Below the pieces are notes generated by a model that was not told where the DNA came from, did not search any database, and saw only the letters and a list, made by a program, of their open reading frames with translations. Positions 1 through 64,000 of a stretch of 64,000 bases of DNA are shown one piece after another. A program made the translations under genes and the position numbers. Source of the stretch: Halobacteria archaeon HArc-gm2 (lineage in GTDB: Archaea; Halobacteriota; Halobacteria; Halobacteriales; Haloarculaceae); assembly GCA_025517465.1 (NCBI GenBank), contig JAOPKE010000002.1, forward strand, positions 1-64,000, read 5' to 3'. Each line of letters starts with the position of its first letter. Position 1 is the stretch's first letter.

Positions 1-746
1 TTCGTCCGGCTCCTGAATTTCGTTTTTTCTTCGACGCTAACTGACGAGCGGTAGCACTGTTGAAAGAGCAAAAGCTCCTTATCGCCCTTGAAATGGTTTT
101 CTAGAGAGTGTCCAGTTCCGGCCCTATGTGAGAGCATAATGAAGTCGCCAAACGTGCTGATGAGTACCGTAGATCGATTGTATTGGCGACCAGAAACCCG
201 TTTCAACAAAAATAATCTTATGTAGTGTCATGCCAACTTCAAATTCCAATGTCTGCATTTAGCTCCAGTGAGGAGTCGACGGCGGGTGTACGTATTGCCC
301 TATAGCTCCCAGAATACCTGTATTCCGAACCACCGTTTGTGGACTAACCGAGAAAGGCCGCTCCTCCCCGAGTACATCGGGATTATACCTAGTGAGGGTG
401 TTGCTGAAGAGGGCGCGCGCTATGCGCGCCCTCGTTTTTTGACCACTCCCCAGGGGCACTCGCTGTAGGCCCCCCGGAAGGGACCCGGACCGGAAGGACC
501 CGCCCAGGAGCGGCGCTGGCGGGCACGAGCGCCCCGATCTTGGGCCTCGAAGGAGCCGCCACCGGGGCGAGCCTGGCCCAAAATTTTGCGCGATCCGCCG
601 TTTGCACCCCAGTGAAAGTGGAACGCGGCAGAAAACTAACCCTAGCGATATGGTACACTATGGAAGCAGGGAGAAATACGGCGAAAATAAAGCGTCGTTG
701 CTATGGCAGACGCTGGCGACCGGGCAAAAACGGGGCGAGCGGGCAG
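1..746. other. Left-edge region without a confident gene
   Basis: I see no reading frame here with haloarchaeal codon character on either strand; the short frames present are low-complexity or antisense. The stretch contains a terminator-like hairpin (listed separately) and a GC-rich tail that runs into the 3' end of the first leftward gene. It may be the end of a neighbouring unit cut by the window. Confidence 0.5.
409..440 (+). terminator. GC-rich hairpin followed by a T run
   Basis: A perfect 10-bp inverted repeat (GAGGGCGCGC at 409-418, GCGCGCCCTC at 424-433) with a 5-nt loop is followed by GTTTTTT. It has the form of an intrinsic terminator for rightward transcription from outside the window. 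In archaea the T run matters more than the hairpin, so function is inferred. Confidence 0.45.
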
Positions 747-2363
747 TCAGTCAGCCAGCGCGGGGTACGGGTCCGTTCTGACCTTTATACGGTCCTCGGC
801 CAGGACCTGCTGCTCCAGCGCCACGGCGAGCTCGTCCGGCGACAGGCCCACGTCAGCGAACAGATCCCACGTCTCCGGGGAGCTGCTGGCGTTGCCTCCA
901 GGACTCGCATCGTCGGCCTCGCTCTCGAGCTCGTCCGGGTCGCCGGCGCTGTCCTCGAGGCCGTCCCGATCGTTGTCGCCGGCCTGGCCGGTGGCGCGGT
1001 CGATCGCCTTCTGGAGCTGGGCGTACTCCGCGGGCTCCAGGGCGTTCCTTCGCTCTTGGTCCGCGGGCGTCATACCCAGCGTACGCTTGAGGAGTCGGCT
1101 CTCCACGCGCTCCTGGCGGTCTGCGGCCTCGTCGTCCGGATAGCACTGATCCAGCGCCTCGTGGGCGTCGTCCTCCCAGAACCGGGCGCTGAACGAGACG
1201 ACGGTGGCGCTCGAGGTGATCCGTTTCAGGATCCCAGGGCACTCGTCGTCGCCACAGAGACGGGCGACGTGGCCCGTAACCTGGCGTTTCGTCAGTCTCA
1301 CGTCCTGGGCGATCTGATCGTACGTCGCGGCCCCGCGGCGTTTCACGCTGTGGAGAATGTCGTATACCGCCGTGGTGTCGGCTTTCCGGGCCTCTGCGTA
1401 CAGCTCCGGGAGGAGGCTGTCGTAGTGGTTCCGGAGCCAGGCGCGGCGGCCCTCCGGGTGGTCCCACTGGAGGAGGTCCGCGTGCGGCCCCTCGCTCATG
1501 TCGTCCTGGAGGATGTGTTCCGTTCCTACGTCCGGCCAGCGGAGGTGGCTACAAAGGACCTGCTCGAGGACGTGGTTTATCTGCTCCCAGCGGTCCGCGT
1601 GATAGGCGTCTCCGCCCTTCGGACGGCCCTCCAAGCTCACCTTCACTTTCGGCTGATCCATGGGATACTCGAGATACTCTGCCGGAGCGTCCGGGAGGTA
1701 TAGCTTGATCTGGATCGTCTGGCCCCGGAGGATCGGAAAGCCCAGCTGCTCCCAGCCGTCTGTCCGGAGTTTCACGATCTGCCACTCGCCGTCACTGTAC
1801 ACGCTCGTCTCCTCGATCTTCGCCTCGTGGCGGGCCAGGAGCTCGCTGGACTGACGGAGGACGTGGACCACCTCGTCCGCTTGCTCGTCGCTCACGCGGT
1901 GGTGGACCTCCTGTTTCCAGAAGCGGCGGGAGTCGTTCTGTATGTCCAGCTCGTCGGCCTCGTAGCCCAGGGCGCCCTGGACGAGCTCGAGGGCGCGGGT
2001 CTGGATCTCCTCGTCGTCCTCCGCCCACGTCGTCTGGGTGATCAGCTCTGTCCCGCTCCCGAACGGCGGCGTCCAGTTGTCAGTGACGCCGTGCTCCGTC
2101 TGTTTCTCCAGCGAGGGGTACTGGGGCCGGAGCGTCACGTTCAGCGACGTGGTGGGCGTCTGGAACCACTGGATCTCCCCGTCGTCGCCCAGGGGCTGGA
2201 GCGAAAGATTATACTTGAACCACTGGCGAAACTCGCCGGCCTGGGTGGTCTTCCCCAGCTCACACCGGGAGCTGTTCAGGGAGACGGCCACGCGCTCGCC
2301 GGCCAGCTCGTAATCCTCCAGAAGGACGACATACTCCCGCTCTCGTCCGCGGGAGTTCTCCAC
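747..2363 (-). CDS. Winged-helix-containing accessory protein, main part (5' end interrupted)
   Basis: Large acidic protein, last gene of the leftward operon. About residues 340-420 look like a MarR-type winged helix: a stretch reading YDQIAQDVRLTKRQVTGHVARL is a plausible helix-turn-helix that would bind DNA. The C-terminal about 100 residues are Asp/Glu/Ser-rich and low complexity. The start given (GTG at 2363) is only the first one after an in-frame TGA at 2406-2408. Reading through that TGA joins this frame, with no shift, to the 74-codon frame at 2406-2630, so the intact gene probably began at 2630 and encoded about 627 residues. The family is unknown to me; similar context in haloarchaeal plasmids and proviruses suggests an element-encoded protein. 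Confidence 0.6.
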   Translation of the reverse strand: MENSRGREREYVVLLEDYELAGERVAVSLNSSRCELGKTTQAGEFRQWFKYNLSLQPLGDDGEIQWFQTPTTSLNVTLRPQYPSLEKQTEHGVTDNWTPPFGSGTELITQTTWAEDDEEIQTRALELVQGALGYEADELDIQNDSRRFWKQEVHHRVSDEQADEVVHVLRQSSELLARHEAKIEETSVYSDGEWQIVKLRTDGWEQLGFPILRGQTIQIKLYLPDAPAEYLEYPMDQPKVKVSLEGRPKGGDAYHADRWEQINHVLEQVLCSHLRWPDVGTEHILQDDMSEGPHADLLQWDHPEGRRAWLRNHYDSLLPELYAEARKADTTAVYDILHSVKRRGAATYDQIAQDVRLTKRQVTGHVARLCGDDECPGILKRITSSATVVSFSARFWEDDAHEALDQCYPDDEAADRQERVESRLLKRTLGMTPADQERRNALEPAEYAQLQKAIDRATGQAGDNDRDGLEDSAGDPDELESEADDASPGGNASSSPETWDLFADVGLSPDELAVALEQQVLAEDRIKVRTDPYPALAD

Positions 2364-2405
2364 CGTGACGACCTCGCCGGCGTCCTGGCCGGCGTACCAC
2401 GCGGC

Positions 2406-2630
2406 TCAAGCGTGCTGATAGAGCGAGCCGTCGCCCAGCTGGCGATCGCCGTAATCGTGTGGGATCTCCCGCTCCGGGAGGTACTGATCGTTCAGGACGA
2501 GGTGGAGGTTCCCACCGTGGCGCGTGGGCTCCGGGAGGACCTCTGGCGTCGTCTCGATCCCGTCCAGGCGGAGCAGCTCGCCCGTATCGTCGCTAGGGAG
2601 GTCCGCGGCGGCTGGAGTGTCCAGGCTCAC
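2406..2630 (-). pseudogene. N-terminal fragment of the interrupted winged-helix gene
   Basis: This 74-residue frame starts at a GTG with a strong Shine-Dalgarno (AGGTGA, 6-nt spacer) inside the end of the ASCH gene. It ends at TGA 2406-2408 and continues in the same frame into the protein at 747-2363 with 15 sense codons between. Start signal, operon position and unbroken frame say this is the true 5' end of the downstream gene. Either a nonsense mutation (for example from CGA or TGG), a sequencing error, or read-through explains the TGA. Confidence 0.6.
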
Positions 2631-2643
2631 GCCTGCTCACCTC
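2627..2643 (-). promoter_or_regulatory. Translational-coupling junction (SD plus TGA/GTG overlap)
   Basis: On the minus strand the junction reads GAGGTGAGCAGGCGTGA: a Shine-Dalgarno, the spacer GCAGGC, then GTG overlapping the upstream TGA. It decides the GTG start of the 74-codon frame. The sequence also codes the GEQA tail of the ASCH protein and is nearly identical to three other junctions in this operon. Confidence 0.8.
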
Positions 2644-3001
2644 GGAGGTCCCAGAAGCTACGCCCACGGATCGAATGAGTCCAGAGGACGGCGGCCAGCT
2701 CCGTGGCGGGCGTCAGGTCCGCCTCCGGATAGTACCGGCCCAGCTCGTCCAGGAGCTCGTCTGTGTCAGCGTACGAGCGGTGTCCAGGAAGGTCCACGCC
2801 CGCGAAGGCGTCCGCGGGGGCTCTCGCCACGTACAGGCAGACCGTACGATCGATCAGCTCGCCGGAGTACTCCGCGATCAGGTCGATCGGAACGCCGGCC
2901 TCAAGGTCGTCGTCCAAGTCGTACCGGAGCGTCAGCGTCTTTTCACCGGCCAGGATCGGCTTGATGAACGCGGGATCGAAGGCGAGGGAGACGGTCGTCA
3001 C
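2627..3001 (-). CDS. ASCH-domain protein
   Basis: A 124-residue protein with the ASCH signature at its N terminus: FDPAFIKPILAGEKTLTLRY, the PUA-like fold's F-x-IL-x-G-x-KT-x-T-x-R pattern. ASCH proteins bind RNA or modified nucleosides, and some hydrolyse modified cytidine; here the exact role is unknown. GTG start at 3001 is set by the GGAGGTGA Shine-Dalgarno 6 nt upstream, and the start overlaps the previous stop (GTGA). Ends in the shared GEQA tail that carries the ribosome binding site for the next gene. ASCH genes are common in haloarchaeal proviruses. Confidence 0.75.
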   Translation of the reverse strand: MTTVSLAFDPAFIKPILAGEKTLTLRYDLDDDLEAGVPIDLIAEYSGELIDRTVCLYVARAPADAFAGVDLPGHRSYADTDELLDELGRYYPEADLTPATELAAVLWTHSIRGRSFWDLRGEQA

Positions 3002-3015
3002 GCCTGCTCACCTCC
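2998..3015 (-). promoter_or_regulatory. Translational-coupling junction (SD plus TGA/GTG overlap)
   Basis: Minus strand reads GGAGGTGAGCAGGCGTGA. GGAGGTGA is fully complementary to the 3' end of archaeal 16S rRNA; the GTG start of the ASCH gene overlaps the upstream TGA. The 18-mer recurs at 4205-4222 and, with small changes, at 2627 and 3267. Confidence 0.85.
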
Positions 3016-3270
3016 CCAGACGCGGACGGCGTTCCGGATGCTCCGTTTTGCGCCCTCCACGTCGATCGCTGTAACCAGTGTGTCGTCTTTCCGGACGAGG
3101 ACGGTCCCAGTGTGGTCGTGGTGGCGTACCTCGTCGCCCTCGAGGCCGTGGCCGTAGATCGGCGTGGCGTCCGCCCAGGCGTCCACGGGGTCCATGATCG
3201 GGTTGTCGGACCGCTGGAGCCAGCGGCGCTCGCTGACGTGGCTACTAACTCGATCGAGCTTCGGCGTCAC
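2998..3270 (-). CDS. Small hypothetical protein of the leftward operon
   Basis: A 90-residue protein of unknown family. The middle holds a beta-rich run (HDHTGTVLVRKDDTLVTAID) suggestive of a small beta-barrel or OB-like fold, but I cannot assign it. GTG start at 3270, preceded by GGAGGAGA and a 6-nt spacer, overlaps the stop of the DUF4326 gene. It ends GGEQA, whose codons form the Shine-Dalgarno of the ASCH gene. Co-translation with its neighbours is almost certain from the overlaps. Confidence 0.65.
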   Translation of the reverse strand: MTPKLDRVSSHVSERRWLQRSDNPIMDPVDAWADATPIYGHGLEGDEVRHHDHTGTVLVRKDDTLVTAIDVEGAKRSIRNAVRVWGGEQA

Positions 3271-3284
3271 GCCTGCTCTCCTCC
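3267..3284 (-). promoter_or_regulatory. Translational-coupling junction, variant SD
   Basis: Minus strand reads GGAGGAGAGCAGGCGTGA, with one base changed in the Shine-Dalgarno compared with the sister junctions but the same GCAGGC spacer and GTGA overlap. Confidence 0.8.
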
Positions 3285-4208
3285 TGGAGCGGCGGCCTCG
3301 TCGCGGCGGATGATCACCCGGTCCACGGCACGGGCGAGCACGTCCGCATGACAGAGCGGAGCGTCCTCGTGGCCGATTTCCTCAAGGCGGTGATACCAGC
3401 ACCCCAGGACTTTCCCGCGGACCTGCTCCACGAGCGTCTGGCGGTATTCAGGCTCGTTCTCCAGGAGCGTCAGCAGCTGATCCGTGAACAGCGCGACGAC
3501 CTCCTCCCGGCTCCCAAACTCGCCCAGTGGGTACGGGTTCCCCAGCCAGCCGTCCTCCCCGATCTCCGCGGTCAGGAGATCTTTCTCTCCGTTGTCGCCT
3601 CCGCGGCCAGCGTACACGTCCGCGGAGTCATGCTGGGTGTGTCCGACGTACGTCCAGCGCGGGTGTCCGTCCTCGTGCTCTGTCGGGAGGTTCAGCTCGT
3701 CCACGACAGCTGGGCGCTCCGGGCTCTCGTCCACGGAGACGGTCCTGGACGGCTCGCTGTCATCGTCCGTCGCCTGGGACGCCCGAGCGGACCCGGAGCC
3801 GTCCGCGGCGGCGCTGGCGTCCCTGGAGAGTTCCAGGGCGCGGTCCGCGGCCTCGAGGTCGTCAATGTGGACGGGGACCCAGCCGATCCCGGCCTCGCCC
3901 AGCTGGACGAGGACGCCCACCATGCGGGTGGAGTAGCCAGTGGCAGACGGGCCGCTCACCGTCTCTGGGACTAAAATCGCGTGTTTGTGACTCTCGTAGC
4001 CACGGGAGCGGAGCGTCTCCACGCCGGCGTCCTCAAGGACGGCCCGGAGCTCGTCGTCGGCTAGGCGAGCGACCGGGACGGCGATTTCTCCGCGACTGTG
4101 GCTGATCGGCTGGCCGGAGCCGGGACAGACGACCTCGCCCGTCTCCTCGTCGCGCTCGAGGGGACGGAGCGACGCCCACGCCTTCGCGCCAAAGTTCTCC
4201 AGGCTCAC
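3267..4208 (-). CDS. DUF4326 domain protein
   Basis: A 313-residue protein. The C-terminal about 110 residues match DUF4326: GWLGNPYPLGEF, then a helical part, then LGCWYHRLEE and the CHADVL motif. Family members are phage- and plasmid-associated proteins of unknown activity, with conserved W/C/H residues that could bind metal or a nucleotide. The N-terminal half has a CPGSGQPISHSRG segment and an acidic low-complexity linker (about residues 125-170). GTG start at 4208 is fixed by GGAGGTGA and a 6-nt spacer. It ends in GGEQA like its neighbours. Operon context is virus- or plasmid-like. Confidence 0.7.
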   Translation of the reverse strand: MSLENFGAKAWASLRPLERDEETGEVVCPGSGQPISHSRGEIAVPVARLADDELRAVLEDAGVETLRSRGYESHKHAILVPETVSGPSATGYSTRMVGVLVQLGEAGIGWVPVHIDDLEAADRALELSRDASAAADGSGSARASQATDDDSEPSRTVSVDESPERPAVVDELNLPTEHEDGHPRWTYVGHTQHDSADVYAGRGGDNGEKDLLTAEIGEDGWLGNPYPLGEFGSREEVVALFTDQLLTLLENEPEYRQTLVEQVRGKVLGCWYHRLEEIGHEDAPLCHADVLARAVDRVIIRRDEAAAPGGEQA

Positions 4209-4222
4209 GCCTGCTCACCTCC
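4205..4222 (-). promoter_or_regulatory. Translational-coupling junction (SD plus TGA/GTG overlap)
   Basis: Minus strand reads GGAGGTGAGCAGGCGTGA, identical to the junction at 2998-3015, and fixes the GTG start of the DUF4326 gene. Confidence 0.85.
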
Positions 4223-4606
4223 GTTACTGGGGCGGTAGAGGCGGGCGTTCGGGACTTTCGTCTGGCACTCCGGACAGAGGTTCTCGTGATTCCCGTCCGG
4301 CTGGAGGTAGACCTTCAGTTTGTCGGGCGTGACGACCTCGTGACAGCGGTCACATTTCGCCAGGCCGCCGTCCGCGGCGATCTCGCTCGAGGGCGCGATC
4401 GTCGTCCGGATCGCCTCCTGGACCTCCTCCGGCGACGGGCCACCGTCCCGGAGAGCTCCGAAAGGCGCGTATGCGGACCGAGCTGCACAGTTAGGGAGGT
4501 GGTCACTGGCTCCCTGCTGCTCTCGGAGCGGAAGGCCACAGAGAGAGCATCCGGTAGTCCGAATGTTCGCGTTCCTGTGGTCGTCAGGAGCGCGGATGAT
4601 CGTCAC
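4205..4606 (-). CDS. Double zinc-finger protein
   Basis: About 133 residues with two zinc-binding clusters: C-x2-C followed by H-x-x-x-C (CSLCGLPL... DHLPNC) and a later pair CDRCHE ... CPEC. Such proteins usually bind nucleic acid; function is otherwise unknown. A GTG at 4615 also opens the frame, but I prefer the GTG at 4606 because it overlaps an upstream TGA and has GGGGGTG at the same spacing as the other junctions of this operon. Ends in GGEQA. It is the first well-supported gene of the leftward operon. Confidence 0.65.
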   Translation of the reverse strand: MTIIRAPDDHRNANIRTTGCSLCGLPLREQQGASDHLPNCAARSAYAPFGALRDGGPSPEEVQEAIRTTIAPSSEIAADGGLAKCDRCHEVVTPDKLKVYLQPDGNHENLCPECQTKVPNARLYRPSNGGEQA

Positions 4607-4842
4607 GCCGACCACCCCCAGAACCAGGTGATAATTCGCGGGATCGCAGGACGACAGTGGCCCGTCTCGGGGGACGGGTTCAACTCCTGATTTTCCGCGC
4701 TTTGTTTCAGGACCTGCTCAGAGAGAATTGTCTCTCTACTCAGTGAGCAGTAGAAATACGGAGCCTTCGTTAGAAGGTTTGTTTCAGATGGACTCGTCGG
4801 GTAGTAGCTCTGGCTAATTTGGCCGTGTTGGGGCCGTAACAT
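4603..4842 (-). CDS. Possible leader ORF at the head of the operon
   Basis: A 79-residue frame whose stop (TGA 4603-4605) overlaps the preferred start of the zinc-finger gene exactly as in the rest of the operon. Its last residues WGWSA take the place of GEQA. Composition is not acidic and codon use is poor for a haloarchaeal protein, so the long form may be spurious; only the 3' end may be translated to couple the next gene. Confidence 0.3.
   Translation of the reverse strand: MLRPQHGQISQSYYPTSPSETNLLTKAPYFYCSLSRETILSEQVLKQSAENQELNPSPETGHCRPAIPRIITWFWGWSA
4715..4749. promoter_or_regulatory. Nested palindrome, candidate operator
   Basis: AGAGAGA (4720-4726) and TCTCTCT (4731-4737) form a perfect inverted repeat around ATTG, and TGCTCA (4715-4720) with TGAGCA (4744-4749) form an outer pair. 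It lies just upstream of the leftward operon and about 170 bp before the rightward hicB, where a repressor site would be expected. Function inferred. Confidence 0.45.
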
Positions 4843-4919
4843 ATCGAAATCGGAATACGAGCGCCGCTCTCGACCGAGCCCCGGAGTCTTCTTCTACCGG
4901 ACGCACGACCAACCACCAT

Positions 4920-5186
4920 ATGGTGAATTCCACGAGCCTGGAAGACGAGGTAGTGGACGAAGAGATTCACCTCACCCGAGAAGGTGACTGGTGGGTCGCC
5001 AAAGATGTCGAGACCGGCGTCGCGAGCCAGGGCGAGACCCGCGAAGAGGCCCTGGAGATGCTCGACGAAGCTGTCGCCCTCCACAAGGGAGAGATCGGTC
5101 GAGAGCCCACCGACGAGGATCTCGAAGAGTGGGGACTCGATCCCGACGAGACGGGGGATAAGGAACTCCCCGACTTCATGCAGTAA
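4920..5186 (+). CDS. hicB: HicB-family antitoxin, apparently without its toxin
   Basis: An 88-residue HicB-like protein. A strand-rich N-terminal part (HLTREGDWWVAKDVETGVASQG) and the motif TREEALEMLDEAVALHKGE are typical of haloarchaeal HicB, followed by the usual acidic tail ending ELPDFMQ. HicB antitoxins neutralise the mRNA-interferase HicA. A hicA gene normally follows directly, but only a 28-codon frame is present downstream. Start at ATG 4920 is the only reasonable one. It may act as an orphan regulator or be left over from a broken toxin-antitoxin pair. Confidence 0.75.
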   Translation: MVNSTSLEDEVVDEEIHLTREGDWWVAKDVETGVASQGETREEALEMLDEAVALHKGEIGREPTDEDLEEWGLDPDETGDKELPDFMQ

Positions 5187-5192
5187 GAGCCG

Positions 5193-5279
5193 ATGGGACG
5201 AACGCGGTTGACCGGTCCCGGGATTGCCAAACGGTGGAGCGACGAGAGCTGCGAAGTCGGCCAGTACTGGTTCGGCTAG
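5193..5279 (+). pseudogene. Possible hicA remnant
   Basis: Seven bases after hicB an ATG opens a 28-codon frame beginning MGRTRLTGPGIAK, vaguely like the start of HicA (M-x-R-x-x-F-S-G-x-x-I), then stops. The dsRBD-like remainder and catalytic His of HicA are absent. The resemblance is weak and could be chance. Confidence 0.25.
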
Positions 5280-5346
5280 AGAGGCTGGTCGAGCCGTTGT
5301 CCGAGATTCGTACGACTGCGTCGGTGTTGGTGCTATTGCGGACATC

Positions 5347-6369
5347 TCAGATTTGCTCTAATTGCTTCTTGCGAACGGCCATTTTCTCGCGATTCGTCCG
5401 GACGTCGTAGTGCTCGTAGAGCACCTCCAGCGAGACGTCACAGCGCTCGCTGACGATCTCCGGTGAGACATCCTGGTTCAGGTGGTGGGTGATACTCCCG
5501 CGACGGATGCCGTGGGGAGAACGCGCCGACGGACACCTGCTCGGGTATCCGTCACTTCCGAGCGCATCACACGTCGACGGGTCGGATGGATCGGCCTCGT
5601 GTGGGCACCCACCGACGAGGCACGGTTGGGTGAGTTTGCTGACCCATTTGTAGATCGTGTCTCCGGTCGGCCGGCCGTGCATCGACGTGATGAGCGGTTC
5701 GCGCCCGTAATCGTCCGTCCGGTCGTACCGGTCGGGGTTGTCCAGGTAGTCGTCGATGACCTGGTAGTCGGTCGGGCCGAGGTAGACCCAGCGCTCGCCG
5801 TCCTCGCCGTTCTTGAGACGGGTGCCCTGGTCGATCCGGTGTTCGAGGACCAGCGCGTAATCGCTTTGACGGAGGTCGTCGACGTCGAGCGACCGGAGCG
5901 CCGACCGGCGCATCGCCGTCTTCCACAGGATGAGAAAGACGACGTGGTCCCGACTGGCGTAGTGGTGATCGTGGAGGTAGTCGAGAATCCGGTGGGCCCG
6001 CTCGGACGAGATGTGGACGTCGCGGCTTTCTGCGCCGTCCGGCAGCTCCGGAGCGTGGACCTGTTCGGCCAGTCCGTCTGGCACGCCTTCGATATCGGCC
6101 CAGTACCGGAGGGCCTCCCGAATCGTACTCAGTTGCTTCTGCAGCGTGATGGCGGCGATGTCTCTCCCTCGCCAGGAAACGAAGTCGGCGAGGTCGCGTC
6201 CGGTCAGGTCGTTGAGGTCGTCGATGCCGCGTTCCTGGCACCAGTCGTTGAAGAACCGGAGCCGAGTCTTCGCATTCCGGATCGTACTCTCCCGGACAGA
6301 GGGCTCGCGGTGTCGGATGAACCGCTCGATGCCTTCCTCGGGCGGAAGGGACTGCAGGTCGTCGCTCAT
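5347..6369 (-). CDS. Tyrosine recombinase / integrase
   Basis: A 340-residue XerC/D-type integrase. Residues about 10-105 are a SAM-like core-binding domain; the catalytic domain has Arg at about 154 (TAMRRSALRSL), H-x-x-R at 286-289 (SPHGIRR) and the nucleophile Tyr near 321 (LYEHYDVR). A four-cysteine insertion (about residues 250-279) before the HxxR box is probably a zinc knuckle, as seen in many haloarchaeal integrases. I choose ATG 6369, 4 nt after GGAGGT and overlapping the stop of the upstream 41-codon gene; the frame open further upstream is non-coding in character. It would integrate or excise the element containing the neighbouring viral-type genes. No attachment site was recognised. 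Confidence 0.9.
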   Translation of the reverse strand: MSDDLQSLPPEEGIERFIRHREPSVRESTIRNAKTRLRFFNDWCQERGIDDLNDLTGRDLADFVSWRGRDIAAITLQKQLSTIREALRYWADIEGVPDGLAEQVHAPELPDGAESRDVHISSERAHRILDYLHDHHYASRDHVVFLILWKTAMRRSALRSLDVDDLRQSDYALVLEHRIDQGTRLKNGEDGERWVYLGPTDYQVIDDYLDNPDRYDRTDDYGREPLITSMHGRPTGDTIYKWVSKLTQPCLVGGCPHEADPSDPSTCDALGSDGYPSRCPSARSPHGIRRGSITHHLNQDVSPEIVSERCDVSLEVLYEHYDVRTNREKMAVRKKQLEQI

Positions 6370-6491
6370 CGTGACCTCCGGGTAGCCTTCCGGTAGCAAC
6401 CGAGACAGAGCGACTCGCCCGGGTAGACGTCGCGCGTGCACCCGTCGGTCTCGCAGGTTTCGACCTCCTCGACGACGCGGTCGGAACTCAC
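6366..6491 (-). CDS. Tiny zinc-finger protein coupled to the integrase
   Basis: A 41-residue protein from GTG 6491 with a clean GGAGGTG upstream. Four cysteines (CETDGC ... CLGC) form a C-x4-C/C-x2-C zinc ribbon. The stop overlaps the integrase start (ATGA), so the two are translationally coupled. It may regulate or assist integration. Too short to be found by length-limited gene calls. Confidence 0.65.
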   Translation of the reverse strand: MSSDRVVEEVETCETDGCTRDVYPGESLCLGCYRKATRRSR

Positions 6492-6545
6492 GTGGCCCAC
6501 CTCCCGAGGGAAACCGTTGAGTGATCAAGTGGCGAACCAGCACCC

Positions 6546-6725
6546 ATGTTCCCCGAAGACGAGGACTGGCTGATCCGCCACTCGGAGGTTCGCGAGCGAG
6601 ACGGCGAGGCGGTCGTTACGATTCCCGACGAGGTCCTCGAATGCTCCGGCCTCGACCTGGGCGACCCCGTCGGGCTGTACACCCAAGACGGCGGGAACGT
6701 CGTCGTCGAAGCAGGGTCGAAGTAG
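6546..6725 (+). CDS. AbrB/SpoVT-type DNA-binding protein
   Basis: A 59-residue protein with the swapped-hairpin AbrB pattern: VVTIPDEVLECSGLDLGDPVGLY, i.e. a V-T-I-P strand, a helix, then L-G-D-x-V. Such proteins are small dimeric regulators or antitoxins. It is oriented opposite to the integrase operon and lies between it and another leftward mini-operon, so it could control either. ATG 6546 chosen because the AbrB domain begins shortly after it; no partner toxin is seen downstream. Confidence 0.65.
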   Translation: MFPEDEDWLIRHSEVRERDGEAVVTIPDEVLECSGLDLGDPVGLYTQDGGNVVVEAGSK

Positions 6726-6750
6726 TCGCCACGGATCAACGCGCCCCGCG

Positions 6751-6870
6751 TCATTCGTCTTCCCTCCGTTCGGCGAAGTGACGCTCTAGCCGACGACGCG
6801 CTTGCTCGATGAAGGGCTCCAGCTCTTGCTTGATCGCTTGCTTTTCCTCCTCCGTCGGGTCAGTGGGCAT
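6751..6870 (-). CDS. 39-residue helical peptide gene
   Basis: Starts at ATG 6870, overlapping the stop of the zinc-ribbon gene (TGATG). The product is one charged amphipathic helix (EEEKQAIKQELEPFIEQARRRLERHF). Function unknown; last gene of a three-gene coupled operon. Confidence 0.5.
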   Translation of the reverse strand: MPTDPTEEEKQAIKQELEPFIEQARRRLERHFAERREDE

Positions 6871-6971
6871 CACGCGCGCCCACCCCCGCACTGTGACCAG
6901 CCACACGCAGGGCAGAACGGGCACCCACCCGACGGGTGTACGTGCTCGCTTCCGCACTCGGGACACGTCAT
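6870..6971 (-). CDS. 33-residue zinc-ribbon protein
   Basis: Starts at ATG 6971, overlapping the stop of the preceding gene by ATGA. Cysteines are arranged as CPEC ... CPFCPAC ... C, a compact zinc ribbon. Mini zinc-finger proteins of this size are common in haloarchaeal viruses and genomes and are often missed. Coupled on both sides. Confidence 0.6.
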   Translation of the reverse strand: MTCPECGSEHVHPSGGCPFCPACGWSQCGGGRA

Positions 6972-7231
6972 GCTCCCGTCCCTCCGTCGTGATCTACGTC
7001 ATATGGACCGTGCTCAGAGACGAGACGGACGTCCTCGCGGGCGTACATGCGCCCGTCGCGTTGATCGCGCAGTTGCTCGAACGAGCCGTCGGCGCCGTAG
7101 GCATTCGCACAGTTCGAACACCAGAAGTGGTGGTTCGTCGGTTCCCAGGACCTGTGCCCATTGGGGCAGGTAAACCGCCATCGGTCCAGCTTGGTTTCGA
7201 TTCGGACCGTCGTCTTCTCCGACATGGCCAT
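6968..7231 (-). CDS. Small zinc-finger protein, first gene of a mini-operon
   Basis: About 87 residues. A zinc-binding pattern FTCPNGH ... WCSNCAN (C-x3-H and C-x2-C) follows an N-terminal strand-rich segment. I choose ATG 7231 (or the in-frame ATG at 7225) because a TATA box at 7250-7257 places transcription start at or next to these codons, typical of leaderless haloarchaeal mRNAs. The frame open further upstream is AT-rich and non-coding. Stop overlaps the next gene. Confidence 0.65.
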   Translation of the reverse strand: MAMSEKTTVRIETKLDRWRFTCPNGHRSWEPTNHHFWCSNCANAYGADGSFEQLRDQRDGRMYAREDVRLVSEHGPYDVDHDGGTGA

Positions 7232-7249
7232 CTTTAGCAACAAGATGTC

Positions 7250-7257
7250 TTTTAAAA
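7250..7257 (-). promoter_or_regulatory. TATA box of the zinc-finger mini-operon
   Basis: TTTTAAAA centred about 22-28 nt before the start codons at 7231/7225; fits a leaderless archaeal promoter. Confidence 0.55.
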
Positions 7258-7449
7258 TTGAGGGGCCAGATGGGGACGGTGAAAGTGAAACTGAAAATTG
7301 GGCTAGCTGGGAGCCGTGTGGCAGATATTCGGTTTTCTGCCGGTGAAAGTAAAACGGCTGAAGGCGGTGCAGTCGCTGTCGTGCGGGACATTGATGAGTC
7401 CCGGATGCTTGAGTTGACATGGCTTTCGTGCTCGCCCACGGAAGCCCAC

Positions 7450-7518
7450 GCGGACCCGTGTCCTTAGCACGGGGTCCGCTACTTTCTCGAACGGGACCCG
7501 ACGATTAGCGACGGGTCC
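7450..7518. other. Two adjacent hairpins sharing a GGACCCG arm
   Basis: GCGGACCCGTG (7450-7460) pairs with CACGGGGTCCGC (7468-7479) with one bulge; GGACCCG (7494-7500) pairs with CGGGTCC (7512-7518). They sit in the 430-bp gap between the zinc-finger operon and the winged-helix gene. They could be protein-binding sites, recombination sites or terminators; I cannot tell which. Confidence 0.35.
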
Positions 7519-7662
7519 GCGAATGTGCTTCCGTTGAGTACCAAGAAAACGGCAGGTTACTTAGTATTAATGGATGGGACAATACACTATTGCGAATTGC
7601 TTAATTCGTCGGGGTCAAACAAGCAGCGGACATTTCTATGAGTTAGCTGTGTCTAGTAACGA

Positions 7663-7935
7663 ATGCGCAGACCACGGGTATCGTGGATGACAGCGGCAGA
7701 CGACCATATTCTTGAGTTCTTACTGAATGAGGGTAACGAGCCGTTGGCAGCGACCCCAGCAATGGTCGAAATGAATATTGACTACAAAATCACGCACGTA
7801 AGAACTCGTCTTCGGGAGCTACAATCGGCTGGCCTTGTAGAATACTTCGACGAGAACCGGGGGGCATACCAGATAACTGAGCGCGGACGTGATTATCTCG
7901 ACGGTAAGCTTGACGTAGAAGATCTAGAAGAATAG
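7663..7935 (+). CDS. PhiH1-repressor-like winged-helix regulator
   Basis: A 90-residue winged-helix protein starting with the W-M-T-x-x-D-x-x-I-L-E-F-L motif typical of repressors related to that of halovirus PhiH1. A helix-turn-helix (residues about 38-60, YKITHVRTRLRELQSAGLVE) and wing (YQITERG) follow, then an acidic tail. It probably controls the neighbouring element genes, perhaps the TcmP/radical-SAM genes 110 bp downstream. ATG 7663 fits the family start. Confidence 0.75.
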   Translation: MRRPRVSWMTAADDHILEFLLNEGNEPLAATPAMVEMNIDYKITHVRTRLRELQSAGLVEYFDENRGAYQITERGRDYLDGKLDVEDLEE

Positions 7936-8044
7936 CGACCCAAAGCAGTCAGTTGGTCTCTGGCACATAACAGATATCGATGACGTACCTAGGTTGATAA
8001 GGATTGAACATTATTAATTTGCTAATCGAGGTATCTCCTGTTCA

Positions 8045-9229
8045 ATGAGGGCTGATGACGATATTGAGAAAAAGCAGATGAAGGGACAGACCGAAGTCAA
8101 ACATAATATATTACAAAAATATCTTCGACCGTGGATGTTTAAAATATCGGAGGTCAATTCAGATATTCTTTATATCGATGGATTCGCGGGCTGGGGATAT
8201 TATCCGGACGGGTCTCCCGGGTCACCAATTCTCGCGATGGATGTCGTTGAGCAGAATTATAGTTCGCTCAAACACAAGCTTGACAATTTCTATTGTACAT
8301 TCATAGAGAATAACGAACAAAATCACGAGGAACTGGAACAGGCTGTTAATGAGAAACAAGAAGAATGTCCCCCCGTAGTCAAACCTGACCCGATAAATGC
8401 CAAATTCAATGACTTTGCGACTGACTTTCTTGATGAGGTTGACCGGCCCATTCCAACTTTCATATTTATAGACCCCTTTGGATTCAGCGGGGTGCCCTTT
8501 GAAACAGTTAGTGAACTAATCAATATGCGGGAGACCGGTGTTGAGCTATTTATCACATTTATGTCTGGGAAAATGGCTCAGTTTATGGAAACCGATACTC
8601 ATAGTATTGCGATCTCTGAAATTCTAGGAACAGAAGATTGGGAAGACCGGGTTGACTTGGATGGGTCAAAGGAAGAAAGGGCTGAGCAGTTTCTTGAAGT
8701 CTACGAGGATCAACTACGGAACCAAGCTGGTGTTGAGTACGTTTGGCCTTTTCAGATGTATGAAGAGTCAAAGTCGCAAACAGCATATTATCTAGTTCAC
8801 GCCACAAATCATTTCGACGGACACAGTATTATGAAAGAAATTATGTTTAATGAGGGGGCAGATGATCAATTTGCGTATCTTGGGCCCGATCATTACCTTT
8901 TCGAAGAAGAGCAGATGGATTTGACGAGCTTCGGAGATGAGAATGGTAATAGTAAGTTCCAACGGAAAATTGAGTCACTAGCAGATGACCTTTATGAGCG
9001 GTACAAAGGGGAGCAAACGACCTTAAAACAGGTTATGAAAGAGACAACACACGAGACTCCTCTGGCGAGACCGCACTATAAGGATGCCGCTGAGCATTTA
9101 GAAGAACAGAATTTGCTAGATGTAACCCATCGTCCTGACCGGCGGGACGGGAATAAATCGCGAGGCGTCGGGTTAGATGATGATATAACGTTCGTAGATA
9201 AGCCTCGTTTGGGTGACTTCTGCCCATGA
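8045..9229 (+). CDS. tcmP: Three-Cys-motif partner protein (TcmP)
   Basis: A 394-residue protein of the TcmP family, which is encoded next to a radical-SAM protein whose FeS motif is C-x3-C-x2-C. Visible landmarks are KH-x-ILQKYL, YIDGFAGWG (43-51), a Rossmann-like start, and FIFIDPFGFSG (140-149), resembling methyltransferase motifs I and IV; the C-terminal part looks like a winged helix. The biochemical role of TcmP is not established; partner genes lie directly downstream (two paralogues). The gene is AT-rich relative to the window, suggesting recent transfer. An AT-rich TATA-like run lies about 30 bp before the ATG. Confidence 0.8.
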   Translation: MRADDDIEKKQMKGQTEVKHNILQKYLRPWMFKISEVNSDILYIDGFAGWGYYPDGSPGSPILAMDVVEQNYSSLKHKLDNFYCTFIENNEQNHEELEQAVNEKQEECPPVVKPDPINAKFNDFATDFLDEVDRPIPTFIFIDPFGFSGVPFETVSELINMRETGVELFITFMSGKMAQFMETDTHSIAISEILGTEDWEDRVDLDGSKEERAEQFLEVYEDQLRNQAGVEYVWPFQMYEESKSQTAYYLVHATNHFDGHSIMKEIMFNEGADDQFAYLGPDHYLFEEEQMDLTSFGDENGNSKFQRKIESLADDLYERYKGEQTTLKQVMKETTHETPLARPHYKDAAEHLEEQNLLDVTHRPDRRDGNKSRGVGLDDDITFVDKPRLGDFCP

Positions 9230-9292
9230 GATTGCAGAGCCTACAGGGCCAGAATCAAATTAATCAAACATGGCATCGCAAAACGTAACGAT

Positions 9293-10603
9293 ATGATAAA
9301 TCCAGAACGCCATCGGCTGTCTGTATACCAGACAAAACCTGGGACATGGGATAGGGAACGGTATTCTGTCTTCGACACTAGTGGACATATCGTTGATAAT
9401 AAAAATGGAAAGCCGACTCTTGACTCAATTAGGAAGTGGAGTAAGAAATCAGGTGGGGATCTTGATCGAATCGACCTATGGTCTTCAAAACTGAATTGTA
9501 GTAGCTGCGGATCCTTGATTGATGACCGGTTCAGCTCTACTTCTACAGGCGAGCTACTTTGTTGGGATTGTGCGATGAGCCGCACAGAAGAAACTGACAG
9601 TAGGGGTGTTTCGCATACCACCGATCCTACAAAGGCTATCCTATCGAGCTCAGCACTCCATCACAAAAACCTCTGTAATTACGTAATAAACGTTGCAACC
9701 GGCTGTACGCACGGCTGCAAATTCTGTTACGTTCCAAGTACTCCTAATATCAAAACTCGGGCTGAAATGCTGGAAGACCAGGTGAATGTGGATGATGGCC
9801 AGCAGGAATGGGGTAGCTATCTCCTCTATCGCGACGATCTGCCCGAACGCCTTGCCCGGAAGCTAGACCGCAAGCAGAAGTGGGACAGTAAGGACGGCGG
9901 CCGGGGAGTTGTTATGATTTCCAGTGGTACGGACTGTTACCAAGACCGCCGAGCAGCACAGATTACCCGTGGCTGTGTCATAGAGCTAGTGAATCACGGA
10001 CGCCCTGTTCGTATTCTTACTCGGAGTCCAGCAGTCGTCCGTGATATTGACGTATTCCAAGCTGCCGATGGACTCGTGACTGTAGGTTCTTCTATCCCTT
10101 GTCTTGATGACGAGAAGGTCCGGTCTATTGAACCCGGTGCACCTGCACCATCAACTCGGCTAAATGCCCTAGAAAAGATAAGCAACGCCGGCGTCCCTGT
10201 CTACGTCTCGATGTCGCCCACGTACCCGACACAGACCAGAGAAGACCTCTATGAGCAACTCCGAATCTTCAAGGAGCGTCTCGATCCAGACGTGGTCTTC
10301 CACGAGCCGATCAATCCACGCGGTGGGAACTTCGATATGACTGTTCAGGCTGCTCGTGATGCCGGACAGGAGAAATTAGCTAAGGAATTAAAGAAGCTCA
10401 AAGACCGTGACAACTGGATTGCGTACTCCAAACGCCAGCTCACTGCTGTTGAGGAAATCGGCGAAGAACTCGATATTCCCATTCACCTTTGGCCTGATAA
10501 GCAGTTCGTGAAGTACGTCAAGGAGGATAAAGAGCACTTCAAGCGCCAAATAGAGAAGAATGATTCGCCTGAGGATTACCCGCTTAATCCAACCTCGGCA
10601 TAA
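9293..10603 (+). CDS. Radical-SAM three-Cys-motif protein, copy 1 (phage Gp37/Gp68-like)
   Basis: A 436-residue radical-SAM protein. Cys69/72 and Cys90/93 form an N-terminal zinc ribbon (CSSCG ... CWDC). The radical-SAM cluster is C138-x3-C142-x2-C145 (GCTHGCKFCYVPS), followed by SSGTDCYQ, a conserved family motif. The fold resembles spore-photoproduct-lyase-like radical-SAM enzymes and phage Gp37/Gp68 proteins. Substrate unknown. It is separated from tcmP by about 60 bp and is followed by a diverged paralogue, giving an unusual 1+2 arrangement. Low GC compared with the surrounding genes. Confidence 0.8.
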   Translation: MINPERHRLSVYQTKPGTWDRERYSVFDTSGHIVDNKNGKPTLDSIRKWSKKSGGDLDRIDLWSSKLNCSSCGSLIDDRFSSTSTGELLCWDCAMSRTEETDSRGVSHTTDPTKAILSSSALHHKNLCNYVINVATGCTHGCKFCYVPSTPNIKTRAEMLEDQVNVDDGQQEWGSYLLYRDDLPERLARKLDRKQKWDSKDGGRGVVMISSGTDCYQDRRAAQITRGCVIELVNHGRPVRILTRSPAVVRDIDVFQAADGLVTVGSSIPCLDDEKVRSIEPGAPAPSTRLNALEKISNAGVPVYVSMSPTYPTQTREDLYEQLRIFKERLDPDVVFHEPINPRGGNFDMTVQAARDAGQEKLAKELKKLKDRDNWIAYSKRQLTAVEEIGEELDIPIHLWPDKQFVKYVKEDKEHFKRQIEKNDSPEDYPLNPTSA

Positions 10604-10650
10604 TCTGGTCCCCCTCTTCTAGTTTCACTTTCACTCCCCCATTTACTCGT

Positions 10651-10660
10651 TATTATAAAA
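10651..10660 (+). promoter_or_regulatory. TATA box before the second radical-SAM gene
   Basis: TATTATAAAA lies about 35 bp upstream of ATG 10693, consistent with independent transcription of the second copy. Confidence 0.5.
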
Positions 10661-10692
10661 CTAGTGGCAATAGTGCAAATTGGGACCCAACT

Positions 10693-11964
10693 ATGCATCT
10701 CAAAACCAAGCGGGACCCCGATGGCGGATGGTACGATCGATTCGTCCAACTCGTCGACGATGAGAAGCAAGTCGTCGAGGAGTTCGGCAAGAACCCGACG
10801 TTAGACGAGTTGCGTGAGGCCGAACGACGTCACAGCACCCGTATCAACCTCTGGCAGCAGGGGCTAGTCTGCTCAGAGTGTGGCAACCAGATCAATGACC
10901 GGTTTAGCGCCCGGCAAGACGGCCACCTCCTTTGCTGGAATTGCGCGACCAGTAACGATGGATCGGAGCAAGGTGGGCTACGAACCAACGCAGATCCAAC
11001 TAAGTCTGTTCTCAGTGAATCCAAACTCCACAAGAAGAGCCTCTGTGACTACGTAATCAATGTCGCAACAGGTTGTCGCCACGGCTGCAAGTTCTGTTAC
11101 GTTCCGTCAACTCCCGCTATCGGTAATCGCGAAGAAATGCTGGAGGACTGCGCCGATGTTGATGATCCCCAGAAAGACTGGGGCAATTACCTCCTATACC
11201 GAGACGATCTCCCTGAGCGAGTCCACCAAGGTCTAGAGCAAACCGACTTCGAGAACTGGAAGACCACCGACCGTGGGCGTGGCATCGTGATGCTGTCGAG
11301 CGGGACGGATTGCTACCAAGATCGTCGAGCTGCACAGATCACTCGCGGTTGTGTTCACGAACTCATTAAGCACGATGTCCCAACTCGAATACTAACCCGT
11401 AGTCCAAACGTCACCCGGGATATTGATCTGTTTAAGCAGGCGAATGGTAACCTCACCATCGGTACTTCGATCCCGAGCTTTGATACTGCACTCGTTAAAA
11501 CGTTGGAACCTAATGCGCCCCCACCCATGGCTCGGTGGGAAGCCCTGAACGAACTACTTGAAGCAGGTATCCCGCGTTTTGTATCCTTCTCACCAACATA
11601 TCCGACAATGGACCGGGACGATGTTCATGAAGCTCTTAGCTGGTTCGCTGCAATAGACCCCGAAGTTGTCTTCCACGAACCAATCAACCCGCGTGGAATC
11701 AATTTCGAGATGTGTGTTCAGGCTCTTCAGGAGTCGGGGATGGAGTCTGAAGCAAGTAAATTCCGCCAACTGACGCAACATGGAGAGTGGGCAGATTACG
11801 CACTTGAACAGATCGAGATGGTACGTGAGATAGCGACTCACTTCGACAATCTAACCATCCATACTTGGCCTGGACACGATCTTACTAAAGTAGCTTCCGG
11901 CACCCAAAAAGAGAAACTAAAGAAGATGCGCAGACAGATATCTCCGGAACAATTCGCAGAATAA
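10693..11964 (+). CDS. Radical-SAM three-Cys-motif protein, copy 2
   Basis: A 423-residue paralogue of the preceding gene with the same order of parts: zinc ribbon C60/C63 and C81/C84, radical-SAM cluster C128-x3-C132-x2-C135, SSGTDCYQDRRAAQITRGCV and the FHEPINPRG motif. The first about 55 residues differ completely from copy 1, while the core is clearly homologous but diverged, and codon use is more GC-rich. So this is not a recent tandem duplication but two lineages brought together or an old duplication. It probably works with the single TcmP protein; alternative substrates for the two enzymes are possible. Confidence 0.8.
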   Translation: MHLKTKRDPDGGWYDRFVQLVDDEKQVVEEFGKNPTLDELREAERRHSTRINLWQQGLVCSECGNQINDRFSARQDGHLLCWNCATSNDGSEQGGLRTNADPTKSVLSESKLHKKSLCDYVINVATGCRHGCKFCYVPSTPAIGNREEMLEDCADVDDPQKDWGNYLLYRDDLPERVHQGLEQTDFENWKTTDRGRGIVMLSSGTDCYQDRRAAQITRGCVHELIKHDVPTRILTRSPNVTRDIDLFKQANGNLTIGTSIPSFDTALVKTLEPNAPPPMARWEALNELLEAGIPRFVSFSPTYPTMDRDDVHEALSWFAAIDPEVVFHEPINPRGINFEMCVQALQESGMESEASKFRQLTQHGEWADYALEQIEMVREIATHFDNLTIHTWPGHDLTKVASGTQKEKLKKMRRQISPEQFAE

Positions 11965-12065
11965 GATTCGTTGGGCAGGAGCAGTGATCAAGTCTCGTTC
12001 AGCGAAAATGGTGAGCCAGCCTGATTTTGTAGAGCGAGTGCTAACACACGGGTTAGAGATGGCTA

Positions 12066-13373
12066 TTATAGAACATCCGCAGACAACCACAATTCTAAAT
12101 TTCGGAGTGTGTATTTGTATGATTTCTTTTCTTTATCATCGGACGCTTCAAGCCACTCTCTTGCCGTTTTTGGTATGAGTTCGAATGCCTTGTCTGGTTC
12201 TATTTGTTCTGTTGAGTCGACGTCATTTCCGTCGATCTCCACGGGATTTTGACTACTGATTATTTCATCTATCCGGTTAACTTTGTCACGGGCGAATAGA
12301 CTGTGGTACTTGGGAATATTGAACCTTGGATGTTTGATACTATCGCTATTTTCCATAAAATCGTCGAATAAATCCCTCTCTCCCGCGATTAACAGGCTCT
12401 TACAAGCAGAGTGTCTAGCCACGGAGTCATCGGGAGTCTTGCTGAGAATTTCTTTACAGGTATCCGCAGAAGCGCCCATTAGCCAATATGTACCCTGAAG
12501 CCACTGGGTAAGTGAACTGTAGACGAGGAGTTCTGCTACTTCCTCATCACCATCGAGACTACCTAAGTTGGCGTAATACCGCATCAAGTTCTGAAGATCA
12601 ACAGTATAATTGGGAGTCTGATCACGTTTCGCAATATCGGCGTCAATCTCTTCCTGTAGAGAATCGAATCTTCGCCTAAATACTTCTCCTGATACTTGAT
12701 AATCGCCATCAGGAGATATTTCAAATGATATGTCAGCTTCCGCCTTCTCGGAAGGTTGAAGCTTTCCAACATCAGCAACAGCTTCTGGCCCCATTCCAAC
12801 CACACGTCGAACTCCTTCTAAGATGAACTCTCTTTCTTCCTTGACTCGTTTCTGGATGATGTTTTCAATCGCCTCATGAGTCGCTCTGTCCTTTCCTGAA
12901 GAACTCCGAATCCAGATCTCTCCTTCCTCAATGAGGCTGTTCCCATCGTGAGAGAAGTGGCTATCTGATATGCTTGGAGGATTATCTGGTTCATGAATGA
13001 TGAATAGCGCAAAGGTACATCCGTCTTCCTCGTAGGTGTGCAGTTCAACTCTCGGGCTTGGAGTCATCCACCCGTTGATTTTCTCTTGGAGGTCGTCCTC
13101 GTCAAAGCTTAGAATGTGTCTCTTGTCTGCGCTGTCATCAAATGCGTCGTCAGAAACACCTACGATACCATCATCCTCGTCACACCCAATTAGGACGTAA
13201 CGCTCCCTGTCATCGTGTATTGCATTAGCTAAGGAGAGGACATCTTTCAGAAACTCTACTTCTATATGTGGATTACCATTGATTCGATAATCAGACTTGT
13301 AATCTACCCAAGAATGTTCGTCACCGTCGAGTTGCTCAATTAGCTTGAGTACCTCCTCCTGCTCCATTGCCAT
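12066..13373 (-). CDS. Schlafen/AlbA_2-domain protein
   Basis: About 435 residues. The N-terminal 150 residues match the AlbA_2 (Schlafen-type) domain: SWVDYKSDYRI, LKDVLSLANAI and YVLIGCDEDDGIVGV. This domain is a divergent nuclease or nucleic-acid-binding fold, common in defence islands and in transcription factors. The remaining about 280 residues are mainly helical and unassigned. ATG 13373 chosen over an upstream TTG because TTTATA about 20 nt upstream suggests a leaderless start; ATG 13367 is also possible. It converges with the radical-SAM gene and may be a stand-alone defence gene. Confidence 0.75.
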   Translation of the reverse strand: MAMEQEEVLKLIEQLDGDEHSWVDYKSDYRINGNPHIEVEFLKDVLSLANAIHDDRERYVLIGCDEDDGIVGVSDDAFDDSADKRHILSFDEDDLQEKINGWMTPSPRVELHTYEEDGCTFALFIIHEPDNPPSISDSHFSHDGNSLIEEGEIWIRSSSGKDRATHEAIENIIQKRVKEEREFILEGVRRVVGMGPEAVADVGKLQPSEKAEADISFEISPDGDYQVSGEVFRRRFDSLQEEIDADIAKRDQTPNYTVDLQNLMRYYANLGSLDGDEEVAELLVYSSLTQWLQGTYWLMGASADTCKEILSKTPDDSVARHSACKSLLIAGERDLFDDFMENSDSIKHPRFNIPKYHSLFARDKVNRIDEIISSQNPVEIDGNDVDSTEQIEPDKAFELIPKTAREWLEASDDKEKKSYKYTLRNLELWLSADVL

Positions 13374-13690
13374 AACCAACTGTCATCATTTGCTATAAAA
13401 TGTGTGACTGTCGTAACTCGGTCGTAGTGGTTTTCCAAACAGCGTTTTGTCAAATATTAACAACGAGGTCGAATCAGATTCTCTTGTGTGTACTGGCAGT
13501 CGCGCGTCGAGAGAAATCGATTCCCGATTTTGCACACATCCCATCGATCGGCGTGTGCAATATGACCGGGCAAAGCACCCATATCGGTCTGGTTGATCAG
13601 GCATTCTGCTCGCTTTCGTCCACTCTTTAAATGCCAATCGTATTTCAGTGAGTCGAAAAAACTAGGATCTCGGGGGGCGTGTGCACAATC

Positions 13691-13966
13691 ATGCGGCTCC
13701 GAATGAACGACCGACGGGAACGACGGTTCGAATACCTCCAGGAAGCGACCGGCGAGAACACGAAGAGTGGTGCCCTCGACGTCGCGGCCGATTACTACCT
13801 CGCGATGGCCGGCGGAACGGGTGCGTATCCGAACGGCGCCGTCGAGGAGCTCATGCAGCTCGCCTGTGAGAAGGGGAGCGTGACGCCGGCAGAGATCGCA
13901 GAGATCCTGGGTGACGAGAATCTTCCAATCGAGTACGAACGGGAGTGTTCCGTCGGCCACGGGTAA
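13691..13966 (+). CDS. Small haloarchaeal protein, possible DNA-binding N terminus
   Basis: About 91 residues from ATG 13691 (an upstream in-frame ATG exists at 13679). It begins MRLRMNDRRERRFEYLQEATGENTKS, resembling a ribbon-helix-helix segment, then has helices and the motif VTPAEIAEIL. Proteins of this style recur in haloarchaeal genomes; I do not know a function. Codon use is typical of the host, unlike the AT-rich gene before it. Confidence 0.6.
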   Translation: MRLRMNDRRERRFEYLQEATGENTKSGALDVAADYYLAMAGGTGAYPNGAVEELMQLACEKGSVTPAEIAEILGDENLPIEYERECSVGHG

Positions 13967-14031
13967 GCGTGTAAATTAGACTCTGATACGAGCGCAAACC
14001 GGCGGACCGACGCGAATTACCTCAGGCTTCG

Positions 14032-14484
14032 TTTCGAAACCACTGCACGTTGCTCGTGGTCTGGAGGTATTCCTGAGGAGAGAGCGGTTCCTGGTTTTCC
14101 ATCAATTTGAGATAGTACTGTTCGCTCTGTTCGGCCCTCGTCGAGACAACTTGTTCGTCAGCCCCGCAGGCCTTCCTCTGCGATCCTGTCGATCACTTCG
14201 CGCTGCTGGCGGCGGAGTGTATCCTGCTGGCCGGTGAACGTCGCTTCGATATCCGTCCCGAACTGCTCGAAGGCACCTTCGTCACCGCAGACGAACGCAC
14301 CTTTGATTGCATCGTGGGCGACGTCCACAGGAAGCGTCTCGATATCAGAGAGGTCGACGAAGGGCACATCCTCTCGTTGGAGGGCCCCTGAGAGGAAACA
14401 CCGCTTTTCGAATCGTTCACGATCGGTAAGACTAGGGGTGTCAACGATAGAGCGAAAGGTGTGGTCGAGTAATTGACTAGTGTA
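14032..14484 (-). pseudogene. Gene fragment with a frameshift, truncated at an IS remnant
   Basis: On the minus strand an open frame runs from the IS boundary down to 14158 and encodes coherent acidic protein (RERFEKRCFLSGAL, DIETLPVDVAHDAIKGAF, VIDRIAEEGL). It then hits TGA, but the neighbouring frame continues sensibly (ADEQVVSTRAEQSEQYYL ... SNVQWFRNEA) to a stop at 14032-14034. One frameshift near 14160 joins them. The 5' end is missing where the transposase remnant begins, so the gene was probably broken by insertion and then decayed. Family unknown. Confidence 0.55.
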
Positions 14485-14486
14485 CT

Positions 14487-14839
14487 ATGCTATCGTTCCT
14501 CGATCACATCGTTGATCAGGCGCGCGAGCAAGAAATATTTTCGCGTGAGGACGTTCCGACGAAAGAACGGGTCTGGGCGGCGTTTTTGTACCATTCGGGG
14601 CTTTCGTATCGAAAGGTCGGCCTCGCGCTTGATCATTCGCACGAGGCCGTCCATCAGTGGTATCATCAGATCTCAGAGCTGTTCGATCCAGAACCTGACA
14701 GACATGGAGTATAGCAGTTGACGAAACGAAGGCCAAAATCGAGGACGAAGAGATCTACGTGTGGGCCGCTGTCAACGTGAATACGTTCGAGATCGTCCAC
14801 GTCGAGGTGTCACTCGGCCGATCAGAGTCAGTTGGGTAA
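14487..14839 (+). mobile_element. Degenerate IS6-like transposase remnant
   Basis: ATG 14487 starts the N terminus of a haloarchaeal DDE transposase of the IS6-like type: REDVPTKERVWAAFLYHSGL, then HSHEAVHQWYH. The frame is lost near 14710, and the next frame resumes with AVDETK, IYVWAAVNVNTFEIVHVEVS, which includes the first catalytic Asp region, before ending at TAA 14837. The rest of the catalytic domain is missing. It is therefore frameshifted and truncated, and inactive. It sits between a broken gene and the mcrBC operon, marking an old insertion or rearrangement point. Confidence 0.7.
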
Positions 14840-14886
14840 ACTGGAGCCATGTTTTTAATGCCCCAGTATGAAAGGTCAGTCAACAA

Positions 14887-16134
14887 ATGAGCAGCTCGTC
14901 CGAAGATAGCTATTCCCTGGAGGACGTACAGGGCGATCTAGACGTCCTCCGTGCCGTCGAAGACAGAGTCGTCGAAGCCATCGAGGGGGCAAAGAGTGCG
15001 GACGTCTTGGAGTACCTCATCCGCGAACAGCAACTAGACCTCCACCACGAGGGCGATCAGGGCGTCGGGCGTATCCGCCGAGCAGTCCTCGAGTCGGGGA
15101 AGGCCTCACAGGACTTGAAGCGAACCGTCATCACGCGTGGCGACGACACTCCTGGGAGTATCCTTGTTCCCGACGAGGTGGAGCGGAACGCCAAAACCGC
15201 ATTGCGGACAGGCAAGCCAGTCGTCCTCTACGGCCCGACAGGTACTGGGAAGACCACCTTCGCGAAGCAACTCGCACTACGTCACTGCGTCGGTTACTCA
15301 CTACATACGGCAACGCCATCGTGGACAGCCAAAGACATCATTGGCGGAATCGGGCCAAGTCTCACCGGTTCTTCGGGCTACCGATCTCTGAACTACGAGA
15401 CCGAACTCGGCGCCGTCTCGGAGGGTGTCAAGCGGGCTCGTGATTTCAATATCCCCTATGCAGTCATCCTGGACGAGATAACGCGAGCGGACATCTCGCA
15501 GATATTCGGGCCACTCTATACCGCCATCGAAAACCGCAATCAGACACTGATCGAAACAGACGACGGCGAGACCATCGAACTGGACGAGGACGTGAGCATC
15601 ATCTGCACGATGAACATGTCCGACCGGACGGTCAACGAGCTGGACAACGCCATCACGCGACGGTTCGCGATGGTCGAACTCGACGAGTACGAGGACGACG
15701 ACCGCCGGTCTCTGTTCGAAGGGTGGCTCGAGAGCAACCTCGGCGACATCCCCCTCCTCGGGAACGATGACCTACTGGAACTCTTCGAGGCCGACTACGA
15801 CGGTGTCAACAACGGCACCGAGCAGGCCTCGCGCGGCCCAATCATGCGCTTCGGGCCGATGCACTACCGTGACGTGACCATTTTCCTCCGCGAAGCCCTC
15901 CAAGACGAGAGTCTGTACATGGATGCACCCGAGGAAGCCGTCGGACAGGCGTTTCGTACGTTCATCGTCCCCCGGCTACTGAACTCGGCGGCGTTCCCGC
16001 AAATCGAGCAGATCGAGGAGCATTATCGGGCACTCAACAAGTCCTTCGAGATGTTCGACCTCGCGCCAGCGGCCGATCTCGCCAGCCGAGAACTCGAGGC
16101 CGAGCGCCGCCGGATGGGCTCCTACGAGCAATGA
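14887..16134 (+). CDS. mcrB: McrB-type AAA+ NTPase
   Basis: A 415-residue motor subunit of an McrBC-type modification-dependent restriction system. Walker A GPTGTGKTTF (about 116-125), Walker B YAVILDEITRAD (191-202) and the McrB-specific CTMNMSDRTVNELDNAITRRF region (240-260) with the N-x-x-D and arginine finger. The first about 90 residues are a short N-terminal part without the known DNA-binding domains of E. coli McrB, so target recognition probably differs or lies in McrC. A TTTTTAA box lies about 30 bp upstream of the ATG. The stop overlaps the mcrC start (ATGA). Confidence 0.85.
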   Translation: MSSSSEDSYSLEDVQGDLDVLRAVEDRVVEAIEGAKSADVLEYLIREQQLDLHHEGDQGVGRIRRAVLESGKASQDLKRTVITRGDDTPGSILVPDEVERNAKTALRTGKPVVLYGPTGTGKTTFAKQLALRHCVGYSLHTATPSWTAKDIIGGIGPSLTGSSGYRSLNYETELGAVSEGVKRARDFNIPYAVILDEITRADISQIFGPLYTAIENRNQTLIETDDGETIELDEDVSIICTMNMSDRTVNELDNAITRRFAMVELDEYEDDDRRSLFEGWLESNLGDIPLLGNDDLLELFEADYDGVNNGTEQASRGPIMRFGPMHYRDVTIFLREALQDESLYMDAPEEAVGQAFRTFIVPRLLNSAAFPQIEQIEEHYRALNKSFEMFDLAPAADLASRELEAERRRMGSYEQ

Positions 16135-17906
16135 GCATCTCCGACCCTGACGAATCGTACACCTACCAACCCGGTACGTTTAGCGTCCCGGAGCGAGGTG
16201 AAATCCGGATCGAAGGCTGTCCTCCCTCGATCGACGAACAGCTCCGTCGCGCCTCCTTCGAGCAGGAGGCCGACAACGTCTTCGTGAAGACTCAGGAGTC
16301 ACTCGACGACCGAGACAAGGAGTACCGGGTCGTCAAAGTCCGAGTCGATGGCCCAGTGATGCACGTGACTGCGCGGGACAATGTGGGTATCGTCACGCTC
16401 ACCCCCCGGTCGAAACTCCGGATCGAGCCGAAGATCGATTGGGACGACATCTTCGATATGCTGCTGGCAGTTCACGGTCGTAAACGCTCGATCGAATATC
16501 ACGGCATCCCACTCGATGAGTTTCGAACAGAGGACGTTGATTTAGAGGACGTCTTCCTGATACTCGCGATCAACTACCTCAACGGATTAGAGAACATCCA
16601 CCGAAACGGGTTCGTTCGACAGCTGGAAACCCGGCGAGCCGATCTCGAACAACCCAGAGGCGTCATCGACATCGAGCAGTCACTCCTCAATCAGGCCGAG
16701 GGCCGTGCAAAGCAGCACTGCCTGCTGAAGGAGGTCAACTACGACAACCCAGCCAACTCGCTCCTCCACTACGCCGGCACGCACCTTCTGCGACTCTTTC
16801 GGCAATACGAGGACAAGTACGACCATCAGGCGTACTACCATATCTTCTCGCAGGTGCATGAGGAGGTGCGGCACCTGGAACAGTTGGACGTGACAAGTGG
16901 TCGTCGGCGGATTCCGGAGTACAGGCGGTTTTCGCTGCACGACCTCCCGAAACAGCGTCACTACTATCGTCAGGCTACCGAGGTCGCAAAGGCGGTGGTT
17001 GCATCATCACTCGGAACGCCGGCAATGGAGGGTGACCGCGAACTGGTCGTCGACTACGTTCTCAATATGGAGTCGCTGTTCGAGCAATACTCACAGGTCG
17101 CTGTCGAGGACGAGCTTGACGCAATCAAAACGAACGACTACATCGACCAGACCAAGAACGTCTCCGCGGTTCGTTCCCCGACGCTCAAACCCTTCGACAG
17201 AGAGTCGCAGGTGTACCATCAGCCGGATCACGCCGTCGAGGAAGGCGACCAGACGCTCGCCGTCCTCGACTCGAAGTACTACGCCGAGGGCAAGGATCCG
17301 GTGAAGAGCGGCGGGTCACGGTCACGCCTCTTTAGCTACGCGTATCTTCTGGACACTGCCCAGATGGGATTCCTGACGCCACTCGGTGAACCCCGGACTC
17401 GGACGGTCTCGCAAACAGGAGCAAGCTTACAGGTTATCACCCCAGCGAGCGATGATTTCTCTCTCGAAGAGTACCACGGTAGTATCCGGGACTACCTCTA
17501 CGAGGCACTCGGAGAGGTATATCCCGCCCTCGAACTGTTCAAGGCTGTTGGGGAACACGCACTGTGTCTCGACCAGCACGAAATGGCCGATCTGAGTCGT
17601 TTGACCGAACCCGATGGCCCGTTCGACTTCAGCAACGTCCACGAATTTTCGCTACGCGTCGTCAATGCTGCGGCAGACACCCTGTCGAACCAGTATCGGT
17701 CGCGGTCTGATCTCGAACAGGGAGGCAAGTGGACGCGTCGCCAGATCGAGACGCAATGCGAGGATTACCCGCCCGAGAAAACGACTTGTGTGCCGGTTTT
17801 CTGCCGAGAAGACCACAGGGAACGTATCGACCTGTACTTCGTAACGCGTGGAGAGGACGGAGTTCCTGTCGACGTTTCGGTCGCAGACGACTTCCGACTG
17901 TTGTAA
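16131..17906 (+). CDS. mcrC: McrC-type nuclease subunit
   Basis: A 591-residue McrC-like protein, coupled to mcrB by a 4-nt overlap. The first about 150 residues contain the beta-rich McrC core (VGIVTLTPRSKLRIEPKI, a family hallmark). The PD-(D/E)XK nuclease site is visible at about residues 364-383: PDHAV ... LAVLDSKYY, giving Asp and D-x-K. The C-terminal about 150 residues extend beyond classical McrC and are unassigned. Together with McrB it should cut DNA carrying foreign modification. Intact and with host-like codon use. Confidence 0.85.
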   Translation: MSISDPDESYTYQPGTFSVPERGEIRIEGCPPSIDEQLRRASFEQEADNVFVKTQESLDDRDKEYRVVKVRVDGPVMHVTARDNVGIVTLTPRSKLRIEPKIDWDDIFDMLLAVHGRKRSIEYHGIPLDEFRTEDVDLEDVFLILAINYLNGLENIHRNGFVRQLETRRADLEQPRGVIDIEQSLLNQAEGRAKQHCLLKEVNYDNPANSLLHYAGTHLLRLFRQYEDKYDHQAYYHIFSQVHEEVRHLEQLDVTSGRRRIPEYRRFSLHDLPKQRHYYRQATEVAKAVVASSLGTPAMEGDRELVVDYVLNMESLFEQYSQVAVEDELDAIKTNDYIDQTKNVSAVRSPTLKPFDRESQVYHQPDHAVEEGDQTLAVLDSKYYAEGKDPVKSGGSRSRLFSYAYLLDTAQMGFLTPLGEPRTRTVSQTGASLQVITPASDDFSLEEYHGSIRDYLYEALGEVYPALELFKAVGEHALCLDQHEMADLSRLTEPDGPFDFSNVHEFSLRVVNAAADTLSNQYRSRSDLEQGGKWTRRQIETQCEDYPPEKTTCVPVFCREDHRERIDLYFVTRGEDGVPVDVSVADDFRLL

Positions 17907-17914
17907 GCGAACCC

Positions 17915-18301
17915 TTAGAAGGGAGCGGTGAGCCAACCACTGCTTCGACGCTCGATTTGTGGCCCGAAGATATGGCTCAGCCGGTAGAGGTCGCCACCGG
18001 TCTGTAATTCGAAGTCCCGTTGCCGGCGCTGAAACGTTCCTTTGACCGCGAACTGGATCGCCGGAAGCGGACGGCGGTTTTCGAGGGTATTCGCCTGACG
18101 ATCCATTAGCTTCGACAGCTCGCTCACGGCGTCGTCATCACCAAAGACGCCGTCGAGTCCAACGACGCATACCTCGTCGGGCACGTCATCTTCGCGGAGC
18201 ATGTTCTGGAACTCCTCGATTGGGACTTGGTGGTCGAAAAGGTCGTGCTCGTCCTCGTCGACGATGTTGTACTCGCCAGAGAGTTTTCCGTGTTCGACCA
18301 T
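17915..18301 (-). CDS. Small partner of the DUF499 ATPase
   Basis: A 128-residue protein starting 2 nt after the stop of the DUF499 gene, so it is surely co-translated. No family is recognised. It has an acidic N terminus, a middle segment VPDEVCVVGLDGVFGDDDAVSELSKLM and a basic C-terminal part (GTFQRRQRDFELQ). The conserved-looking pairing with DUF499 suggests a subunit or regulator of the same defence complex. It converges with mcrC, whose stop is only 8 nt away. Confidence 0.6.
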   Translation of the reverse strand: MVEHGKLSGEYNIVDEDEHDLFDHQVPIEEFQNMLREDDVPDEVCVVGLDGVFGDDDAVSELSKLMDRQANTLENRRPLPAIQFAVKGTFQRRQRDFELQTGGDLYRLSHIFGPQIERRSSGWLTAPF

Positions 18302-18303
18302 CG

Positions 18304-21300
18304 TTACTCGAAGTTGATTTCGACGGAGATGTTCGATGCCTCCTCGGGCATTCTCTCGAACAGGTCGCGAATCTTCGTGTAGTCTTCACCGGATTCGAGC
18401 GTCAGCTTGGTCATAGTTTCCTTGACACTCGCTGTGCCCTGCAGCGGGCCGGGGATTCCCACTCGATTGCTCAGAACGAACCTGACTTCACCGTAGGTGA
18501 CTTCGCCCGTCTGTTCGTCTTTACGCCACTTGCGACGCAACTCCGCGACATCGTCGCCATCGAACTTGAATCGCCAGCCCCCACTCGGGACGCGGAATTC
18601 GTATCCTGGCGACCAGCGCGACGGATCACCCGCACCATCCGAGGCGCCAGAACCGACGACGTACTCGGGATTGGCTTCACGACCAAGGTTCTGGAGCAGG
18701 AACGTCTGGACGGCGTCTTCGGACACAGACGAATCGAACCGCTCTGCGACACTCCCGACGGTGAATTTGTCGTCGCCGTCGAGTCCAGCAATGTACTCGA
18801 GAACCTCGTCACCAACATCGGACGGCACAGTTGGTACAAGCGTAACATCAGTTGGATCGCGGTCACCAAGGCCGTCCTTGTACTCACTATCGGCATCGAT
18901 GAGATACTCGTCGACGAGGAAGTCCGTGACCGCTTCACGGAACGATCGATCGGTATCGTCCTCGGAGAGGTAGACCGTTCCGTCCCGCCGGATTTCTTCG
19001 AGTATTCGGTGAGTATTGGCTCGACCGTTTTCCTCTAGCGTCTGGCGGATTCGATCTCGGACTTCCGACGTGCCGATACGCTCGGCCTCCGAGATGTCGC
19101 GTATCGTTGCGTCGGACTGAGCCTTCGTCACGATGTCGGTGCCACTGTAGAGGACGTACTGGTCGTCCTGAGCGAGGCGGCCCGCGGCCGTCATCACGGT
19201 GTCGTGACCATCGCCCTCGAGCCAGATCTCCGTGTCCTCAAGGAGTCCGAGTTCGAAGTTCCCGATGTCGACGGATTTAGTACCGCTACCGAATCGTTTG
19301 CGGAGTTCCTGTTCGACGTCCTCGGCAGTCCACCGCTGGACATCACGCTCGTGGAGTATCGTCGTGTCGAGTGAACTGCCCGCGAGCGAGTCGGAAAACC
19401 CGTTCGAGCCGTGTGTGACCACGGGTTTATCTTCGAGTGCGTCGACTGCTGAGTCCAGTACATCGGTCGGACTGCCTGGTATGGGGTACGTGGGCTGACG
19501 GAGGAACTGCTCGTAGATGTCCTCGATACTGGCCTCCCCCCGCCGGTCAAGGAGGTCTTCGACGATGTCCCAGACGTGGCGCTGGAGGTCGATTCCTTCA
19601 GCGGAAACGCTGTCTCCTATGTCGCCGGCGTTGAGGGGTTCCCCCTCAGAGACGAACACGTCGAGATCCATCTCGGCGGCCAGGTCAAACTCGTTGAGTA
19701 GATCGTCGCCGTCGAGAATCTCCCCGTACGCGAGTTCGATCCGGTCGCGGAGTTCGCGCCGCTCATCCTCGCGCTGTCGCTTGACCGAGGAACGAATTTC
19801 GTCGTCGAGGGATTCGTCGTCGAGGACGCGTTCAGCCCCTTCGATGTACCGAGCCTTCTCAATGAATCCCGTCCCCGATTCGATCTTCTTGTCGCCGCTG
19901 GGCTGGATGAACACGAGAGTGTTTCGCCATTCGCGTCCTGGACTTCCGTCGGCGTTCTTGATGACGGTCTTGACCTCGTCTTGTGTCCACTCGTTCGCTT
20001 TGACAACAATCTTGACCTCCCGGCTGTCGGGTACCTGCTTGAGGTCGCCGTCGGTGAATCCGACCGGGTACGCGTCGTTCCCGAATACTTGCTCGACGGT
20101 ATCGGCGATCTGTCCGAGAGCGATCTTCTCGTCGACGTCCTCGGCCTTGTTTTGGATGAGTGCGTTCGGGTTCTGTCGATCCCGGATTGCGTACTTGCCG
20201 TTGAGTTTGTGGAGGTACCATGCGACACCGTAGAGCTGCTCGCGGTTGAGGATGATGTCCGAGACGAGGTCGCCCGTTTGATACGTTCCCATCACGATGT
20301 CGGAGTCGCTCGCTCCCTCACTCTCATCGGGTTTCAGACTATAGAGCAGGATCGTATTGAGGATACGCCGGCCGTACGGGAGCTTCTCCGGGTCGACCCG
20401 ATTCCGAATGTCGTCGATACAGACGCTCGGCCGGTCGATGTTGATCCGCGTCAGCTCGTCGTCGAATAGGACGGCGTCGATGTCTCCGTGTGTGACGAGG
20501 TCGGTCTCTTCGATGAGACGTGCTGCGTCCGCGTCGTCAGGTTCGGCTTCGGGGTCAGCAGCCGTCGTCAGAATCTTCGAGAAGAGGTAGATCATCCCGC
20601 GCGTGTTCTGGTTGCCCTCGTCCGCGTAATAGCGAGTTTCGAGTGCGTTCAGGAGGACTGGATGGAACGGGTAGGTATCGCGCATCTTCCCCGCGAGGTC
20701 GCTCGGGATGTCGGAGTCGGGAACGTGGTCGTTGTCGGCGTACGCGTCCACGTACCCCGAGACGATCTCCTCGACCGCACTCTCGTCGATGTCGTCGATG
20801 AGACGGTGGCGGATGACCTCCTGCTTGCTCACTTTGCTACTCATGTTAACCTCGGAGGCGCTTTCGCGGTCGAGGATATTGTGAACCTGCGAGCCCTTTC
20901 GGAGGACGGAGACGATGGCGAAGACGTCGCTGTCGTCGAGGTCGGCAGTTTCGAGAAGCGCCTGCAGGAACCCGCGGTTGCGCTTCTTGCGGTCACCGCT
21001 GAGTGGCTCGAACCAGTCTTCGAGTTCGTCCATCAGGTATGCAATCGTTCGATCGCCGACTGCCTCCTGAATCGTCTCCATATCCGGGTACGGATCGAGA
21101 GCGCTCTCCGTTGGTTCGTAGTCGAGGACATCGAAGAACGGTTCCCAGAGGTAGTCCGGCTGGCGCTGCTGGAGCGAGACGGTGACCGCATCAGAATTCT
21201 CCGCGTCGGGCAACGCGTCGGCGAAGCCGTCGACGTGACGATCGCCGAATTCGCCGGTGGCGTCGGGAGAGGCGAAGCAGTGATACATCGCAACCATCTG

Positions 21301-21573
21301 GTGTGACTTCCCGCTCCCGTACGGCCCATAGAGAATGTGAGTGCCGTAGTTCTCGTCCCCGCGGAGCGTGTCCCGGAGGTCGACGAATCCCTCGCGCAGT
21401 CCTTGCGTCATCAGCGTCCGGTCGAAGAACGTGGACGCGTCGGCCTCGAACTCGTCCTCATCTTCGACGTTGTAGAGCTTGACTTGGCCGTCAATCTCGC
21501 CTTCCTCTCTGAGTTCGCGGCTTATCGTGACAGTATCCGCGATCGTTCGTGAGAGAGATTCCGTGCTGGCCAT
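18304..21573 (-). CDS. DUF499-type AAA+ ATPase of a defence system
   Basis: A 1089-residue ATPase. Walker A GPYGSGKSH is at 83-91 and the context THILYGPYGSGKSHQMVAMYH is typical of DUF499 proteins, found with DUF1156 methyltransferases and helicases in antiphage loci. The middle part is rich in ATPase lid-like helices (residues 250-350); the C-terminal third contains several winged-helix-like segments and ends with NISVEINFE. I infer that it is the ATPase component of the Hma-like set completed by the methylase at 26448 and the helicase at 32977. ATG 21573 is the natural start. Confidence 0.8.
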   Translation of the reverse strand: MASTESLSRTIADTVTISRELREEGEIDGQVKLYNVEDEDEFEADASTFFDRTLMTQGLREGFVDLRDTLRGDENYGTHILYGPYGSGKSHQMVAMYHCFASPDATGEFGDRHVDGFADALPDAENSDAVTVSLQQRQPDYLWEPFFDVLDYEPTESALDPYPDMETIQEAVGDRTIAYLMDELEDWFEPLSGDRKKRNRGFLQALLETADLDDSDVFAIVSVLRKGSQVHNILDRESASEVNMSSKVSKQEVIRHRLIDDIDESAVEEIVSGYVDAYADNDHVPDSDIPSDLAGKMRDTYPFHPVLLNALETRYYADEGNQNTRGMIYLFSKILTTAADPEAEPDDADAARLIEETDLVTHGDIDAVLFDDELTRINIDRPSVCIDDIRNRVDPEKLPYGRRILNTILLYSLKPDESEGASDSDIVMGTYQTGDLVSDIILNREQLYGVAWYLHKLNGKYAIRDRQNPNALIQNKAEDVDEKIALGQIADTVEQVFGNDAYPVGFTDGDLKQVPDSREVKIVVKANEWTQDEVKTVIKNADGSPGREWRNTLVFIQPSGDKKIESGTGFIEKARYIEGAERVLDDESLDDEIRSSVKRQREDERRELRDRIELAYGEILDGDDLLNEFDLAAEMDLDVFVSEGEPLNAGDIGDSVSAEGIDLQRHVWDIVEDLLDRRGEASIEDIYEQFLRQPTYPIPGSPTDVLDSAVDALEDKPVVTHGSNGFSDSLAGSSLDTTILHERDVQRWTAEDVEQELRKRFGSGTKSVDIGNFELGLLEDTEIWLEGDGHDTVMTAAGRLAQDDQYVLYSGTDIVTKAQSDATIRDISEAERIGTSEVRDRIRQTLEENGRANTHRILEEIRRDGTVYLSEDDTDRSFREAVTDFLVDEYLIDADSEYKDGLGDRDPTDVTLVPTVPSDVGDEVLEYIAGLDGDDKFTVGSVAERFDSSVSEDAVQTFLLQNLGREANPEYVVGSGASDGAGDPSRWSPGYEFRVPSGGWRFKFDGDDVAELRRKWRKDEQTGEVTYGEVRFVLSNRVGIPGPLQGTASVKETMTKLTLESGEDYTKIRDLFERMPEEASNISVEINFE

Positions 21574-21815
21574 TTGATGTCATAGACACCGTATGATATT
21601 CGCATAAGTACTGTGGTCAGCAATCGTCGAACATTGGTTGTTTCGCGAAACGGCGCCAGGAATCTTACCGAATTTGATCTTGCTGCTCTAACAGTAACTG
21701 GTTTACAGTGAATCGGTGACCGCGGCTTGTGTACATAATCCCCTGAGCCTATGATGTATGACGAACGACGAGAGGCAAAAGTTAACAACCTATCAATCGG
21801 ATATTCAGAGAAGTA

Positions 21816-22745
21816 ATGCCCCAAGAGGACTCTGAGTTCGGCGAGCCGGAGTTCTTGGGGTGGCTCCTACTGAAGCGATTGAAGGAGCAGAGCGATGACC
21901 AGATTTCCCGGTCGAAGTTCCTGAAACTTTGTTGCATCGCCGACCGACATCTCGCTGAATCTCATGAGTATGAGATCGGTCTCCCCCGGTACTGGTACAT
22001 GTACGGGGAGTTGGCGAACGAACACGAGTTCTCGGGACGGTTCTACAACGCGCCGCTGGCCATCGGCTGGGACGGCCAGCAATACATTCCCAAGGAATTG
22101 CCAGTCGAGGCGTTCGAGGTCTCAGAAGCCGGTCTCGAAGTGATTCCCGATGCGGTCGACTGGACGGTACGCGAGTTCGGTCGGAAGAACGTCGAGGAGA
22201 TCAAGCAGCATCAGTACGAGGAGTACGCCGAGAACGAGTTCATACGTCAATACAGCGAACTCCGGTGGCTCCTGAGTACGATCGATCTGGGCAGGCAGGA
22301 GCGGCTGCAGAACTACGGAAGTGGTGGGGAGTCGAACGAGGAGTACCTCAAGCGGCAGCTAGACGAGATGATGGCGGCGTATCCGGGTGATGAGGAGCGC
22401 TACAACGAGATGAAATCGCTCTACTTCCGGTGGGACGACACCGTTCGGCTCATGGTCGACCAGTCCACGGAGTACAGCCGGATCGCCGAGTTCCTCGACG
22501 ACTTCATCCTGGTACTCAGCAAGGAAGTGCTTCGGTTCGTCTACAACCAGAATATCTCCGAGGAACGGCTGATAGATTGGGAAGAAGACGCCGCCGAAGA
22601 GCGGGAGGTGTTCACGACGAATCTCAAGGACGTACGCTCCGAACTCCTCGAGGGCCGCCCCCGAAGCACGGAACTTGACCGCGTCTCCGATGCATACTCG
22701 CAGACAGTCGACGAACAAATCGAACGGCTCCTCGGCCGGGAATAG
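21816..22745 (+). CDS. Unknown protein paired with a PIN nuclease
   Basis: A 309-residue protein with no firm family. Its N terminus (FLGWLLLKRL, ISRSKFLKLCCIADRHLAES) faintly recalls the Panacea/SocA-type antitoxin fold, where K-L-L-x-L-x-Y-x-A-D precedes a Tyr/Gly-rich loop; here RYWYMYGEL occupies that place. The C-terminal half is helical and charged. Its stop abuts the ATG of the PIN gene with no gap, so I infer a two-gene module in which this could be the antitoxin or targeting partner. Well-formed haloarchaeal codon use. Confidence 0.6.
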   Translation: MPQEDSEFGEPEFLGWLLLKRLKEQSDDQISRSKFLKLCCIADRHLAESHEYEIGLPRYWYMYGELANEHEFSGRFYNAPLAIGWDGQQYIPKELPVEAFEVSEAGLEVIPDAVDWTVREFGRKNVEEIKQHQYEEYAENEFIRQYSELRWLLSTIDLGRQERLQNYGSGGESNEEYLKRQLDEMMAAYPGDEERYNEMKSLYFRWDDTVRLMVDQSTEYSRIAEFLDDFILVLSKEVLRFVYNQNISEERLIDWEEDAAEEREVFTTNLKDVRSELLEGRPRSTELDRVSDAYSQTVDEQIERLLGRE

Positions 22746-23408
22746 ATGTCGGACGCGTCGTTCCTAGACACGGGCGTCGTACTCGGGTTCTGTTTCCGTG
22801 ACGACTCGCACCATCACCGTTGTCGACAGTACCTCGACGACCACGACTTCGAGCTATTCGTCTCCGAGACCGTAGTTTCGGAGTACCTGAATCGAGAACC
22901 AAGTCTCGCGGAAGAGATCGCAGACGGAATCTTCGACCACATCGGCCGGCTTCAGGATTCGGAGTTCGAGGGACAGCTGGACTCGATGGACACGTCCCGA
23001 ATCCGCCAAGACCTGATTTCGGGGTACAACGAAGCCGGGACAACGCTGCACGCGTTCTACACCAATGAGGTTCCGAACTTCATCCAGTTCGACGAGTTGA
23101 CCGAGCGGCTCCGCGATCTTGCGCGGGACATCGAACAGATGGCGATCGAGAATCGCCAATCGTTCATGGAACAGGTAGAGGTCTGGGAGCGAGAGAATGA
23201 GTATGCCGGCATCGACGACAGGCTTTCGGACATTCCGTGGGACGACCGCCGCATCTGTCTCGACGCACACGATGTTGCCGAGTTGACAGACTTCGTGACC
23301 GAATTGGCGACGACGAACCCGACCGACTTGGTTGACAGCGGGTATCGGACACTGATTCTGGAACAAACGTCCCTCGAAGACGTGGTGTCCCTCGCAAATC
23401 GGTCGTGA
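22746..23408 (+). CDS. PIN-domain nuclease
   Basis: A 220-residue protein starting directly after the previous stop. PIN-domain features: FLDTGVVLGF with the first Asp, SETVVSEYL with the acidic residue in helix 2, and a C-terminal DDRRICLDAHDVAEL followed by ATTNPTDLVD with the last Asp residues. PIN proteins are metal-dependent RNases, often toxins. A helical insertion (about residues 80-150) makes it longer than VapC. With the upstream gene it probably forms a toxin-antitoxin or abortive-infection pair. Confidence 0.75.
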   Translation: MSDASFLDTGVVLGFCFRDDSHHHRCRQYLDDHDFELFVSETVVSEYLNREPSLAEEIADGIFDHIGRLQDSEFEGQLDSMDTSRIRQDLISGYNEAGTTLHAFYTNEVPNFIQFDELTERLRDLARDIEQMAIENRQSFMEQVEVWERENEYAGIDDRLSDIPWDDRRICLDAHDVAELTDFVTELATTNPTDLVDSGYRTLILEQTSLEDVVSLANRS

Positions 23409-23697
23409 ATCCGGTAGAGGGACTAGCTGTGGTCTGAACGAAACCCCCTACAGTTCCTCCGGAACTCCTGAACGACGCGTCTGGCCTAGATTTCGTGCTG
23501 TCCAGCCTCCGCTCCGAATGAGATCATCGCGAGATCTTCTATCAGGGATCCAAGTTGGATTGTTCAGGGAAAGGAAAGTTATCTCTGGGATTCGCCCATT
23601 GAAGTCTTCAGATATTGGGCGACTTGAGGATTACCGAACTTGTGTTGTCGTCATGTGCTACCAAACGTTAAGTTGCGGAAGAGGTTTTGTTGGAGAC

Positions 23698-25740
23698 ATG
23701 GACGCCACGAGTTCAGGGAAAAATATAATTGAAGAACTCGGCAACACTGATTATACGTTTGATGAATTGTTCGAGGAGAATGTATTTCATGTTCCTCGGT
23801 ATCAGAGGTTCTATTCTTGGGAGAGATCGGAATGGGCCGATCTTTGGAACGACCTGTCCAACATGGCTAAGAATGATCGGGAACACTACATGGGTACGGT
23901 CATCTGCAAGGAAGAGCCAACCCCGATCTTGACTGAAGAGGGTACCAATCAGTACCGCAATTATGCAATCGTCGATGGACAACAGCGATTCACAACCCTC
24001 ATTATACTCATAAAGGCAATAGCCTCGGTCTACACAACAATCAGCTCAGAAGAGGCACCGGAGGAGGGGAGTGGGAAACATACAGAGGAAAGCGTCGAAT
24101 TGAGCCGGAAGAGGTTTTTGAAAGATTGGAAAATCAGGCTGGTTAATAGAGAGAGTCGGTGCAAGCTGCGCCTCCAGGATGACGACAACGATACGCTTGA
24201 AGGCATTTTGGAAGAAGATATTGACGAGACGGCGACTGAGACCCCATCCCAGGACAGATTGATACAAGCCTATAGGTTCTATCGAGAGGAGTTGAAGGAA
24301 CGGCAAGAGGAGCTTTCGCACGGACAGTTCATCAGCCATCTTGATGAGCTGCTTTCCGCTATCCGGTCGCTCAATTTCATTGTGTACACCGTCGACAATT
24401 CCGAGCAAGCTACCCTGATATTCGAGTCGATAAACGACCGCGGGATTGGTCTGAGCAATCTGGATATGACGAAGAGTTTTCTGATGCACAAGGTGTATCT
24501 CACTCAGGGCGAGAATCCCCATTCAGGAGTCAGCGTCAACGGTGTCCAAAAGCGATTTGGACGCATTTACCGGTGGATGCAAGACATCCTCGAAACCGAC
24601 CGTATCTCCGATATTGGTGAGGATCAAATCCAGCGGTACCACTACATCTCGACTATCAACAATACGGTGAACAGCAGCTATCTTCGCCAGGAGACGAACC
24701 GTCGGAACAAAACCCTCCGCTCGGGGGCGACAGTCTATCTGGGGGCATTGAAATGGCATTTCACCAATCTTCACGAGGAGAACGACCTCTCTATCTATGA
24801 CTCGTATCCACGGGACTGTCCGGATGAAATTGACTCGTACACCAAGAGTCTCCGCGACTATTATTCGCATATGGAGACAATCGGATCGTACGGGCAGGAC
24901 GGAGAGTACAATCCCGACATCGACTGGGAACTGCGGAAAATCTTCGCTCTCGACAGGCTCGGGAACTTCTATCCGATTCTATTAGCGATTTGGGATGAGT
25001 ACGATACCGGCAGCATCTCGGAAGACGAACTCTACGAAATGCTTCAACTGATCGAGGTAGCGTCTTTCCGGATTTACACGACTGTCAGCCGTTCCGATAC
25101 TGGTCGGAATCGCTTCTATTCCGTTGCTAACGATATTGGAACAGGGGATAAAGATGCCACTTGGATAATCGAGGAGCTGAAAGACTGCATTCGGTCGAAG
25201 GAAAACGACTTCGAGGGGACGCTCCGTAACCAGAACGCGTACAATTCGCTCCGGTACAAGGATCTTCGATATCTCCTGTATTCGTACGAACTCTATCGGA
25301 GGGATGAAGCAAAGGGTGGCGACGTGTCGAGTATCGAGAAGGCAGCAGACAACGCTGGAAACGAGTACACGCTCGACCACATCTGGCCGAACGATACTCA
25401 AAGACTCGAACTGAGCGAAGAGGAGGAAGAAGTCCACGAAGAGGTAAAGCACAGCCTCGGCAATCTCACGCTGACGACGGGGCCGCGAAACTCCGGCTGG
25501 AAGAACCTGCCGTACCCGAAGAAGCGGAGCCGGATGGACGATGACGAAGAGAACGATTCCGACTACTTGAACTCCGACTTCACGATAACCAGAGAGATTG
25601 CCCGAGAGAACAAGGAGTGGGGAGAAGATCAAATCGGGGAACAGTTAGACGACATCGTTGATTTTGCGGAGCGACGATGGAGTCTGGATACCGCTGAAAG
25701 ACAGCCTCTGTCCGAAATCAGGCCTGCAACACCTGACTGA
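23698..25740 (+). CDS. GmrSD-type DUF262/DUF1524 restriction protein
   Basis: A 680-residue fused protein. The DUF262 (ParB/Srx-like NTPase) part shows VPRYQRFYSWERSEW near residue 35 and the DGQQRFTTL motif near 90. The C-terminal DUF1524 HNH-like nuclease shows YTLDHIWPND near 558, LGNLTLTTGPRNS and NSDF. Such single-chain GmrSD-like proteins cut modified phage DNA in a nucleotide-dependent way. ATG 23698 is preferred: the 60 codons open upstream are poorly conserved in style and the DUF262 domain begins only after it. The gene is lower in GC than its neighbours. Confidence 0.8.
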   Translation: MDATSSGKNIIEELGNTDYTFDELFEENVFHVPRYQRFYSWERSEWADLWNDLSNMAKNDREHYMGTVICKEEPTPILTEEGTNQYRNYAIVDGQQRFTTLIILIKAIASVYTTISSEEAPEEGSGKHTEESVELSRKRFLKDWKIRLVNRESRCKLRLQDDDNDTLEGILEEDIDETATETPSQDRLIQAYRFYREELKERQEELSHGQFISHLDELLSAIRSLNFIVYTVDNSEQATLIFESINDRGIGLSNLDMTKSFLMHKVYLTQGENPHSGVSVNGVQKRFGRIYRWMQDILETDRISDIGEDQIQRYHYISTINNTVNSSYLRQETNRRNKTLRSGATVYLGALKWHFTNLHEENDLSIYDSYPRDCPDEIDSYTKSLRDYYSHMETIGSYGQDGEYNPDIDWELRKIFALDRLGNFYPILLAIWDEYDTGSISEDELYEMLQLIEVASFRIYTTVSRSDTGRNRFYSVANDIGTGDKDATWIIEELKDCIRSKENDFEGTLRNQNAYNSLRYKDLRYLLYSYELYRRDEAKGGDVSSIEKAADNAGNEYTLDHIWPNDTQRLELSEEEEEVHEEVKHSLGNLTLTTGPRNSGWKNLPYPKKRSRMDDDEENDSDYLNSDFTITREIARENKEWGEDQIGEQLDDIVDFAERRWSLDTAERQPLSEIRPATPD

Positions 25741-25829
25741 AGACTCTGGGGACACCCAAGAGCAAGGTCTCTATATAGCGACCAGAAAGTCGATTCTGTG
25801 AGAGCGGGCGGTAGCTTCTCGTCTCGAAC

Positions 25830-26345
25830 TTAGAGATCGTAGGAACTCAACCGATAGCCTGCTTTCGTCGACGGAGCGGGTTCCAGCGTGGCATACTGAA
25901 TTTCGGCGACCGAGTCCGCATCGAATCGGATGTTCGCCCGGAGGACGAGGTAGTCGTCGTTCTCGTTGACGATCCCCATCACCTTCTGCTGGTCGCGTTC
26001 CAACTGAGCGTACTGTCCGGTCTTCACTTCGAGTGCGACCGTCCGCGAGACCTCGCGGTCGGAATCCGAGTAGAGGTTGCTGAGTCGAATTGTCAGGTCG
26101 GCCTGCCACTGGATGCGCTCGGTCGACCCGTCCTGCTGGACGTCCTCGTACGTGAAGTGCCGGCGATGGCGAACCTGCGTGTAGATCGACGACGGGCTGA
26201 CCGACTCGAAAGCGGGGAACAATACCTGCGGGCGCTCTTCGACGACCGAACGGAGGTGCGTCTTCGCAATTCCCTCACCCATCTCTCCCTTCCGGTTAGA
26301 CGACAGGCTACTGAACCACTCCTCCGTGATCTCGGCCTTGCTCAT
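25830..26345 (-). CDS. PD-(D/E)XK nuclease-like protein
   Basis: A 171-residue protein from ATG 26345. The nuclease signature is Asp83 (WQADLTIRL) and E-V-K at 106-108 (VALEVKTGQY), with a helix after it (LERDQQKVMGI). It resembles small restriction-endonuclease-like proteins that act with methylases. It is divergent from the DUF1156 methyltransferase with about 100 bp between the starts, so the two may be co-regulated. It could be the cutting arm of a restriction-modification unit, though this is inference. Confidence 0.65.
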   Translation of the reverse strand: MSKAEITEEWFSSLSSNRKGEMGEGIAKTHLRSVVEERPQVLFPAFESVSPSSIYTQVRHRRHFTYEDVQQDGSTERIQWQADLTIRLSNLYSDSDREVSRTVALEVKTGQYAQLERDQQKVMGIVNENDDYLVLRANIRFDADSVAEIQYATLEPAPSTKAGYRLSSYDL

Positions 26346-26447
26346 AGGCGGTCTTCTCGTAGATGGCTCTTCAGATTGTGGACACGTCCCCACTAGCCGG
26401 GAGCGGAAAGCTATACAACCCTCCCGAGTAGACGTAGGAGACAATCA

Positions 26448-29114
26448 ATGTCTCAGGAAATCGGTGAGTCTGAAGAAGGGGAGCGGAAGACGCTGCCAAT
26501 CGAGAAGGGATTTCCTATAGAGCGCGTGAACGAGATTGCAGAAAAAGAAGGGAGAGGGATCGCGAAGCGATACTACCGGCCTATATATACAATGCATAAA
26601 TGGTGGGCTCGTCGCCTTGGATGCGTTTTCCGTTCTGTTGCATTGTACAGCCTACTAGATGATCCGGAGATCGTTGACGTGTCGGAGCCGGGTCAAAACG
26701 GAACATTGAGCGACTACACAACTGGTAATGATGAAGTCAAAGATCTGATTGAATCTGTAGATTTGGCTGATCCAGACAGCCTTTGGAAGCTCTATTCAAA
26801 GGATGTCAAAATAAATGGAAAGAAGGTTCTGGATCCGTTTATGGGCGGTGGGACACCGATGGTCGAAAGCTCCCGGTTTGGTGCAACAACAGTAGGGGGA
26901 GATCTGAATCCTGTTGCATGGTTTATTAGTAAGAAAGAGATTGAAACGGGAGACACGGATATAGAGAAGTTGGACGAGGAATTTGATAATCTAAAACAAG
27001 AAGTGTCCGAGGAAATCAAATCATTCTATAAAACACCATGTCCCAATAGCGACGAACATAAAGCAGAGGTAATGAACTACTTTTGGGTTAAGCAGGTTGA
27101 CTGTACTTCTTGCGAGAATTCAGTACCTCTCTTCCGTGATTATCGAGTGGCAAAAGGCAGATACGATAAAGATGGACAGCAGATAGTTCTCTGTCCAGAT
27201 TGTAGCTGCTTTTTTGACGTTAGTGATTGGCAGGGAGAAGTGACATGTGACCATTGTAAACATACATTCGATGCAAGAAGCGGCCCAGCAGGGGGCAGTC
27301 ACTACACTTGCCATGACTGCGGTCAAAAATATGAGATCCTCGATGCAATTGAGGAGCAAGATGGTTTCGATCTGGAGCTGTTCGGGTTAGAATATTTCTG
27401 CGAATCGTGTGACGCACAGGGGCTGGAGAAGTCAGTCACAAAAGGATATAAGCCAGTTGAGGAGTTTGATCGAGAACTTTATCAAGAAGCGGTAAGTGAG
27501 TGGGAATCTCGTGACGATCTAAATGAATACGTGCCGTCAGAAGAGATTCCATTAGGGATAAAAACAGATAGCACTAAATTCAGCGGGAATATTACAGGGG
27601 GGCACAATGTACTCCGACAGGGGTTTACAAAATGGAAGGATATGTTCAACCCCAGACAGCTTCTCAGCTTGTCTAAGTTGTTAAAAGAAATTGATGCGGT
27701 AGAAAATAAGAAATTAAAAGAATATTTCCTGCTTAGCTTCAGCGATTCTCTGCGCGGAAATACGCTGATGGTGAACTATCAAGTTGGGTCAAATGCGATA
27801 ACAAATGTATTTAAGACAAATTCATTCGACCCCCCTAAGAGACCGACTGAGAACAACCCATGGGGGGCAAGTGAAGGAGCGCGTACTTTCCTACGTTCAT
27901 ATGAGCGTTTAAGAGAGGGGGTGAAATACGGGAACGAACCATTCGATAGATATGTAGATGATGATGGAGAGACAGTCAAGTCACCCCCATTCAACACGTC
28001 AGTAGGAGAGGACTCTAGCGTATATCAGGGTGACGTGAGGGACTTAGATCAGCAAGACGAATATGATGCTGTAATAACTGATCCCCCGTACTACGATAAC
28101 GTCATATATTCCGAGTTGTCAGACTATTTTTACGTTTGGCAGAGAATTATACTTAAAGATGAATATGAGTGGTTCAGCCCACCAACAACTCCTAGGGCCG
28201 AGAGTATTGTCGCAAACCCCGCGGAAGGTAAAGGAGCTAGTGAATTCGAGGAGGAAATAAAACAGGCTTTAGATAAGATTCATCAATCCCTGAAACAGGA
28301 CGGAGTCTTGGCGTTTACATATCATCACAGCGGCTCAGAATCTTGGGGGGAGCTACTCCAAGCACTTTGTGATGTTGGGTTTGAAGTCACCGCAGCGTAT
28401 CCAATTACTGCCGACCTCGATCAATTAGTAGAAGGAGAATCCGTATCATTTGACATAATAATCGTCGCCCGTCCTGCCCAGGAACGGGAGCCGATTTCAT
28501 GGAACAGCCTTCGACGGGAAATTTACAGAACTGCTCAGAAAACCCGAACACGTCTTGAAGAGAACCGAGATCTCTCACGGGGTGACATCGGTGTTGTCGA
28601 GATGGGACGGTGTTTCCACGAATATTCGAAGCACCATGGCAAGGTCGAGCGCGCCGGCAAAGAGATGACCGCTAAGGAGGTGGTCGACGAAATCTACGGT
28701 GTCATCCAACACGGCAGTGACATCGGCGAAATCGATGTCTTCCTTGACCTGCTGGAGACGCCGGGCGCGTCCTACGACGACCTCAACAAGCTCACTCGCG
28801 GGACGAACGCAACACCCGAACGAATGGAAGACATGCGACTCTACCGGATGGACGAGGGCTTCAAACTCGGTACGTGGGACGACGAGAAGCGCATCGCCTA
28901 CATACAGTCACGCGTCGACAGCGACGAAGAACTCACCGACCTCGACAAAGCCCAGTTCCTCCGCTACCGCTGGGAACACGGCAAGTCCGTCTCCGAGTAC
29001 CTCGGCAAGTGGGAGATCACCGACGACCTCCGCGAGCTGTGTGAGGGGCTGGCTGACGCGACGGGCGACGACACCTACCGGAACATTCTGGAATCTCGCC
29101 TGAGCGACTACTGA
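26448..29114 (+). CDS. DUF1156 DNA methyltransferase
   Basis: An 888-residue DNA methylase. N-terminal DUF1156: PIEKGFPIERVNEIAEKEG and YRPIYTMHKWWARRLGCVFRS. SAM-binding motif DPFMGGGTPMVE near residue 128; catalytic DPPYYDNV near 545, the type used for adenine-N6 or cytosine-N4 methylation. Between them lies a multi-cysteine zinc module (about 213-330). The first three quarters of the gene are AT-rich, the last about 600 bp GC-rich, so it looks mosaic. I infer it provides self-marking for the DUF499/helicase defence set. Its last codons are duplicated 1.2 kb downstream. Confidence 0.85.
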   Translation: MSQEIGESEEGERKTLPIEKGFPIERVNEIAEKEGRGIAKRYYRPIYTMHKWWARRLGCVFRSVALYSLLDDPEIVDVSEPGQNGTLSDYTTGNDEVKDLIESVDLADPDSLWKLYSKDVKINGKKVLDPFMGGGTPMVESSRFGATTVGGDLNPVAWFISKKEIETGDTDIEKLDEEFDNLKQEVSEEIKSFYKTPCPNSDEHKAEVMNYFWVKQVDCTSCENSVPLFRDYRVAKGRYDKDGQQIVLCPDCSCFFDVSDWQGEVTCDHCKHTFDARSGPAGGSHYTCHDCGQKYEILDAIEEQDGFDLELFGLEYFCESCDAQGLEKSVTKGYKPVEEFDRELYQEAVSEWESRDDLNEYVPSEEIPLGIKTDSTKFSGNITGGHNVLRQGFTKWKDMFNPRQLLSLSKLLKEIDAVENKKLKEYFLLSFSDSLRGNTLMVNYQVGSNAITNVFKTNSFDPPKRPTENNPWGASEGARTFLRSYERLREGVKYGNEPFDRYVDDDGETVKSPPFNTSVGEDSSVYQGDVRDLDQQDEYDAVITDPPYYDNVIYSELSDYFYVWQRIILKDEYEWFSPPTTPRAESIVANPAEGKGASEFEEEIKQALDKIHQSLKQDGVLAFTYHHSGSESWGELLQALCDVGFEVTAAYPITADLDQLVEGESVSFDIIIVARPAQEREPISWNSLRREIYRTAQKTRTRLEENRDLSRGDIGVVEMGRCFHEYSKHHGKVERAGKEMTAKEVVDEIYGVIQHGSDIGEIDVFLDLLETPGASYDDLNKLTRGTNATPERMEDMRLYRMDEGFKLGTWDDEKRIAYIQSRVDSDEELTDLDKAQFLRYRWEHGKSVSEYLGKWEITDDLRELCEGLADATGDDTYRNILESRLSDY

Positions 29115-29117
29115 CGA
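29091..29117 (+). repeat. 27-bp direct repeat, copy 1 (methylase 3' end)
   Basis: Codes the last residues ESRLSDY and stop of the methyltransferase. It matches 30268-30294 at 26 of 27 bases. The two copies bracket the DUF2971 gene. Confidence 0.8.
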
Positions 29118-29134
29118 CAGCTACCGCTTCAATC

Positions 29135-30217
29135 ATGGGGAAATCTCACAAAACACCTGCCAAGAGGGCCGGCAAAAATCCCGTCGCATACCGGGATGAA
29201 CGATGGGCTCTCCCGTCAGATTCGATGGCTATTCGCAGGTACAAGAGCCGGGGGCATTTCAAAACGCTCGTTGAAGACGAAGAACTGTACTTTGGAGCGG
29301 CTCGAAAGTATCACGAAGAGGACTTCGACGACACTGAAGGACAAGCGACAGATGCTACTCGTGAAGCCGAAGTCGCTGGAACGCCCCTATCAGCTTTCGC
29401 ACCAGCCGAATACCTCGAAGACCTCCGCCAAAATTCGATTGGTCGTTTCTTCCTCAATTGTTGGAAACTCGGAAGAGATGAGAACCACCAGCACTGGGAC
29501 GAATTTGGCGAGATTGCTATAGAGACGACGGTCGGGAAATTGCAGGAAGCAATTTCGCACGAGCATCAGCTGTATATGGGAATGGTGCGGTACGTGGATG
29601 ACTTAGTAGAGATTCCCTCTGTTCCAGAAGCTGCCTATTTTTATAAGTTACTGGAATTTGCGAGCGAAAACGAATTCAGAGTCGTACTTGACCGAGACCC
29701 ACTGTTGGTGTTTCAACCGTCAAAAGAACCCCCGGACTGGGACTATGACGATTCACTCAGTGTCGACATTGACGTCGACCAGTTGATCACGCAGGTGATT
29801 GTGCGGCCTTCGGCCGACGATGAGCTGGTCAAATTTGTGCAAGATACACTTGCCGATAACGGTCTTGATGTACCAGTAAAGAGGTCTCGTTTAGATTGGA
29901 ACAGAGATCCTGCACCCTGTCGAATGGTCTATGGAAACCAGAATATCCGACTCATTGCGAAGCATTGGGACAAGTTACTCACTCGTGAGATCGCAAGAAC
30001 AAGCACAGTCTGGGATGGTGTAGATTTGGTTGAGGTCGTCCCCCCGGGACAGGAGACAGAAAACTTTGCTCACTACGAGATTCATCGTTTCAAGAACCCA
30101 GGTGCCCCTGATCCAACATCCTACGGACATGATTACCTGAACTACTCCATTTCGGTTCGACGGTTCAATCAAGATGGTCTCCAAAATGAATGGAAACGTG
30201 GATCTGCATTCAACTGA
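29135..30217 (+). CDS. DUF2971 protein, apparently inserted gene
   Basis: A 360-residue DUF2971-type protein: RRYKSRGHFKTLVEDEELYFGAA at the N terminus, then SIGRFFLNCWKLGRDENHQHWDEFG, which matches the C-F-S-x-x-x-x-x-M-W-x-x-Y-G style motif, and MGMVRY. DUF2971 proteins are frequent cargo in defence islands, with unknown activity. It is more AT-rich than the methylase tail before it. Near-identical 27-bp repeats (29091-29117 and 30268-30294) flank it, indicating that a 1.2-kb segment was inserted at the methylase stop codon. Confidence 0.7.
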   Translation: MGKSHKTPAKRAGKNPVAYRDERWALPSDSMAIRRYKSRGHFKTLVEDEELYFGAARKYHEEDFDDTEGQATDATREAEVAGTPLSAFAPAEYLEDLRQNSIGRFFLNCWKLGRDENHQHWDEFGEIAIETTVGKLQEAISHEHQLYMGMVRYVDDLVEIPSVPEAAYFYKLLEFASENEFRVVLDRDPLLVFQPSKEPPDWDYDDSLSVDIDVDQLITQVIVRPSADDELVKFVQDTLADNGLDVPVKRSRLDWNRDPAPCRMVYGNQNIRLIAKHWDKLLTREIARTSTVWDGVDLVEVVPPGQETENFAHYEIHRFKNPGAPDPTSYGHDYLNYSISVRRFNQDGLQNEWKRGSAFN

Positions 30218-30267
30218 ATTCTTGAACTTCGTCAGCACCGTACGAGATACTTCTGAGCGAACAAGAC

Positions 30268-30294
30268 GAATCCCGCCTGAGCGACTACTGACGA
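30268..30294 (+). repeat. 27-bp direct repeat, copy 2
   Basis: A second copy of the methylase 3' end, including an in-frame ESRLSDY plus stop, downstream of the DUF2971 gene. One mismatch to copy 1. Confidence 0.8.
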
Positions 30295-31007
30295 ACGCTT
30301 ACCTCTGGGATGACGTCATCCCAGACGAAATCCAACTCACCTTCTAATTTCTTGGTATCTGCCGAAGTGACGTTGACGCTCTGTTCAGTCCACTCGATCT
30401 CGTCGAAGACCTCTTTCGTTAGTTCCGGATTCGTCTCTACGACGGGACGAGAGAAATCGCCCTGGTGAGACGTTTCGACCCGAATCGGTTCTGTCTCCCA
30501 GATCTCTCCTGTTTCTTCAATCTCATCCAATGGCTTCCGATCCCCGAACCGAATATCAGTATCACTTCCGTTTGGTGGGGTGGCCTCGGAGTGTACATAG
30601 AACAGGTCAAACTGGGCGGATTCCCCACGGTTCAGGTCAATTCTAGTGGGTGACTCCGACTCATTCCAAGTCGGAACCAAATCGATGACGTATCTCTCCT
30701 GGACGTTTACATCGTGGAACTCGTGCCCATCTGGGCCAAAGTCAGCCACTTTCTCAGTGGTCTCACGAAGACCAACGAACCGAATCCGGGGTTTGCAATT
30801 GGAGGCGACTGACCGTCCTGTATTCGAGATTTCCACTCGGTATTGACCCCACGCCATCGACTCCTCTGGATGCGACTCTCCTTCCTTGAGAACTCCTGAT
30901 GTGAATTCTAGTTCGGGACGAGAGATGAATCGCCAAATCCCCTTCGCACCGAGAGTGGCGACGAGACCGCCAACCGCACCAGAGAGTAACGTTGTTACGA
31001 TGCTCAT
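30285..31007 (-). CDS. Membrane-anchored protein of unknown function
   Basis: About 240 residues from ATG 31007 (a TTG 6 nt upstream is less likely). One N-terminal membrane segment (LLSGAVGGLVATLGAKGIWRFI) is followed by an acidic, strand-rich domain with YRVEISNTGRSVASNCKPRIRF, similar in style to immunoglobulin-like surface domains. Probably anchored at the membrane with the bulk on one side. It converges with the methylase/DUF2971 unit and overlaps the second 27-bp repeat at its 3' end, so its last codons may have been altered by the insertion. Confidence 0.6.
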   Translation of the reverse strand: MSIVTTLLSGAVGGLVATLGAKGIWRFISRPELEFTSGVLKEGESHPEESMAWGQYRVEISNTGRSVASNCKPRIRFVGLRETTEKVADFGPDGHEFHDVNVQERYVIDLVPTWNESESPTRIDLNRGESAQFDLFYVHSEATPPNGSDTDIRFGDRKPLDEIEETGEIWETEPIRVETSHQGDFSRPVVETNPELTKEVFDEIEWTEQSVNVTSADTKKLEGELDFVWDDVIPEVSVRQ

Positions 31008-31257
31008 CTTCAACAGTTCACAACAGCCTCTGCGGTGACAGATATAGTAGGTGGGTTTCGAGTATGGTATCAGCGGATGTTTTCTATGATGGTCGAACAG
31101 AGGTGCCTGCAGGCGATGCTCAATTCACGATCGATTCAATTACTCCAGTCAGGGGGCGTCAAGCCATGTCAGGTCTATGATGGCGTACGCGCAGCGGCCA
31201 AGCATGAGCGTGAACAGGCCGTAGTAGGAATAATCAAAGTTTCAGACCCGGTAAGAG
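31008..31257. other. Gap with no gene recognised
   Basis: Between the membrane protein and the nuclease operon end. I see no convincing small gene, hairpin or repeat. Confidence 0.4.
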
Positions 31258-31920
31258 CTAATTCTCAGTAGCCATCGTAAGTACCTCAGAGACGCCCGCC
31301 TCAACTGTTTCCCGTTCGAGTGACTCAACTATCTCCATCTCCTGTCGAGTACGGTGACTCGGGTACGACTCCCGTTCTTCGTGTCGGCTGGGTAGTTTCC
31401 GGAGGACGTCGTGGAAGTTCACGTCAACGACTTCCAGGATTTCAGGAGACTTCTCGGGCCTTGCTTCGATATTCCACCGCACTCCATCGGTAGTAATCCC
31501 GACCGTGGCTTCCCCCAAGTCGCTCTTCAGGTAGTCTTCCATCTGCTCTTTGCCGTATTCGAATTTGTTCGGAGTCTTCACCTCGCCGATGACGGCACAG
31601 TCCAGGCCGCAGTCGAAGTTCTTGATTGCGAAGTCCGGACGCGTCTTGTCCCACTTCGGGTAGCCATACGGCTGTGCCCAGAACTCGTAGTCGAGGAGTT
31701 CCAGCGTCGGCCAGATGAGATACTGCTCGACGAACCGCTCTGGGTGCTGTCCGAGCTTCTTTCCCTTCAGGTATTTCCCTTCTCTAGCGACGTTAGAGAG
31801 ATGAACCGGGACGTCGCGGCGAGAGAACTCGTCGGCGAAGTTCTCGTAAACCCGAAGGAGCTGCTCCGCAAGCCCGGAATGATCGGTGATGTTGGTCGAG
31901 GTAGTCTTTTCAGAGGTCAT
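31258..31920 (-). CDS. HsdR-N-like PD-(D/E)XK nuclease
   Basis: A 220-residue protein from ATG 31920. Asp96 (TRPDFAIKN) and E113-V-K115 (IGEVKTPNKFEYGKEQMEDYLK) form a PD-(D/E)XK site in the arrangement of type I restriction R-subunit N-terminal domains; VEQYLIWPTLELLDYEFW precedes it as in that family. No motor domain is attached. It follows a small zinc-finger gene with a 4-nt gap and ends a three-gene leftward operon. Likely a restriction or antiphage nuclease working with other proteins of the island. Confidence 0.7.
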   Translation of the reverse strand: MTSEKTTSTNITDHSGLAEQLLRVYENFADEFSRRDVPVHLSNVAREGKYLKGKKLGQHPERFVEQYLIWPTLELLDYEFWAQPYGYPKWDKTRPDFAIKNFDCGLDCAVIGEVKTPNKFEYGKEQMEDYLKSDLGEATVGITTDGVRWNIEARPEKSPEILEVVDVNFHDVLRKLPSRHEERESYPSHRTRQEMEIVESLERETVEAGVSEVLTMATEN

Positions 31921-31924
31921 CGGT

Positions 31925-32296
31925 TCAGAAGTCGTCCCTGTGCTTCTCGTGGAACTCTTCAATTGAGCTGCAGTCGTGGTCGTCGCGACGCGTGATCCAT
32001 CCGCCGAATCGGTATCGTCGCCAGCACTTCTCGCCATCGATGAAGACGGGATTATCGCCAACGTCGGGGTCGAGTCGTATCACGTGCGCCTCGTCTTCCT
32101 TCTCGACGATGGAATCCCGGTCGAGATACTCGTTCCCGTGCTTGGGCCGAGCAGCCTCCTCCGTCACCGCACGTTCGTCGCACGCGTCGCAGACGAAGTT
32201 TGCGTAGTTCGATGCGAAGTTAGGGTCGTAGCTCTCGAACGATTCGCCGCAAATGGCGCACGCTTCCTGTGGTTCTCCCAGGGGATATTCGACCAT
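31925..32296 (-). CDS. Small zinc-finger protein
   Basis: A 123-residue protein with a treble-clef-like pattern CAICGESF ... CDACDE near the N terminus and an acidic C-terminal half (HVIRLDPDVGDNPVFIDGEKCWRRYRFGGW). It lies between a 37-residue zinc-ribbon gene and the nuclease gene, spacings 7 and 4 nt. Probably part of the same functional unit; role unknown. Confidence 0.6.
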   Translation of the reverse strand: MVEYPLGEPQEACAICGESFESYDPNFASNYANFVCDACDERAVTEEAARPKHGNEYLDRDSIVEKEDEAHVIRLDPDVGDNPVFIDGEKCWRRYRFGGWITRRDDHDCSSIEEFHEKHRDDF

Positions 32297-32303
32297 ACTC
32301 GTA

Positions 32304-32417
32304 TCAGTTGATGCTGTAGCCGCAGCTTGGCCAGTCGTAGCCGGTCGCTTGATCGTGCGTACTCATTTTCACTTGGTTGCCACACTCGGGACACCAAGTA
32401 TCGATGTTCTCGAACAT
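32304..32417 (-). CDS. 37-residue zinc-ribbon protein
   Basis: ATG 32417 to TGA 32304. Contains WCPECGNQ and a later SCGY, a minimal zinc ribbon. It heads the operon of zinc-finger and nuclease genes. Easily missed because of its length. Confidence 0.5.
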   Translation of the reverse strand: MFENIDTWCPECGNQVKMSTHDQATGYDWPSCGYSIN

Positions 32418-32434
32418 GTAGACTTTTAAACGCC

Positions 32435-32860
32435 TCAGAGACCGAGCTGCTGCTTGACCCAGTTCTTCCACTCGAACTTGGTATCGTATATCTGGATCAT
32501 CGTCAGCCGTTCCTCTTGTGGGCTACCGTTCGGTGGATGATACTCCACGCGCGGCTTCCCAGCAGGATTGGAGTCGATTAGGTACTCCCCTCCTCTGCGC
32601 CCCTCAATCTCTAGAATCGGACGTCCACCACGACCGAACCCGATTGTCGTCACCTCGTAGGCAGCCTCGTAATCCATCGTCTCGCCAGCCCACTCAACCA
32701 GGTACCGTTCCGGTTCGCTTTGGTCGAGTTTCTCGATGGCGTTCGAGACGCCGTTCGACGTCGGCGCCGGAGACCCATATAGTTCGAAATCGTTCATCTC
32801 GACCGACCCATCGAGATCGTGCTCGTCAGCTCCGTCCTCAGGAGTGCTGTCCCCAGTCAT
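32435..32860 (-). CDS. Hypothetical acidic protein
   Basis: About 141 residues from ATG 32860. No family recognised. Contains PERYLVEWAGETMDYEAAYEV, GGRPILEIEGRRGGEYLI and a C-terminal EWKNWVKQQLGL. The upstream extension of the frame overlaps the divergent helicase promoter and is not coding-like. It is divergent from the SNF2 helicase, so it may be co-regulated with it. Confidence 0.5.
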   Translation of the reverse strand: MTGDSTPEDGADEHDLDGSVEMNDFELYGSPAPTSNGVSNAIEKLDQSEPERYLVEWAGETMDYEAAYEVTTIGFGRGGRPILEIEGRRGGEYLIDSNPAGKPRVEYHPPNGSPQEERLTMIQIYDTKFEWKNWVKQQLGL

Positions 32861-32976
32861 GAAGTCAAACAAATGACCCACTGATAATATAATTTGGCGG
32901 TAACGAGGACAGCTCCAGTCGTTCCACCCACCGCAATGGAGAGGCTTTGACCAGGGGAAACACAGAAACACCTCCG

Positions 32977-34755
32977 ATGAAATGGTGGAAGCAGATGTCG
33001 AGAGAGAATCTCGTGGAGGTAGAGTTCCGCCACGAGGACGAGGATGCGTTACTGGCTGACGCTGGAGAGTCCTCTTCCCTTGTTGAACATCTCCTTTCCG
33101 TTCAGGCGAATCGACTCCAAGCTGGCCAGCCCGACTCCGAACTCCGTTCGCTCTCACACCTCGACGAGGAGAACGTCAAACTCCTCGAACACCAGGTTGA
33201 CGCCGCCCACCGCGCCCTCTTCGAGATGGACGGCAAGGCACTCCTCGCCGACGAGGTCGGTCTCGGGAAGACCATCGAAGTCGGGATGATTCTCAAGGAA
33301 ATGCACTACCGCGGCACTGACGACGCGGTGCTAATTCTCACGCCAGCGCAACTCGCACAGCAGTGGCAGGCCGAGATGCTGGAGAAGTTCGGTCTCGACT
33401 TCACCTGCAACTACGACGACGACTTCGCTGGCTTTGACGCCCACGATCACGTAATCGCCAGCATCGACACCGCCAAGAGCGACCGCCACCGCTCGACCGT
33501 CCTCGCCCGCGACTGGGACGTCCTCGTTCTGGACGAAGCTCATTACGTGAAGAACGAAGACACCGACCGATACGAACTCTTAGAGAAGCTCTCGTACGAC
33601 TACGCGTTCTTCCTCACCGCAACGCCCATCCAGAACGATGTCACCGACCTCTACAACATCATCTCGCTGCTTCGACCGGGACTGTTTGGGACGCGTGAGG
33701 CGTTTCGCAACTACTTCGTCAACAAGTCACAGGAGACGCTGGTCAACCGCAACGAGCTCCAAAACCGTCTCCGGAAGGTGATGATCCGCAACCGCCGTGA
33801 CGAGACGGACATCGACTTCACGCCTCGCAATGTGACGACGCGTACCTTCGAACCCTCACCGGCAGAAAAAGACCTCTACCAGTCCGTGACTGACTACGTT
33901 CGCACGGCCTATGGCGAAGATCAAGGCCAGAAGCTCGTTCTGATGACCCTTCAGAAGGAGGTCGTCAGTAGCCCCGAAGCACTAAAACAGACCGTGGAGC
34001 GGCAACTCGACGTCGAGGACGGGAAGGTCGTCGCTCACGCCGACCAGCTCAATCGAATTCTCGACTGCGTCGACGCGGTGGAGACACCGACGAAGTTGGA
34101 GAGCGTCCAGCGTATTACCAGTGAGGCACGGGAACGCGTGGACAAAGGACGAGTGATCGTGTTCACCCAGTTCCGGGCGACCCAACAAAAGCTGATTGAG
34201 ACATTCGCTGATCAGGGCTACACAACTCATCCCTTCCACGGCGGGCACAGCAGCGACGAGAAGGAGGAAATCGTCGAACGGTTCGAGGAGGAGGGCGGGG
34301 TTCTCGTCTCGACAGACGCCATGAACGAGGGTCGAAACCTCCAGTTCTGCAACGTGATGGTCAACTACGATCTGCCCTGGAATCCGATGAAGGTCGAGCA
34401 ACGCATCGGTCGTATCCATCGCATTGGGCAGGAACGAGAGGTCTACGTGTTCAATATCGCGCTGGAGGATACCATCGAGGAGTACGTCCTTGAGCGACTC
34501 TACCACAAGATCGACCTGTTCCAACAGTCGGTCGGCGAGCTGAGCGAGATTCTGACTCGACTGGAAGAGACGGGGGGCAACTTCGAGGACGAAGTGTTCG
34601 AACGGCTGGTCTCGGCAGATTCGGAAGTCGAGCTGGAGAACGACTTCGACGCAATGGCGATCGACCTGCAGGAACAGCGCGACCTCGCCGACAAGCTCGA
34701 GGACTTCAACAAGGGCGTCTTCGAGGGATTCGACCTGGGGGACAGTGATGACTGA
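32977..34755 (+). CDS. SNF2-family helicase of a defence system
   Basis: A 592-residue SNF2/DEAD-like ATPase. Motif I LLADEVGLGKTIEVGM near residue 91; motif II VLVLDEAHYVKN near 183; motif III FLTATPIQN; C-terminal helicase half with VIVFTQFRATQQKL, STDAMNEGRNLQFCN and motif VI EQRIGRIHRIGQ near 474. No nuclease domain is attached. It overlaps the next gene, which probably provides a DNA- or protein-binding partner. With the DUF499 ATPase and the DUF1156 methylase it matches the helicase-methylase-ATPase combination. ATG 32977 chosen; ATG 32995 also possible. Confidence 0.8.
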   Translation: MKWWKQMSRENLVEVEFRHEDEDALLADAGESSSLVEHLLSVQANRLQAGQPDSELRSLSHLDEENVKLLEHQVDAAHRALFEMDGKALLADEVGLGKTIEVGMILKEMHYRGTDDAVLILTPAQLAQQWQAEMLEKFGLDFTCNYDDDFAGFDAHDHVIASIDTAKSDRHRSTVLARDWDVLVLDEAHYVKNEDTDRYELLEKLSYDYAFFLTATPIQNDVTDLYNIISLLRPGLFGTREAFRNYFVNKSQETLVNRNELQNRLRKVMIRNRRDETDIDFTPRNVTTRTFEPSPAEKDLYQSVTDYVRTAYGEDQGQKLVLMTLQKEVVSSPEALKQTVERQLDVEDGKVVAHADQLNRILDCVDAVETPTKLESVQRITSEARERVDKGRVIVFTQFRATQQKLIETFADQGYTTHPFHGGHSSDEKEEIVERFEEEGGVLVSTDAMNEGRNLQFCNVMVNYDLPWNPMKVEQRIGRIHRIGQEREVYVFNIALEDTIEEYVLERLYHKIDLFQQSVGELSEILTRLEETGGNFEDEVFERLVSADSEVELENDFDAMAIDLQEQRDLADKLEDFNKGVFEGFDLGDSDD

Positions 34756-35908
34756 CGCAGCCCTCCCAGTCACCGAGCGGGCAGTCGAGCGTTTTACTGA
34801 GGCGTACTTGCGGTCGCTGGGGGCCGAAATCGAAAAGCGGGGACGTCAGTGGACAGTCACGCTCCCCGCCGACGCTGACACCGCTCTGGAATTGGATGGC
34901 GACGTACTGGAGATTGTAAGCGATTCGGACGAGGTCGACGAGGGAGTTATCGCCATTTCACCGGAAGCGCCATTCGTAGAGCGAATGCTCGACGAATCGG
35001 CTGACAGAACACCCATCGGGTCACTCTCACTGACACAAGACCAGTTCGAGTTGAAACTGCCCCCGTGGATCACTGGTGGAACAGTCGAAGTCGTGGATGG
35101 ATCGTTCACTCCGTACTACGATAGGCGTGCGCTCTGTGCGCTCTTCCACGTCGGCATCGAAACCGTCAGCGAGTACCAGACGGAGGAACTGCACGCAGTA
35201 GCGGTCGACCTCAACGATCACGAGGAGCGCCCTCGACTCGCGGAGACATACTTGGATCTGGCTGAGGACGACCAGCGAGACCCCTCTGAGGGGAGGCAAT
35301 TCGATGAGCAGACGTTGGGTGACGCGATCGAGACTGCCAACGAAGTTCTGGAAAGCGAGATTGCACCGATGGTTCGAGACACACGGGAACGTGCGACGCG
35401 TGCCGCAGAGGTGGAGCTAGACGAGTATCGGCAGTTCGTACAGCAGCGCCGAGAAGAGATAGACGAAGAGCTCAGTCGCCTAAACGACCGAATCGAAGAC
35501 GAGACCGAAGCAATCGATGCCGCCACGGAACAGGCGGAACGTGTCGAAGCCCTCCGGAAGCGAAAGGAACTCCAGTCGGAACTCGATGACCGACGGGCCG
35601 AACTCGATGATCTCACGGAACAGATAGAGAGGAACTTTCCAGAGAAACGACGAGAAGTTCGGGAACGACATGACCTGACTGTCCGAATGCGACCGGTATC
35701 AGCAACGTCGGTTTCGTACGAGCGAGGCGATCTCATCCTCGAACTCACCACAGGTGATGCGACTGTCGAGAAATCGTACTCGTATGCCATTGGAGTGGGG
35801 GTGATGGAAGAGCCGAGTTGTGATCGCTGTGGGCGGCAACTGACGTGGGAGAACCCACTTGCCCTAGAGAGGAGTCACTTTATCGGTGACGCGTGTTGTG
35901 GGGACTGA
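34748..35908 (+). CDS. Coiled-coil and zinc-finger partner of the helicase
   Basis: A 386-residue protein whose ATG lies inside the helicase 3' end (8-nt overlap). The N-terminal 170 residues are globular with beta strands (LPADADTALELDGDVLEIV, PWITGGTVEVVDGSFTPYYDRRALCALF). Residues about 200-315 are a long coiled coil. The C terminus has CDRCGRQL ... CC, a zinc finger. It probably forms a complex with the helicase and helps it bind DNA. No catalytic motif is visible. Confidence 0.65.
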   Translation: MTDAALPVTERAVERFTEAYLRSLGAEIEKRGRQWTVTLPADADTALELDGDVLEIVSDSDEVDEGVIAISPEAPFVERMLDESADRTPIGSLSLTQDQFELKLPPWITGGTVEVVDGSFTPYYDRRALCALFHVGIETVSEYQTEELHAVAVDLNDHEERPRLAETYLDLAEDDQRDPSEGRQFDEQTLGDAIETANEVLESEIAPMVRDTRERATRAAEVELDEYRQFVQQRREEIDEELSRLNDRIEDETEAIDAATEQAERVEALRKRKELQSELDDRRAELDDLTEQIERNFPEKRREVRERHDLTVRMRPVSATSVSYERGDLILELTTGDATVEKSYSYAIGVGVMEEPSCDRCGRQLTWENPLALERSHFIGDACCGD

Positions 35909-35913
35909 GGGTG

Positions 35914-36615
35914 TCAATCGCCTAGCTGGTACAGAATGGTATCTGGAGTGGTTCTGAGTATGCTTCCCGTGAGTGCGTCAACCGTCGATTGGGCTGAGGA
36001 AACTGCGAACGAACAGACGTCAGCCGGGGTTCTATAGCCAATACCAGTCAACGTCTCTCGCAGTTCGGGGGTCAGTTCTGCATTACCCACATCGACAGTT
36101 GGTAGACCAGCATCTCGTAGAGCGGTGAGAGCCGCCGGCGACCTTGAAAGAAGAACGCCACCATTCGTGAGAAACGAGAGTTCCTCCAGGAGAGTCATCA
36201 ACAGTCTCTCACGCCGGTCAGGGTCGTTGATCGCGTTCCCCCATTGCAAGTCGGTGTGTGCTTTACCAGAGAAGCCCTCCACGCCGTTCTGATCAAGTAG
36301 TTCAGCGACATCCTCAGGAAAAGCTGGTTCAGCCTGTCCACGATAGAAGTCCCACAAGTTCGACTTCTGGACGGTTGACTCCGTCTCGTCCGTGAGCAAA
36401 CTGTAGAACGCTGCAGGCACGTAGAGTTCGCCAAGCCGAGGTTGAGTCGGCGTGCCCCCCAGTGTGGCCTGGGTCTGTGAAGAGAAGACGTTAGAGTCAG
36501 TCAATCGGTCGAGAGACCGACTGGCGACGAGAAGCGACGGATCTAGCAACACGTCGATAGGCGGTTCGAATTTTCGCTCCAGCTCATTTCGCAGCTGGTC
36601 GTTGCCAGCACTCAT
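35914..36615 (-). CDS. PIN-like protein
   Basis: A 233-residue protein with a PIN-like layout: VLLDPSLLVAS at the N terminus (first Asp), ELYVPAAFYSLL for the second helix, and EELSFLTNGGVLLSRSPAALTALRDAGLPTVDVG, which matches the end of PIN folds where a threonine/serine-Arg strand precedes a helix. Some catalytic acids are unclear, so it may be inactive or divergent. It is convergent with the helicase partner gene, 5 nt apart. Confidence 0.5.
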   Translation of the reverse strand: MSAGNDQLRNELERKFEPPIDVLLDPSLLVASRSLDRLTDSNVFSSQTQATLGGTPTQPRLGELYVPAAFYSLLTDETESTVQKSNLWDFYRGQAEPAFPEDVAELLDQNGVEGFSGKAHTDLQWGNAINDPDRRERLLMTLLEELSFLTNGGVLLSRSPAALTALRDAGLPTVDVGNAELTPELRETLTGIGYRTPADVCSFAVSSAQSTVDALTGSILRTTPDTILYQLGD

Positions 36616-36734
36616 TTGAGTCTCGTTTTACTACCTACCCTGTTAAACACCAGCACCAGGATATGACAAAAATCAGTCGTTAATCCCACTCATTTCGACC
36701 TGACTGAGAGGACAGTCGAGGCCGAGTTTACTGG

Positions 36735-38417
36735 CTACGAGTAATGGTTCTCGATGCGGAGGAGAGTGCGAAGGATGTCGAAGAGTAGAACTGCAGAATA
36801 CTCGAATGAGGCCGCCCCGTAGGGGTATTGGCCATGAGCGAGTAGGTTTCGGAGATTCATACCCCCCGAGTCGGTGTACTGGTACTCAAGATATGCCCCG
36901 AGGTCATCGTTGACTTCCTCCCGAATAATGCCGAAGAGGCCACCGAGCGTCGCTGGTTCTACCGTTCCGTCGTTCTTGCTTTTGTTCACGCGCTCTCCTT
37001 TGATTTCCAGTAAGTCTTCGAGGATAGCCTCGAATTGAGGCATACCCACGTGTAGTGCCTTCGTATAATCCTCCTCGAAGAAGGCGATGATGGCGTCAGT
37101 CAGGAACGCCTCGCGATGGGGATCAAGGTACTCGATTCGATCTAGTACTCGGTAGAAGTCAGACTCTCGGATATCCCCTCGTTCGATGAGCCGGCGGAGA
37201 ACTTGGCCCACGACTGCATTCATTTTCTTCGTTCTCCGTTGGAAGGTTCTTGGTGTCCAATCCTCGGAGTCAGATGGGCTGGATGAAGACGCGTGATTTC
37301 CTTCACCAAACATCTCCATGACATCGAACAGCCCAGGATTGTGGTGGACAATATCACCCTTGGAGTTCTCGAAGCTCTGAGAGAGCAATACTGGAAGGGG
37401 ATTCGTGTTTAGTTGCTGGACTTCGTCCTCAACGGCCTCTTCGTAGTCGGTCAACAACTCGTCGAATTGGAGGAACAGCTCGAAAGTCTTCTCTCTCGAA
37501 TGAGTCATGCGGAGACTCCGGTAGAGAAGAACAAGACGATCTGCGTTCAGCTGAATATCTTGAGGAGTTACTCCTGTTGGGACAGGCCCCATATTCCCAC
37601 GACCCTTTCTATTCTCTACTCGAAGCTGTCGCAACCACTCGTCACGCTGTTCTGTGGAGAGAAACTCACGACATTCTCGAAGTCCACTCTGGAGGATTGC
37701 CGCATTACGGGAGTGAGCGTCTGGACGCTCAACGTCCTCCTCGTAGGATTCGATGAGTCGTTGCTCTTCAGAGTGAGGATCGCCACCGATGCGTTTGCGA
37801 AGGTCGATTGCCCGCCTCAATACGTCCCTCTCCGCCTGCAAGTCACCAGATTTCCGGAACGATTCCGCCCAGTCTGCGCACTCCGTGTAAAGATCGATGA
37901 CAACGTCTCGGTCAGACGGACCGCTTACATTCTGAATCCCGTCGAGGAGGTCGAATACCAGACTCCGAGTCGCAGTAGTTAGAAGCCCCTCATCGACGAG
38001 TAGTTCGACCCCTCGTTGGGTTTCCTGTTCTAATTCGGAGTCCCAACCACCGAGTTCTAGCATCTCCCGAAGACGATGTTTTACTGCTACGATCGAAACA
38101 TCGTCCCATCCCCGTCTTCTTGCATCCTCAAATACCTCATCGAGTTTCGAGAGTGCAGTAGCGAGTAGGTTGAAATCGCGTTCTGAGCTATTCTCTACAA
38201 TGGAAGTTTGCAAGTACCATTCTCCCAAGCGTTCAATTGCAGTGAATATCGGATGGTCAATACCCGCCGTACCCGCTTCGTCAACCTCGTCAGCAATCTC
38301 GGCGACGGCCTCCTCCGTGTCATCGCGGATGAAAGAGATGGTTCGGTCTAATCGAGACGCAAGGTGGTATTCTCGTTCGGGATCGCTCGTTGCCTGTTGG
38401 AAATTATCGACGAGCAT
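36735..38417 (-). CDS. DUF4209 protein with a HEPN-like active site
   Basis: A 560-residue mostly helical protein. The C-terminal about 130 residues match DUF4209: VGMPQFEAILEDLLE, EPATLGGLFG and NLRNLLAHGQ. R523-x4-H528 is an R-x4-6-H motif of the kind used by HEPN RNases. The N-terminal 400 residues look like a TPR-style helical array and could sense infection. I infer an abortive-infection RNase. ATG 38417 is clear. The neighbouring PIN-like gene is in the same orientation, 119 bp downstream. Confidence 0.65.
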   Translation of the reverse strand: MLVDNFQQATSDPEREYHLASRLDRTISFIRDDTEEAVAEIADEVDEAGTAGIDHPIFTAIERLGEWYLQTSIVENSSERDFNLLATALSKLDEVFEDARRRGWDDVSIVAVKHRLREMLELGGWDSELEQETQRGVELLVDEGLLTTATRSLVFDLLDGIQNVSGPSDRDVVIDLYTECADWAESFRKSGDLQAERDVLRRAIDLRKRIGGDPHSEEQRLIESYEEDVERPDAHSRNAAILQSGLRECREFLSTEQRDEWLRQLRVENRKGRGNMGPVPTGVTPQDIQLNADRLVLLYRSLRMTHSREKTFELFLQFDELLTDYEEAVEDEVQQLNTNPLPVLLSQSFENSKGDIVHHNPGLFDVMEMFGEGNHASSSSPSDSEDWTPRTFQRRTKKMNAVVGQVLRRLIERGDIRESDFYRVLDRIEYLDPHREAFLTDAIIAFFEEDYTKALHVGMPQFEAILEDLLEIKGERVNKSKNDGTVEPATLGGLFGIIREEVNDDLGAYLEYQYTDSGGMNLRNLLAHGQYPYGAASFEYSAVLLFDILRTLLRIENHYS

Positions 38418-38714
38418 CGCTTAGAGATCACGAAACAATACTTCTAATTGGGACAAAATTACCAGAATACTACGAGCGCCGCTAAAGACCTGTGGTCGGG
38501 GGCTGTGGTTCTGTTGAAAGTTGATTCGAGTGCTTTGAGAATAGTCCATAACAGAATTCGATCCCATCATCAATTCACAACGATGACTGGTGCGGCCGGG
38601 AATAGAAAGGTTTCCACTATATCACTAATGGCCGGATCGATCAGGGACTGCCGACGATTATGGCCCTACCCTACATCTGGCAAATCCAAGCCATGCTAGT
38701 CATCGGTCTGAATT
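38418..38714. other. Gap with no gene recognised
   Basis: Upstream of the DUF4209 gene; low GC, no convincing reading frame. Probably promoter DNA for the leftward gene. Confidence 0.4.
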
Positions 38715-38973
38715 CTATTCTCCTAAAAAGTCCAAAAACCGCAGGACGTTACGGATTTGTACCGCGACCCCTTCCACGTCTTTCTCGAGCTCTTCAATGG
38801 CCCTTCCATTTCAATGATACGACCATTATCCTCTACGTAGTCTCAAGCATCCGCTCGTGTTGTTTTTCAATGCGTATGAGGAGTTCCTTGAGAGGTAACG
38901 TTTCAGGGTTATCGTCGTACTCGGCGGCGATGTAGGCACCAGCATCAGTAGTCACGGCCACGAATGGGGCCAT
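38715..38973 (-). pseudogene. Frameshifted small coiled-coil gene
   Basis: From ATG 38973 a 46-residue frame reads MAPFVAVTTDAGAYIAAEY ... RIEKQHERMLETT and stops at 38833. The second frame continues YVEDNGRIIEMEG, and the third continues AIEELEKDVEGVAVQIRNVL to a stop at 38715. Joined, they give one coherent about 86-residue acidic coiled-coil protein. Two frameshifts, near 38836 and 38795, are needed, so the gene is dead, or the sequence has local indel errors. Confidence 0.6.
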
Positions 38974-39312
38974 GTGTTATGACTCACCTCGCTCTTCCTC
39001 TCGGTGAGTCACGGGAAATTGATTCGTCAATTTGAGTCCTTTTAATAGGTAGTGAGCTAGAAGTTACTTCTGCTCAAAAGTTATATTTAATCAAAATGAT
39101 ACAACCCCTACGGAATTGTATTGGTAGAAAACAAATTGTCATGCTGTCGGTAGGTGGAGTATAGTAGTCAACAGTCCTACGAAGACGAGGATATATCTGG
39201 CCCGGTGGATTGTTGCCATTCGACGACAAAGACTGATTCGTCAAGCTGGCACAGGATACGGTTGAAATACATACGACCAAAAACCGGTCCCAATCACCCA
39301 CAGAATGTGAGC
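38974..39312. other. AT-rich gap with no gene recognised
   Basis: Contains AT-rich DNA (around 39060-39130) but no frame with coding character. Probably an old junction between the HEPN-like gene block and the HsdR-N operon. Confidence 0.4.
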
Positions 39313-39846
39313 CTAATATTGAGGTTCGAAGCTCAATTCGGCGTGCTCGTATGAGTACTGGCTAATGCCGGATTCGTCGCAAAGCGATTCGAGGTCGGAC
39401 GGTACGACCCCTCGAACATCGTAGGTGGATTCCTCCAAGTGTGTGAGAAACGCAATACTGACGCCGCGGCCGTCTGCACCGGAAGGGTCGATAACCCGGG
39501 CCAGGTCCGGATCGTCGTAATCGGGCTTGATCACGTAATCGGCCGGTGTGAACGGGTTGTCAGCGAAGTCGAGGTTCGTGTGTTTGTACGTGTAGAGCTT
39601 GATATCCTGGTCGTCACAGTACGAGGCGAACTTCGCGGGATGAATCTCTCGCCAATTTCCTGGACCCTCATCGAGCATGATCGGAAATGCGACTTTGACG
39701 GCCTCGCCATCCATCGATAGCCCGTAGAGGCTGACCTCCTTTTCGGGCGGGAGAACCTCCACGACGACCGCGACTGACGCCTCGTCGTCTGCAGCCTTCA
39801 CCACGCGATCGCCGGGTTGGAACGGATTTTCGGGTTTCTGATTCAT
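39313..39846 (-). CDS. Protein with a duplicated SH3-like domain
   Basis: A 177-residue protein made of two related halves of about 85 residues. Each begins NPF-x-P-(G/A)-D-x-V-(V/I)-K, continues with strands and ends (L/Y)-x-x-(D/E)-x-x-I-x-x-Y-(T/S)-Y-(K/E)-H-(T/A)-(N/E)-L-x-F. The N-terminal motif resembles KOW/SH3-type barrels. Function unknown. ATG overlaps the stop of the upstream gene (ATGA); third gene of an operon led by an HsdR-N-type nuclease, whose C terminus carries a similar FEPGDQVVVFEPG motif. Confidence 0.6.
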   Translation of the reverse strand: MNQKPENPFQPGDRVVKAADDEASVAVVVEVLPPEKEVSLYGLSMDGEAVKVAFPIMLDEGPGNWREIHPAKFASYCDDQDIKLYTYKHTNLDFADNPFTPADYVIKPDYDDPDLARVIDPSGADGRGVSIAFLTHLEESTYDVRGVVPSDLESLCDESGISQYSYEHAELSFEPQY

Positions 39847-40196
39847 GTGGGCCGTATTCGGCCCGAGTCGTGGAGCTCGTTCATCGGGCGTGCAGCGAGG
39901 TGCGCGAGTTTCTCAGGCTCGTCTCCGGAGTAGGCCTCCTGTGTCTTCACCTTCGATCGGAGGGTCTCGGTACGCTCCAACCCTAGCATAATGAGCGCGT
40001 CCTCGTTGTCGTGGTGCCAGACCATCACGAGGATATCGTCGTCGGGATCGTTGTCGAGCAGGTTCGCGGGACGGAAGGCCGAGACGTCTCTCGACGTCTT
40101 GACGTCGATCTCGTAGCCGAACACTTCGAAGTCGTGACCGGAGAAGCTCTCGGGATTACAGCGTCGCATGGCTTCCTCGTTCTGCCACTCCCACAT
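39843..40196 (-). CDS. Hypothetical protein between nuclease and SH3-like genes
   Basis: A 117-residue protein from ATG 40196. Contains FEVFGYEIDVKTSRDV and DDDILVMVWHHDNEDALIMLGLERTETL; the E-I-D-V-K segment with strands around it is weakly like a PD-(D/E)XK core. The frame is open and protein-like for about 25 codons upstream (LAFEQFCREYLPVE) but has no start codon there, so the 5' end may have been altered. Overlaps the next gene by 4 nt. Confidence 0.55.
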   Translation of the reverse strand: MWEWQNEEAMRRCNPESFSGHDFEVFGYEIDVKTSRDVSAFRPANLLDNDPDDDILVMVWHHDNEDALIMLGLERTETLRSKVKTQEAYSGDEPEKLAHLAARPMNELHDSGRIRPT

Positions 40197-40239
40197 CTCT
40201 ACGGGGAGGTATTCTCGGCAGAATTGCTCGAACGCAAGT

Positions 40240-41421
40240 TCAGATAACGTCTTCCGTCGTCGAGGCGTTCTTGAACGTGCTTAGGTCGGTATAAACGCGG
40301 CCCTGCGGTGCCTTGTTCTTGTACCGAATAGGGTCTTCTAACTCATAGAGACTGCCGGGTTCGAAGACAACGACCTGGTCGCCGGGCTCGAAATCGGCCT
40401 CATCGCCAGTGTACGATTCCTGGTCTCGGGCCAGAATGGCCTCCTTGGCAGGAATTATCTCTTTAATCGATGCGATGTATTGAATCTCCATCGGACCACC
40501 TGCGACGTAGAATGCTGCATAGTCGGGATCCTGACCGACCCGTACGAAGCCCCAGGCGTTGTTTTCTTTGAGGAATTGAATGCCCGAGGTTCTCGTTGGG
40601 AAGATAGCGACCTGGCTATTCGACGGTCCCGTGAGATCCTCACGAGAAATCGTTCCCGCAATAGCATCTTTTCCTCTACCCGGAACCCAGTCGGTATCAC
40701 CGCCGGGCTTCATTTCCCCTCCATTTCCGCCTTCTAGCGGGAACTCATCCCGGCCCTGTCGCTCAAGAGATGACGCCAGCACGTCGACGAATTGTTTGGC
40801 TTTGTCCTGGACAGTCTGCGAGACGGCATCTCCGATTTCGTCTGTAACTACGGCCGCTACCCGCGTCGAGATCTCGCCTTTGTTCTCCCGAAGCGTGTTC
40901 GCAGCCCGACGGGTGGTTTCGACGTTCTCGGCGATTGACTCCGAATCTCCGGACTCGATAGAGTCACGAGAGAAGGCTTGAAGCAACCCGATCCGCTCCG
41001 GGAGACCGTCTAACTCTATTTTACCCAGACAGATTTCGTCTGGCCTCTGACCACCGCGTTTCCGTTTGTAGAGTTCCACCGTTGTTCCGTTGGTGAGCAT
41101 CCCCCAATCCACGCCTGTTTGGCGCATGTAGCTAGTGAGCTGATCTCGATGCCCGGACGTGAGAGACGTATCGGCCCCTTTTGCTTCGACGAAAACGACG
41201 GGCGTATCCTCCAACTCCAGAGCATAGTCTACCTTCTTCTTGCCGACTCCCATTTGGACCGAGTACTCTAGTTCGACCTCAGCAGAGAGCATGTCCCATC
41301 CCAACAGCTCGAGTAATGGTTCTATGATTTTCCGTCTCGTATTCTGTTCGTCCATCTGGGGGGACGATTCGAGTAGGGACTTTGATTGATCGACGTAGCT
41401 GACCAACTCCTCTTCATTCAT
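40240..41421 (-). CDS. HsdR-N-type nuclease protein
   Basis: A 393-residue protein. The N-terminal 150 residues are a type I R-subunit N-terminal nuclease domain: RRKIIEPLLELLGWD, VDYALEL with Asp65, VVFVEAK with E79 and K81, and WGMLTNGTTVELYK. The middle is helical. The C-terminal part contains FEPGDQVVVFEPGSLYEL, an SH3-like motif seen again in the third gene of the operon. No ATPase motor is present. It probably acts as a stand-alone antiphage nuclease with the two following genes. Confidence 0.75.
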   Translation of the reverse strand: MNEEELVSYVDQSKSLLESSPQMDEQNTRRKIIEPLLELLGWDMLSAEVELEYSVQMGVGKKKVDYALELEDTPVVFVEAKGADTSLTSGHRDQLTSYMRQTGVDWGMLTNGTTVELYKRKRGGQRPDEICLGKIELDGLPERIGLLQAFSRDSIESGDSESIAENVETTRRAANTLRENKGEISTRVAAVVTDEIGDAVSQTVQDKAKQFVDVLASSLERQGRDEFPLEGGNGGEMKPGGDTDWVPGRGKDAIAGTISREDLTGPSNSQVAIFPTRTSGIQFLKENNAWGFVRVGQDPDYAAFYVAGGPMEIQYIASIKEIIPAKEAILARDQESYTGDEADFEPGDQVVVFEPGSLYELEDPIRYKNKAPQGRVYTDLSTFKNASTTEDVI

Positions 41422-41522
41422 ATATTGCCACTTATTACCCAGTATCTTAGTGATGGGGTTCTGCGGGAACCAGTAGCACGATTCAGAGTAATTATAAACA
41501 AATCGGGAACTGAAGCTATCCT

Positions 41523-41795
41523 ATGGGAAGCCAAGCTGATGCATTCGAGAACAGTTTTGACGCGCTAAAGGAGTTCGTGGATAACGACGGTCGGCACTAC
41601 TACGTGATTCAGTTTGAGGATGACAGTGGGCGCATCCTAAGAAGGCAAGAGAGTGACGACGATCTTTCGTTGGCCGAATTTACGTTTCGGGATGAACCGG
41701 ATACGAAATCGATGAGAAAGCTCGCCGCAGAGAGTGATTTCGAATTCGACGAGGAAACAAACACTCAGCAAAATCTTCGCAATCTCATGTCCTGA
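41523..41795 (+). CDS. Small acidic hypothetical protein
   Basis: A 90-residue protein from ATG 41523, divergent from the nuclease operon. Strands HYYVIQFEDDSGRILRRQ followed by an acidic helix; no known family. Codon use is acceptable for the region. Confidence 0.5.
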   Translation: MGSQADAFENSFDALKEFVDNDGRHYYVIQFEDDSGRILRRQESDDDLSLAEFTFRDEPDTKSMRKLAAESDFEFDEETNTQQNLRNLMS

Positions 41796-41916
41796 CAGGG
41801 ACTTTCTCGCGGAATCTACTGCCTTTCATAGCCTGCGTATGATGAGGACATTTCCTCTCCACAAGAGAAGCGCTCCGAGATTCACTGATTAACGAGCGAC
41901 TGCTCCGGCAACTGGA

Positions 41917-42507
41917 CTACTCTTTGACCTCGTCAACGAGTTCCTGAGTGCGGGCATCGATTTGCTCGAAGCGCTGGTGTAGTTCTCGTGTCCGTTCATC
42001 CAGTTTCTTCAGCGCCGATTCGTGGTCGTCGACACGCTGCTCGAGATCGTCGAGCCGACTACCCATCTCCTCAACGACGTCGACTGCCTGGCTGTTGTCG
42101 TCGATATCCGCTCGCGCCTGTGTCAACCCCATCTCCAGATCCGCGATGTCGCGACGGGCATCGGCGAGATCGTCGGCCAGGTCGGACACTGTCTCGTCGT
42201 CGAACCCGGACGGCTGGCTGAGGTGGTCGAGAACGGCCTCGCCCTTCTCGGTCAGCCGGTACGTGTTCGGTGGTCGTCCAGGTTGGTCGTCGACGTCGAC
42301 GTCAGTCTCCTCCAGGAGTCCCTGGCTGACGAGACGCTCCCGTAGATAGTACGTCTCGTTTCCCGAGTACCCTGTCCGCTCCGTTATCGAACTGGTGGGA
42401 CAACCCTCTCCGGAGTGCAGTGACACCGCTCTGATAATTTCGCCAGCCTTCGCGTTCAGTCCGCGGGCGATGTCCTCAGGAGATCGGTCCTCGACGCCGG
42501 CACTCAT
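41917..42507 (-). CDS. Winged-helix regulator with a coiled-coil tail
   Basis: About 196 residues from ATG 42507. Residues about 15-90 are a winged helix (IIRAVSLHSGEGCPTSSI, YYLRERLVSQGLLEE, NTYRLTEKGEAVL). The remaining 100 residues are a regular coiled coil (DLADARRDIADLEMGL ... LDDLEQRVDDHE). Haloarchaeal plasmids often encode such regulators. An AT-rich box close to the start suggests a leaderless mRNA. Divergent from the repeat array. Confidence 0.65.
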   Translation of the reverse strand: MSAGVEDRSPEDIARGLNAKAGEIIRAVSLHSGEGCPTSSITERTGYSGNETYYLRERLVSQGLLEETDVDVDDQPGRPPNTYRLTEKGEAVLDHLSQPSGFDDETVSDLADDLADARRDIADLEMGLTQARADIDDNSQAVDVVEEMGSRLDDLEQRVDDHESALKKLDERTRELHQRFEQIDARTQELVDEVKE

Positions 42508-42556
42508 ACCACAAACTATCGGCGACAAAGGACAAAAATTTGCCGTTCATTCAACC

Positions 42557-42566
42557 TTTAAAATTT
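42557..42566 (+). promoter_or_regulatory. TATA-like box facing the tandem repeat array
   Basis: TTTAAAATTT lies about 85 bp before the first repeat core. If used rightward it would produce a non-coding transcript across the array; it is symmetric, so leftward use is also possible. Confidence 0.35.
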
Positions 42567-42741
42567 GAAACGACAACTATAGTGCCCGGTCACCCGAGCA
42601 ATCCAGGCTTCGAGAGAACCATCGACGACCACCGAAAGCGACGTAGGGGTGTCCGACCTGGCGGCAGCACTCACGGAGAACCACACGGGTGGGAGACCTA
42701 TTGGAATCCGGAGAAGAGTCCAGAGAGAACCACTGCTCTGG

Positions 42742-42797
42742 GAGCGCGACCAGGGCGATGATGAGAGCGCGACCAGGGCGATGATGAGAGCGCGATT
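42742..42797 (+). repeat. 23-bp perfect tandem repeat
   Basis: The unit GAGCGCGACCAGGGCGATGA plus TGA (23 bp) occurs at 42742-42764 and 42765-42787, followed by a partial third copy. Identical copies imply recent expansion. Confidence 0.85.
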
Positions 42798-42906
42798 GGG
42801 GTGTCCGAGTTCGAGGCCAGGGGGCGTCACGTGCGCGTCTCCTGAGCGGGGACAAACGAGGGAGCGACCACGAGTCCGAAGCGAGTAGCAGAGGGATGCC
42901 CCTGAC

Positions 42907-42975
42907 GTCACGAAGCGGATGCCCACACCGTGACGAAACGAATACCCCGACAGTGACGAAGGGGATACCGACTTC
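42907..42975 (+). repeat. Three 23-bp imperfect tandem repeats
   Basis: Units begin GT(C/G)ACGAA at 42907, 42930 and 42953, each followed by a G-A-T-(G/A)-C-C-like core. Confidence 0.8.
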
Positions 42976-43511
42976 GTCGACGACGTCTGGATGCCAGTAC
43001 GCAGGTACCTGAATGGATGCCATCCTCAGCAAGTAATGCTGGATGTCTCCCTCAACGAGTGATGCTGGATGCCAAACGAGCGCGTCCGGTGAATGAGAGG
43101 TTAACCACGATTCTGGGGGATGCCCGAGGGCGAGAGTCACTCAGGATGCAGCTCGAAAGCGCCACACTGGACGACGCTATCTCACGATCACGAGGACACC
43201 CGAGCGTACGGCAACGGCAGTGACGGGAAGAGCAGTACAGAGGCCGGTGCGATCTCGACGACCAGGACAGCGCGGAAACGTGGGTCAGTCAGGCCTCACA
43301 ACAAAGCGAGAAGTGCAGCAAACGTCGTACTCCGGGGACACCCAGACGTCTACGAGCAACAACGGAGGACGCTACAGTCTCCGGTGGACACCCCATCTGC
43401 GGAGCGGCACTGACCTCCGACGGTCAGTACCAACTGGACACCCAGAGAGGCGTGACGACGGTAGTACGTCGAAACCGGCGCGATGGTGGACACCCAGTTC
43501 AGTTTCCGAAG

Positions 43512-43589
43512 GGGACACCCCAGTACGCTACCAGCGAGGGACACCCAAGTCTACTACCAGAGAGGGACACCCAAGAGATGGGCAACGCC
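43512..43589 (+). repeat. Three 26-bp imperfect tandem repeats
   Basis: GGGACACCC starts at 43512, 43538 and 43564, exactly 26 bp apart, with similar spacer sequence CTACCAG(C/A)GA between. Confidence 0.85.
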
Positions 43590-43806
43590 GCTGTGAGCGG
43601 GTTACGGAGTACCGGTGATGCATCAGCCGTCGAAAACCGACCAGCAGAGTGCGTCCGCGACCGACTGGGAAGCGACCGAGAGAGTGGAAGCCGGGGGGCT
43701 ACCCAAGCCAGAATGAGAGGCAAGGGAGACACGATGGTGGGCATCCCACGAGAGTGTTCCTCTGACGGCCTGCGATACGCGACAGTGGGCATCCATCAGA
43801 TATAGG

Positions 43807-44085
43807 CCCAGTGGTGCATCCGGTTGGTGCGACGTCCTAGAAGGGGGGTAACGGCGCTCTACCGTCACCGCGAGTTACGCCCGTGGGGGTGTCGAACTGG
43901 CGAAGCGTCCGTCGGAGGTTTCTCGAACTGGGTGTCCGGCAGTCGCGCCAGCGACGGATAATTGATTGCTGGTGGGCCTCGCTTGTATCCGCCGGTGGTA
44001 CGATCTGGTACGTGGTAATTGGCGTGGATACGCCCCTCTTCCACTCCCCGTTGGCTCTGGTGAAATCCTGAGCAGTGGTTCAGCA
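43807..44085. other. Gap with no gene recognised
   Basis: Contains further scattered GGGTGTCC-like words (for example 43930-43937) from the fading edge of the tandem array but no coding frame. Confidence 0.4.
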
Positions 44086-44116
44086 AAGCGCTCTCTTGGT
44101 CAATACAGGTAAGCTA
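44086..44116 (+). repeat. Cassette-type intergenic element E1 (weak)
   Basis: TTGGTCAATACAGG at 44096-44109 matches the conserved core of the dispersed element family (compare ATCGTTCAGTACAGG in E2). It precedes the first lipoprotein gene. Confidence 0.45.
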
Positions 44117-44195
44117 CGGACTGTTTGGTGCAACATGAGAGTAGATATTTTCACTGTACGAGAAAGTACTTAGTGTGCGTCGGTTCAGTAGAATT

Positions 44196-44636
44196 ATGAG
44201 ACGCCGCCAGGTCCTCGCGGCACTCGGTACGGCAACAGTCACGTCGGTCGCTGGGTGTTCGGCCATCCAGACTAAACTCGGGATGCGAACTGATAGACTC
44301 GGAGACGTTACCCTTGCAAACAGCATTGAAGACCGGTTCGAGGTCTCGATAGAAGTTCTCCGTGAAGGCACACTCGTGTATCAAGCGTCGCATCAACTCA
44401 GCCCCGGGTCAGAACAAGAGCGACCACAGTACACCATCAACGAATGGGGGGAGAATTCAGCGGCACGGAAATGGACTGTTCGGGCAAAGATACCCCAGAG
44501 CGAGTGGAGAGACGCCACGATCGACGCGGCGGTCGGTTCCGAAGACGAATGCTATAGCGTCTCTGTTATCACAGGAGATTGGCCCGAGACACCGCTCTTG
44601 GTTTTACTTGGAGGGTGTGAACCTGAAAACTCTTAA
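44196..44636 (+). CDS. Tat lipoprotein, small
   Basis: A 146-residue secreted lipoprotein. MRRRQVLAALGTATVTSVAGC is a twin-arginine signal with lipobox VAGC, so the mature protein is exported folded and tethered by a lipid-modified Cys. The mature part has an immunoglobulin-like beta pattern (FEVSIEVLREGTLVYQ, RKWTVRAKI) and two later cysteines. ATG 44196 chosen since the signal starts there; an upstream ATG at 44175 adds seven residues. First gene of the cassette-like array. Function unknown. Confidence 0.7.
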   Translation: MRRRQVLAALGTATVTSVAGCSAIQTKLGMRTDRLGDVTLANSIEDRFEVSIEVLREGTLVYQASHQLSPGSEQERPQYTINEWGENSAARKWTVRAKIPQSEWRDATIDAAVGSEDECYSVSVITGDWPETPLLVLLGGCEPENS

Positions 44637-44664
44637 CGACATTTGGGACACTCTCCCCTTAATG

Positions 44665-44758
44665 GGCAGTTGATTCAGTTACTTTCCTCCGAAACCAGCA
44701 TCCCACAATCGTTCAGTACAGGTGAAGCCCGTATCGTTCAGTGCAGTCTGTAGGTGAT
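44665..44758 (+). repeat. Cassette-type intergenic element E2 (type B)
   Basis: Shares GGGCAGT-x-x-ATTCAGT at the left and ATCGTTCAGTACAGG (44708-44722) at the right with E4 and E10. A second partial core, ATCGTTCAGTGCAG, follows. Lies between two convergent lipoprotein genes. Confidence 0.65.
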
Positions 44759-45292
44759 TCAGACGAGACGAAATAGCGCGATACACCGTATCCAGTCTGA
44801 ACCGTCGGGATTTGGGACGTTGATACCCGCTGTGTACGTTCCTGTGTCCACAGTTGCTTCCTCGTTGATGAAATCCACGACTGCTCCAAAAGTCCACGTA
44901 TGCGTCTCACCGGGCGAGAGCGTCAGACGTCCATTACCAGATGAGCGTTTCTCAATCGGATTCCATCCAGCGGACGATCTCCTCATAATCGACCATTGGT
45001 ATGGGTTGAACTCCAGTTCGGTCGATGATTCGTTGTGAAGCGTCAGTTCAACCGTTCCTGTTGACGCGTCCACCGTAGTTTGTGATGGGAGGAGATAGGT
45101 GCTCGAAGACTCTGTTTCGGCAGTATGTGAGCAGACAGCGGCCCCTGAATAGGAATCGTGTGGTGGGCAATCATACTTGGAGAGTGGAACCGGTGTCATG
45201 GTGGAAGTCCCCGGCCCTGTTGCATCACTTGAACAACCAGCAAGCCCGCCCATCGATGCACAGGTAGCGACAAGCAACTCCCTACGTTTCAT
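44759..45292 (-). CDS. Tat lipoprotein
   Basis: A 177-residue protein. MKRRELLVATCASMGGLAGC is a Tat signal with lipobox LAGC. The mature domain has strands TVELTLHNESSTELEFNPYQWSI and LTLSPGETHTWTFGAV, a beta-sandwich pattern seen in haloarchaeal surface lipoproteins. Four cysteines may form disulfides. Separated from its neighbours by elements E2 and E3. Confidence 0.7.
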   Translation of the reverse strand: MKRRELLVATCASMGGLAGCSSDATGPGTSTMTPVPLSKYDCPPHDSYSGAAVCSHTAETESSSTYLLPSQTTVDASTGTVELTLHNESSTELEFNPYQWSIMRRSSAGWNPIEKRSSGNGRLTLSPGETHTWTFGAVVDFINEEATVDTGTYTAGINVPNPDGSDWIRCIALFRLV

Positions 45293-45360
45293 ACTCTATT
45301 TCTGTCTCATCTACACAAAAGACTGTGTGAGACGAAAAGGACTCTTTGAACGATAAGCAC

Positions 45361-45440
45361 TTGTAGAGTACGGTCGATTCAAATATTCGTGGCTGGAATC
45401 ATCGGCCCTGAGTCGGGTAGTACGGGTCGTACACTAATCA
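45361..45440 (+). repeat. Cassette-type intergenic element E3
   Basis: Contains CGGTCGATTC and GGCTGGAATCATC (45391-45403) as in type A elements, then a diverged core (GAGTCGGGTAGTACGGG). Between two leftward genes. Confidence 0.55.
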
Positions 45441-45637
45441 GGCCGACGAGATTGTACGACTGTTGCGGCTCCAGAGACGACGAGAAGGAGGGCGCCCCCG
45501 ATTGCAATCAAGTTGACTGGTCTATTCTGCAGACCTGATCTAAATGGGTTCTGAAATGCACCGGTGATTCCGAGAAGTACAAGACCAACTCCGCCAAGAA
45601 TGAGGGTCCCAATTCCCCACTTGAGTTGCCTGTTCAT
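45434..45637 (-). CDS. Small two-helix membrane protein
   Basis: A 67-residue protein with two membrane helices (IGTLILGGVGLVLLGITGAF and LIAIGGALLLVVSGAATVV) and a short charged tail. No family assigned. Such mini membrane proteins are the second type of cargo in this array. Confidence 0.6.
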   Translation of the reverse strand: MNRQLKWGIGTLILGGVGLVLLGITGAFQNPFRSGLQNRPVNLIAIGGALLLVVSGAATVVQSRRPD

Positions 45638-45723
45638 ACGCGAGCTTTACTGTCAGTCGGTTTATAAAGATTGGTTCAAAGAACCAGGGTTTGATTCGCA
45701 CGTGGTAGTTCCAGAACGATGGT

Positions 45724-46941
45724 TTACGCAAGTTCGTAGAGCGTCGACCCAATAGTAGCGTACACGCGCTCGCCGACGAGACTGACTCCGGCCCGATTCG
45801 GAACAGCGGACTCGAATGTGACCGTCCAGAGTACCTCGCCCGACGTCGTATCGTAGGCACGAACCTTTCCTGCGGAGAACTCGTCGCCATCACGCACCTG
45901 TCCGAGAACAACGAGCGTTTCCTCACTCACGACCGGTGCATACGCATACCAGTCCGTCTCGTCCTCCCAGAGCGTTTCCCCAGTCGTGAGATCAAGCGCG
46001 ACGACCCGACCGGATTGGAGCCCCTCGGTGCCAACCGCAGTGTACCCCCGGTCACCGACGACGGCAGGCGTCGCCACGTCCATGCCCAGGTTACGTGGCT
46101 CCCACAATCGCTCACCGTTCTCCGTATCGTACGCACCGACGACGCCCCCGTTGGGCGGGGCGTCGTACGTGCCGACGAGGAGCCGCCCGTTAGCGACAGC
46201 TGGTTGATGAACCTGACCGGGAATCCACTTTCCCGTCCACAGTCGCTTCGGTCCAGCGGACAGCTGACGGTCAACTCCGGACCGCTCTGCGTAGGCGACG
46301 ACGCCGTCTGACGCACCTGCCGTGTACAATCGACCCTCTGCGAGCGCCGGCATCATCCCATCCACGTGCCAGTCTTTCGCGCCGGATTGGATGGCGAGAA
46401 CGTTCCGCGAGGGGGTGCCGACGTACACCTCCGTCGGTCCGATGGTCAACGAACTCGGACGATGATCGCGGAGCGGGTACCGGTTCGTTTCGGTGGCTCC
46501 GTCGTAGCTGACGACGGCATAGCGGGATTCACTGTCGTCGGTCTGCTGAACTGCGTAGAGAGTTCCTCTTGGACCGAGCCCAGCCCGTAGAACCGTGGCG
46601 TCAGTGACGGTTGTCACAGTGCTACCTTCCCGTGAGTACGACGCGAGGGTCGATCCGTACAGGACGATGCGAGAATTGCCAACGAGTGGACGGACGTGCG
46701 ATTCGACAGATGTGAGGGCCCGACGCGTCGGCGCTTGGCGAGGGGGACTCGCGTGAGGATTGTGGGCGGTGTTCGCCGCATCGTACCGAAGGAGGGGCCA
46801 CGTATTCTGAGCAGGCGCCCACGCGTCGAAACTGGCTTCCGGGGCACCGCGGAGGAGTCGGTGTCCACCGTACCCACCAACAGCCAGAGCGGTCCCGGCC
46901 CCGAGGACCTGACGCCGTGTGATGGAGGTCATACGTGGCAT
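45724..46941 (-). CDS. Secreted PQQ-type beta-propeller protein
   Basis: A 405-residue protein. A Tat-like signal ITRRQVLGAGTALAVGGYGG starts near residue 7 (the true start may be ATG 46932). The rest forms PQQ/WD-like propeller blades: repeated VYAT/VYVG strands followed by A-x-D-x-x-(T/S)-G-E-x-L-W, e.g. ALDLTTGETLWEDET and AYDTTSGEVLWTVTF. Such proteins are extracellular scaffolds or PQQ-enzyme-like binders; enzymatic residues are not evident. A TnpB element inserted about 25 bp upstream of its start, which may have separated it from its promoter. Confidence 0.75.
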   Translation of the reverse strand: MPRMTSITRRQVLGAGTALAVGGYGGHRLLRGAPEASFDAWAPAQNTWPLLRYDAANTAHNPHASPPRQAPTRRALTSVESHVRPLVGNSRIVLYGSTLASYSREGSTVTTVTDATVLRAGLGPRGTLYAVQQTDDSESRYAVVSYDGATETNRYPLRDHRPSSLTIGPTEVYVGTPSRNVLAIQSGAKDWHVDGMMPALAEGRLYTAGASDGVVAYAERSGVDRQLSAGPKRLWTGKWIPGQVHQPAVANGRLLVGTYDAPPNGGVVGAYDTENGERLWEPRNLGMDVATPAVVGDRGYTAVGTEGLQSGRVVALDLTTGETLWEDETDWYAYAPVVSEETLVVLGQVRDGDEFSAGKVRAYDTTSGEVLWTVTFESAVPNRAGVSLVGERVYATIGSTLYELA

Positions 46942-46964
46942 TTATTCCACTCTCTTGACCTCCT

Positions 46965-47204
46965 CCCACCCCTAAAGGGGTGGGATTCCCCGACGGGGAT
47001 ATTCAGGTTGCGCGTTTCCTCGGTTCTCAAGTACGCTTTCGCGTGGAACGTCGACGGTCGTCGTCCGGTTACGACCCCGGACGTGCTTTTCAGCGCGTAC
47101 AGCCGGGTCAAAGCGGCCTTCCTCCCCGGTCACGCCGGGTATCTGTGAAGCAGACGGTGGAGTGTTCAGTCCACGAGGCCGCACGGTTCGCGGCACCCGA
47201 ACTG
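46965..47204 (-). ncRNA. Predicted omega RNA (reRNA) of TnpB
   Basis: In IS200/IS605-family elements the guide RNA is made from the 3' end of tnpB into the right end. Here 240 nt of non-coding DNA follow the tnpB stop up to the right-end hairpin. The guide segment would be the flanking DNA just outside 46965, i.e. the 5' region of the propeller gene. Prediction from family knowledge only. Confidence 0.4.
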
Positions 47205-48251
47205 TTAGGCCGTGCATGGTTCTCCCTCCCGTTGGCGGATGTTCTCGGCGGCGTTCAGGTCGGCGTGGCGACCACGATCGCACTCGGGACACGAGAAGTG
47301 GTCACCGTCACGCGAGCCGGTGGCACCACACGCCGAACAGCGTTGGCTCGTCTCGAACGGGTCAACTGCTTCGACGCGAACCCCGGCTTTCTCGGCTTTG
47401 TAGACGATGAACTCCTGTAACTGGTGGAAGTGCCACGAGTGGACGCCACGCCAGTCGCTTCCTTCTCTGATGCCGTCCAGATCCTCGATTTTCAGGACTG
47501 GGTTCTCGAACTGTTTGGCCCAGTCGATGAGGCGACGGGAGGCATTGTGGTTCAAATCACGAATCCGGCGCTGCTCTTTGTTACCCACGCGGTTACGTGC
47601 GCGAAGCGCACCCGCTTTTTGAAGCGACTCGCGCAGGGAACGATATTTGCGCCGGACGTATTTCGCCTCACGACCGGACACCAGCATCGACTCGCCCGTT
47701 TCGACATCGGCGGCAAGCAGGTGGTTGTGGCCGATGTCCACGCCAATAGCTGTCTCGTCACCAGTTTCAGCCTGGTATTCGACGGTGAACGTACAGTACC
47801 AGTCATCGCCCCGGCGGTATACCTGCAATCGGGACTTGTCCGCCTCGCCGTCTATGAGGCGCGCAACGTCGTCGGCGATGTCGTCGTACACGTCGATGGG
47901 TGTGTACCACCACCCCGAGATGCAGGGAAAGCCGACGACGACAGAGCCGTTCTCCGTCCGGTCGATCTCCCAGTTCTGGTTGTTGACGGCGAACGGCTGG
48001 CTGGCGTGGTACTCCACGGTACCGTCCTTCTTGTAGTCGGACGTGGCTTCCCGGATGGCCTGATTCTGGATAGCTGAGTAGAGGTCGTTGTCAATGCTGG
48101 CCGTAGTCACGTTCATCCCGAAAGTGTCGGCTTCCCAGCCGTCGATGCAGAACTGCTTGGTGTCGCGGTACAGGTGGGTGGCGCGTTGCCACTCGCGACG
48201 CCGCTCTCGAGATGGATTGTGAAACGTCGTGGTGACGGCCGTTGTGACCAC
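47205..48251 (-). CDS. tnpB: TnpB RNA-guided nuclease
   Basis: A complete 348-residue TnpB. RuvC residues are Asp172 ([11 protein letters not shown]), Glu256 (LKIEDLDG) and Asp331 ([10 protein letters not shown]). The zinc finger is C305-x2-C308 and C321-x2-C324. All catalytic residues are present, so the nuclease may be active. It would use the downstream RNA to cut the empty donor site and promote retention of the element. Not accompanied by a TnpA transposase, so movement depends on one elsewhere. Confidence 0.9.
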
Positions 48252-48365
48252 GATTACAATTATACTGTCTGGTCAATGCGAATTAAAACGTGGGAATATC
48301 AGGCAGGCTGATACCCGTGGATAGAATCCCAGTTGTCGCCTTCATCCCACGGCGAAAGCCGTGGG

Positions 48366-48506
48366 CTTTCGCCTCGCTACCATTGTAATTGTTGAGGCTG
48401 TATTCTGGGACCAGCGGCTCGCCTCGGTCGAATCTGACGGCCAGACTCGTCCCTGTACCCCCATATCAGAAAACATTTACAAGGTGGATTACACCGACAT
48501 CGCACC
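48366..48506. other. Promoter region of the propeller gene
   Basis: A 140-bp gap between the IS left end and ATG 48507. No small gene; ACATTTACAA lies just before the start. Confidence 0.4.
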
Positions 48507-49892
48507 ATGGAAAATGACGGAGTGAGCCGGCGGCGGGTGCTGCGAGCGAGCGTCGGGTCCGTCGGCGTCTGGGCACTGGTGTCCGGGTCGAGCCGTGCCG
48601 CGCGTGCCCAGTCCGCTGAGACGTGGTCTCAGTTCGGCTATAACGACGCGAACACGCGGCACGCGCCCGAGAACACGGGCCCCGTTACAGACATCTCCCA
48701 GCAATGGGCCGTCAAGATCGACGTCGGGATGCTCTCGTCGCCGGCAGTGGTCGACGGCACCGTCTACGGCGGGAGTGGCGACAGCGTATACGCGCTGGAT
48801 GCGGCCGACGGTGCCGAGCAGTGGGCCTTCGAAACCGGCGGGCGACTGTGGTCGTCGCCGGCAGTGGCCGACGGCACCGTCTACATCGGGAGCCACGACA
48901 AGAAGGTGTACGCGTTGGATGCGGCCGACGGCACCGAGCAGTGGGCGTTTGAGACAGGCAAGAGTGTGCGGTCGTCACCGGCAGTGGTGGACGGCACCGT
49001 CTACGTCGGGAGTCACGACAAGAACGTGTACGCGCTGAACGCCGCCGACGGCACCGAGCAGTGGACGTTTGAAACCGGGTTCTGGGTACGCTCCTCGCCA
49101 GCCGTGGCCGATGGCACCGTCTACGTCGGGAGTATTGATAATACGGTCTACGCGCTGGACGCCGCCGACGGCACCGAGCAGTGGGCGTTCGAAACCGGCA
49201 ACACAGTGATCTCGTCGCCGGCGGTGGCCGATGGCACCGTCTACGTCGGGAATTACGACAACAAGGTGTATGCGTTGGATGCGGCCGACGGCACCGAGCA
49301 GTGGGCGTTCGAGATGGGCCACTTCGTGTCTTCGTCGCCGGCAGTGGCCGACGGCACCGTCTACGTCGGGAATCCTGACAATAACGTGTACGCGCTGGAC
49401 GCCACCGACGGCACGAAGCAGTGGGCGTTCGAAACTGGCGAGGGGGTGGTTTCGTCGCCGGCAGTTGTCGACGGCACCGTCTACGTCGGGAGTCACGACA
49501 AGAAGGTGTACGCACTGGACGCCGCCGACGGCACCGAGCAGTGGGCGTTCGAGACTAGCGACGCAGTGAACCCGTCACCGGCAGTGGCCAACGGCACCGT
49601 CTACGTCGGGAGTAACGACGGGAACGTGTACGCAATAACCGGGGAAACACCGACGGCAACTGCCACAGCGACATCGGCTCACACACCGACAGAAACGTCC
49701 ACTGAGAGCCATGCAGGGAGCGAAACGGCTGAAACGACACGCCAGGGAACCGCGGCGACGACAAACAGCCAGCCCACGGACGACTCCGGGCCAGGGTTCG
49801 GGCTACTCAGCGCAGCGGCCGGCGCGGGGTTGGCCGGCCTCGCCAGGGCATTCTCGACGGACCCAGATACCGACGAGCGAACGCAGAACTGA
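48507..49892 (+). CDS. PQQ-repeat surface protein with near-identical blades
   Basis: A 461-residue exported protein. Tat signal SRRRVLRASVGSVGVWALVSG, then seven full 39-40-residue blades plus a partial eighth, each reading SSPAV(A/V)DGTVYVGS-x-D-(K/N)-x-VYALDAADGTEQWAFETG. A Thr/Ser/Glu-rich linker follows, then GPGFG and a hydrophobic segment, resembling the PGF-CTERM signal recognised by archaeosortase A, though a longer tail than usual follows it. It would be a beta-propeller on the cell surface. Blade identity at DNA level indicates recent repeat expansion. Confidence 0.8.
   Translation: MENDGVSRRRVLRASVGSVGVWALVSGSSRAARAQSAETWSQFGYNDANTRHAPENTGPVTDISQQWAVKIDVGMLSSPAVVDGTVYGGSGDSVYALDAADGAEQWAFETGGRLWSSPAVADGTVYIGSHDKKVYALDAADGTEQWAFETGKSVRSSPAVVDGTVYVGSHDKNVYALNAADGTEQWTFETGFWVRSSPAVADGTVYVGSIDNTVYALDAADGTEQWAFETGNTVISSPAVADGTVYVGNYDNKVYALDAADGTEQWAFEMGHFVSSSPAVADGTVYVGNPDNNVYALDATDGTKQWAFETGEGVVSSPAVVDGTVYVGSHDKKVYALDAADGTEQWAFETSDAVNPSPAVANGTVYVGSNDGNVYAITGETPTATATATSAHTPTETSTESHAGSETAETTRQGTAATTNSQPTDDSGPGFGLLSAAAGAGLAGLARAFSTDPDTDERTQN
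48735..49640 (+). repeat. 120-bp tandem repeats inside the propeller gene
   Basis: Units start near 48735 (117 bp), 48852, 48972, 49092, 49212, 49332 and 49452 (120 bp each), with a partial one from 49572. The segment GACGGCACCGTCTACGTCGG and neighbours recur almost unchanged, so copy number probably varies by recombination or slippage. Confidence 0.85.
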
Positions 49893-49998
49893 ACGGGAGA
49901 CGCTGCAAACACCCCCATCTGGAGTGGTGACTATGCGCCGTGTATACAGTACGGCAATACAGATATGAGTAATCCCCGACAGGAGCTTTAGTGGTCAT

Positions 49999-50090
49999 TA
50001 CGCGTGTGTAAAGGGCAGTCAATTCAGTAGGTGTTCTCCTGAATCATCAATCCTGAATCGCTTAGTATAGGTGAGATACCTATCACTCGA
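49999..50090 (+). repeat. Cassette-type intergenic element E4 (type B)
   Basis: TACGCGTGTGTAAAGGGCAG then TCAATTCAGTA at the left and ATCGCTTAGTATAGG at 50057-50071. ATAGGT-GAGAT-ACCTAT forms a small palindrome at the right edge. Closely similar to E10, 3.4 kb away. Confidence 0.8.
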
Positions 50091-50190
50091 TGTGGCCTAC
50101 TTCCGGATATTTGGTAGTCCAAAGGTAGTGGCAGAGAAGGGTGGGCGTGAATGGTGTTGTCTCTCGGGGGTATAATGTCTGACTTCCGCC

Positions 50191-50838
50191 CTACTCGTTC
50201 TTGCCCTGCATCACTACTTGTGCCGTCGCAATATCTTGTTCTGAAGCCCTGAGAAATCCTTTCGTGAAGCCTGCACCGAACGTTGCGTCGACGAGAGTAT
50301 CCCCTGTTTCGGGCGTTTCCTCACGGTCCACGATAGTGATGAAGCGAACGATGGATGAGTTCCCCGTTGCGGTGTCAAATAACAGATGCCATCGGTACCG
50401 CCTCGTCGACTGGTCGGTGTCCAAGTAGAGGTTCGAGTCCGCGTCGTCATCGTCGGCCGGAACAACGTCTCCAGAGTGTGTGACGAGCGAACCTGAGCGC
50501 CAGTCGTGTTCGACTGTCAGGGAGGCAGTTTTCCATCCGTTCCTCGCGTGGTAGTTTGACCCAGGGATGAGCCGATACCTGGTGACGAGGGCGTACCGAT
50601 CCGTCGGTTCGAGATTTAGTACCGATGCGTCTTGTAGAACGGTACCGTACGTTTCTCGCCCCACCGTCGTCGTGTCGGTGGCTACAACCGGGCTGTTCCG
50701 TTCGCCCGTCGAGGGGACTGGCTCCTCGGCGTACACGGCTGGTCGGGCAGAAGGCTGGTCAGCGAGCCCGACTGTGGCCCCGAGAACGCCGACGACTCCG
50801 GCGCTGCCGGCTAGTCCGAGAAGCGTGCGCCGCTGCAT
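50191..50838 (-). CDS. Tat-exported protein
   Basis: A 215-residue protein. MQRRTLLGLAGSAGVVGVLGATVGLA is a Tat signal without a lipobox Cys. The mature domain is beta-rich (DRYALVTRYRLIPGSNYHARN, SLTVEHDWRSGSLVTH, YRWHLLFDTATGNSSIVRFITIVD), unassigned. The C-terminal helix DIATAQVVMQ may pack on it. Bounded by elements E4 and E5. Confidence 0.65.
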   Translation of the reverse strand: MQRRTLLGLAGSAGVVGVLGATVGLADQPSARPAVYAEEPVPSTGERNSPVVATDTTTVGRETYGTVLQDASVLNLEPTDRYALVTRYRLIPGSNYHARNGWKTASLTVEHDWRSGSLVTHSGDVVPADDDDADSNLYLDTDQSTRRYRWHLLFDTATGNSSIVRFITIVDREETPETGDTLVDATFGAGFTKGFLRASEQDIATAQVVMQGKNE

Positions 50839-50940
50839 TATTTCGGAAGATACTGTTTAAGATGTAATGTCTGTTGGTATTGCCTGGAGAGAAACGCCTA
50901 CGGTAGACATCGCCCGATAGGTACGACGCGTTCACTATGC

Positions 50941-51012
50941 ATGCGAAGCATCCGGTCGCGTAGCCCGTTTTGGCTGGAATCATTGACCCTGGATCGCTCA
51001 GTATAGGTAAAC
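50941..51012 (+). repeat. Cassette-type intergenic element E5 (type A)
   Basis: GAAGCATCCGGTCGCGTAGC, then GTTTTGGCTGGAATCATTGA and the core ATCGCTCAGTATAGG (50993-51007). AGCC-N6-GGCT can pair, and GCATCC can pair with GGATCGC. Confidence 0.85.
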
Positions 51013-51036
51013 GACTTAACGATCAGTACAGAGGTT

Positions 51037-51231
51037 CTACGACGCAACCGACTGCCGGTCGCGCAACCAGTCAGAACGATAGAGAACCATACTGACGATT
51101 ACTGAAACCACGATAGTCAAGCCGGTGGCGAGGATGCTGGTCGGATCAGGAACGAACAGGGGACCGAGAATACCTCCTGCGAAGATTCCGATTAGCAGAC
51201 AAAGTGCTGAGCGGAGCTCGGAACGAGCCAT
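51037..51231 (-). CDS. Small two-helix membrane protein
   Basis: A 64-residue protein with two membrane helices (LCLLIGIFAGGILGPLFV and TGLTIVVSVIVSMVLY) and a basic C-terminal end. Unknown function; sole gene between elements E5 and E6. Confidence 0.6.
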   Translation of the reverse strand: MARSELRSALCLLIGIFAGGILGPLFVPDPTSILATGLTIVVSVIVSMVLYRSDWLRDRQSVAS

Positions 51232-51287
51232 GTCCAGAAGACGACACTACCTCACTATATGCCTTCTGTGGCTTTCAGTGTACACAC

Positions 51288-51357
51288 GTGAAGCATCCGG
51301 TCGCTTAGCCGGTTTTGGCTGGAATCATCGACTCCGGATCGCTCAGTGTAGGGGAGC
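51288..51357 (+). repeat. Cassette-type intergenic element E6 (type A)
   Basis: GTGAAGCATCCGGTCGCTTA, GGTTTTGGCTGGAATCATCG and the core ATCGCTCAGTGTAGG (51338-51352). Almost identical to E5 over 60 bp. Outer arms ATCCGG/CCGGAT and inner arms AGCC/GGCT are complementary. Confidence 0.85.
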
Positions 51358-51381
51358 TATCAATCGAAGGGTTAGCAACTC

Positions 51382-51543
51382 TCAACTATCTGCATCGTCA
51401 TTTGGCTGTTCATCACGACTAACCGGTTCACCAGTCCGTGGATCATAGTAATCATGGCCGAAAAAATCTCTCAGAGCCATCTTTGAGCCAATATAGGTCC
51501 CAGCCACGATAAGGACAAACCCGAGGATAAGTTCCCAGATCAT
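51382..51543 (-). CDS. 53-residue single-helix membrane protein
   Basis: ATG 51543. One membrane helix (LILGFVLIVAGTYIGSKMA) then an acidic soluble tail (YYDPRTGEPVSRDEQPNDDA). Reads cleanly with haloarchaeal composition although short. Sole gene between elements E6 and E7. Confidence 0.6.
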   Translation of the reverse strand: MIWELILGFVLIVAGTYIGSKMALRDFFGHDYYDPRTGEPVSRDEQPNDDADS

Positions 51544-51595
51544 GTGGTAGAATCCTCGGGTATCGGTATATTTCTAATTGTTCAATACGTCTGTG

Positions 51596-51672
51596 TGGAA
51601 TTCGCTCGATTCACTGCCCCTACGCTGTAACATTCGCCTGGAATCCGTCGTACAGGCGAGATAGGTCTCACT
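51596..51672 (+). repeat. Cassette-type intergenic element E7 (degenerate)
   Basis: Contains CTCGATTCACTGC and CGCCTGGAATCCGTCGTACA then GGCGAGATAGG. The position and the CTGGAATC word fit the family, but the core is diverged. Confidence 0.4.
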
Positions 51673-51714
51673 TTGGTCAACGCTCTCAGCACCTGCAAGC
51701 CTCTCAACTACGAT

Positions 51715-52350
51715 CTACTCACTGGAGCTGTCTCGACAGTAAATAGTCTGTGTGCCTGTGACGGAGACTGAACGGAGCGATCCAATGTCGTAGAGAGTTG
51801 GCGCCTCGATATCAGCGCGGACGGCCATTTCAGTGGTAAGATGGTAAACCCCGGTGACCGGATTATCGTAGAGGGCCCCCTGTTGTACCGACAGTTCGCC
51901 TTCGACACCAACGAGAAACCCGTCAGTCGTCTCTTCAGTGAGGTCGTCGTCAGCGCGCGGGTTGACGGATAACTCCTGTGTGTCCGAATTCGCCTCGGTA
52001 TCGAGGTATGCGTTGAACTGGTAGCCCTCTTCGAAATCAGCAGCATACGCTTCAGCTGACGCCGCTGTGAACGATTGTGGGTACTGTGGGTAGTCTTTCG
52101 GTTGCAGTCCTGCTGTCGGCCCTGGTTGTGGTAGATCTGAAACGGTACACTCCTTCGGAGACGGCGTTTCGAACGGAAGTTCGGTCGTGCTCTCCGTCGA
52201 GGATACTGTTGGAGAGGCCGTTGACTGGTTTTCCGTCGCGGTCTCCGGAGTGTCCGTCGATGTTGAATTCGGAGAACTGGTCTCGAGGGAAGTACAACCT
52301 GCGATTGAGAGAGTTGAACCGAGAAGGGCCAAAACGTGCCGCCGGTTCAT
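51715..52350 (-). CDS. Tat lipoprotein with Thr/Ser linker
   Basis: A 211-residue protein. MNRRHVLALLGSTLSIAGC is the Tat signal with lipobox IAGC; a Ser/Thr/Glu-rich linker of about 45 residues follows, likely glycosylated. The folded part (residues about 85-205) is beta-rich with LRSVSVTGTQTIYCRD at the end. Typical haloarchaeal surface lipoprotein of unknown role. Between elements E7 and E8. Confidence 0.7.
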   Translation of the reverse strand: MNRRHVLALLGSTLSIAGCTSLETSSPNSTSTDTPETATENQSTASPTVSSTESTTELPFETPSPKECTVSDLPQPGPTAGLQPKDYPQYPQSFTAASAEAYAADFEEGYQFNAYLDTEANSDTQELSVNPRADDDLTEETTDGFLVGVEGELSVQQGALYDNPVTGVYHLTTEMAVRADIEAPTLYDIGSLRSVSVTGTQTIYCRDSSSE

Positions 52351-52498
52351 TATTTGGTAGCATTATCTCTCTTTATATATGCTTTCTTGCGGCTAATGAA
52401 GCATAGACGATTTAGAATATGGACCGGGACTTGGTTCCAGAATGAGGACACTAGTTCGGCTTTAAACTCGCACACGGAGGTGCAGTCTATTCGAACCC

Positions 52499-52545
52499 GT
52501 TTCTATTGGAATTGATATTCCGGAACCGCTCAGTATAGGAGGCAC
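52499..52545 (+). repeat. Cassette-type intergenic element E8
   Basis: CGTTTCTATTGGAATTGATA then ACCGCTCAGTATAGG at 52525-52539. The right half is conserved, the left half diverged. Located between divergent genes. Confidence 0.65.
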
Positions 52546-52591
52546 ACCTACTATCACCAGCTTTTATTTTCTACATCGAAGGGATGTTACT

Positions 52592-52753
52592 ATGGACCGC
52601 GTTGCCCTCCAAGACCGACTTGATGCTGCTCTGGTGTTATTACTCGCAAACTTCATTCTTCTCCTCAGCATTGCTCTCCCCTACGGTGTTGAGACCGGAT
52701 TTGTGCTGGTTGTGGTTACTGGGCTCGTCGGATACATTCTGGTTGTTAGATAG
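52592..52753 (+). CDS. 53-residue two-helix membrane protein
   Basis: ATG 52592 to TAG 52753. Two membrane helices (LVLLLANFILLLSIALPYG and GFVLVVVTGLVGYILVV). One of the few rightward genes in the array, so orientation is not fixed relative to the element. Function unknown. Sole gene between E8 and E9. Confidence 0.6.
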   Translation: MDRVALQDRLDAALVLLLANFILLLSIALPYGVETGFVLVVVTGLVGYILVVR

Positions 52754-52782
52754 TATTGGATCAGATATCGGTCAGTAAGCAC

Positions 52783-52852
52783 GTGAAGCATCCGGTCGAT
52801 TCGACCATTTTGGCTGGCATCATCAACCCTGAATCGTTCAGTATTGGGAGGG
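52783..52852 (+). repeat. Cassette-type intergenic element E9 (type A)
   Basis: GTGAAGCATCCGGTCGATTC, ATTTTGGCTGGCATCATCAA and the core ATCGTTCAGTATTGG (52833-52847). GGTCG-ATT-CGACC forms a local hairpin. Clear homologue of E5 and E6. Confidence 0.8.
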
Positions 52853-52870
52853 GATCTGTCGCCGACAGCA

Positions 52871-53299
52871 CTATTGGACGGTAATTGTCTCGCAGAGTAC
52901 GTGACGAGACAGTTCGCCATTCTCTCCGACGTTGAGTAGCAGTCCGCCAGCGCTTCGTGTTCCTCGTTCGCGTCTACAGTTCATGCCTGGCCAATCGTAC
53001 ATCTTTGGGGGGTTTCCATCAACGGTGACTTGGACTGTTGTGGGTGTCCCGCGGAATGGCTCGGTATCTTCCTCCCGTTTGTCGGGTTTGAGGCGAAATA
53101 GGGACGAAAACAGCGTCTCTCCTGACGCATCTGTCACGAGGACGTGGATGTTGTGCGTCTTCTCAGAGGTATTGGATACTTCCACGTAGTGAGCCAATTT
53201 TTCTGCTGTGAACAGGCCATCCGCACAACCGCTTAGGGTTGCGAAACACCCGCTTGCGGCGACAAGTGCGAACTGGCGTCGTGAGGTCGTGGAGGGCAT
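52871..53299 (-). CDS. Tat lipoprotein
   Basis: A 142-residue protein from ATG 53299. TTSRRQFALVAASGCFATLSGC is a Tat signal with lipobox LSGC. The mature part starts HYVEVSNTSEKTHNIHVLVTD, a beta-sandwich pattern seen in other lipoproteins here, and has two further cysteines. An upstream ATG at 53332 would add 11 residues before the signal and is less likely. Between E9 and E10. Confidence 0.7.
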   Translation of the reverse strand: MPSTTSRRQFALVAASGCFATLSGCADGLFTAEKLAHYVEVSNTSEKTHNIHVLVTDASGETLFSSLFRLKPDKREEDTEPFRGTPTTVQVTVDGNPPKMYDWPGMNCRRERGTRSAGGLLLNVGENGELSRHVLCETITVQ

Positions 53300-53377
53300 T
53301 ATACCACCCCCACTCTGTGTTGGAATAAGCATTCCGTTGGGACGTCGAGGTGGAACTGTCCGTTCAAGAAACGAGAG

Positions 53378-53470
53378 ATACGCGTGTATAAGGTGCAGTC
53401 AATTCAGTAAGTCTACTCCGGGATTGTAATACCGGGATCGGTCAGTACAGGGCGTGCACCTAGCGGTCAA
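53378..53470 (+). repeat. Cassette-type intergenic element E10 (type B)
   Basis: TACGCGTGTATAAGGTGCAG then TCAATTCAGTA at the left, ATCGGTCAGTACAGG (53437-53451) at the right. Same architecture as E4 and E2. Last recognised copy. Confidence 0.8.
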
Positions 53471-53510
53471 TTCCCCGATAGTACTTACTATGGAGAAGGA
53501 AGTGTACTTC

Positions 53511-53819
53511 ATGAATCGCCGTGCCTTTCTCGTCGCAGTGGCGGCAACGGCTGGCGGACTCGCTGGGTGTCAAAGTGACCAGAGAAAGTCAAACTGCCCG
53601 CCACTGCTCCAAGTACACAAAATCAACGAAAGCAACGGGACGGCTACTGAGGAGGAGGTTACCCCGTATCAACAGTTGTCGGAGAAACGGCAACAGGAGT
53701 TCACACATGCACTCGAAACCGGAGATTCCGAGCTAAACGAGACAGTTGATGCATGGGTCTCGACACACTACGTCGAGTACGAGAGCGACTACTACTTTAC
53801 TGGCGTTGCGGTATGTTAG
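53511..53819 (+). CDS. Tat lipoprotein, small
   Basis: A 102-residue protein from ATG 53511. MNRRAFLVAVAATAGGLAGC is the Tat signal with lipobox LAGC. The mature part has YQQLSEKRQQEFTHALETGD and ends HYVEYESDYYFTGVAVC, a style seen in small haloarchaeal lipoproteins. The upstream frame to 53454 overlaps E10 and is not part of the gene. Last gene of the cassette-like array. Confidence 0.7.
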   Translation: MNRRAFLVAVAATAGGLAGCQSDQRKSNCPPLLQVHKINESNGTATEEEVTPYQQLSEKRQQEFTHALETGDSELNETVDAWVSTHYVEYESDYYFTGVAVC

Positions 53820-53876
53820 ATGTGCACCGGTGCTGAGAAGGTCTCTTATCCTCCACCCTCTCTGACGAAGAGTATT

Positions 53877-54158
53877 CTAAGAAGGGATCCCGTCCAGTCC
53901 TTCGACTAAGACATCGACGAGCGAGCGGCCGTAGCGTCGGGATTCCCAGCCTCGCTTGACGTCGACAAACTCCATCCACTCGTCGAGGGACCGTCCGTTG
54001 AGGTCCTGGACGTGTGAGACGTCGACGTCCGCGACGACGTACACCCTGTCCGTCTTCGTGCAGTAGCAGTGGTGCGCGCCTGTCTCGTCGACGCCGAGGG
54101 CGAAGTAGTTCGGTCGTGGGTCGGTGCTTTCACTTGAAGTGGGTACAGTTGTACTCAT
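53877..54158 (-). CDS. Small haloarchaeal protein
   Basis: A 93-residue acidic protein. Strand-rich middle (YFALGVDETGAHHCYCTKTDRVYVVADVDVSHV) and a short helical C-terminal part. No family assigned. ATG 54158 is clear. Its upstream region shares a palindrome with the divergent gene at 54353. Confidence 0.6.
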   Translation of the reverse strand: MSTTVPTSSESTDPRPNYFALGVDETGAHHCYCTKTDRVYVVADVDVSHVQDLNGRSLDEWMEFVDVKRGWESRRYGRSLVDVLVEGLDGIPS

Positions 54159-54258
54159 GCTTCCTTGCTGGAAGCGCGGTCGGTGGTTCCAGCACCGGCC
54201 GATTTCACGGCGAAACCGCGCTTCTTAGTTACATCTATGTACCTGTGCAAACTTTAAT

Positions 54259-54276
54259 CTTTGCATCAATGCAAAG
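54259..54276. promoter_or_regulatory. 18-bp palindrome between divergent genes
   Basis: CTTTGCAT-CA-ATGCAAAG is a perfect inverted repeat; further TGCATAG and GCAAAC/GTTTGC words surround it. Its place between divergent starts suggests a repressor site. Confidence 0.55.
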
Positions 54277-54352
54277 GTTTGCGCTAGTGCATAGAATAAA
54301 TGGTCACTGATGCATAGGTTAAACCGCGATGGAAAGAAATGGCCAATCGAGA

Positions 54353-54571
54353 ATGGGACGCTACCGCGCGCTGATGACGGACACGGATCGCGAGCATATA
54401 TCGGGCGAGAGCGAGCCATCGCAGGAACAGAAAGACCAGGCTGTGTACCGCGTTCGGGAGCGTATTCGAACGGAACTACCGCGAGATATCGACGTGCTTC
54501 GGGAGCATCGACCCGACGTTCTCCAGGAGCTCCAGGAGGTCGTTTGCGGAGAAAGGGACGGCGATAGCTAA
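54353..54571 (+). CDS. Small helical haloarchaeal protein
   Basis: A 72-residue protein from ATG 54353 beginning MGRYRALMTDTDREHISGE, followed by YRVRERIRTELPRDIDVLREHRPDVLQELQEVVC. I have the impression of related short proteins on haloarchaeal plasmids; function unknown. The frame is also open from ATG 54329. Confidence 0.6.
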   Translation: MGRYRALMTDTDREHISGESEPSQEQKDQAVYRVRERIRTELPRDIDVLREHRPDVLQELQEVVCGERDGDS

Positions 54572-54679
54572 TCCAGAATCGTTGGCGGGTGTCCAGTTGG
54601 AAACAGTGATACTACCAAAACTTGTATGAGCGGAGTAGCGATTTTCATCGCTCCCCTCGTCGAATCTAAGGCGGTTAGC

Positions 54680-54712
54680 GGCAGTTCATAATCGGCCTTA
54701 TCGTCCGGGAGG
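54680..54712 (+). repeat. TTCATAATCGG repeat, copy 1
   Basis: GGCAGTTCATAATCGGCCTT, the most diverged forward copy. Confidence 0.55.
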
Positions 54713-54859
54713 ATCACTGGATCAGACGCTCGATCGGAACTAGGAAACGAGAGACCGGGCGGATGAGCAGTCACAAGAACAGAGAAAGTGGCAGCACGAA
54801 GCCCCAGACGGAAGGAACCGATATTGCGCCAGCGAGAGAGGGTGACGAAACCAGCCCTG

Positions 54860-54895
54860 AAATTTTCATAATCGGTTGCTGTCTGGTGGTTTTGG
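54860..54895 (+). repeat. TTCATAATCGG repeat, copy 2
   Basis: AAATTTTCATAATCGGTTGC followed by TGTCTGGTGGTT. Confidence 0.7.
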
Positions 54896-55157
54896 GATCG
54901 GGCCTGAGCGGCCAGATTGGCCTGCGATCGAGGCGGTGGTCGGAGACTGAACGCGGCCGAGTTGACTGTTGTCGAATTGGCCTGGAAACGATCCAGCGTC
55001 AGCCGGACGACGAAAATTGGCAATCGGGTGGCTTAGAGAGGCCAAATCGTTCGAAATGTGAGTTGAACGAAGGCACGAGTCGCGCGGACTGCGTTGGAGA
55101 CAAGTGGCGTCTCAACGGGCGGACGACGTCGCCTCAACGCCCGATCGACCCGGTCGA

Positions 55158-55194
55158 CAAAACCTTCATAATCGGTTTCAGTCTTGCGGTTACA
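55158..55194 (+). repeat. TTCATAATCGG repeat, copy 3
   Basis: AAACCTTCATAATCGGTTTC followed by AGTCTTGCGGTTA. Confidence 0.7.
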
Positions 55195-55398
55195 CAGCTG
55201 GCGTTCGAGTACGTTCGGTCGTCGTCGACAGCGCATCGAGCGGGTCAAGCGGCAGTCCCGAGATGGGTGAGTGACCAGCGATCGATAGAGAGTACGAACG
55301 GAGGCTAGTGGCTCGACAGTTAGAGACTCAGAATCCGTTCGAGCGCCCGTGAAGGCCGACATTTGGGCGGACGTTCAGATTAGAAAGGGGACGTGGCA

Positions 55399-55548
55399 TT
55401 ACTCGATCGTCCAGACTTCACCCTTCGACAGTCGGCCCCCTGTGACCTCGCTGGCTTCCAGCTCTTGGAAGTGAGTTCGGAATTTTGAGTGGACCATCCC
55501 GGTGAATCGAGCGAGACGGTGATTTCCCGGGTCAAATTTTCATAATCG
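55399..55548 (-). pseudogene. C-terminal gene fragment
   Basis: A 48-codon minus-strand frame without a start reads RLARFTGMVHSKFRTHFQEL and LEASEVTGGRLSKGEVWTIE before TAA at 55399-55401. It has better protein character than anything nearby and probably is the surviving 3' end of a gene; TGA inside repeat copy 4 closes it upstream. Confidence 0.35.
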
Positions 55549-55570
55549 GTTTCCGTCCGGCGATTACTCT
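55534..55570 (+). repeat. TTCATAATCGG repeat, copy 4
   Basis: AAATTTTCATAATCGGTTTC followed by CGTCCGGCGATTA, best match to copy 2 and copy 3. Confidence 0.7.
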
Positions 55571-55726
55571 GATTTCTGCGCGGCGCTTATTCCCAGATTA
55601 ACGACCCCAAAAACCGCGTTTGAGGGCCTCTATCCGACTACTGGCATTTCCTGCTTTCGTCGCCATTCGGTCTCCTGGGCATTTTGCTCCTAGTTTGGAT
55701 CGCTTCCTGCACATGGTGCCCCCTTG

Positions 55727-55755
55727 CGGACGATTTGCCCGATTATGAAACCCCG
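55727..55755 (-). repeat. TTCATAATCGG repeat, inverted copy 5
   Basis: CCGATTATGAAA at 55739-55750 is the reverse complement of the repeat core, with GCGGAC upstream matching the other end of the unit. Confidence 0.5.
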
Positions 55756-55914
55756 ATGAAGCTCGGAGTCGCCCGTATATCGGTGTTCGGCGTTAATGAG
55801 GCAGTGATATTGGTTTTGGAAGTGTGGATCGCTGTCTTTTCCGAATACCAGTGGGCGAGAGGATTGAGAGAGCGGAGATAAATACAGGGCGCGAATCCAT
55901 CAAGAGTACAGTTC

Positions 55915-56610
55915 TCAGTGATCTGAATCTTCCACCCGTAACCCGAATCCCCATGTGAAGGATCGACGCTGATCATCACTGGTTTCGGTGTCAGTATCCG
56001 CCGAAACGTACACCGTTTCCTCCCATCGGTATGCCCCGGGAGTCAAATACCCGTCAACTCGGTAATCGTCCCACACAACGTATTCGTTGGTAAGGGACTC
56101 ACCGGGTTCGTACATCTTCTTGGGACATCCGTACCCGTCAAATCCGCGCGGTTCGTCGGCTGGCTTGTCAACTACCCACCGGTTCTCTTTTCGGTCAAGA
56201 TACTTGGTTTTCTGTGGGTCGTGCAACCACAATCCCGACGGGTCGTCACTTCCGCCATGATGCCGATTGAAGAGCTCGCACCCCTCATTCCCAACCGACA
56301 ACGCGCGTCCCGATCCTTTGTTTGTCGTTGTGATACGCACACGGGCAGTCTGCGTCGTCGTGATGAGTGGTTGGGGTATCTCGGCGTTAATCTGGACTTG
56401 GTATTCGTCAGGGACTGTATCTTGGTTGACGAGCGAGATACGTCGTTGAATCTCCCCTTCGGGGGTTGTAGTTGCGGTAGTCGGTGAGGTTGAAGTGGGC
56501 GTCACTGTGGCCGTTGTTCTTGTAGAGGAGGACCCACTAAGGCCGAGACACCCCGTCAATCCCGAGGCTCCAGCAGATGCAAGGGCGGTAAGCAGTGTCC
56601 GTCGCTTCAT
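55915..56610 (-). CDS. Tat lipoprotein
   Basis: A 231-residue protein from ATG 56610. MKRRTLLTALASAGASGLTGC is the Tat signal with lipobox LTGC, followed by a Ser/Thr linker. The folded part contains EYQVQINAEIPQPLITTTQTARVRI and YKWEETVY-like strands, an immunoglobulin-like pattern with a Cys pair. It resembles the lipoproteins of the cassette array but no recognisable element flanks it. The frame open upstream to 56670 precedes the signal and is unlikely to be used. Confidence 0.7.
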   Translation of the reverse strand: MKRRTLLTALASAGASGLTGCLGLSGSSSTRTTATVTPTSTSPTTATTTPEGEIQRRISLVNQDTVPDEYQVQINAEIPQPLITTTQTARVRITTTNKGSGRALSVGNEGCELFNRHHGGSDDPSGLWLHDPQKTKYLDRKENRWVVDKPADEPRGFDGYGCPKKMYEPGESLTNEYVVWDDYRVDGYLTPGAYRWEETVYVSADTDTETSDDQRRSFTWGFGLRVEDSDH

Positions 56611-56818
56611 ACTGTAACGTAGATGCTTGGATATAAATTCAATCCGATGATTCAAAGAACTACTTGACAAATTCGCTCATGAATTGAGTGGTCGCTTCAG
56701 ATCGAATCGGACCGGAATCTGATTTGCTCCAAATCGGGGATATGACGTCGATGCAACCGGGTCTGGGTAGGAACGAACGTAGAATCAGGCGGCCTCCCAA
56801 CAAAATCGAGCGACGGCG

Positions 56819-57058
56819 CTAAACGTAAAATTCGCGGACTGTGGCCATCAGCAAACTGAGTCCGAGCATCACGTACGGAATCCGTTTGGGAACACTGATC
56901 AGGTGAACGCGGACGGTCGGGCTGATGAGAAACGCGCCGCCGGCCATGAGCGTCCCCTGAACGATAGCAAACTCGGCAACGATGATGTAGAGGCCGATGA
57001 GGAATGCTGCTAACGTGAAGATGTTCCCGCTCTTGTATTCGCTGGAGGAATAAGCCAT
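56819..57058 (-). CDS. Small membrane protein of the conjugation locus
   Basis: A 79-residue protein from ATG 57058, whose start overlaps the stop of the upstream gene (TGATG). Hydrophobic segments NIFTLAAFLIGLYIIVAEFAIV, GTLMAGGAFLISPTV and YVMLGLSLLMATVREFYV suggest three short membrane helices. Located on the leftward side of the divergent type IV secretion region. Confidence 0.6.
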   Translation of the reverse strand: MAYSSSEYKSGNIFTLAAFLIGLYIIVAEFAIVQGTLMAGGAFLISPTVRVHLISVPKRIPYVMLGLSLLMATVREFYV

Positions 57059-57384
57059 CACTCGTCAGAAGATTCGAGGGCCGCTTCGACGTCGCTCTCG
57101 TCGAGCAGCTCCTCTTCGATAGCGAGTTCGATGAGACCCATGCGATGCTTCCTATCCGCGGCCAGGTCGGCGGCGACCAATCGAATGATCCGATCGGCGA
57201 GCCGGATGCTCCGTGGCACGATGTCCTTCCAGTCGTTCCACATCGCCGACGGGATTCTTTCGACCGTGTACGCAGTCTCGCCATTGTCCGGCTCGCTATC
57301 TGCCATTGCGTGTCGGTATGACAAGCTACCGCCAATACGTTTGTGCATCCCCAAGCTCTCGTTGTGAGTCACGGATAGTTCCAT
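57058..57384 (-). CDS. Small soluble protein of the conjugation locus
   Basis: Up to 108 residues; internal ATG codons at 57348 and 57306 are alternative starts, and the latter keeps the phased repeat outside the gene. The conserved-looking part runs YTVERIPSAMWNDWKDIVPRSIRLADRIIRLVAADLAADRKHRMGLIE, a helical bundle. Coupled to the membrane-protein gene. Possibly a regulator or accessory factor of the secretion genes. Confidence 0.55.
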   Translation of the reverse strand: MELSVTHNESLGMHKRIGGSLSYRHAMADSEPDNGETAYTVERIPSAMWNDWKDIVPRSIRLADRIIRLVAADLAADRKHRMGLIELAIEEELLDESDVEAALESSDE

Positions 57385-57470
57385 CTTGTTTCTAATAGCT
57401 CAAGATAGTTAATTGGTGTGGGGAATAGCTTCAAATTTCTCTCGATAGTCTTCAATAGTCTCCGATAGTT
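57371..57470. repeat. 10-bp-phased direct repeats (RATAGYY)
   Basis: Seven copies of (G/A)ATAG(T/C)(T/C) start at 57374, 57394, 57404, 57424, 57444, 57454 and 57464, all in the same 10-bp register and orientation. They lie between the divergent small gene and the VirB2-like gene. One copy per helical turn is expected for a cooperatively binding regulator; an origin or transfer site is another option. Confidence 0.75.
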
Positions 57471-57500
57471 ATTTCTGTCAAGGACGAAAACTGTTCAAGT

Positions 57501-57896
57501 ATGGGTGCTCGAAACCCAATGAAAGGCAAGCGAAGGTCCCTGAGCATGAAAATCGGCGGTTTCGCGATGCTGTTCATGCTCACCACAGGTATCGCTGCTG
57601 CGCAAGCGGGTGATACCGCCAGTACGATCTGCGGGACGTCGTCGTACAACACCCTCCTCGCGCTGTTCTACGTGATCATGGGCCTGTCCATCGCCGGAAT
57701 CGTCACGTCGGCGGTGACGGGAGCCGGGCTGAAGTCGTTCGGATGGATCAGTCGGTCGGTGTCGCAGGCGGGTAACAAAGCGCTCGCGGGCTCGCTCGGT
57801 GGGATGCTCGTCCTCGCCGTCGTCCTGGCGATCATGGGCGTCGCCTACGGGAACGTGAGCGTCTCGATCCCGGCCGAGTGCGCCATCCCCCTGTAA
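57501..57896 (+). CDS. VirB2-like pilin/small membrane protein
   Basis: A 131-residue protein. A basic start is followed by a signal-like helix (MKIGGFAMLFMLTTGIAAAQA), a short loop with one Cys, a membrane helix (TLLALFYVIMGLSIAGIVTSAV), a glycine-rich loop and a last helix (LAGSLGGMLVLAVVLAIMGVAYG). This matches the layout of VirB2/TrbC pilins though sequence identity is not evident. First gene of the rightward type IV secretion operon, just after the phased repeats. Confidence 0.6.
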   Translation: MGARNPMKGKRRSLSMKIGGFAMLFMLTTGIAAAQAGDTASTICGTSSYNTLLALFYVIMGLSIAGIVTSAVTGAGLKSFGWISRSVSQAGNKALAGSLGGMLVLAVVLAIMGVAYGNVSVSIPAECAIPL

Positions 57897-57964
57897 TCCC
57901 GGCGCTCGGTGCCGGTTCGTGATTTGATCGTCAGATGATCGCCGCGGATTGCGACTCACCAACG

Positions 57965-59716
57965 ATGAAGAAGGACCGTCGGTTCTACGGGAAGATTCTC
58001 GCGACAGTCGTACTCCTGACGATGCAGTTGACGGCACCGGTCTCGGCGGAGACCGGGCCGGTGGCATCCCAGGATGGGACTGTAGTCCAGCCGAATCACA
58101 GCCCCTGTCCACCCACGTACCCGGAGTGCGAGTCGTTTCACACCGACGAAGACGAAGGGAGCAGTAGCGATTCCACCTCGACAGAGGACGAGGAGAACAC
58201 GCCGACAGAAGGCGAAGAGGAGCCAAATGCACCAGAAGGAGAGGAGCCGAATGCACCAGCGAACGACGAGTCAGGGAGTGGCGGCAACGGCGGGCTCTTC
58301 GGTCAGCTAGTCCCGCCAGATATCACGCAGAAAGCCGCGGAGTCGACTATCACGCCCGTCCTCGAGTTCACGATCGGCTACGTGCCGACGCTGGGAACGG
58401 GCTGGGAAGACGACTACAGCGAGCCGTCCAGCTTCCCGTTCAATTCGGTCTGGTCCCTCTACACCGGCTTTTCGCTACCGCTCGCGCTGCTCATTTCGGC
58501 GGGAGCAGTTTCGGTGCAGGCGCTGAAAATGGCACTCCCCTGGGCCCAGAACACGCACCGGTCGATCCGCCTGGCGGTGAAGGGACTCGTAGCGTTCATC
58601 GTCGGCGTGGCCGGCCACGTCACTATCGTCTCGATCGCCCACGACCTCGCGCGTGAACTGGCGCTGGCGATCGGGCCGTCGACGAGTGAGTTGACGGACG
58701 GCGCCGGATCGTTCCTCAAATTCAGCGTCGAGAGCGTCTTCATCCTCGGTTCGCTCCACCAGATGGGCTGGGAGTTCATCAAGTATCTCGCCGTGATGTA
58801 CGGAATCGTCTGGCTCCTGCTGGTAATGTTCGCGATATTCTCGCCCCCGCTGTTCGTTCTCCGGGTGTACTTCACTGAGTCGACGCTCGGCGGCCTCGCG
58901 GGGAACATGCTCTGGGTCTACGCAGCGCTGCTGGCGGCCGCACCGGTCCAGGCGATGCTCGTCCGGATCGCCTGGGCCCTCGACTGGGGGATGTCCCTCT
59001 CGGGGATCGTCGCCGCGTTCCTCTCGCTGGCCTTCCTCCTCGCGTCGTTCCTGGTGCCGCCAGGGATGGTGCTGCTGGCACTCTTTTCGCGCGGGAAGGT
59101 CCTGGCCTTCGCGACGGGAGCCGCGACAGCCCTCGCGAGTGGCGCGGTCGGGCAGAAGCTCTCCCAGAAACGCAAGGAAGCCTACGAGAAGGCTCGACAG
59201 GAGACTATCGAGAAGGGGAAGCAAGCGCAGCAAGGACTGAAGCAGCGGAAAGACCGGATCAAGGGCCAATTCGGGCAGAAGAAGATGGAGGCGAAGGTTC
59301 TCGCAGGGTTGAAATCCGGCAACCTGGCCTACGCCGGCAAGGCCGCAGACGACCATTACGACGTCTCTGGACAGGCGATGGACTACGTCTTCGGAGATAG
59401 CGACTCAGAGAGCGAAGCCGCTGGAGAGGCCGAGAACCACGCGCTCGCGGAGCACAACCGACAGATGATGGAAGATGCGAGCGGCGGGACGCAACGGAGC
59501 ACAGGGCGTCGCGAATATCTGGCCAGTGCCGGATCGGATGCGTTCGCGACGAGGGCTGGAAACAGCTCGGAGACCACCGGCACGGGAACTGCGGATTCTG
59601 AGTCCCGACAATCGAGCCGCAAGCAGCACCTGGCCAAGCAGGGAGTCGCCACGGTCTCCCGGCGAATGGGCGGGTCGGGTGGATCGACGACGACAGCCGG
59701 AGGTGACGGACGGTGA
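57965..59716 (+). CDS. VirB6/TrbL-like polytopic membrane protein
   Basis: A 583-residue protein from ATG 57965. A signal peptide (ILATVVLLTMQLTAPVSA) precedes an acidic Ser/Thr/Glu-rich spacer (to about 115). About eight membrane helices follow (for example FSLPLALLISAGAVSVQAL, GIVWLLLVMFAIFSPPLFVL, IVAAFLSLAFLLASFLV). The C-terminal about 200 residues are charged, coiled-coil-like (QKRKEAYEKARQETIEKG). This is the size and layout of VirB6/TrbL channel proteins. It overlaps the next gene by GTGA. Confidence 0.7.
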   Translation: MKKDRRFYGKILATVVLLTMQLTAPVSAETGPVASQDGTVVQPNHSPCPPTYPECESFHTDEDEGSSSDSTSTEDEENTPTEGEEEPNAPEGEEPNAPANDESGSGGNGGLFGQLVPPDITQKAAESTITPVLEFTIGYVPTLGTGWEDDYSEPSSFPFNSVWSLYTGFSLPLALLISAGAVSVQALKMALPWAQNTHRSIRLAVKGLVAFIVGVAGHVTIVSIAHDLARELALAIGPSTSELTDGAGSFLKFSVESVFILGSLHQMGWEFIKYLAVMYGIVWLLLVMFAIFSPPLFVLRVYFTESTLGGLAGNMLWVYAALLAAAPVQAMLVRIAWALDWGMSLSGIVAAFLSLAFLLASFLVPPGMVLLALFSRGKVLAFATGAATALASGAVGQKLSQKRKEAYEKARQETIEKGKQAQQGLKQRKDRIKGQFGQKKMEAKVLAGLKSGNLAYAGKAADDHYDVSGQAMDYVFGDSDSESEAAGEAENHALAEHNRQMMEDASGGTQRSTGRREYLASAGSDAFATRAGNSSETTGTGTADSESRQSSRKQHLAKQGVATVSRRMGGSGGSTTTAGGDGR

Positions 59717-60063
59717 GCGACCGTGAGCTCAGCCTCGTCATCACGGAAGTCAGCCTGATGCCCGACATCCTCGGGTTCTCGATGGTGAAGACGCTCGCCT
59801 ACGCCATCGTCTGTGTGCTCGGTGTCGGCATCGCTGGTGCGATCAACCTGGGCTTGGTCGCCTGGGCGATCGCGATCGAGTTCGTGATGACGATCGTGCT
59901 GGTGTCGATCGTGGTCGCCACGCCGTCTCACCTCACGCTGCGACAGTTCTTCGGCTACCACCTCCGGAAGCGGTACGGACAGCAACTGATCCGGCACGAT
60001 TCGTTCGCGGAACGAGACTACCCCGATTTCGATACATACGCTGAGACACAGGACAATGAGTGA
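59713..60063 (+). CDS. VirB3-like membrane protein
   Basis: A 116-residue protein from GTG 59713. Two close membrane helices (TLAYAIVCVLGVGIAGAINL and AIAIEFVMTIVLVSIVVATP) followed by a basic cytoplasmic segment FFGYHLRKRYGQQL. VirB3 proteins are small, two-helix partners of VirB4 and are encoded just before it, as here (8-nt overlap). Confidence 0.7.
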   Translation: MSDRELSLVITEVSLMPDILGFSMVKTLAYAIVCVLGVGIAGAINLGLVAWAIAIEFVMTIVLVSIVVATPSHLTLRQFFGYHLRKRYGQQLIRHDSFAERDYPDFDTYAETQDNE

Positions 60064-62959
60064 GAAATCAGTCGATTCGGCAGAGAGCGGCATCGAACAG
60101 CCATTCCCGGACTCGTGGACTGCTCGGTTCGTTCGAACGCTCCCGATGACGTCCGTGGACGACGTCGAGACGACGCTCGACAAGGTGGACGTACGTCGGG
60201 CGTTCCGTCGGCGGCAGGCCGTCGAGTCGGCAGACGGCGAGGCCGTGCTAGGCGCGGTGAAGGTCCGACCGGCGAGCAAGTCGATGGCCGACGACCTCGA
60301 GGACGAGATCCGTCACGTGGCGACGACGCTCACGTCCGAGATTTCGGGACGGGCACAGCTCGTCGACGTCCCGCGAAAGCTGGATCGGTCGAGTCGCCGG
60401 GATCGGTACCGGGCCCTCGCTGACGACCTGGCCCTGGATGAGTCCTGGTCGGCGAACGTCCTCGCCGACCTCGCCGAAGAGGAAGCCGCTGTGGAGAATC
60501 TCTACCAGGAGACGACGTCTACCTACGACCACTACGTCGTGCTCCGTGTGGACCGCCTGGAGGCCGCGCAATCGCTCTCCTCGGACGACGGCGGCCTGAC
60601 GAAGGTCCCCTACGTCGGGAAGGCCATCAAGGAGCGTCGCGTCGACAAGCTTCGGCACTCGGACGACCTGAAGAAGCTGATGGTGGAGCTGCTCGAAACT
60701 CGTCTGAACCGATTCGCCACCCAGCTGAGCTACATCGAGGGAATCGACGCGAACCCGATCAGCTCCGCCGAGTTCATCGAGGCCCTCGCGACCTACTACC
60801 GCTCGGACGTCCCCTCCCGGATCGACAACTTCCGGGCCCTGGTCCGGCAATCGCCGGTGCCGGGCGTCGGCACTGACGACACGGAGCCGACGGCCATGTA
60901 CGGGGCAAGTCACCCGACCGTCGACGACGACCGGGCACCGGAGACGCTCGCGACGATCGCCGAGGGTGAGGAACGCGCTCGGCAGGTACAGTCACTGGTC
61001 GCTCCGCGGGAGATACGTCCGGAGTCGGATGGGCACATCCAGGTCGGGAATCGGGCCGCTGCGACTCTCTCAGTCACGGGACTCCCTGAAGTCCCACCCC
61101 AGGCATACCTCGAACCGCTCTACCAGTACGACCGGCCAGAGGTGGAGATCACCGTCGCGACACACATCGAGCGAATCGAAGAGGAGACGGCCCGGAAGCA
61201 GGCGAAGAACCAGGAAAACTCCCTGAGCGACAAGCAAGAGTCGAAGATCGGTTCGGTCCTCGAAGAGACGCTCGAAGCCAAGCTGGAACAGGCCACGCAG
61301 TTCACGCAGTCCATAGAGCAGTCCGATTACGGCGTCTTCGACGTCGGTCTCTTCGTCACCGTCTCGGCGACCGCTGGCGTCGACGACTCCGGAACAGAGG
61401 TCCCCGCCGAGGAGGTCCTCGAATCCACGCTCAAGGACCTCCAGTCGACGATACTCAAAGAGCAGTGCGGGATCGATACGAACCGCCTCGACGGGATGCA
61501 GATGCAGGGCTGGCGAACGACTGCACCTGCCGCGGAGAACTACTTCGACACGAACGTCAAGATGCTCGCCAACGGTATCGCTCGCCAGTTCCCGTACCAG
61601 TACCGGAACCTGAAAGAGGAGACCGGCATCCGGCTGGGGCTGCACGAGTATCTCCGCGAGCCGCTGTATCTGGACGTCTTCGGCCGGGAGAACGGGTACA
61701 ACGGCGGCGTCTACGGGATGATCGGGTCGGGGAAGACCACGACGCTCCAGGACATCGCGACGAAGCTCTACCTCCAGCACGAACTCGACGACGAGCCGTT
61801 CAAGATGGTCCTCTCGACGCCGCTGCAGGATTTCGAGGGCCTGTGCGAGGCACTCGGTGGGAAACACATCGTCGTCGGTGGGGACACAGCCATCAACCCG
61901 CTCGAGATCCGCCACGTTCCCGCGTCGAAGTTGAAGATCGTCGGGCTCCAGACGCCCTGGAAGGACATGCTCGACCGGGCGATGGCGTTCCTCGAATCGT
62001 ACTACGACATGGAGGGCCTCGCCGGCTGGGGGAGCAAGAAAGGGACCTGGGAACGCGCGATCAAGGCCGCCCAGACGCGACAGGGGATCGAGCCCGGCGA
62101 GCCCGGAACCTACGAGAACGAGAGCGCGACGCTGCGGGACGCTATCTCCGTCCTGGAACAGATCGTGGAGGCACCTGACGCGTTCGAGACGGACGCGCTA
62201 ACGGGCGACGAGGAGACTCGCGAGAAGCGTCGGGAACAGGCCCGGCAGATCATCGCCCACGACATCGAGCCGTTCCGCGCGAACGGCCGCTTCGAACACT
62301 TCACCCGAACCTCCGACGTCGACCTCAAGCGTCACGACGTGGTCTACCTCGACTTCCAGCGCTACGAGTCCGACAAGCGCGCCGGCGGCCTGGAGATGCA
62401 GATGCGCCTCTCGGACCTGTACGAGCAGGCCAAATCCTTCGAGGGCGAGACGTTCTTCGCCGTCGACGAGTTCAACTACATGCTTCGCAATCCCCGAGCC
62501 AAGCAGTTCTTCAAGCAGACCCACCGGGCATCCCGGCACTGGGATCTGGCGGTCTGGCTCGCCACCCAGGAGATCAACGACCTCTTCGTCGAGAACGACG
62601 ACGGGCTCGGGCTCACCGACTCCGCCCGCGTGATCTTCAACAACCAGGCCATGCAGCTCTACCACTACACGAAGGAGATGAACGACCGGTGGGGCGACGT
62701 CCTCGACCTCTCGCAGCGCTCCCAGCACTTCGTCGACGACGCCCAGGTCGGCAAGAAGGAGGAAGGCTACTCCCAGGCGCTGCTCGTCGTCGACGAGGAC
62801 GAGTACCCACTCAGGGTGGAGATGAGCGACCACATGAACCCCCGACAGTTCTCGATCTACCAGTACGACCCGACGAAGGCCGACCACAGCGACGACTTCC
62901 GGGAGTTTCTCAGACAGTACGGTGATCGGGCCGACGTCTGCAACTGGAGGTGGGACTGA
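60056..62959 (+). CDS. VirB4-type conjugation ATPase
   Basis: A 967-residue VirB4/TraC-like ATPase. Walker A GMIGSGKTTTLQD near residue 554; Walker B FFAVDEFNYML near 801, followed by HRASRHWDLAVWLATQEINDLF, the typical VirB4 arginine/QE region. The N-terminal 500 residues form the VirB4 specific domain. It powers assembly or DNA transfer of the type IV secretion channel at the cytoplasmic membrane. Start overlaps VirB3; its stop overlaps the next gene (TGATG). Confidence 0.85.
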   Translation: MSEKSVDSAESGIEQPFPDSWTARFVRTLPMTSVDDVETTLDKVDVRRAFRRRQAVESADGEAVLGAVKVRPASKSMADDLEDEIRHVATTLTSEISGRAQLVDVPRKLDRSSRRDRYRALADDLALDESWSANVLADLAEEEAAVENLYQETTSTYDHYVVLRVDRLEAAQSLSSDDGGLTKVPYVGKAIKERRVDKLRHSDDLKKLMVELLETRLNRFATQLSYIEGIDANPISSAEFIEALATYYRSDVPSRIDNFRALVRQSPVPGVGTDDTEPTAMYGASHPTVDDDRAPETLATIAEGEERARQVQSLVAPREIRPESDGHIQVGNRAAATLSVTGLPEVPPQAYLEPLYQYDRPEVEITVATHIERIEEETARKQAKNQENSLSDKQESKIGSVLEETLEAKLEQATQFTQSIEQSDYGVFDVGLFVTVSATAGVDDSGTEVPAEEVLESTLKDLQSTILKEQCGIDTNRLDGMQMQGWRTTAPAAENYFDTNVKMLANGIARQFPYQYRNLKEETGIRLGLHEYLREPLYLDVFGRENGYNGGVYGMIGSGKTTTLQDIATKLYLQHELDDEPFKMVLSTPLQDFEGLCEALGGKHIVVGGDTAINPLEIRHVPASKLKIVGLQTPWKDMLDRAMAFLESYYDMEGLAGWGSKKGTWERAIKAAQTRQGIEPGEPGTYENESATLRDAISVLEQIVEAPDAFETDALTGDEETREKRREQARQIIAHDIEPFRANGRFEHFTRTSDVDLKRHDVVYLDFQRYESDKRAGGLEMQMRLSDLYEQAKSFEGETFFAVDEFNYMLRNPRAKQFFKQTHRASRHWDLAVWLATQEINDLFVENDDGLGLTDSARVIFNNQAMQLYHYTKEMNDRWGDVLDLSQRSQHFVDDAQVGKKEEGYSQALLVVDEDEYPLRVEMSDHMNPRQFSIYQYDPTKADHSDDFREFLRQYGDRADVCNWRWD

Positions 62960-64000
62960 TGGGGCTGCGAAACGCCCTCTCTTTCGGTTCGTCGGGGAAC
63001 GACGGTCCCGGTACGCCGAACTCGATCGAAGTAGGTCAGGACCTCGTCGACGACCTCCGGGAGCGCGTCGAGGCGGCCGGTCCGGTCGTCCACCTGACCC
63101 CGTACAAGCGCGACCGCAATCACGACACCAGCCGGTCGTTCTTCCGGGGCGTCCACCGCGTTCGCCGTGGTGGGCCCAAACGGAGAGAGAACGTCTCCTC
63201 GCCGTTCACGTTCGAGATTCACTACGACGGCAGCGAGGGGACGATCGGCTTCCGCTACGTCGCCGACGAGGACGTCCTCCGGAGCGAGATTCGCCAGGAG
63301 ATCGAATCCTGCTACCACGATAGCGACGTGACCCGAAGTCCGCCCACGTTCGTCGACGTCGACGAAGGCGACTACGCCTCCGCGGCGTGGCTCACGCTAC
63401 GACATCCAGAGCCGCTCCGTCCGGTCAACAATCCGGGCCTCAACCCGAGTGACTTCCACCCCGACCCCTACGATTCGATCACGAGCAGAATGGTCGGCGA
63501 CGGGAGCCGGTCGGCCTCGGTCGTGACCCAGCTTGTGTTCAAGCCCGCAATCTCCCACGCTGACCAGGACTCGCTGAACTGGCACGACGGGGTCGACGAG
63601 GTCGCCAAGCGGATGAAAGAGCCCAACGAGGGGTTCCGGTGGCAAAGCATTCTCACGGTGGTCGCGAACACCTTCGTCGAGAAAGACCTGGACGTGAAAG
63701 CGACGCAGGAGGGGTACCTCTCCTCCGAGGACAAGGAGGCGGCGAACGTCATCGCGAACCAGCGCAACCGGAAAGGGTTCCACGTCATCATCCGCGTCGT
63801 CGCGATCGCCGACGAACCCGAGCTGGCCGAACGGCGAGTAGCGTCGACGTGCGAGAAGTACAGGAACTACTACAACTCCACCCACGGCCAGGGGTTCAAG
63901 CCGGTCTTCGACGTCGACGTCGGCGAGGTCCTCTCGAACGCCGCTCGTCGGAAGTGGATCGACCGGGAGATGCCCATGTCGCTCGACGAGGCCGTGGCGC
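62959..64000 (+). CDS. Conjugation-locus protein, cut by the window end
   Basis: Starts at ATG 62959 overlapping the VirB4 stop and stays open to the last base (347 codons seen). The N-terminal part includes VEAAGPVVHLTPYKRDRN, FEIHYDGSEGTIGFRYVADEDV and a domain rich in strands, then EKDLDVKATQEGYLSSED. No ATPase motif appears in the visible part. Position suggests a type IV secretion or coupling component, but the family cannot be fixed. Confidence 0.65.
   Translation, partial: MGLRNALSFGSSGNDGPGTPNSIEVGQDLVDDLRERVEAAGPVVHLTPYKRDRNHDTSRSFFRGVHRVRRGGPKRRENVSSPFTFEIHYDGSEGTIGFRYVADEDVLRSEIRQEIESCYHDSDVTRSPPTFVDVDEGDYASAAWLTLRHPEPLRPVNNPGLNPSDFHPDPYDSITSRMVGDGSRSASVVTQLVFKPAISHADQDSLNWHDGVDEVAKRMKEPNEGFRWQSILTVVANTFVEKDLDVKATQEGYLSSEDKEAANVIANQRNRKGFHVIIRVVAIADEPELAERRVASTCEKYRNYYNSTHGQGFKPVFDVDVGEVLSNAARRKWIDREMPMSLDEAVA

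Follow-up and report, generated by a model that had tools for sequence, protein, structure and literature searches.

A register-spaced repeat array beside a winged-helix/coiled-coil gene in haloarchaea: a candidate DNA site of a conjugative module

Between positions 42645 and 43806 of the 64,000-nucleotide stretch of Halobacteria archaeon HArc-gm2 analysed here (the window), short motifs recur at near-regular intervals, raising the question of what such an array is and which function it might serve. Three readings had been offered in an earlier note on this DNA, namely a protein-binding array, a partition site and a transcribed repeat RNA. The first fits best, although none of them is singled out firmly.

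A non-coding array of short cores

On the forward strand of 42645-43806 the motif GGAYRCC occurs 15 times, against 0.76 expected from dinucleotide shuffles (maximum 6 in 2000), and the opposite strand carries four copies. With the pattern GGAYRYC, 16 cores are found, at 42894, 42917, 42963, 42989, 43015, 43041, 43067, 43118, 43194, 43336, 43386, 43436, 43488, 43513, 43539 and 43565. When core-to-core distances of up to 110 bp are considered, 24 of 33 fall within 1.3 bp of multiples of 25.7 bp, compared to 9% under the null, and none of 5000 random placements reached an equally high value, for a period picked post hoc after inspection of the array. The recurrence of 6-mers peaks at lags of 23, 26 and 52 (32, 28 and 16 respectively, versus 0.2-0.5 in shuffles). 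The GGA(T/C)(G/A)CC core in steps of 23, 25 and 26 bp, as first described from the letters, is therefore real. Plain base-by-base autocorrelation, in contrast, was not significant (best z 3.3, with null maxima averaging 2.7 and reaching 4.2), which indicates that the repeat sits in the cores and not in the whole unit. Since only the cores are in register, the autocorrelation test by which the earlier note proposed to judge the periodicity would, if taken literally, wrongly reject the array.

The array can be divided into four parts. At the left edge (42648-42806, minus strand), inverted GGTGTCC motifs at 42648-42654 and 42800-42806 surround a 23-bp unit which is tandemly duplicated with 100% identity (42742-42795). 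The first phase (42894-43124, plus strand) is made of GGATGCC and GGATACC cores in steps of 23, 26 and 51 bp, including 26-bp units at 43014-43074 which derive from local, recent duplication. The second phase (43194-43572, plus strand) consists of GGACACCC cores in steps of 25, 26, 50 and 52 bp, and its first core is followed by a 142-bp gap (43194-43336) that breaks the register. The right edge (43740-43794, minus strand) carries inverted GGCATCC motifs at 43740 and 43788. The drift from GGATGCC and GGATACC in the first half to GGACACCC in the second, the inverted cores at both edges and the perfectly duplicated subunit had all been noticed beforehand, and each was recovered.

The array in the window is genuine and non-coding. 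Its open reading frames appear to be due to chance, as they lack the low second-position GC that three out of five tested neighbour genes show, and a degenerate coding repeat was rejected because the 23/25/26-bp steps break the frame and codon-position GC is flat. A CRISPR array was likewise discarded, given that the recurring part is a 7-8 bp core only, and not a near-identical repeat of about 25-40 bp alternating with unique spacers. Possible spacer origins did not hold either: a 29-bp plasmid match and a 50-bp match to the organism's own genome fall in unrelated genes, the former being a chance match. The absence of a coding frame and of CRISPR-like spacers, both asserted earlier, thus stands. 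DNA matches of the array with E < 0.01 were returned in 12 of 59 genomes, and such E-values are too optimistic for this sequence. Mini-hairpins (GGG-NNN-CCC with paired flanks) numbered 30 versus 21 +/- 5 for loops of 3 and 34 versus 21 +/- 4 for loops of 4; the idea was dropped since similar levels are reached elsewhere in the window.

The divergent gene and its relatives

Some 60 bp separate the array region from the start of P0001, a divergently oriented open reading frame of 196 aa (41917-42507, minus strand). Structure prediction (mean pLDDT 80.9) yields helices at residues 19-29, 38-45 and 49-61, strands at 65-67 and 82-85 and then a helix spanning 104-195, so the product is modelled as a probable DNA-binding winged helix joined to a helix of 92 residues, with residues 49-61 taken as the recognition helix. 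MarR-family regulators are the nearest solved folds to this predicted structure. Pfam and NCBIfam return only weak helix-turn-helix (HTH) and coiled-coil matches for the protein, and a KfrA family match is absent from both; an N-terminal HTH followed by a long C-terminal helix is nevertheless the predicted arrangement, as in KfrA-like HTH/coiled-coil proteins. The earlier note had placed the array next to a cassette region on its right, a tie which gives way to one with this gene on the left and with conjugation genes of the same contig.

At the DNA level, no relatives of the array were found in 59 related genomes, in plasmids or in phages, and the proposed search of other haloarchaea for the GGACACCC register did not find the array family. 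A three-core pattern scanned across 391 genomes was rejected as a probe, most of what it matched being repeats within coding sequence or simple minisatellites. P0001 as a query gave no match in genome contigs, plasmids and phages, and an alignment of its relatives gave none among viral contigs. Against 391 haloarchaeal genomes, P0001 alone retrieved distant homologues (E 2e-9 to 3e-7), with only 24-31% similarity between it and the proteins of Natronococcus. The homologue set was enlarged by a profile search and by named records (Natronococcus spp. and Saliphagus infecundisoli), and additional searches brought in more distant loci in G265, G269, G442, G450, G281 and G090.

Distant homologues in Natronococcus, Saliphagus and other haloarchaea, from about five families, are accompanied by a non-coding array in the same divergent position, and these arrays are mostly purine-rich. 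Their cores are specific to the lineage: GGACTATC; GGACAGTC then GGGTGCC; GGGAGTC then GGGGGCC; GGGTGTC then GACACCC. The Natronococcus array uses GTGGACTATCA, while genome G319 has a TACC-type core and G450 has GGGGGTC. The arrays of G265, G269 and G442 share GGACAGTC cores, which in G265 and G442 are followed by a GGGTGCC tail. G090 holds two arrays, one running from GGGACAGTC to GGGTGCC and the other from GGGAGTC to GGGGGCC. The array of G281 contains GGGTGTCC, GGGTATCC and GGACACCC; its cores of the window type are GGTGTCC, GGTATCC and GGACACCC, and the 11-mer GGTGGACACCC is common to it and the window. Although the cores are unrelated, a register of ~25-26 / ~51-53 bp is preserved, and the distances between consecutive cores in the clear arrays cluster at 24-28 and 47-55 bp.

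A repeated-7-mer statistic reaches z = 10 for the window; most other arrays score 4-15, and most array-less homologues less than 2.5. It is imperfect in both directions: L055, L057, L064 and L074 bear arrays by eye at z of only 1.5-3.1, and at L114, L079, L084 and L056 no array was recognised at z of 3.5-4.8. Array calls at the remoter loci were made partly by eye, and the Natronococcus sequences are related, so that counts overstate their independence. Within this broad protein family, several homologues have no array. In two loci of G222 (L050 and L051), about 77-79 bp of leader upstream of the HTH gene is duplicated across N, probably an assembly artefact. The array family is visible only via the neighbouring protein: DNA searches miss it because lineages differ in the sequence of the core and agree in its spacing. 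A limited literature search found no description of it.

The island and linked conjugation genes

The end of the array coincides with the resumption of similarity to the congener G006. Positions 7128-7178 and 43828-44112 of the window match adjacent stretches of G006:C2 that lie five bases apart, which indicates that a segment of about 36.6 kb (7179-43827), containing defence-type genes, P0001 and the array, is absent there, its flanks being joined. To the left of the segment lies a gene for a tyrosine recombinase of the phage integrase family (5347-6543, minus strand; Pfam PF02899 and PF00589).

Positions 7179-41800 are rich in defence-type genes, among them TcmP (8045), radical SAM proteins (9293 and 10693), a McrB/McrC-like pair (14887 and 16131), a DUF499 ATPase (18304), a DUF262-like protein (23518), a DUF1156-type methylase (26448), a DrmD-like helicase (32947) and an HsdR_N protein (40240); about 0.9 kb of the island (38418-39312) is without a convincing ORF. 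To the right of the island, a TnpB-like (IS605 OrfB/Cas12f-like) gene occupies 47205-48251, and a PQQ beta-propeller gene consisting of 7.6 copies of a 120-bp unit (80% matches) occupies 48507-49892. In the congener, G006:C4:68881-69132 (L016 8850-9106) holds a C-terminal fragment of a P0001 homologue with 87.5% DNA identity over 257 bp, where both the winged helix and the array are missing.

Further along the contig, a VirB4-like conjugation ATPase gene (60968-62953, plus strand) was detected by tblastn with a protein of G163 (E 6e-85) that itself matches VirB4 models. It is followed at 63070-63990 (plus strand) by a homologue (E 3e-20), whose gene runs beyond the window, of a protein of about 352 aa which in related modules is encoded between VirB4 and the coupling ATPase. 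The coupling ATPase gene itself lies downstream of this homologue, at contig positions 64308-66941 (E 2.5e-70). The same kinds of genes, i.e. XerC/D, HerA, VirB4 and TraG/TraD/VirD4, are carried by fusexin-bearing archaeal mobile elements (PMC9259645). On the window contig the array is 17-23 kb away from the VirB4-like and coupling ATPase genes, a distance that counts against a conjugative site.

In five other genomes (G265, G269, G442, G281 and G090), the HTH gene directly adjoins a gene for a TraD/VirD4-like coupling ATPase. In an independent scan that took as its query the coupling ATPase encoded on the element of G281, 103 of 381 genomes gave a match, and 3 of the 20 further loci inspected (G175, G174 and G138) had a similar array beyond an HTH gene, most of the others having no such array. 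In G174, GGGTGTC cores are followed by GACACCC cores, and it is the GACACCC cores that stand in steps of 93, 24, 51, 53 and 24 bp. Conjugation genes are linked to the gene-plus-array layout in a good share of cases. At several Natronococcus loci no conjugation gene was found in the stretch examined, and since several loci stop within a few kb this is not evidence of absence.

Repeats of other kinds also occur near coupling ATPase genes. Compact 4-copy iterons (TGTTCAGGGTAAA; CTGTCCACGCA) stand between a coupling ATPase gene and a primase-like ORF in another clade (L167 of G283 at 6600-6800, L169 of G191 and L161 of G139), and we treated them as a separate, origin-like class. Tandem GATTGGGTGAGTCGTCGAGTG repeats lie near another coupling ATPase gene (L154 of G280, around 3700-4950), and their kinship to the arrays is uncertain.

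Candidate roles and known systems

We propose, with a probability of about one half and largely by analogy, that the array belongs to a haloarchaeal conjugative module as a cis-acting nucleoprotein site, which the neighbouring protein would bind and which would serve either DNA transfer, as with TraM at oriT, or maintenance, as with KfrA or a centromere. P0001, which would be a dimer by analogy with MarR proteins, may bind the short GG..C cores. With sites separated by 26 bp (2.5 helical turns) and 52 bp (5 turns), its long helices could bundle into one ordered complex. Through this complex the array DNA could be presented to a TraD/VirD4-like coupling ATPase, to be processed and transferred, as with TraM of F bound at sbm; alternatively, the complex could help to maintain the element, as KfrA does. 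It is the linkage to the coupling ATPase that suggests a role of the TraM-at-oriT or of the KfrA/KfrC type; a function in transfer, in preference to partition or regulation, is tentatively inferred.

A partition centromere, in which the winged-helix/coiled-coil protein would bind as an adaptor and the complex would be moved by an ATPase of the ParA type, whether its gene lies nearby or at another place, is rather unlikely. It would agree with a ParA-family gene just past the array in G324, a ParA-like ORF near a remote HTH homologue in G255, Orc1/Cdc6 or TBP genes close by in some loci, and the assistance that KfrA-type HTH/coiled-coil proteins lend to plasmid segregation (PMC8124265). However, a scan for ParA motifs was positive in just 1 of 35 loci (short stretches), no motor of the ParA, ParM or TubZ type was seen among the window genes examined, and adjacency to the coupling ATPase is commoner in the sample than adjacency to ParA.

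Equally doubtful is a long, purine-rich non-coding RNA transcribed from a leader promoter, whose cores would titrate a protein or regulate the module. Between P0001 and the array, the window holds an A+T-rich TTTAAAATTT (42557-42566), a possible promoter element, and a leader motif CGACAACTATAG (42571-42582, plus strand; a post hoc pattern) 64 bp from the start of P0001. The corresponding CG[AT]C-N-TAG motif is found at a distance of 62-64 bp from the gene start, both in the window and at most Natronococcus loci. Within 220 bp this pattern, chosen post hoc, marks a TATA-like leader in 19 of 23 array-bearing versus 4 of 21 array-less homologues. A leader common to the window and Natronococcus is only suggestive, because the expression was defined once the sequences had been inspected, and the window leader is missed by a profile built on that of the Natronococcus type. 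TBP paralogues with 87-89% mutual identity are encoded near the HTH gene and array in several Natronococcus-type loci, at L058 (8274-8846), L098 (7851-8408), L102 (5160-5720) and L104 (6378-6938), and might serve the array promoter.

On the strand that leads away from the gene, array-bearing loci mostly have a purine content of 0.54-0.65, versus about 0.42-0.54 in most array-less homologues. The consensus fold of 11 Natronococcus arrays is better than column shuffles on the array strand only (z -3.7, versus -1.5 on the other strand), with a closing stem joining the leader to the 3' end, U-A/A-U and C-G/U-A changes in a 5' hairpin and A-U/G-C changes in a 3' hairpin. Double-change cells number 13 versus 6.6 +/- 1.9 in shuffles, while pairs with double changes are only 5 versus 4.1, and such controls overstate covariation in related sequences, where kinship can yield similar counts. 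Against an RNA also stand the single-sequence folding energies, near those of shuffles in most arrays (z -1.5 in the window), and the lack of any Rfam match in the window. Support for a conserved, covarying structure is moderate in the Natronococcus set and absent for the window sequence. The purine excess on one strand and the Natronococcus covarying pairs are, in turn, unexplained by DNA binding and count against reading the array as a DNA site.

Replication-origin iterons of the element are a far less probable explanation: short direct repeats do lie beside a DNA-binding gene on plasmid-like contigs, with Orc1/Cdc6 near one locus (G443), but next to the array of the window no gene for Rep or Orc1/Cdc6 was identified, and the compact 4-copy iterons that other haloarchaeal modules carry by primase-like genes are shorter and less degenerate than the arrays. 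A functionless minisatellite in decay, to which the recent local duplications of the 23-bp unit at 42742 and the 26-bp units at 43014-43074 might point, is the least probable reading, as core and register were kept while the linkers diverged and the same register with unrelated cores stands beside homologues of one gene in about five families.

A conjugative site remains our preferred reading, and the array does share its element with genes for a VirB4-like protein and a coupling ATPase, as an oriT would. Archaeal conjugative plasmids have no recognisable relaxase and their mechanism of conjugation is little studied (PMC9905601), very few relaxases having been found in archaea (PMC3158045); a cis-acting transfer site may consequently look unfamiliar there. 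That two-phase 26/52-bp arrays and their winged-helix/coiled-coil protein form the missing recognition site of haloarchaeal conjugation, i.e. a relaxase-free transfer origin at which an ordered coiled-coil complex loads the coupling ATPase, is a speculative and rather improbable extension. Since such plasmids lack a recognised relaxase, and since the site recurs beside a DNA-binding gene and often next to a coupling ATPase gene, the array family is a concrete candidate for the DNA site recognised by archaeal conjugation machines, and offers a testable lead.

Among known systems, sponge RNAs of the CsrB/RsmZ type carry many regularly spaced GGA motifs on one strand. The array shares these features, but lacks an Rfam match and a strong fold, and no CsrA is known in archaea. 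In the plasmid centromeres sopC and parC, regularly spaced repeats adjoin the gene of the binding protein, as those of the array adjoin the gene of a candidate binding protein; the cores here, unlike theirs, fall into two types, are short and degenerate, and for the most part have no ParA gene next to them. The array resembles the TraM/sbm sites at the oriT of F in its repeated candidate protein sites on a conjugative element, and in F, TraM also contacts the coupling ATPase TraD (PMC12117103). The F oriT differs in having three sbm sites in a compact arrangement and a known relaxase, compared to about 16 cores of two types over 0.7 kb in the array. TraM is not known to be a winged-helix protein, nor is KfrA known to use a register-spaced array of about 0.7 kb. 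P0001 is nonetheless similar to KfrA of RK2 and RA3 in being a predicted coiled-coil-containing DNA-binding protein on a conjugative element, and the KfrA partner KfrC contacts both VirD4 and the partition protein KorB, linking plasmid segregation with VirD4 (PMC8124265).
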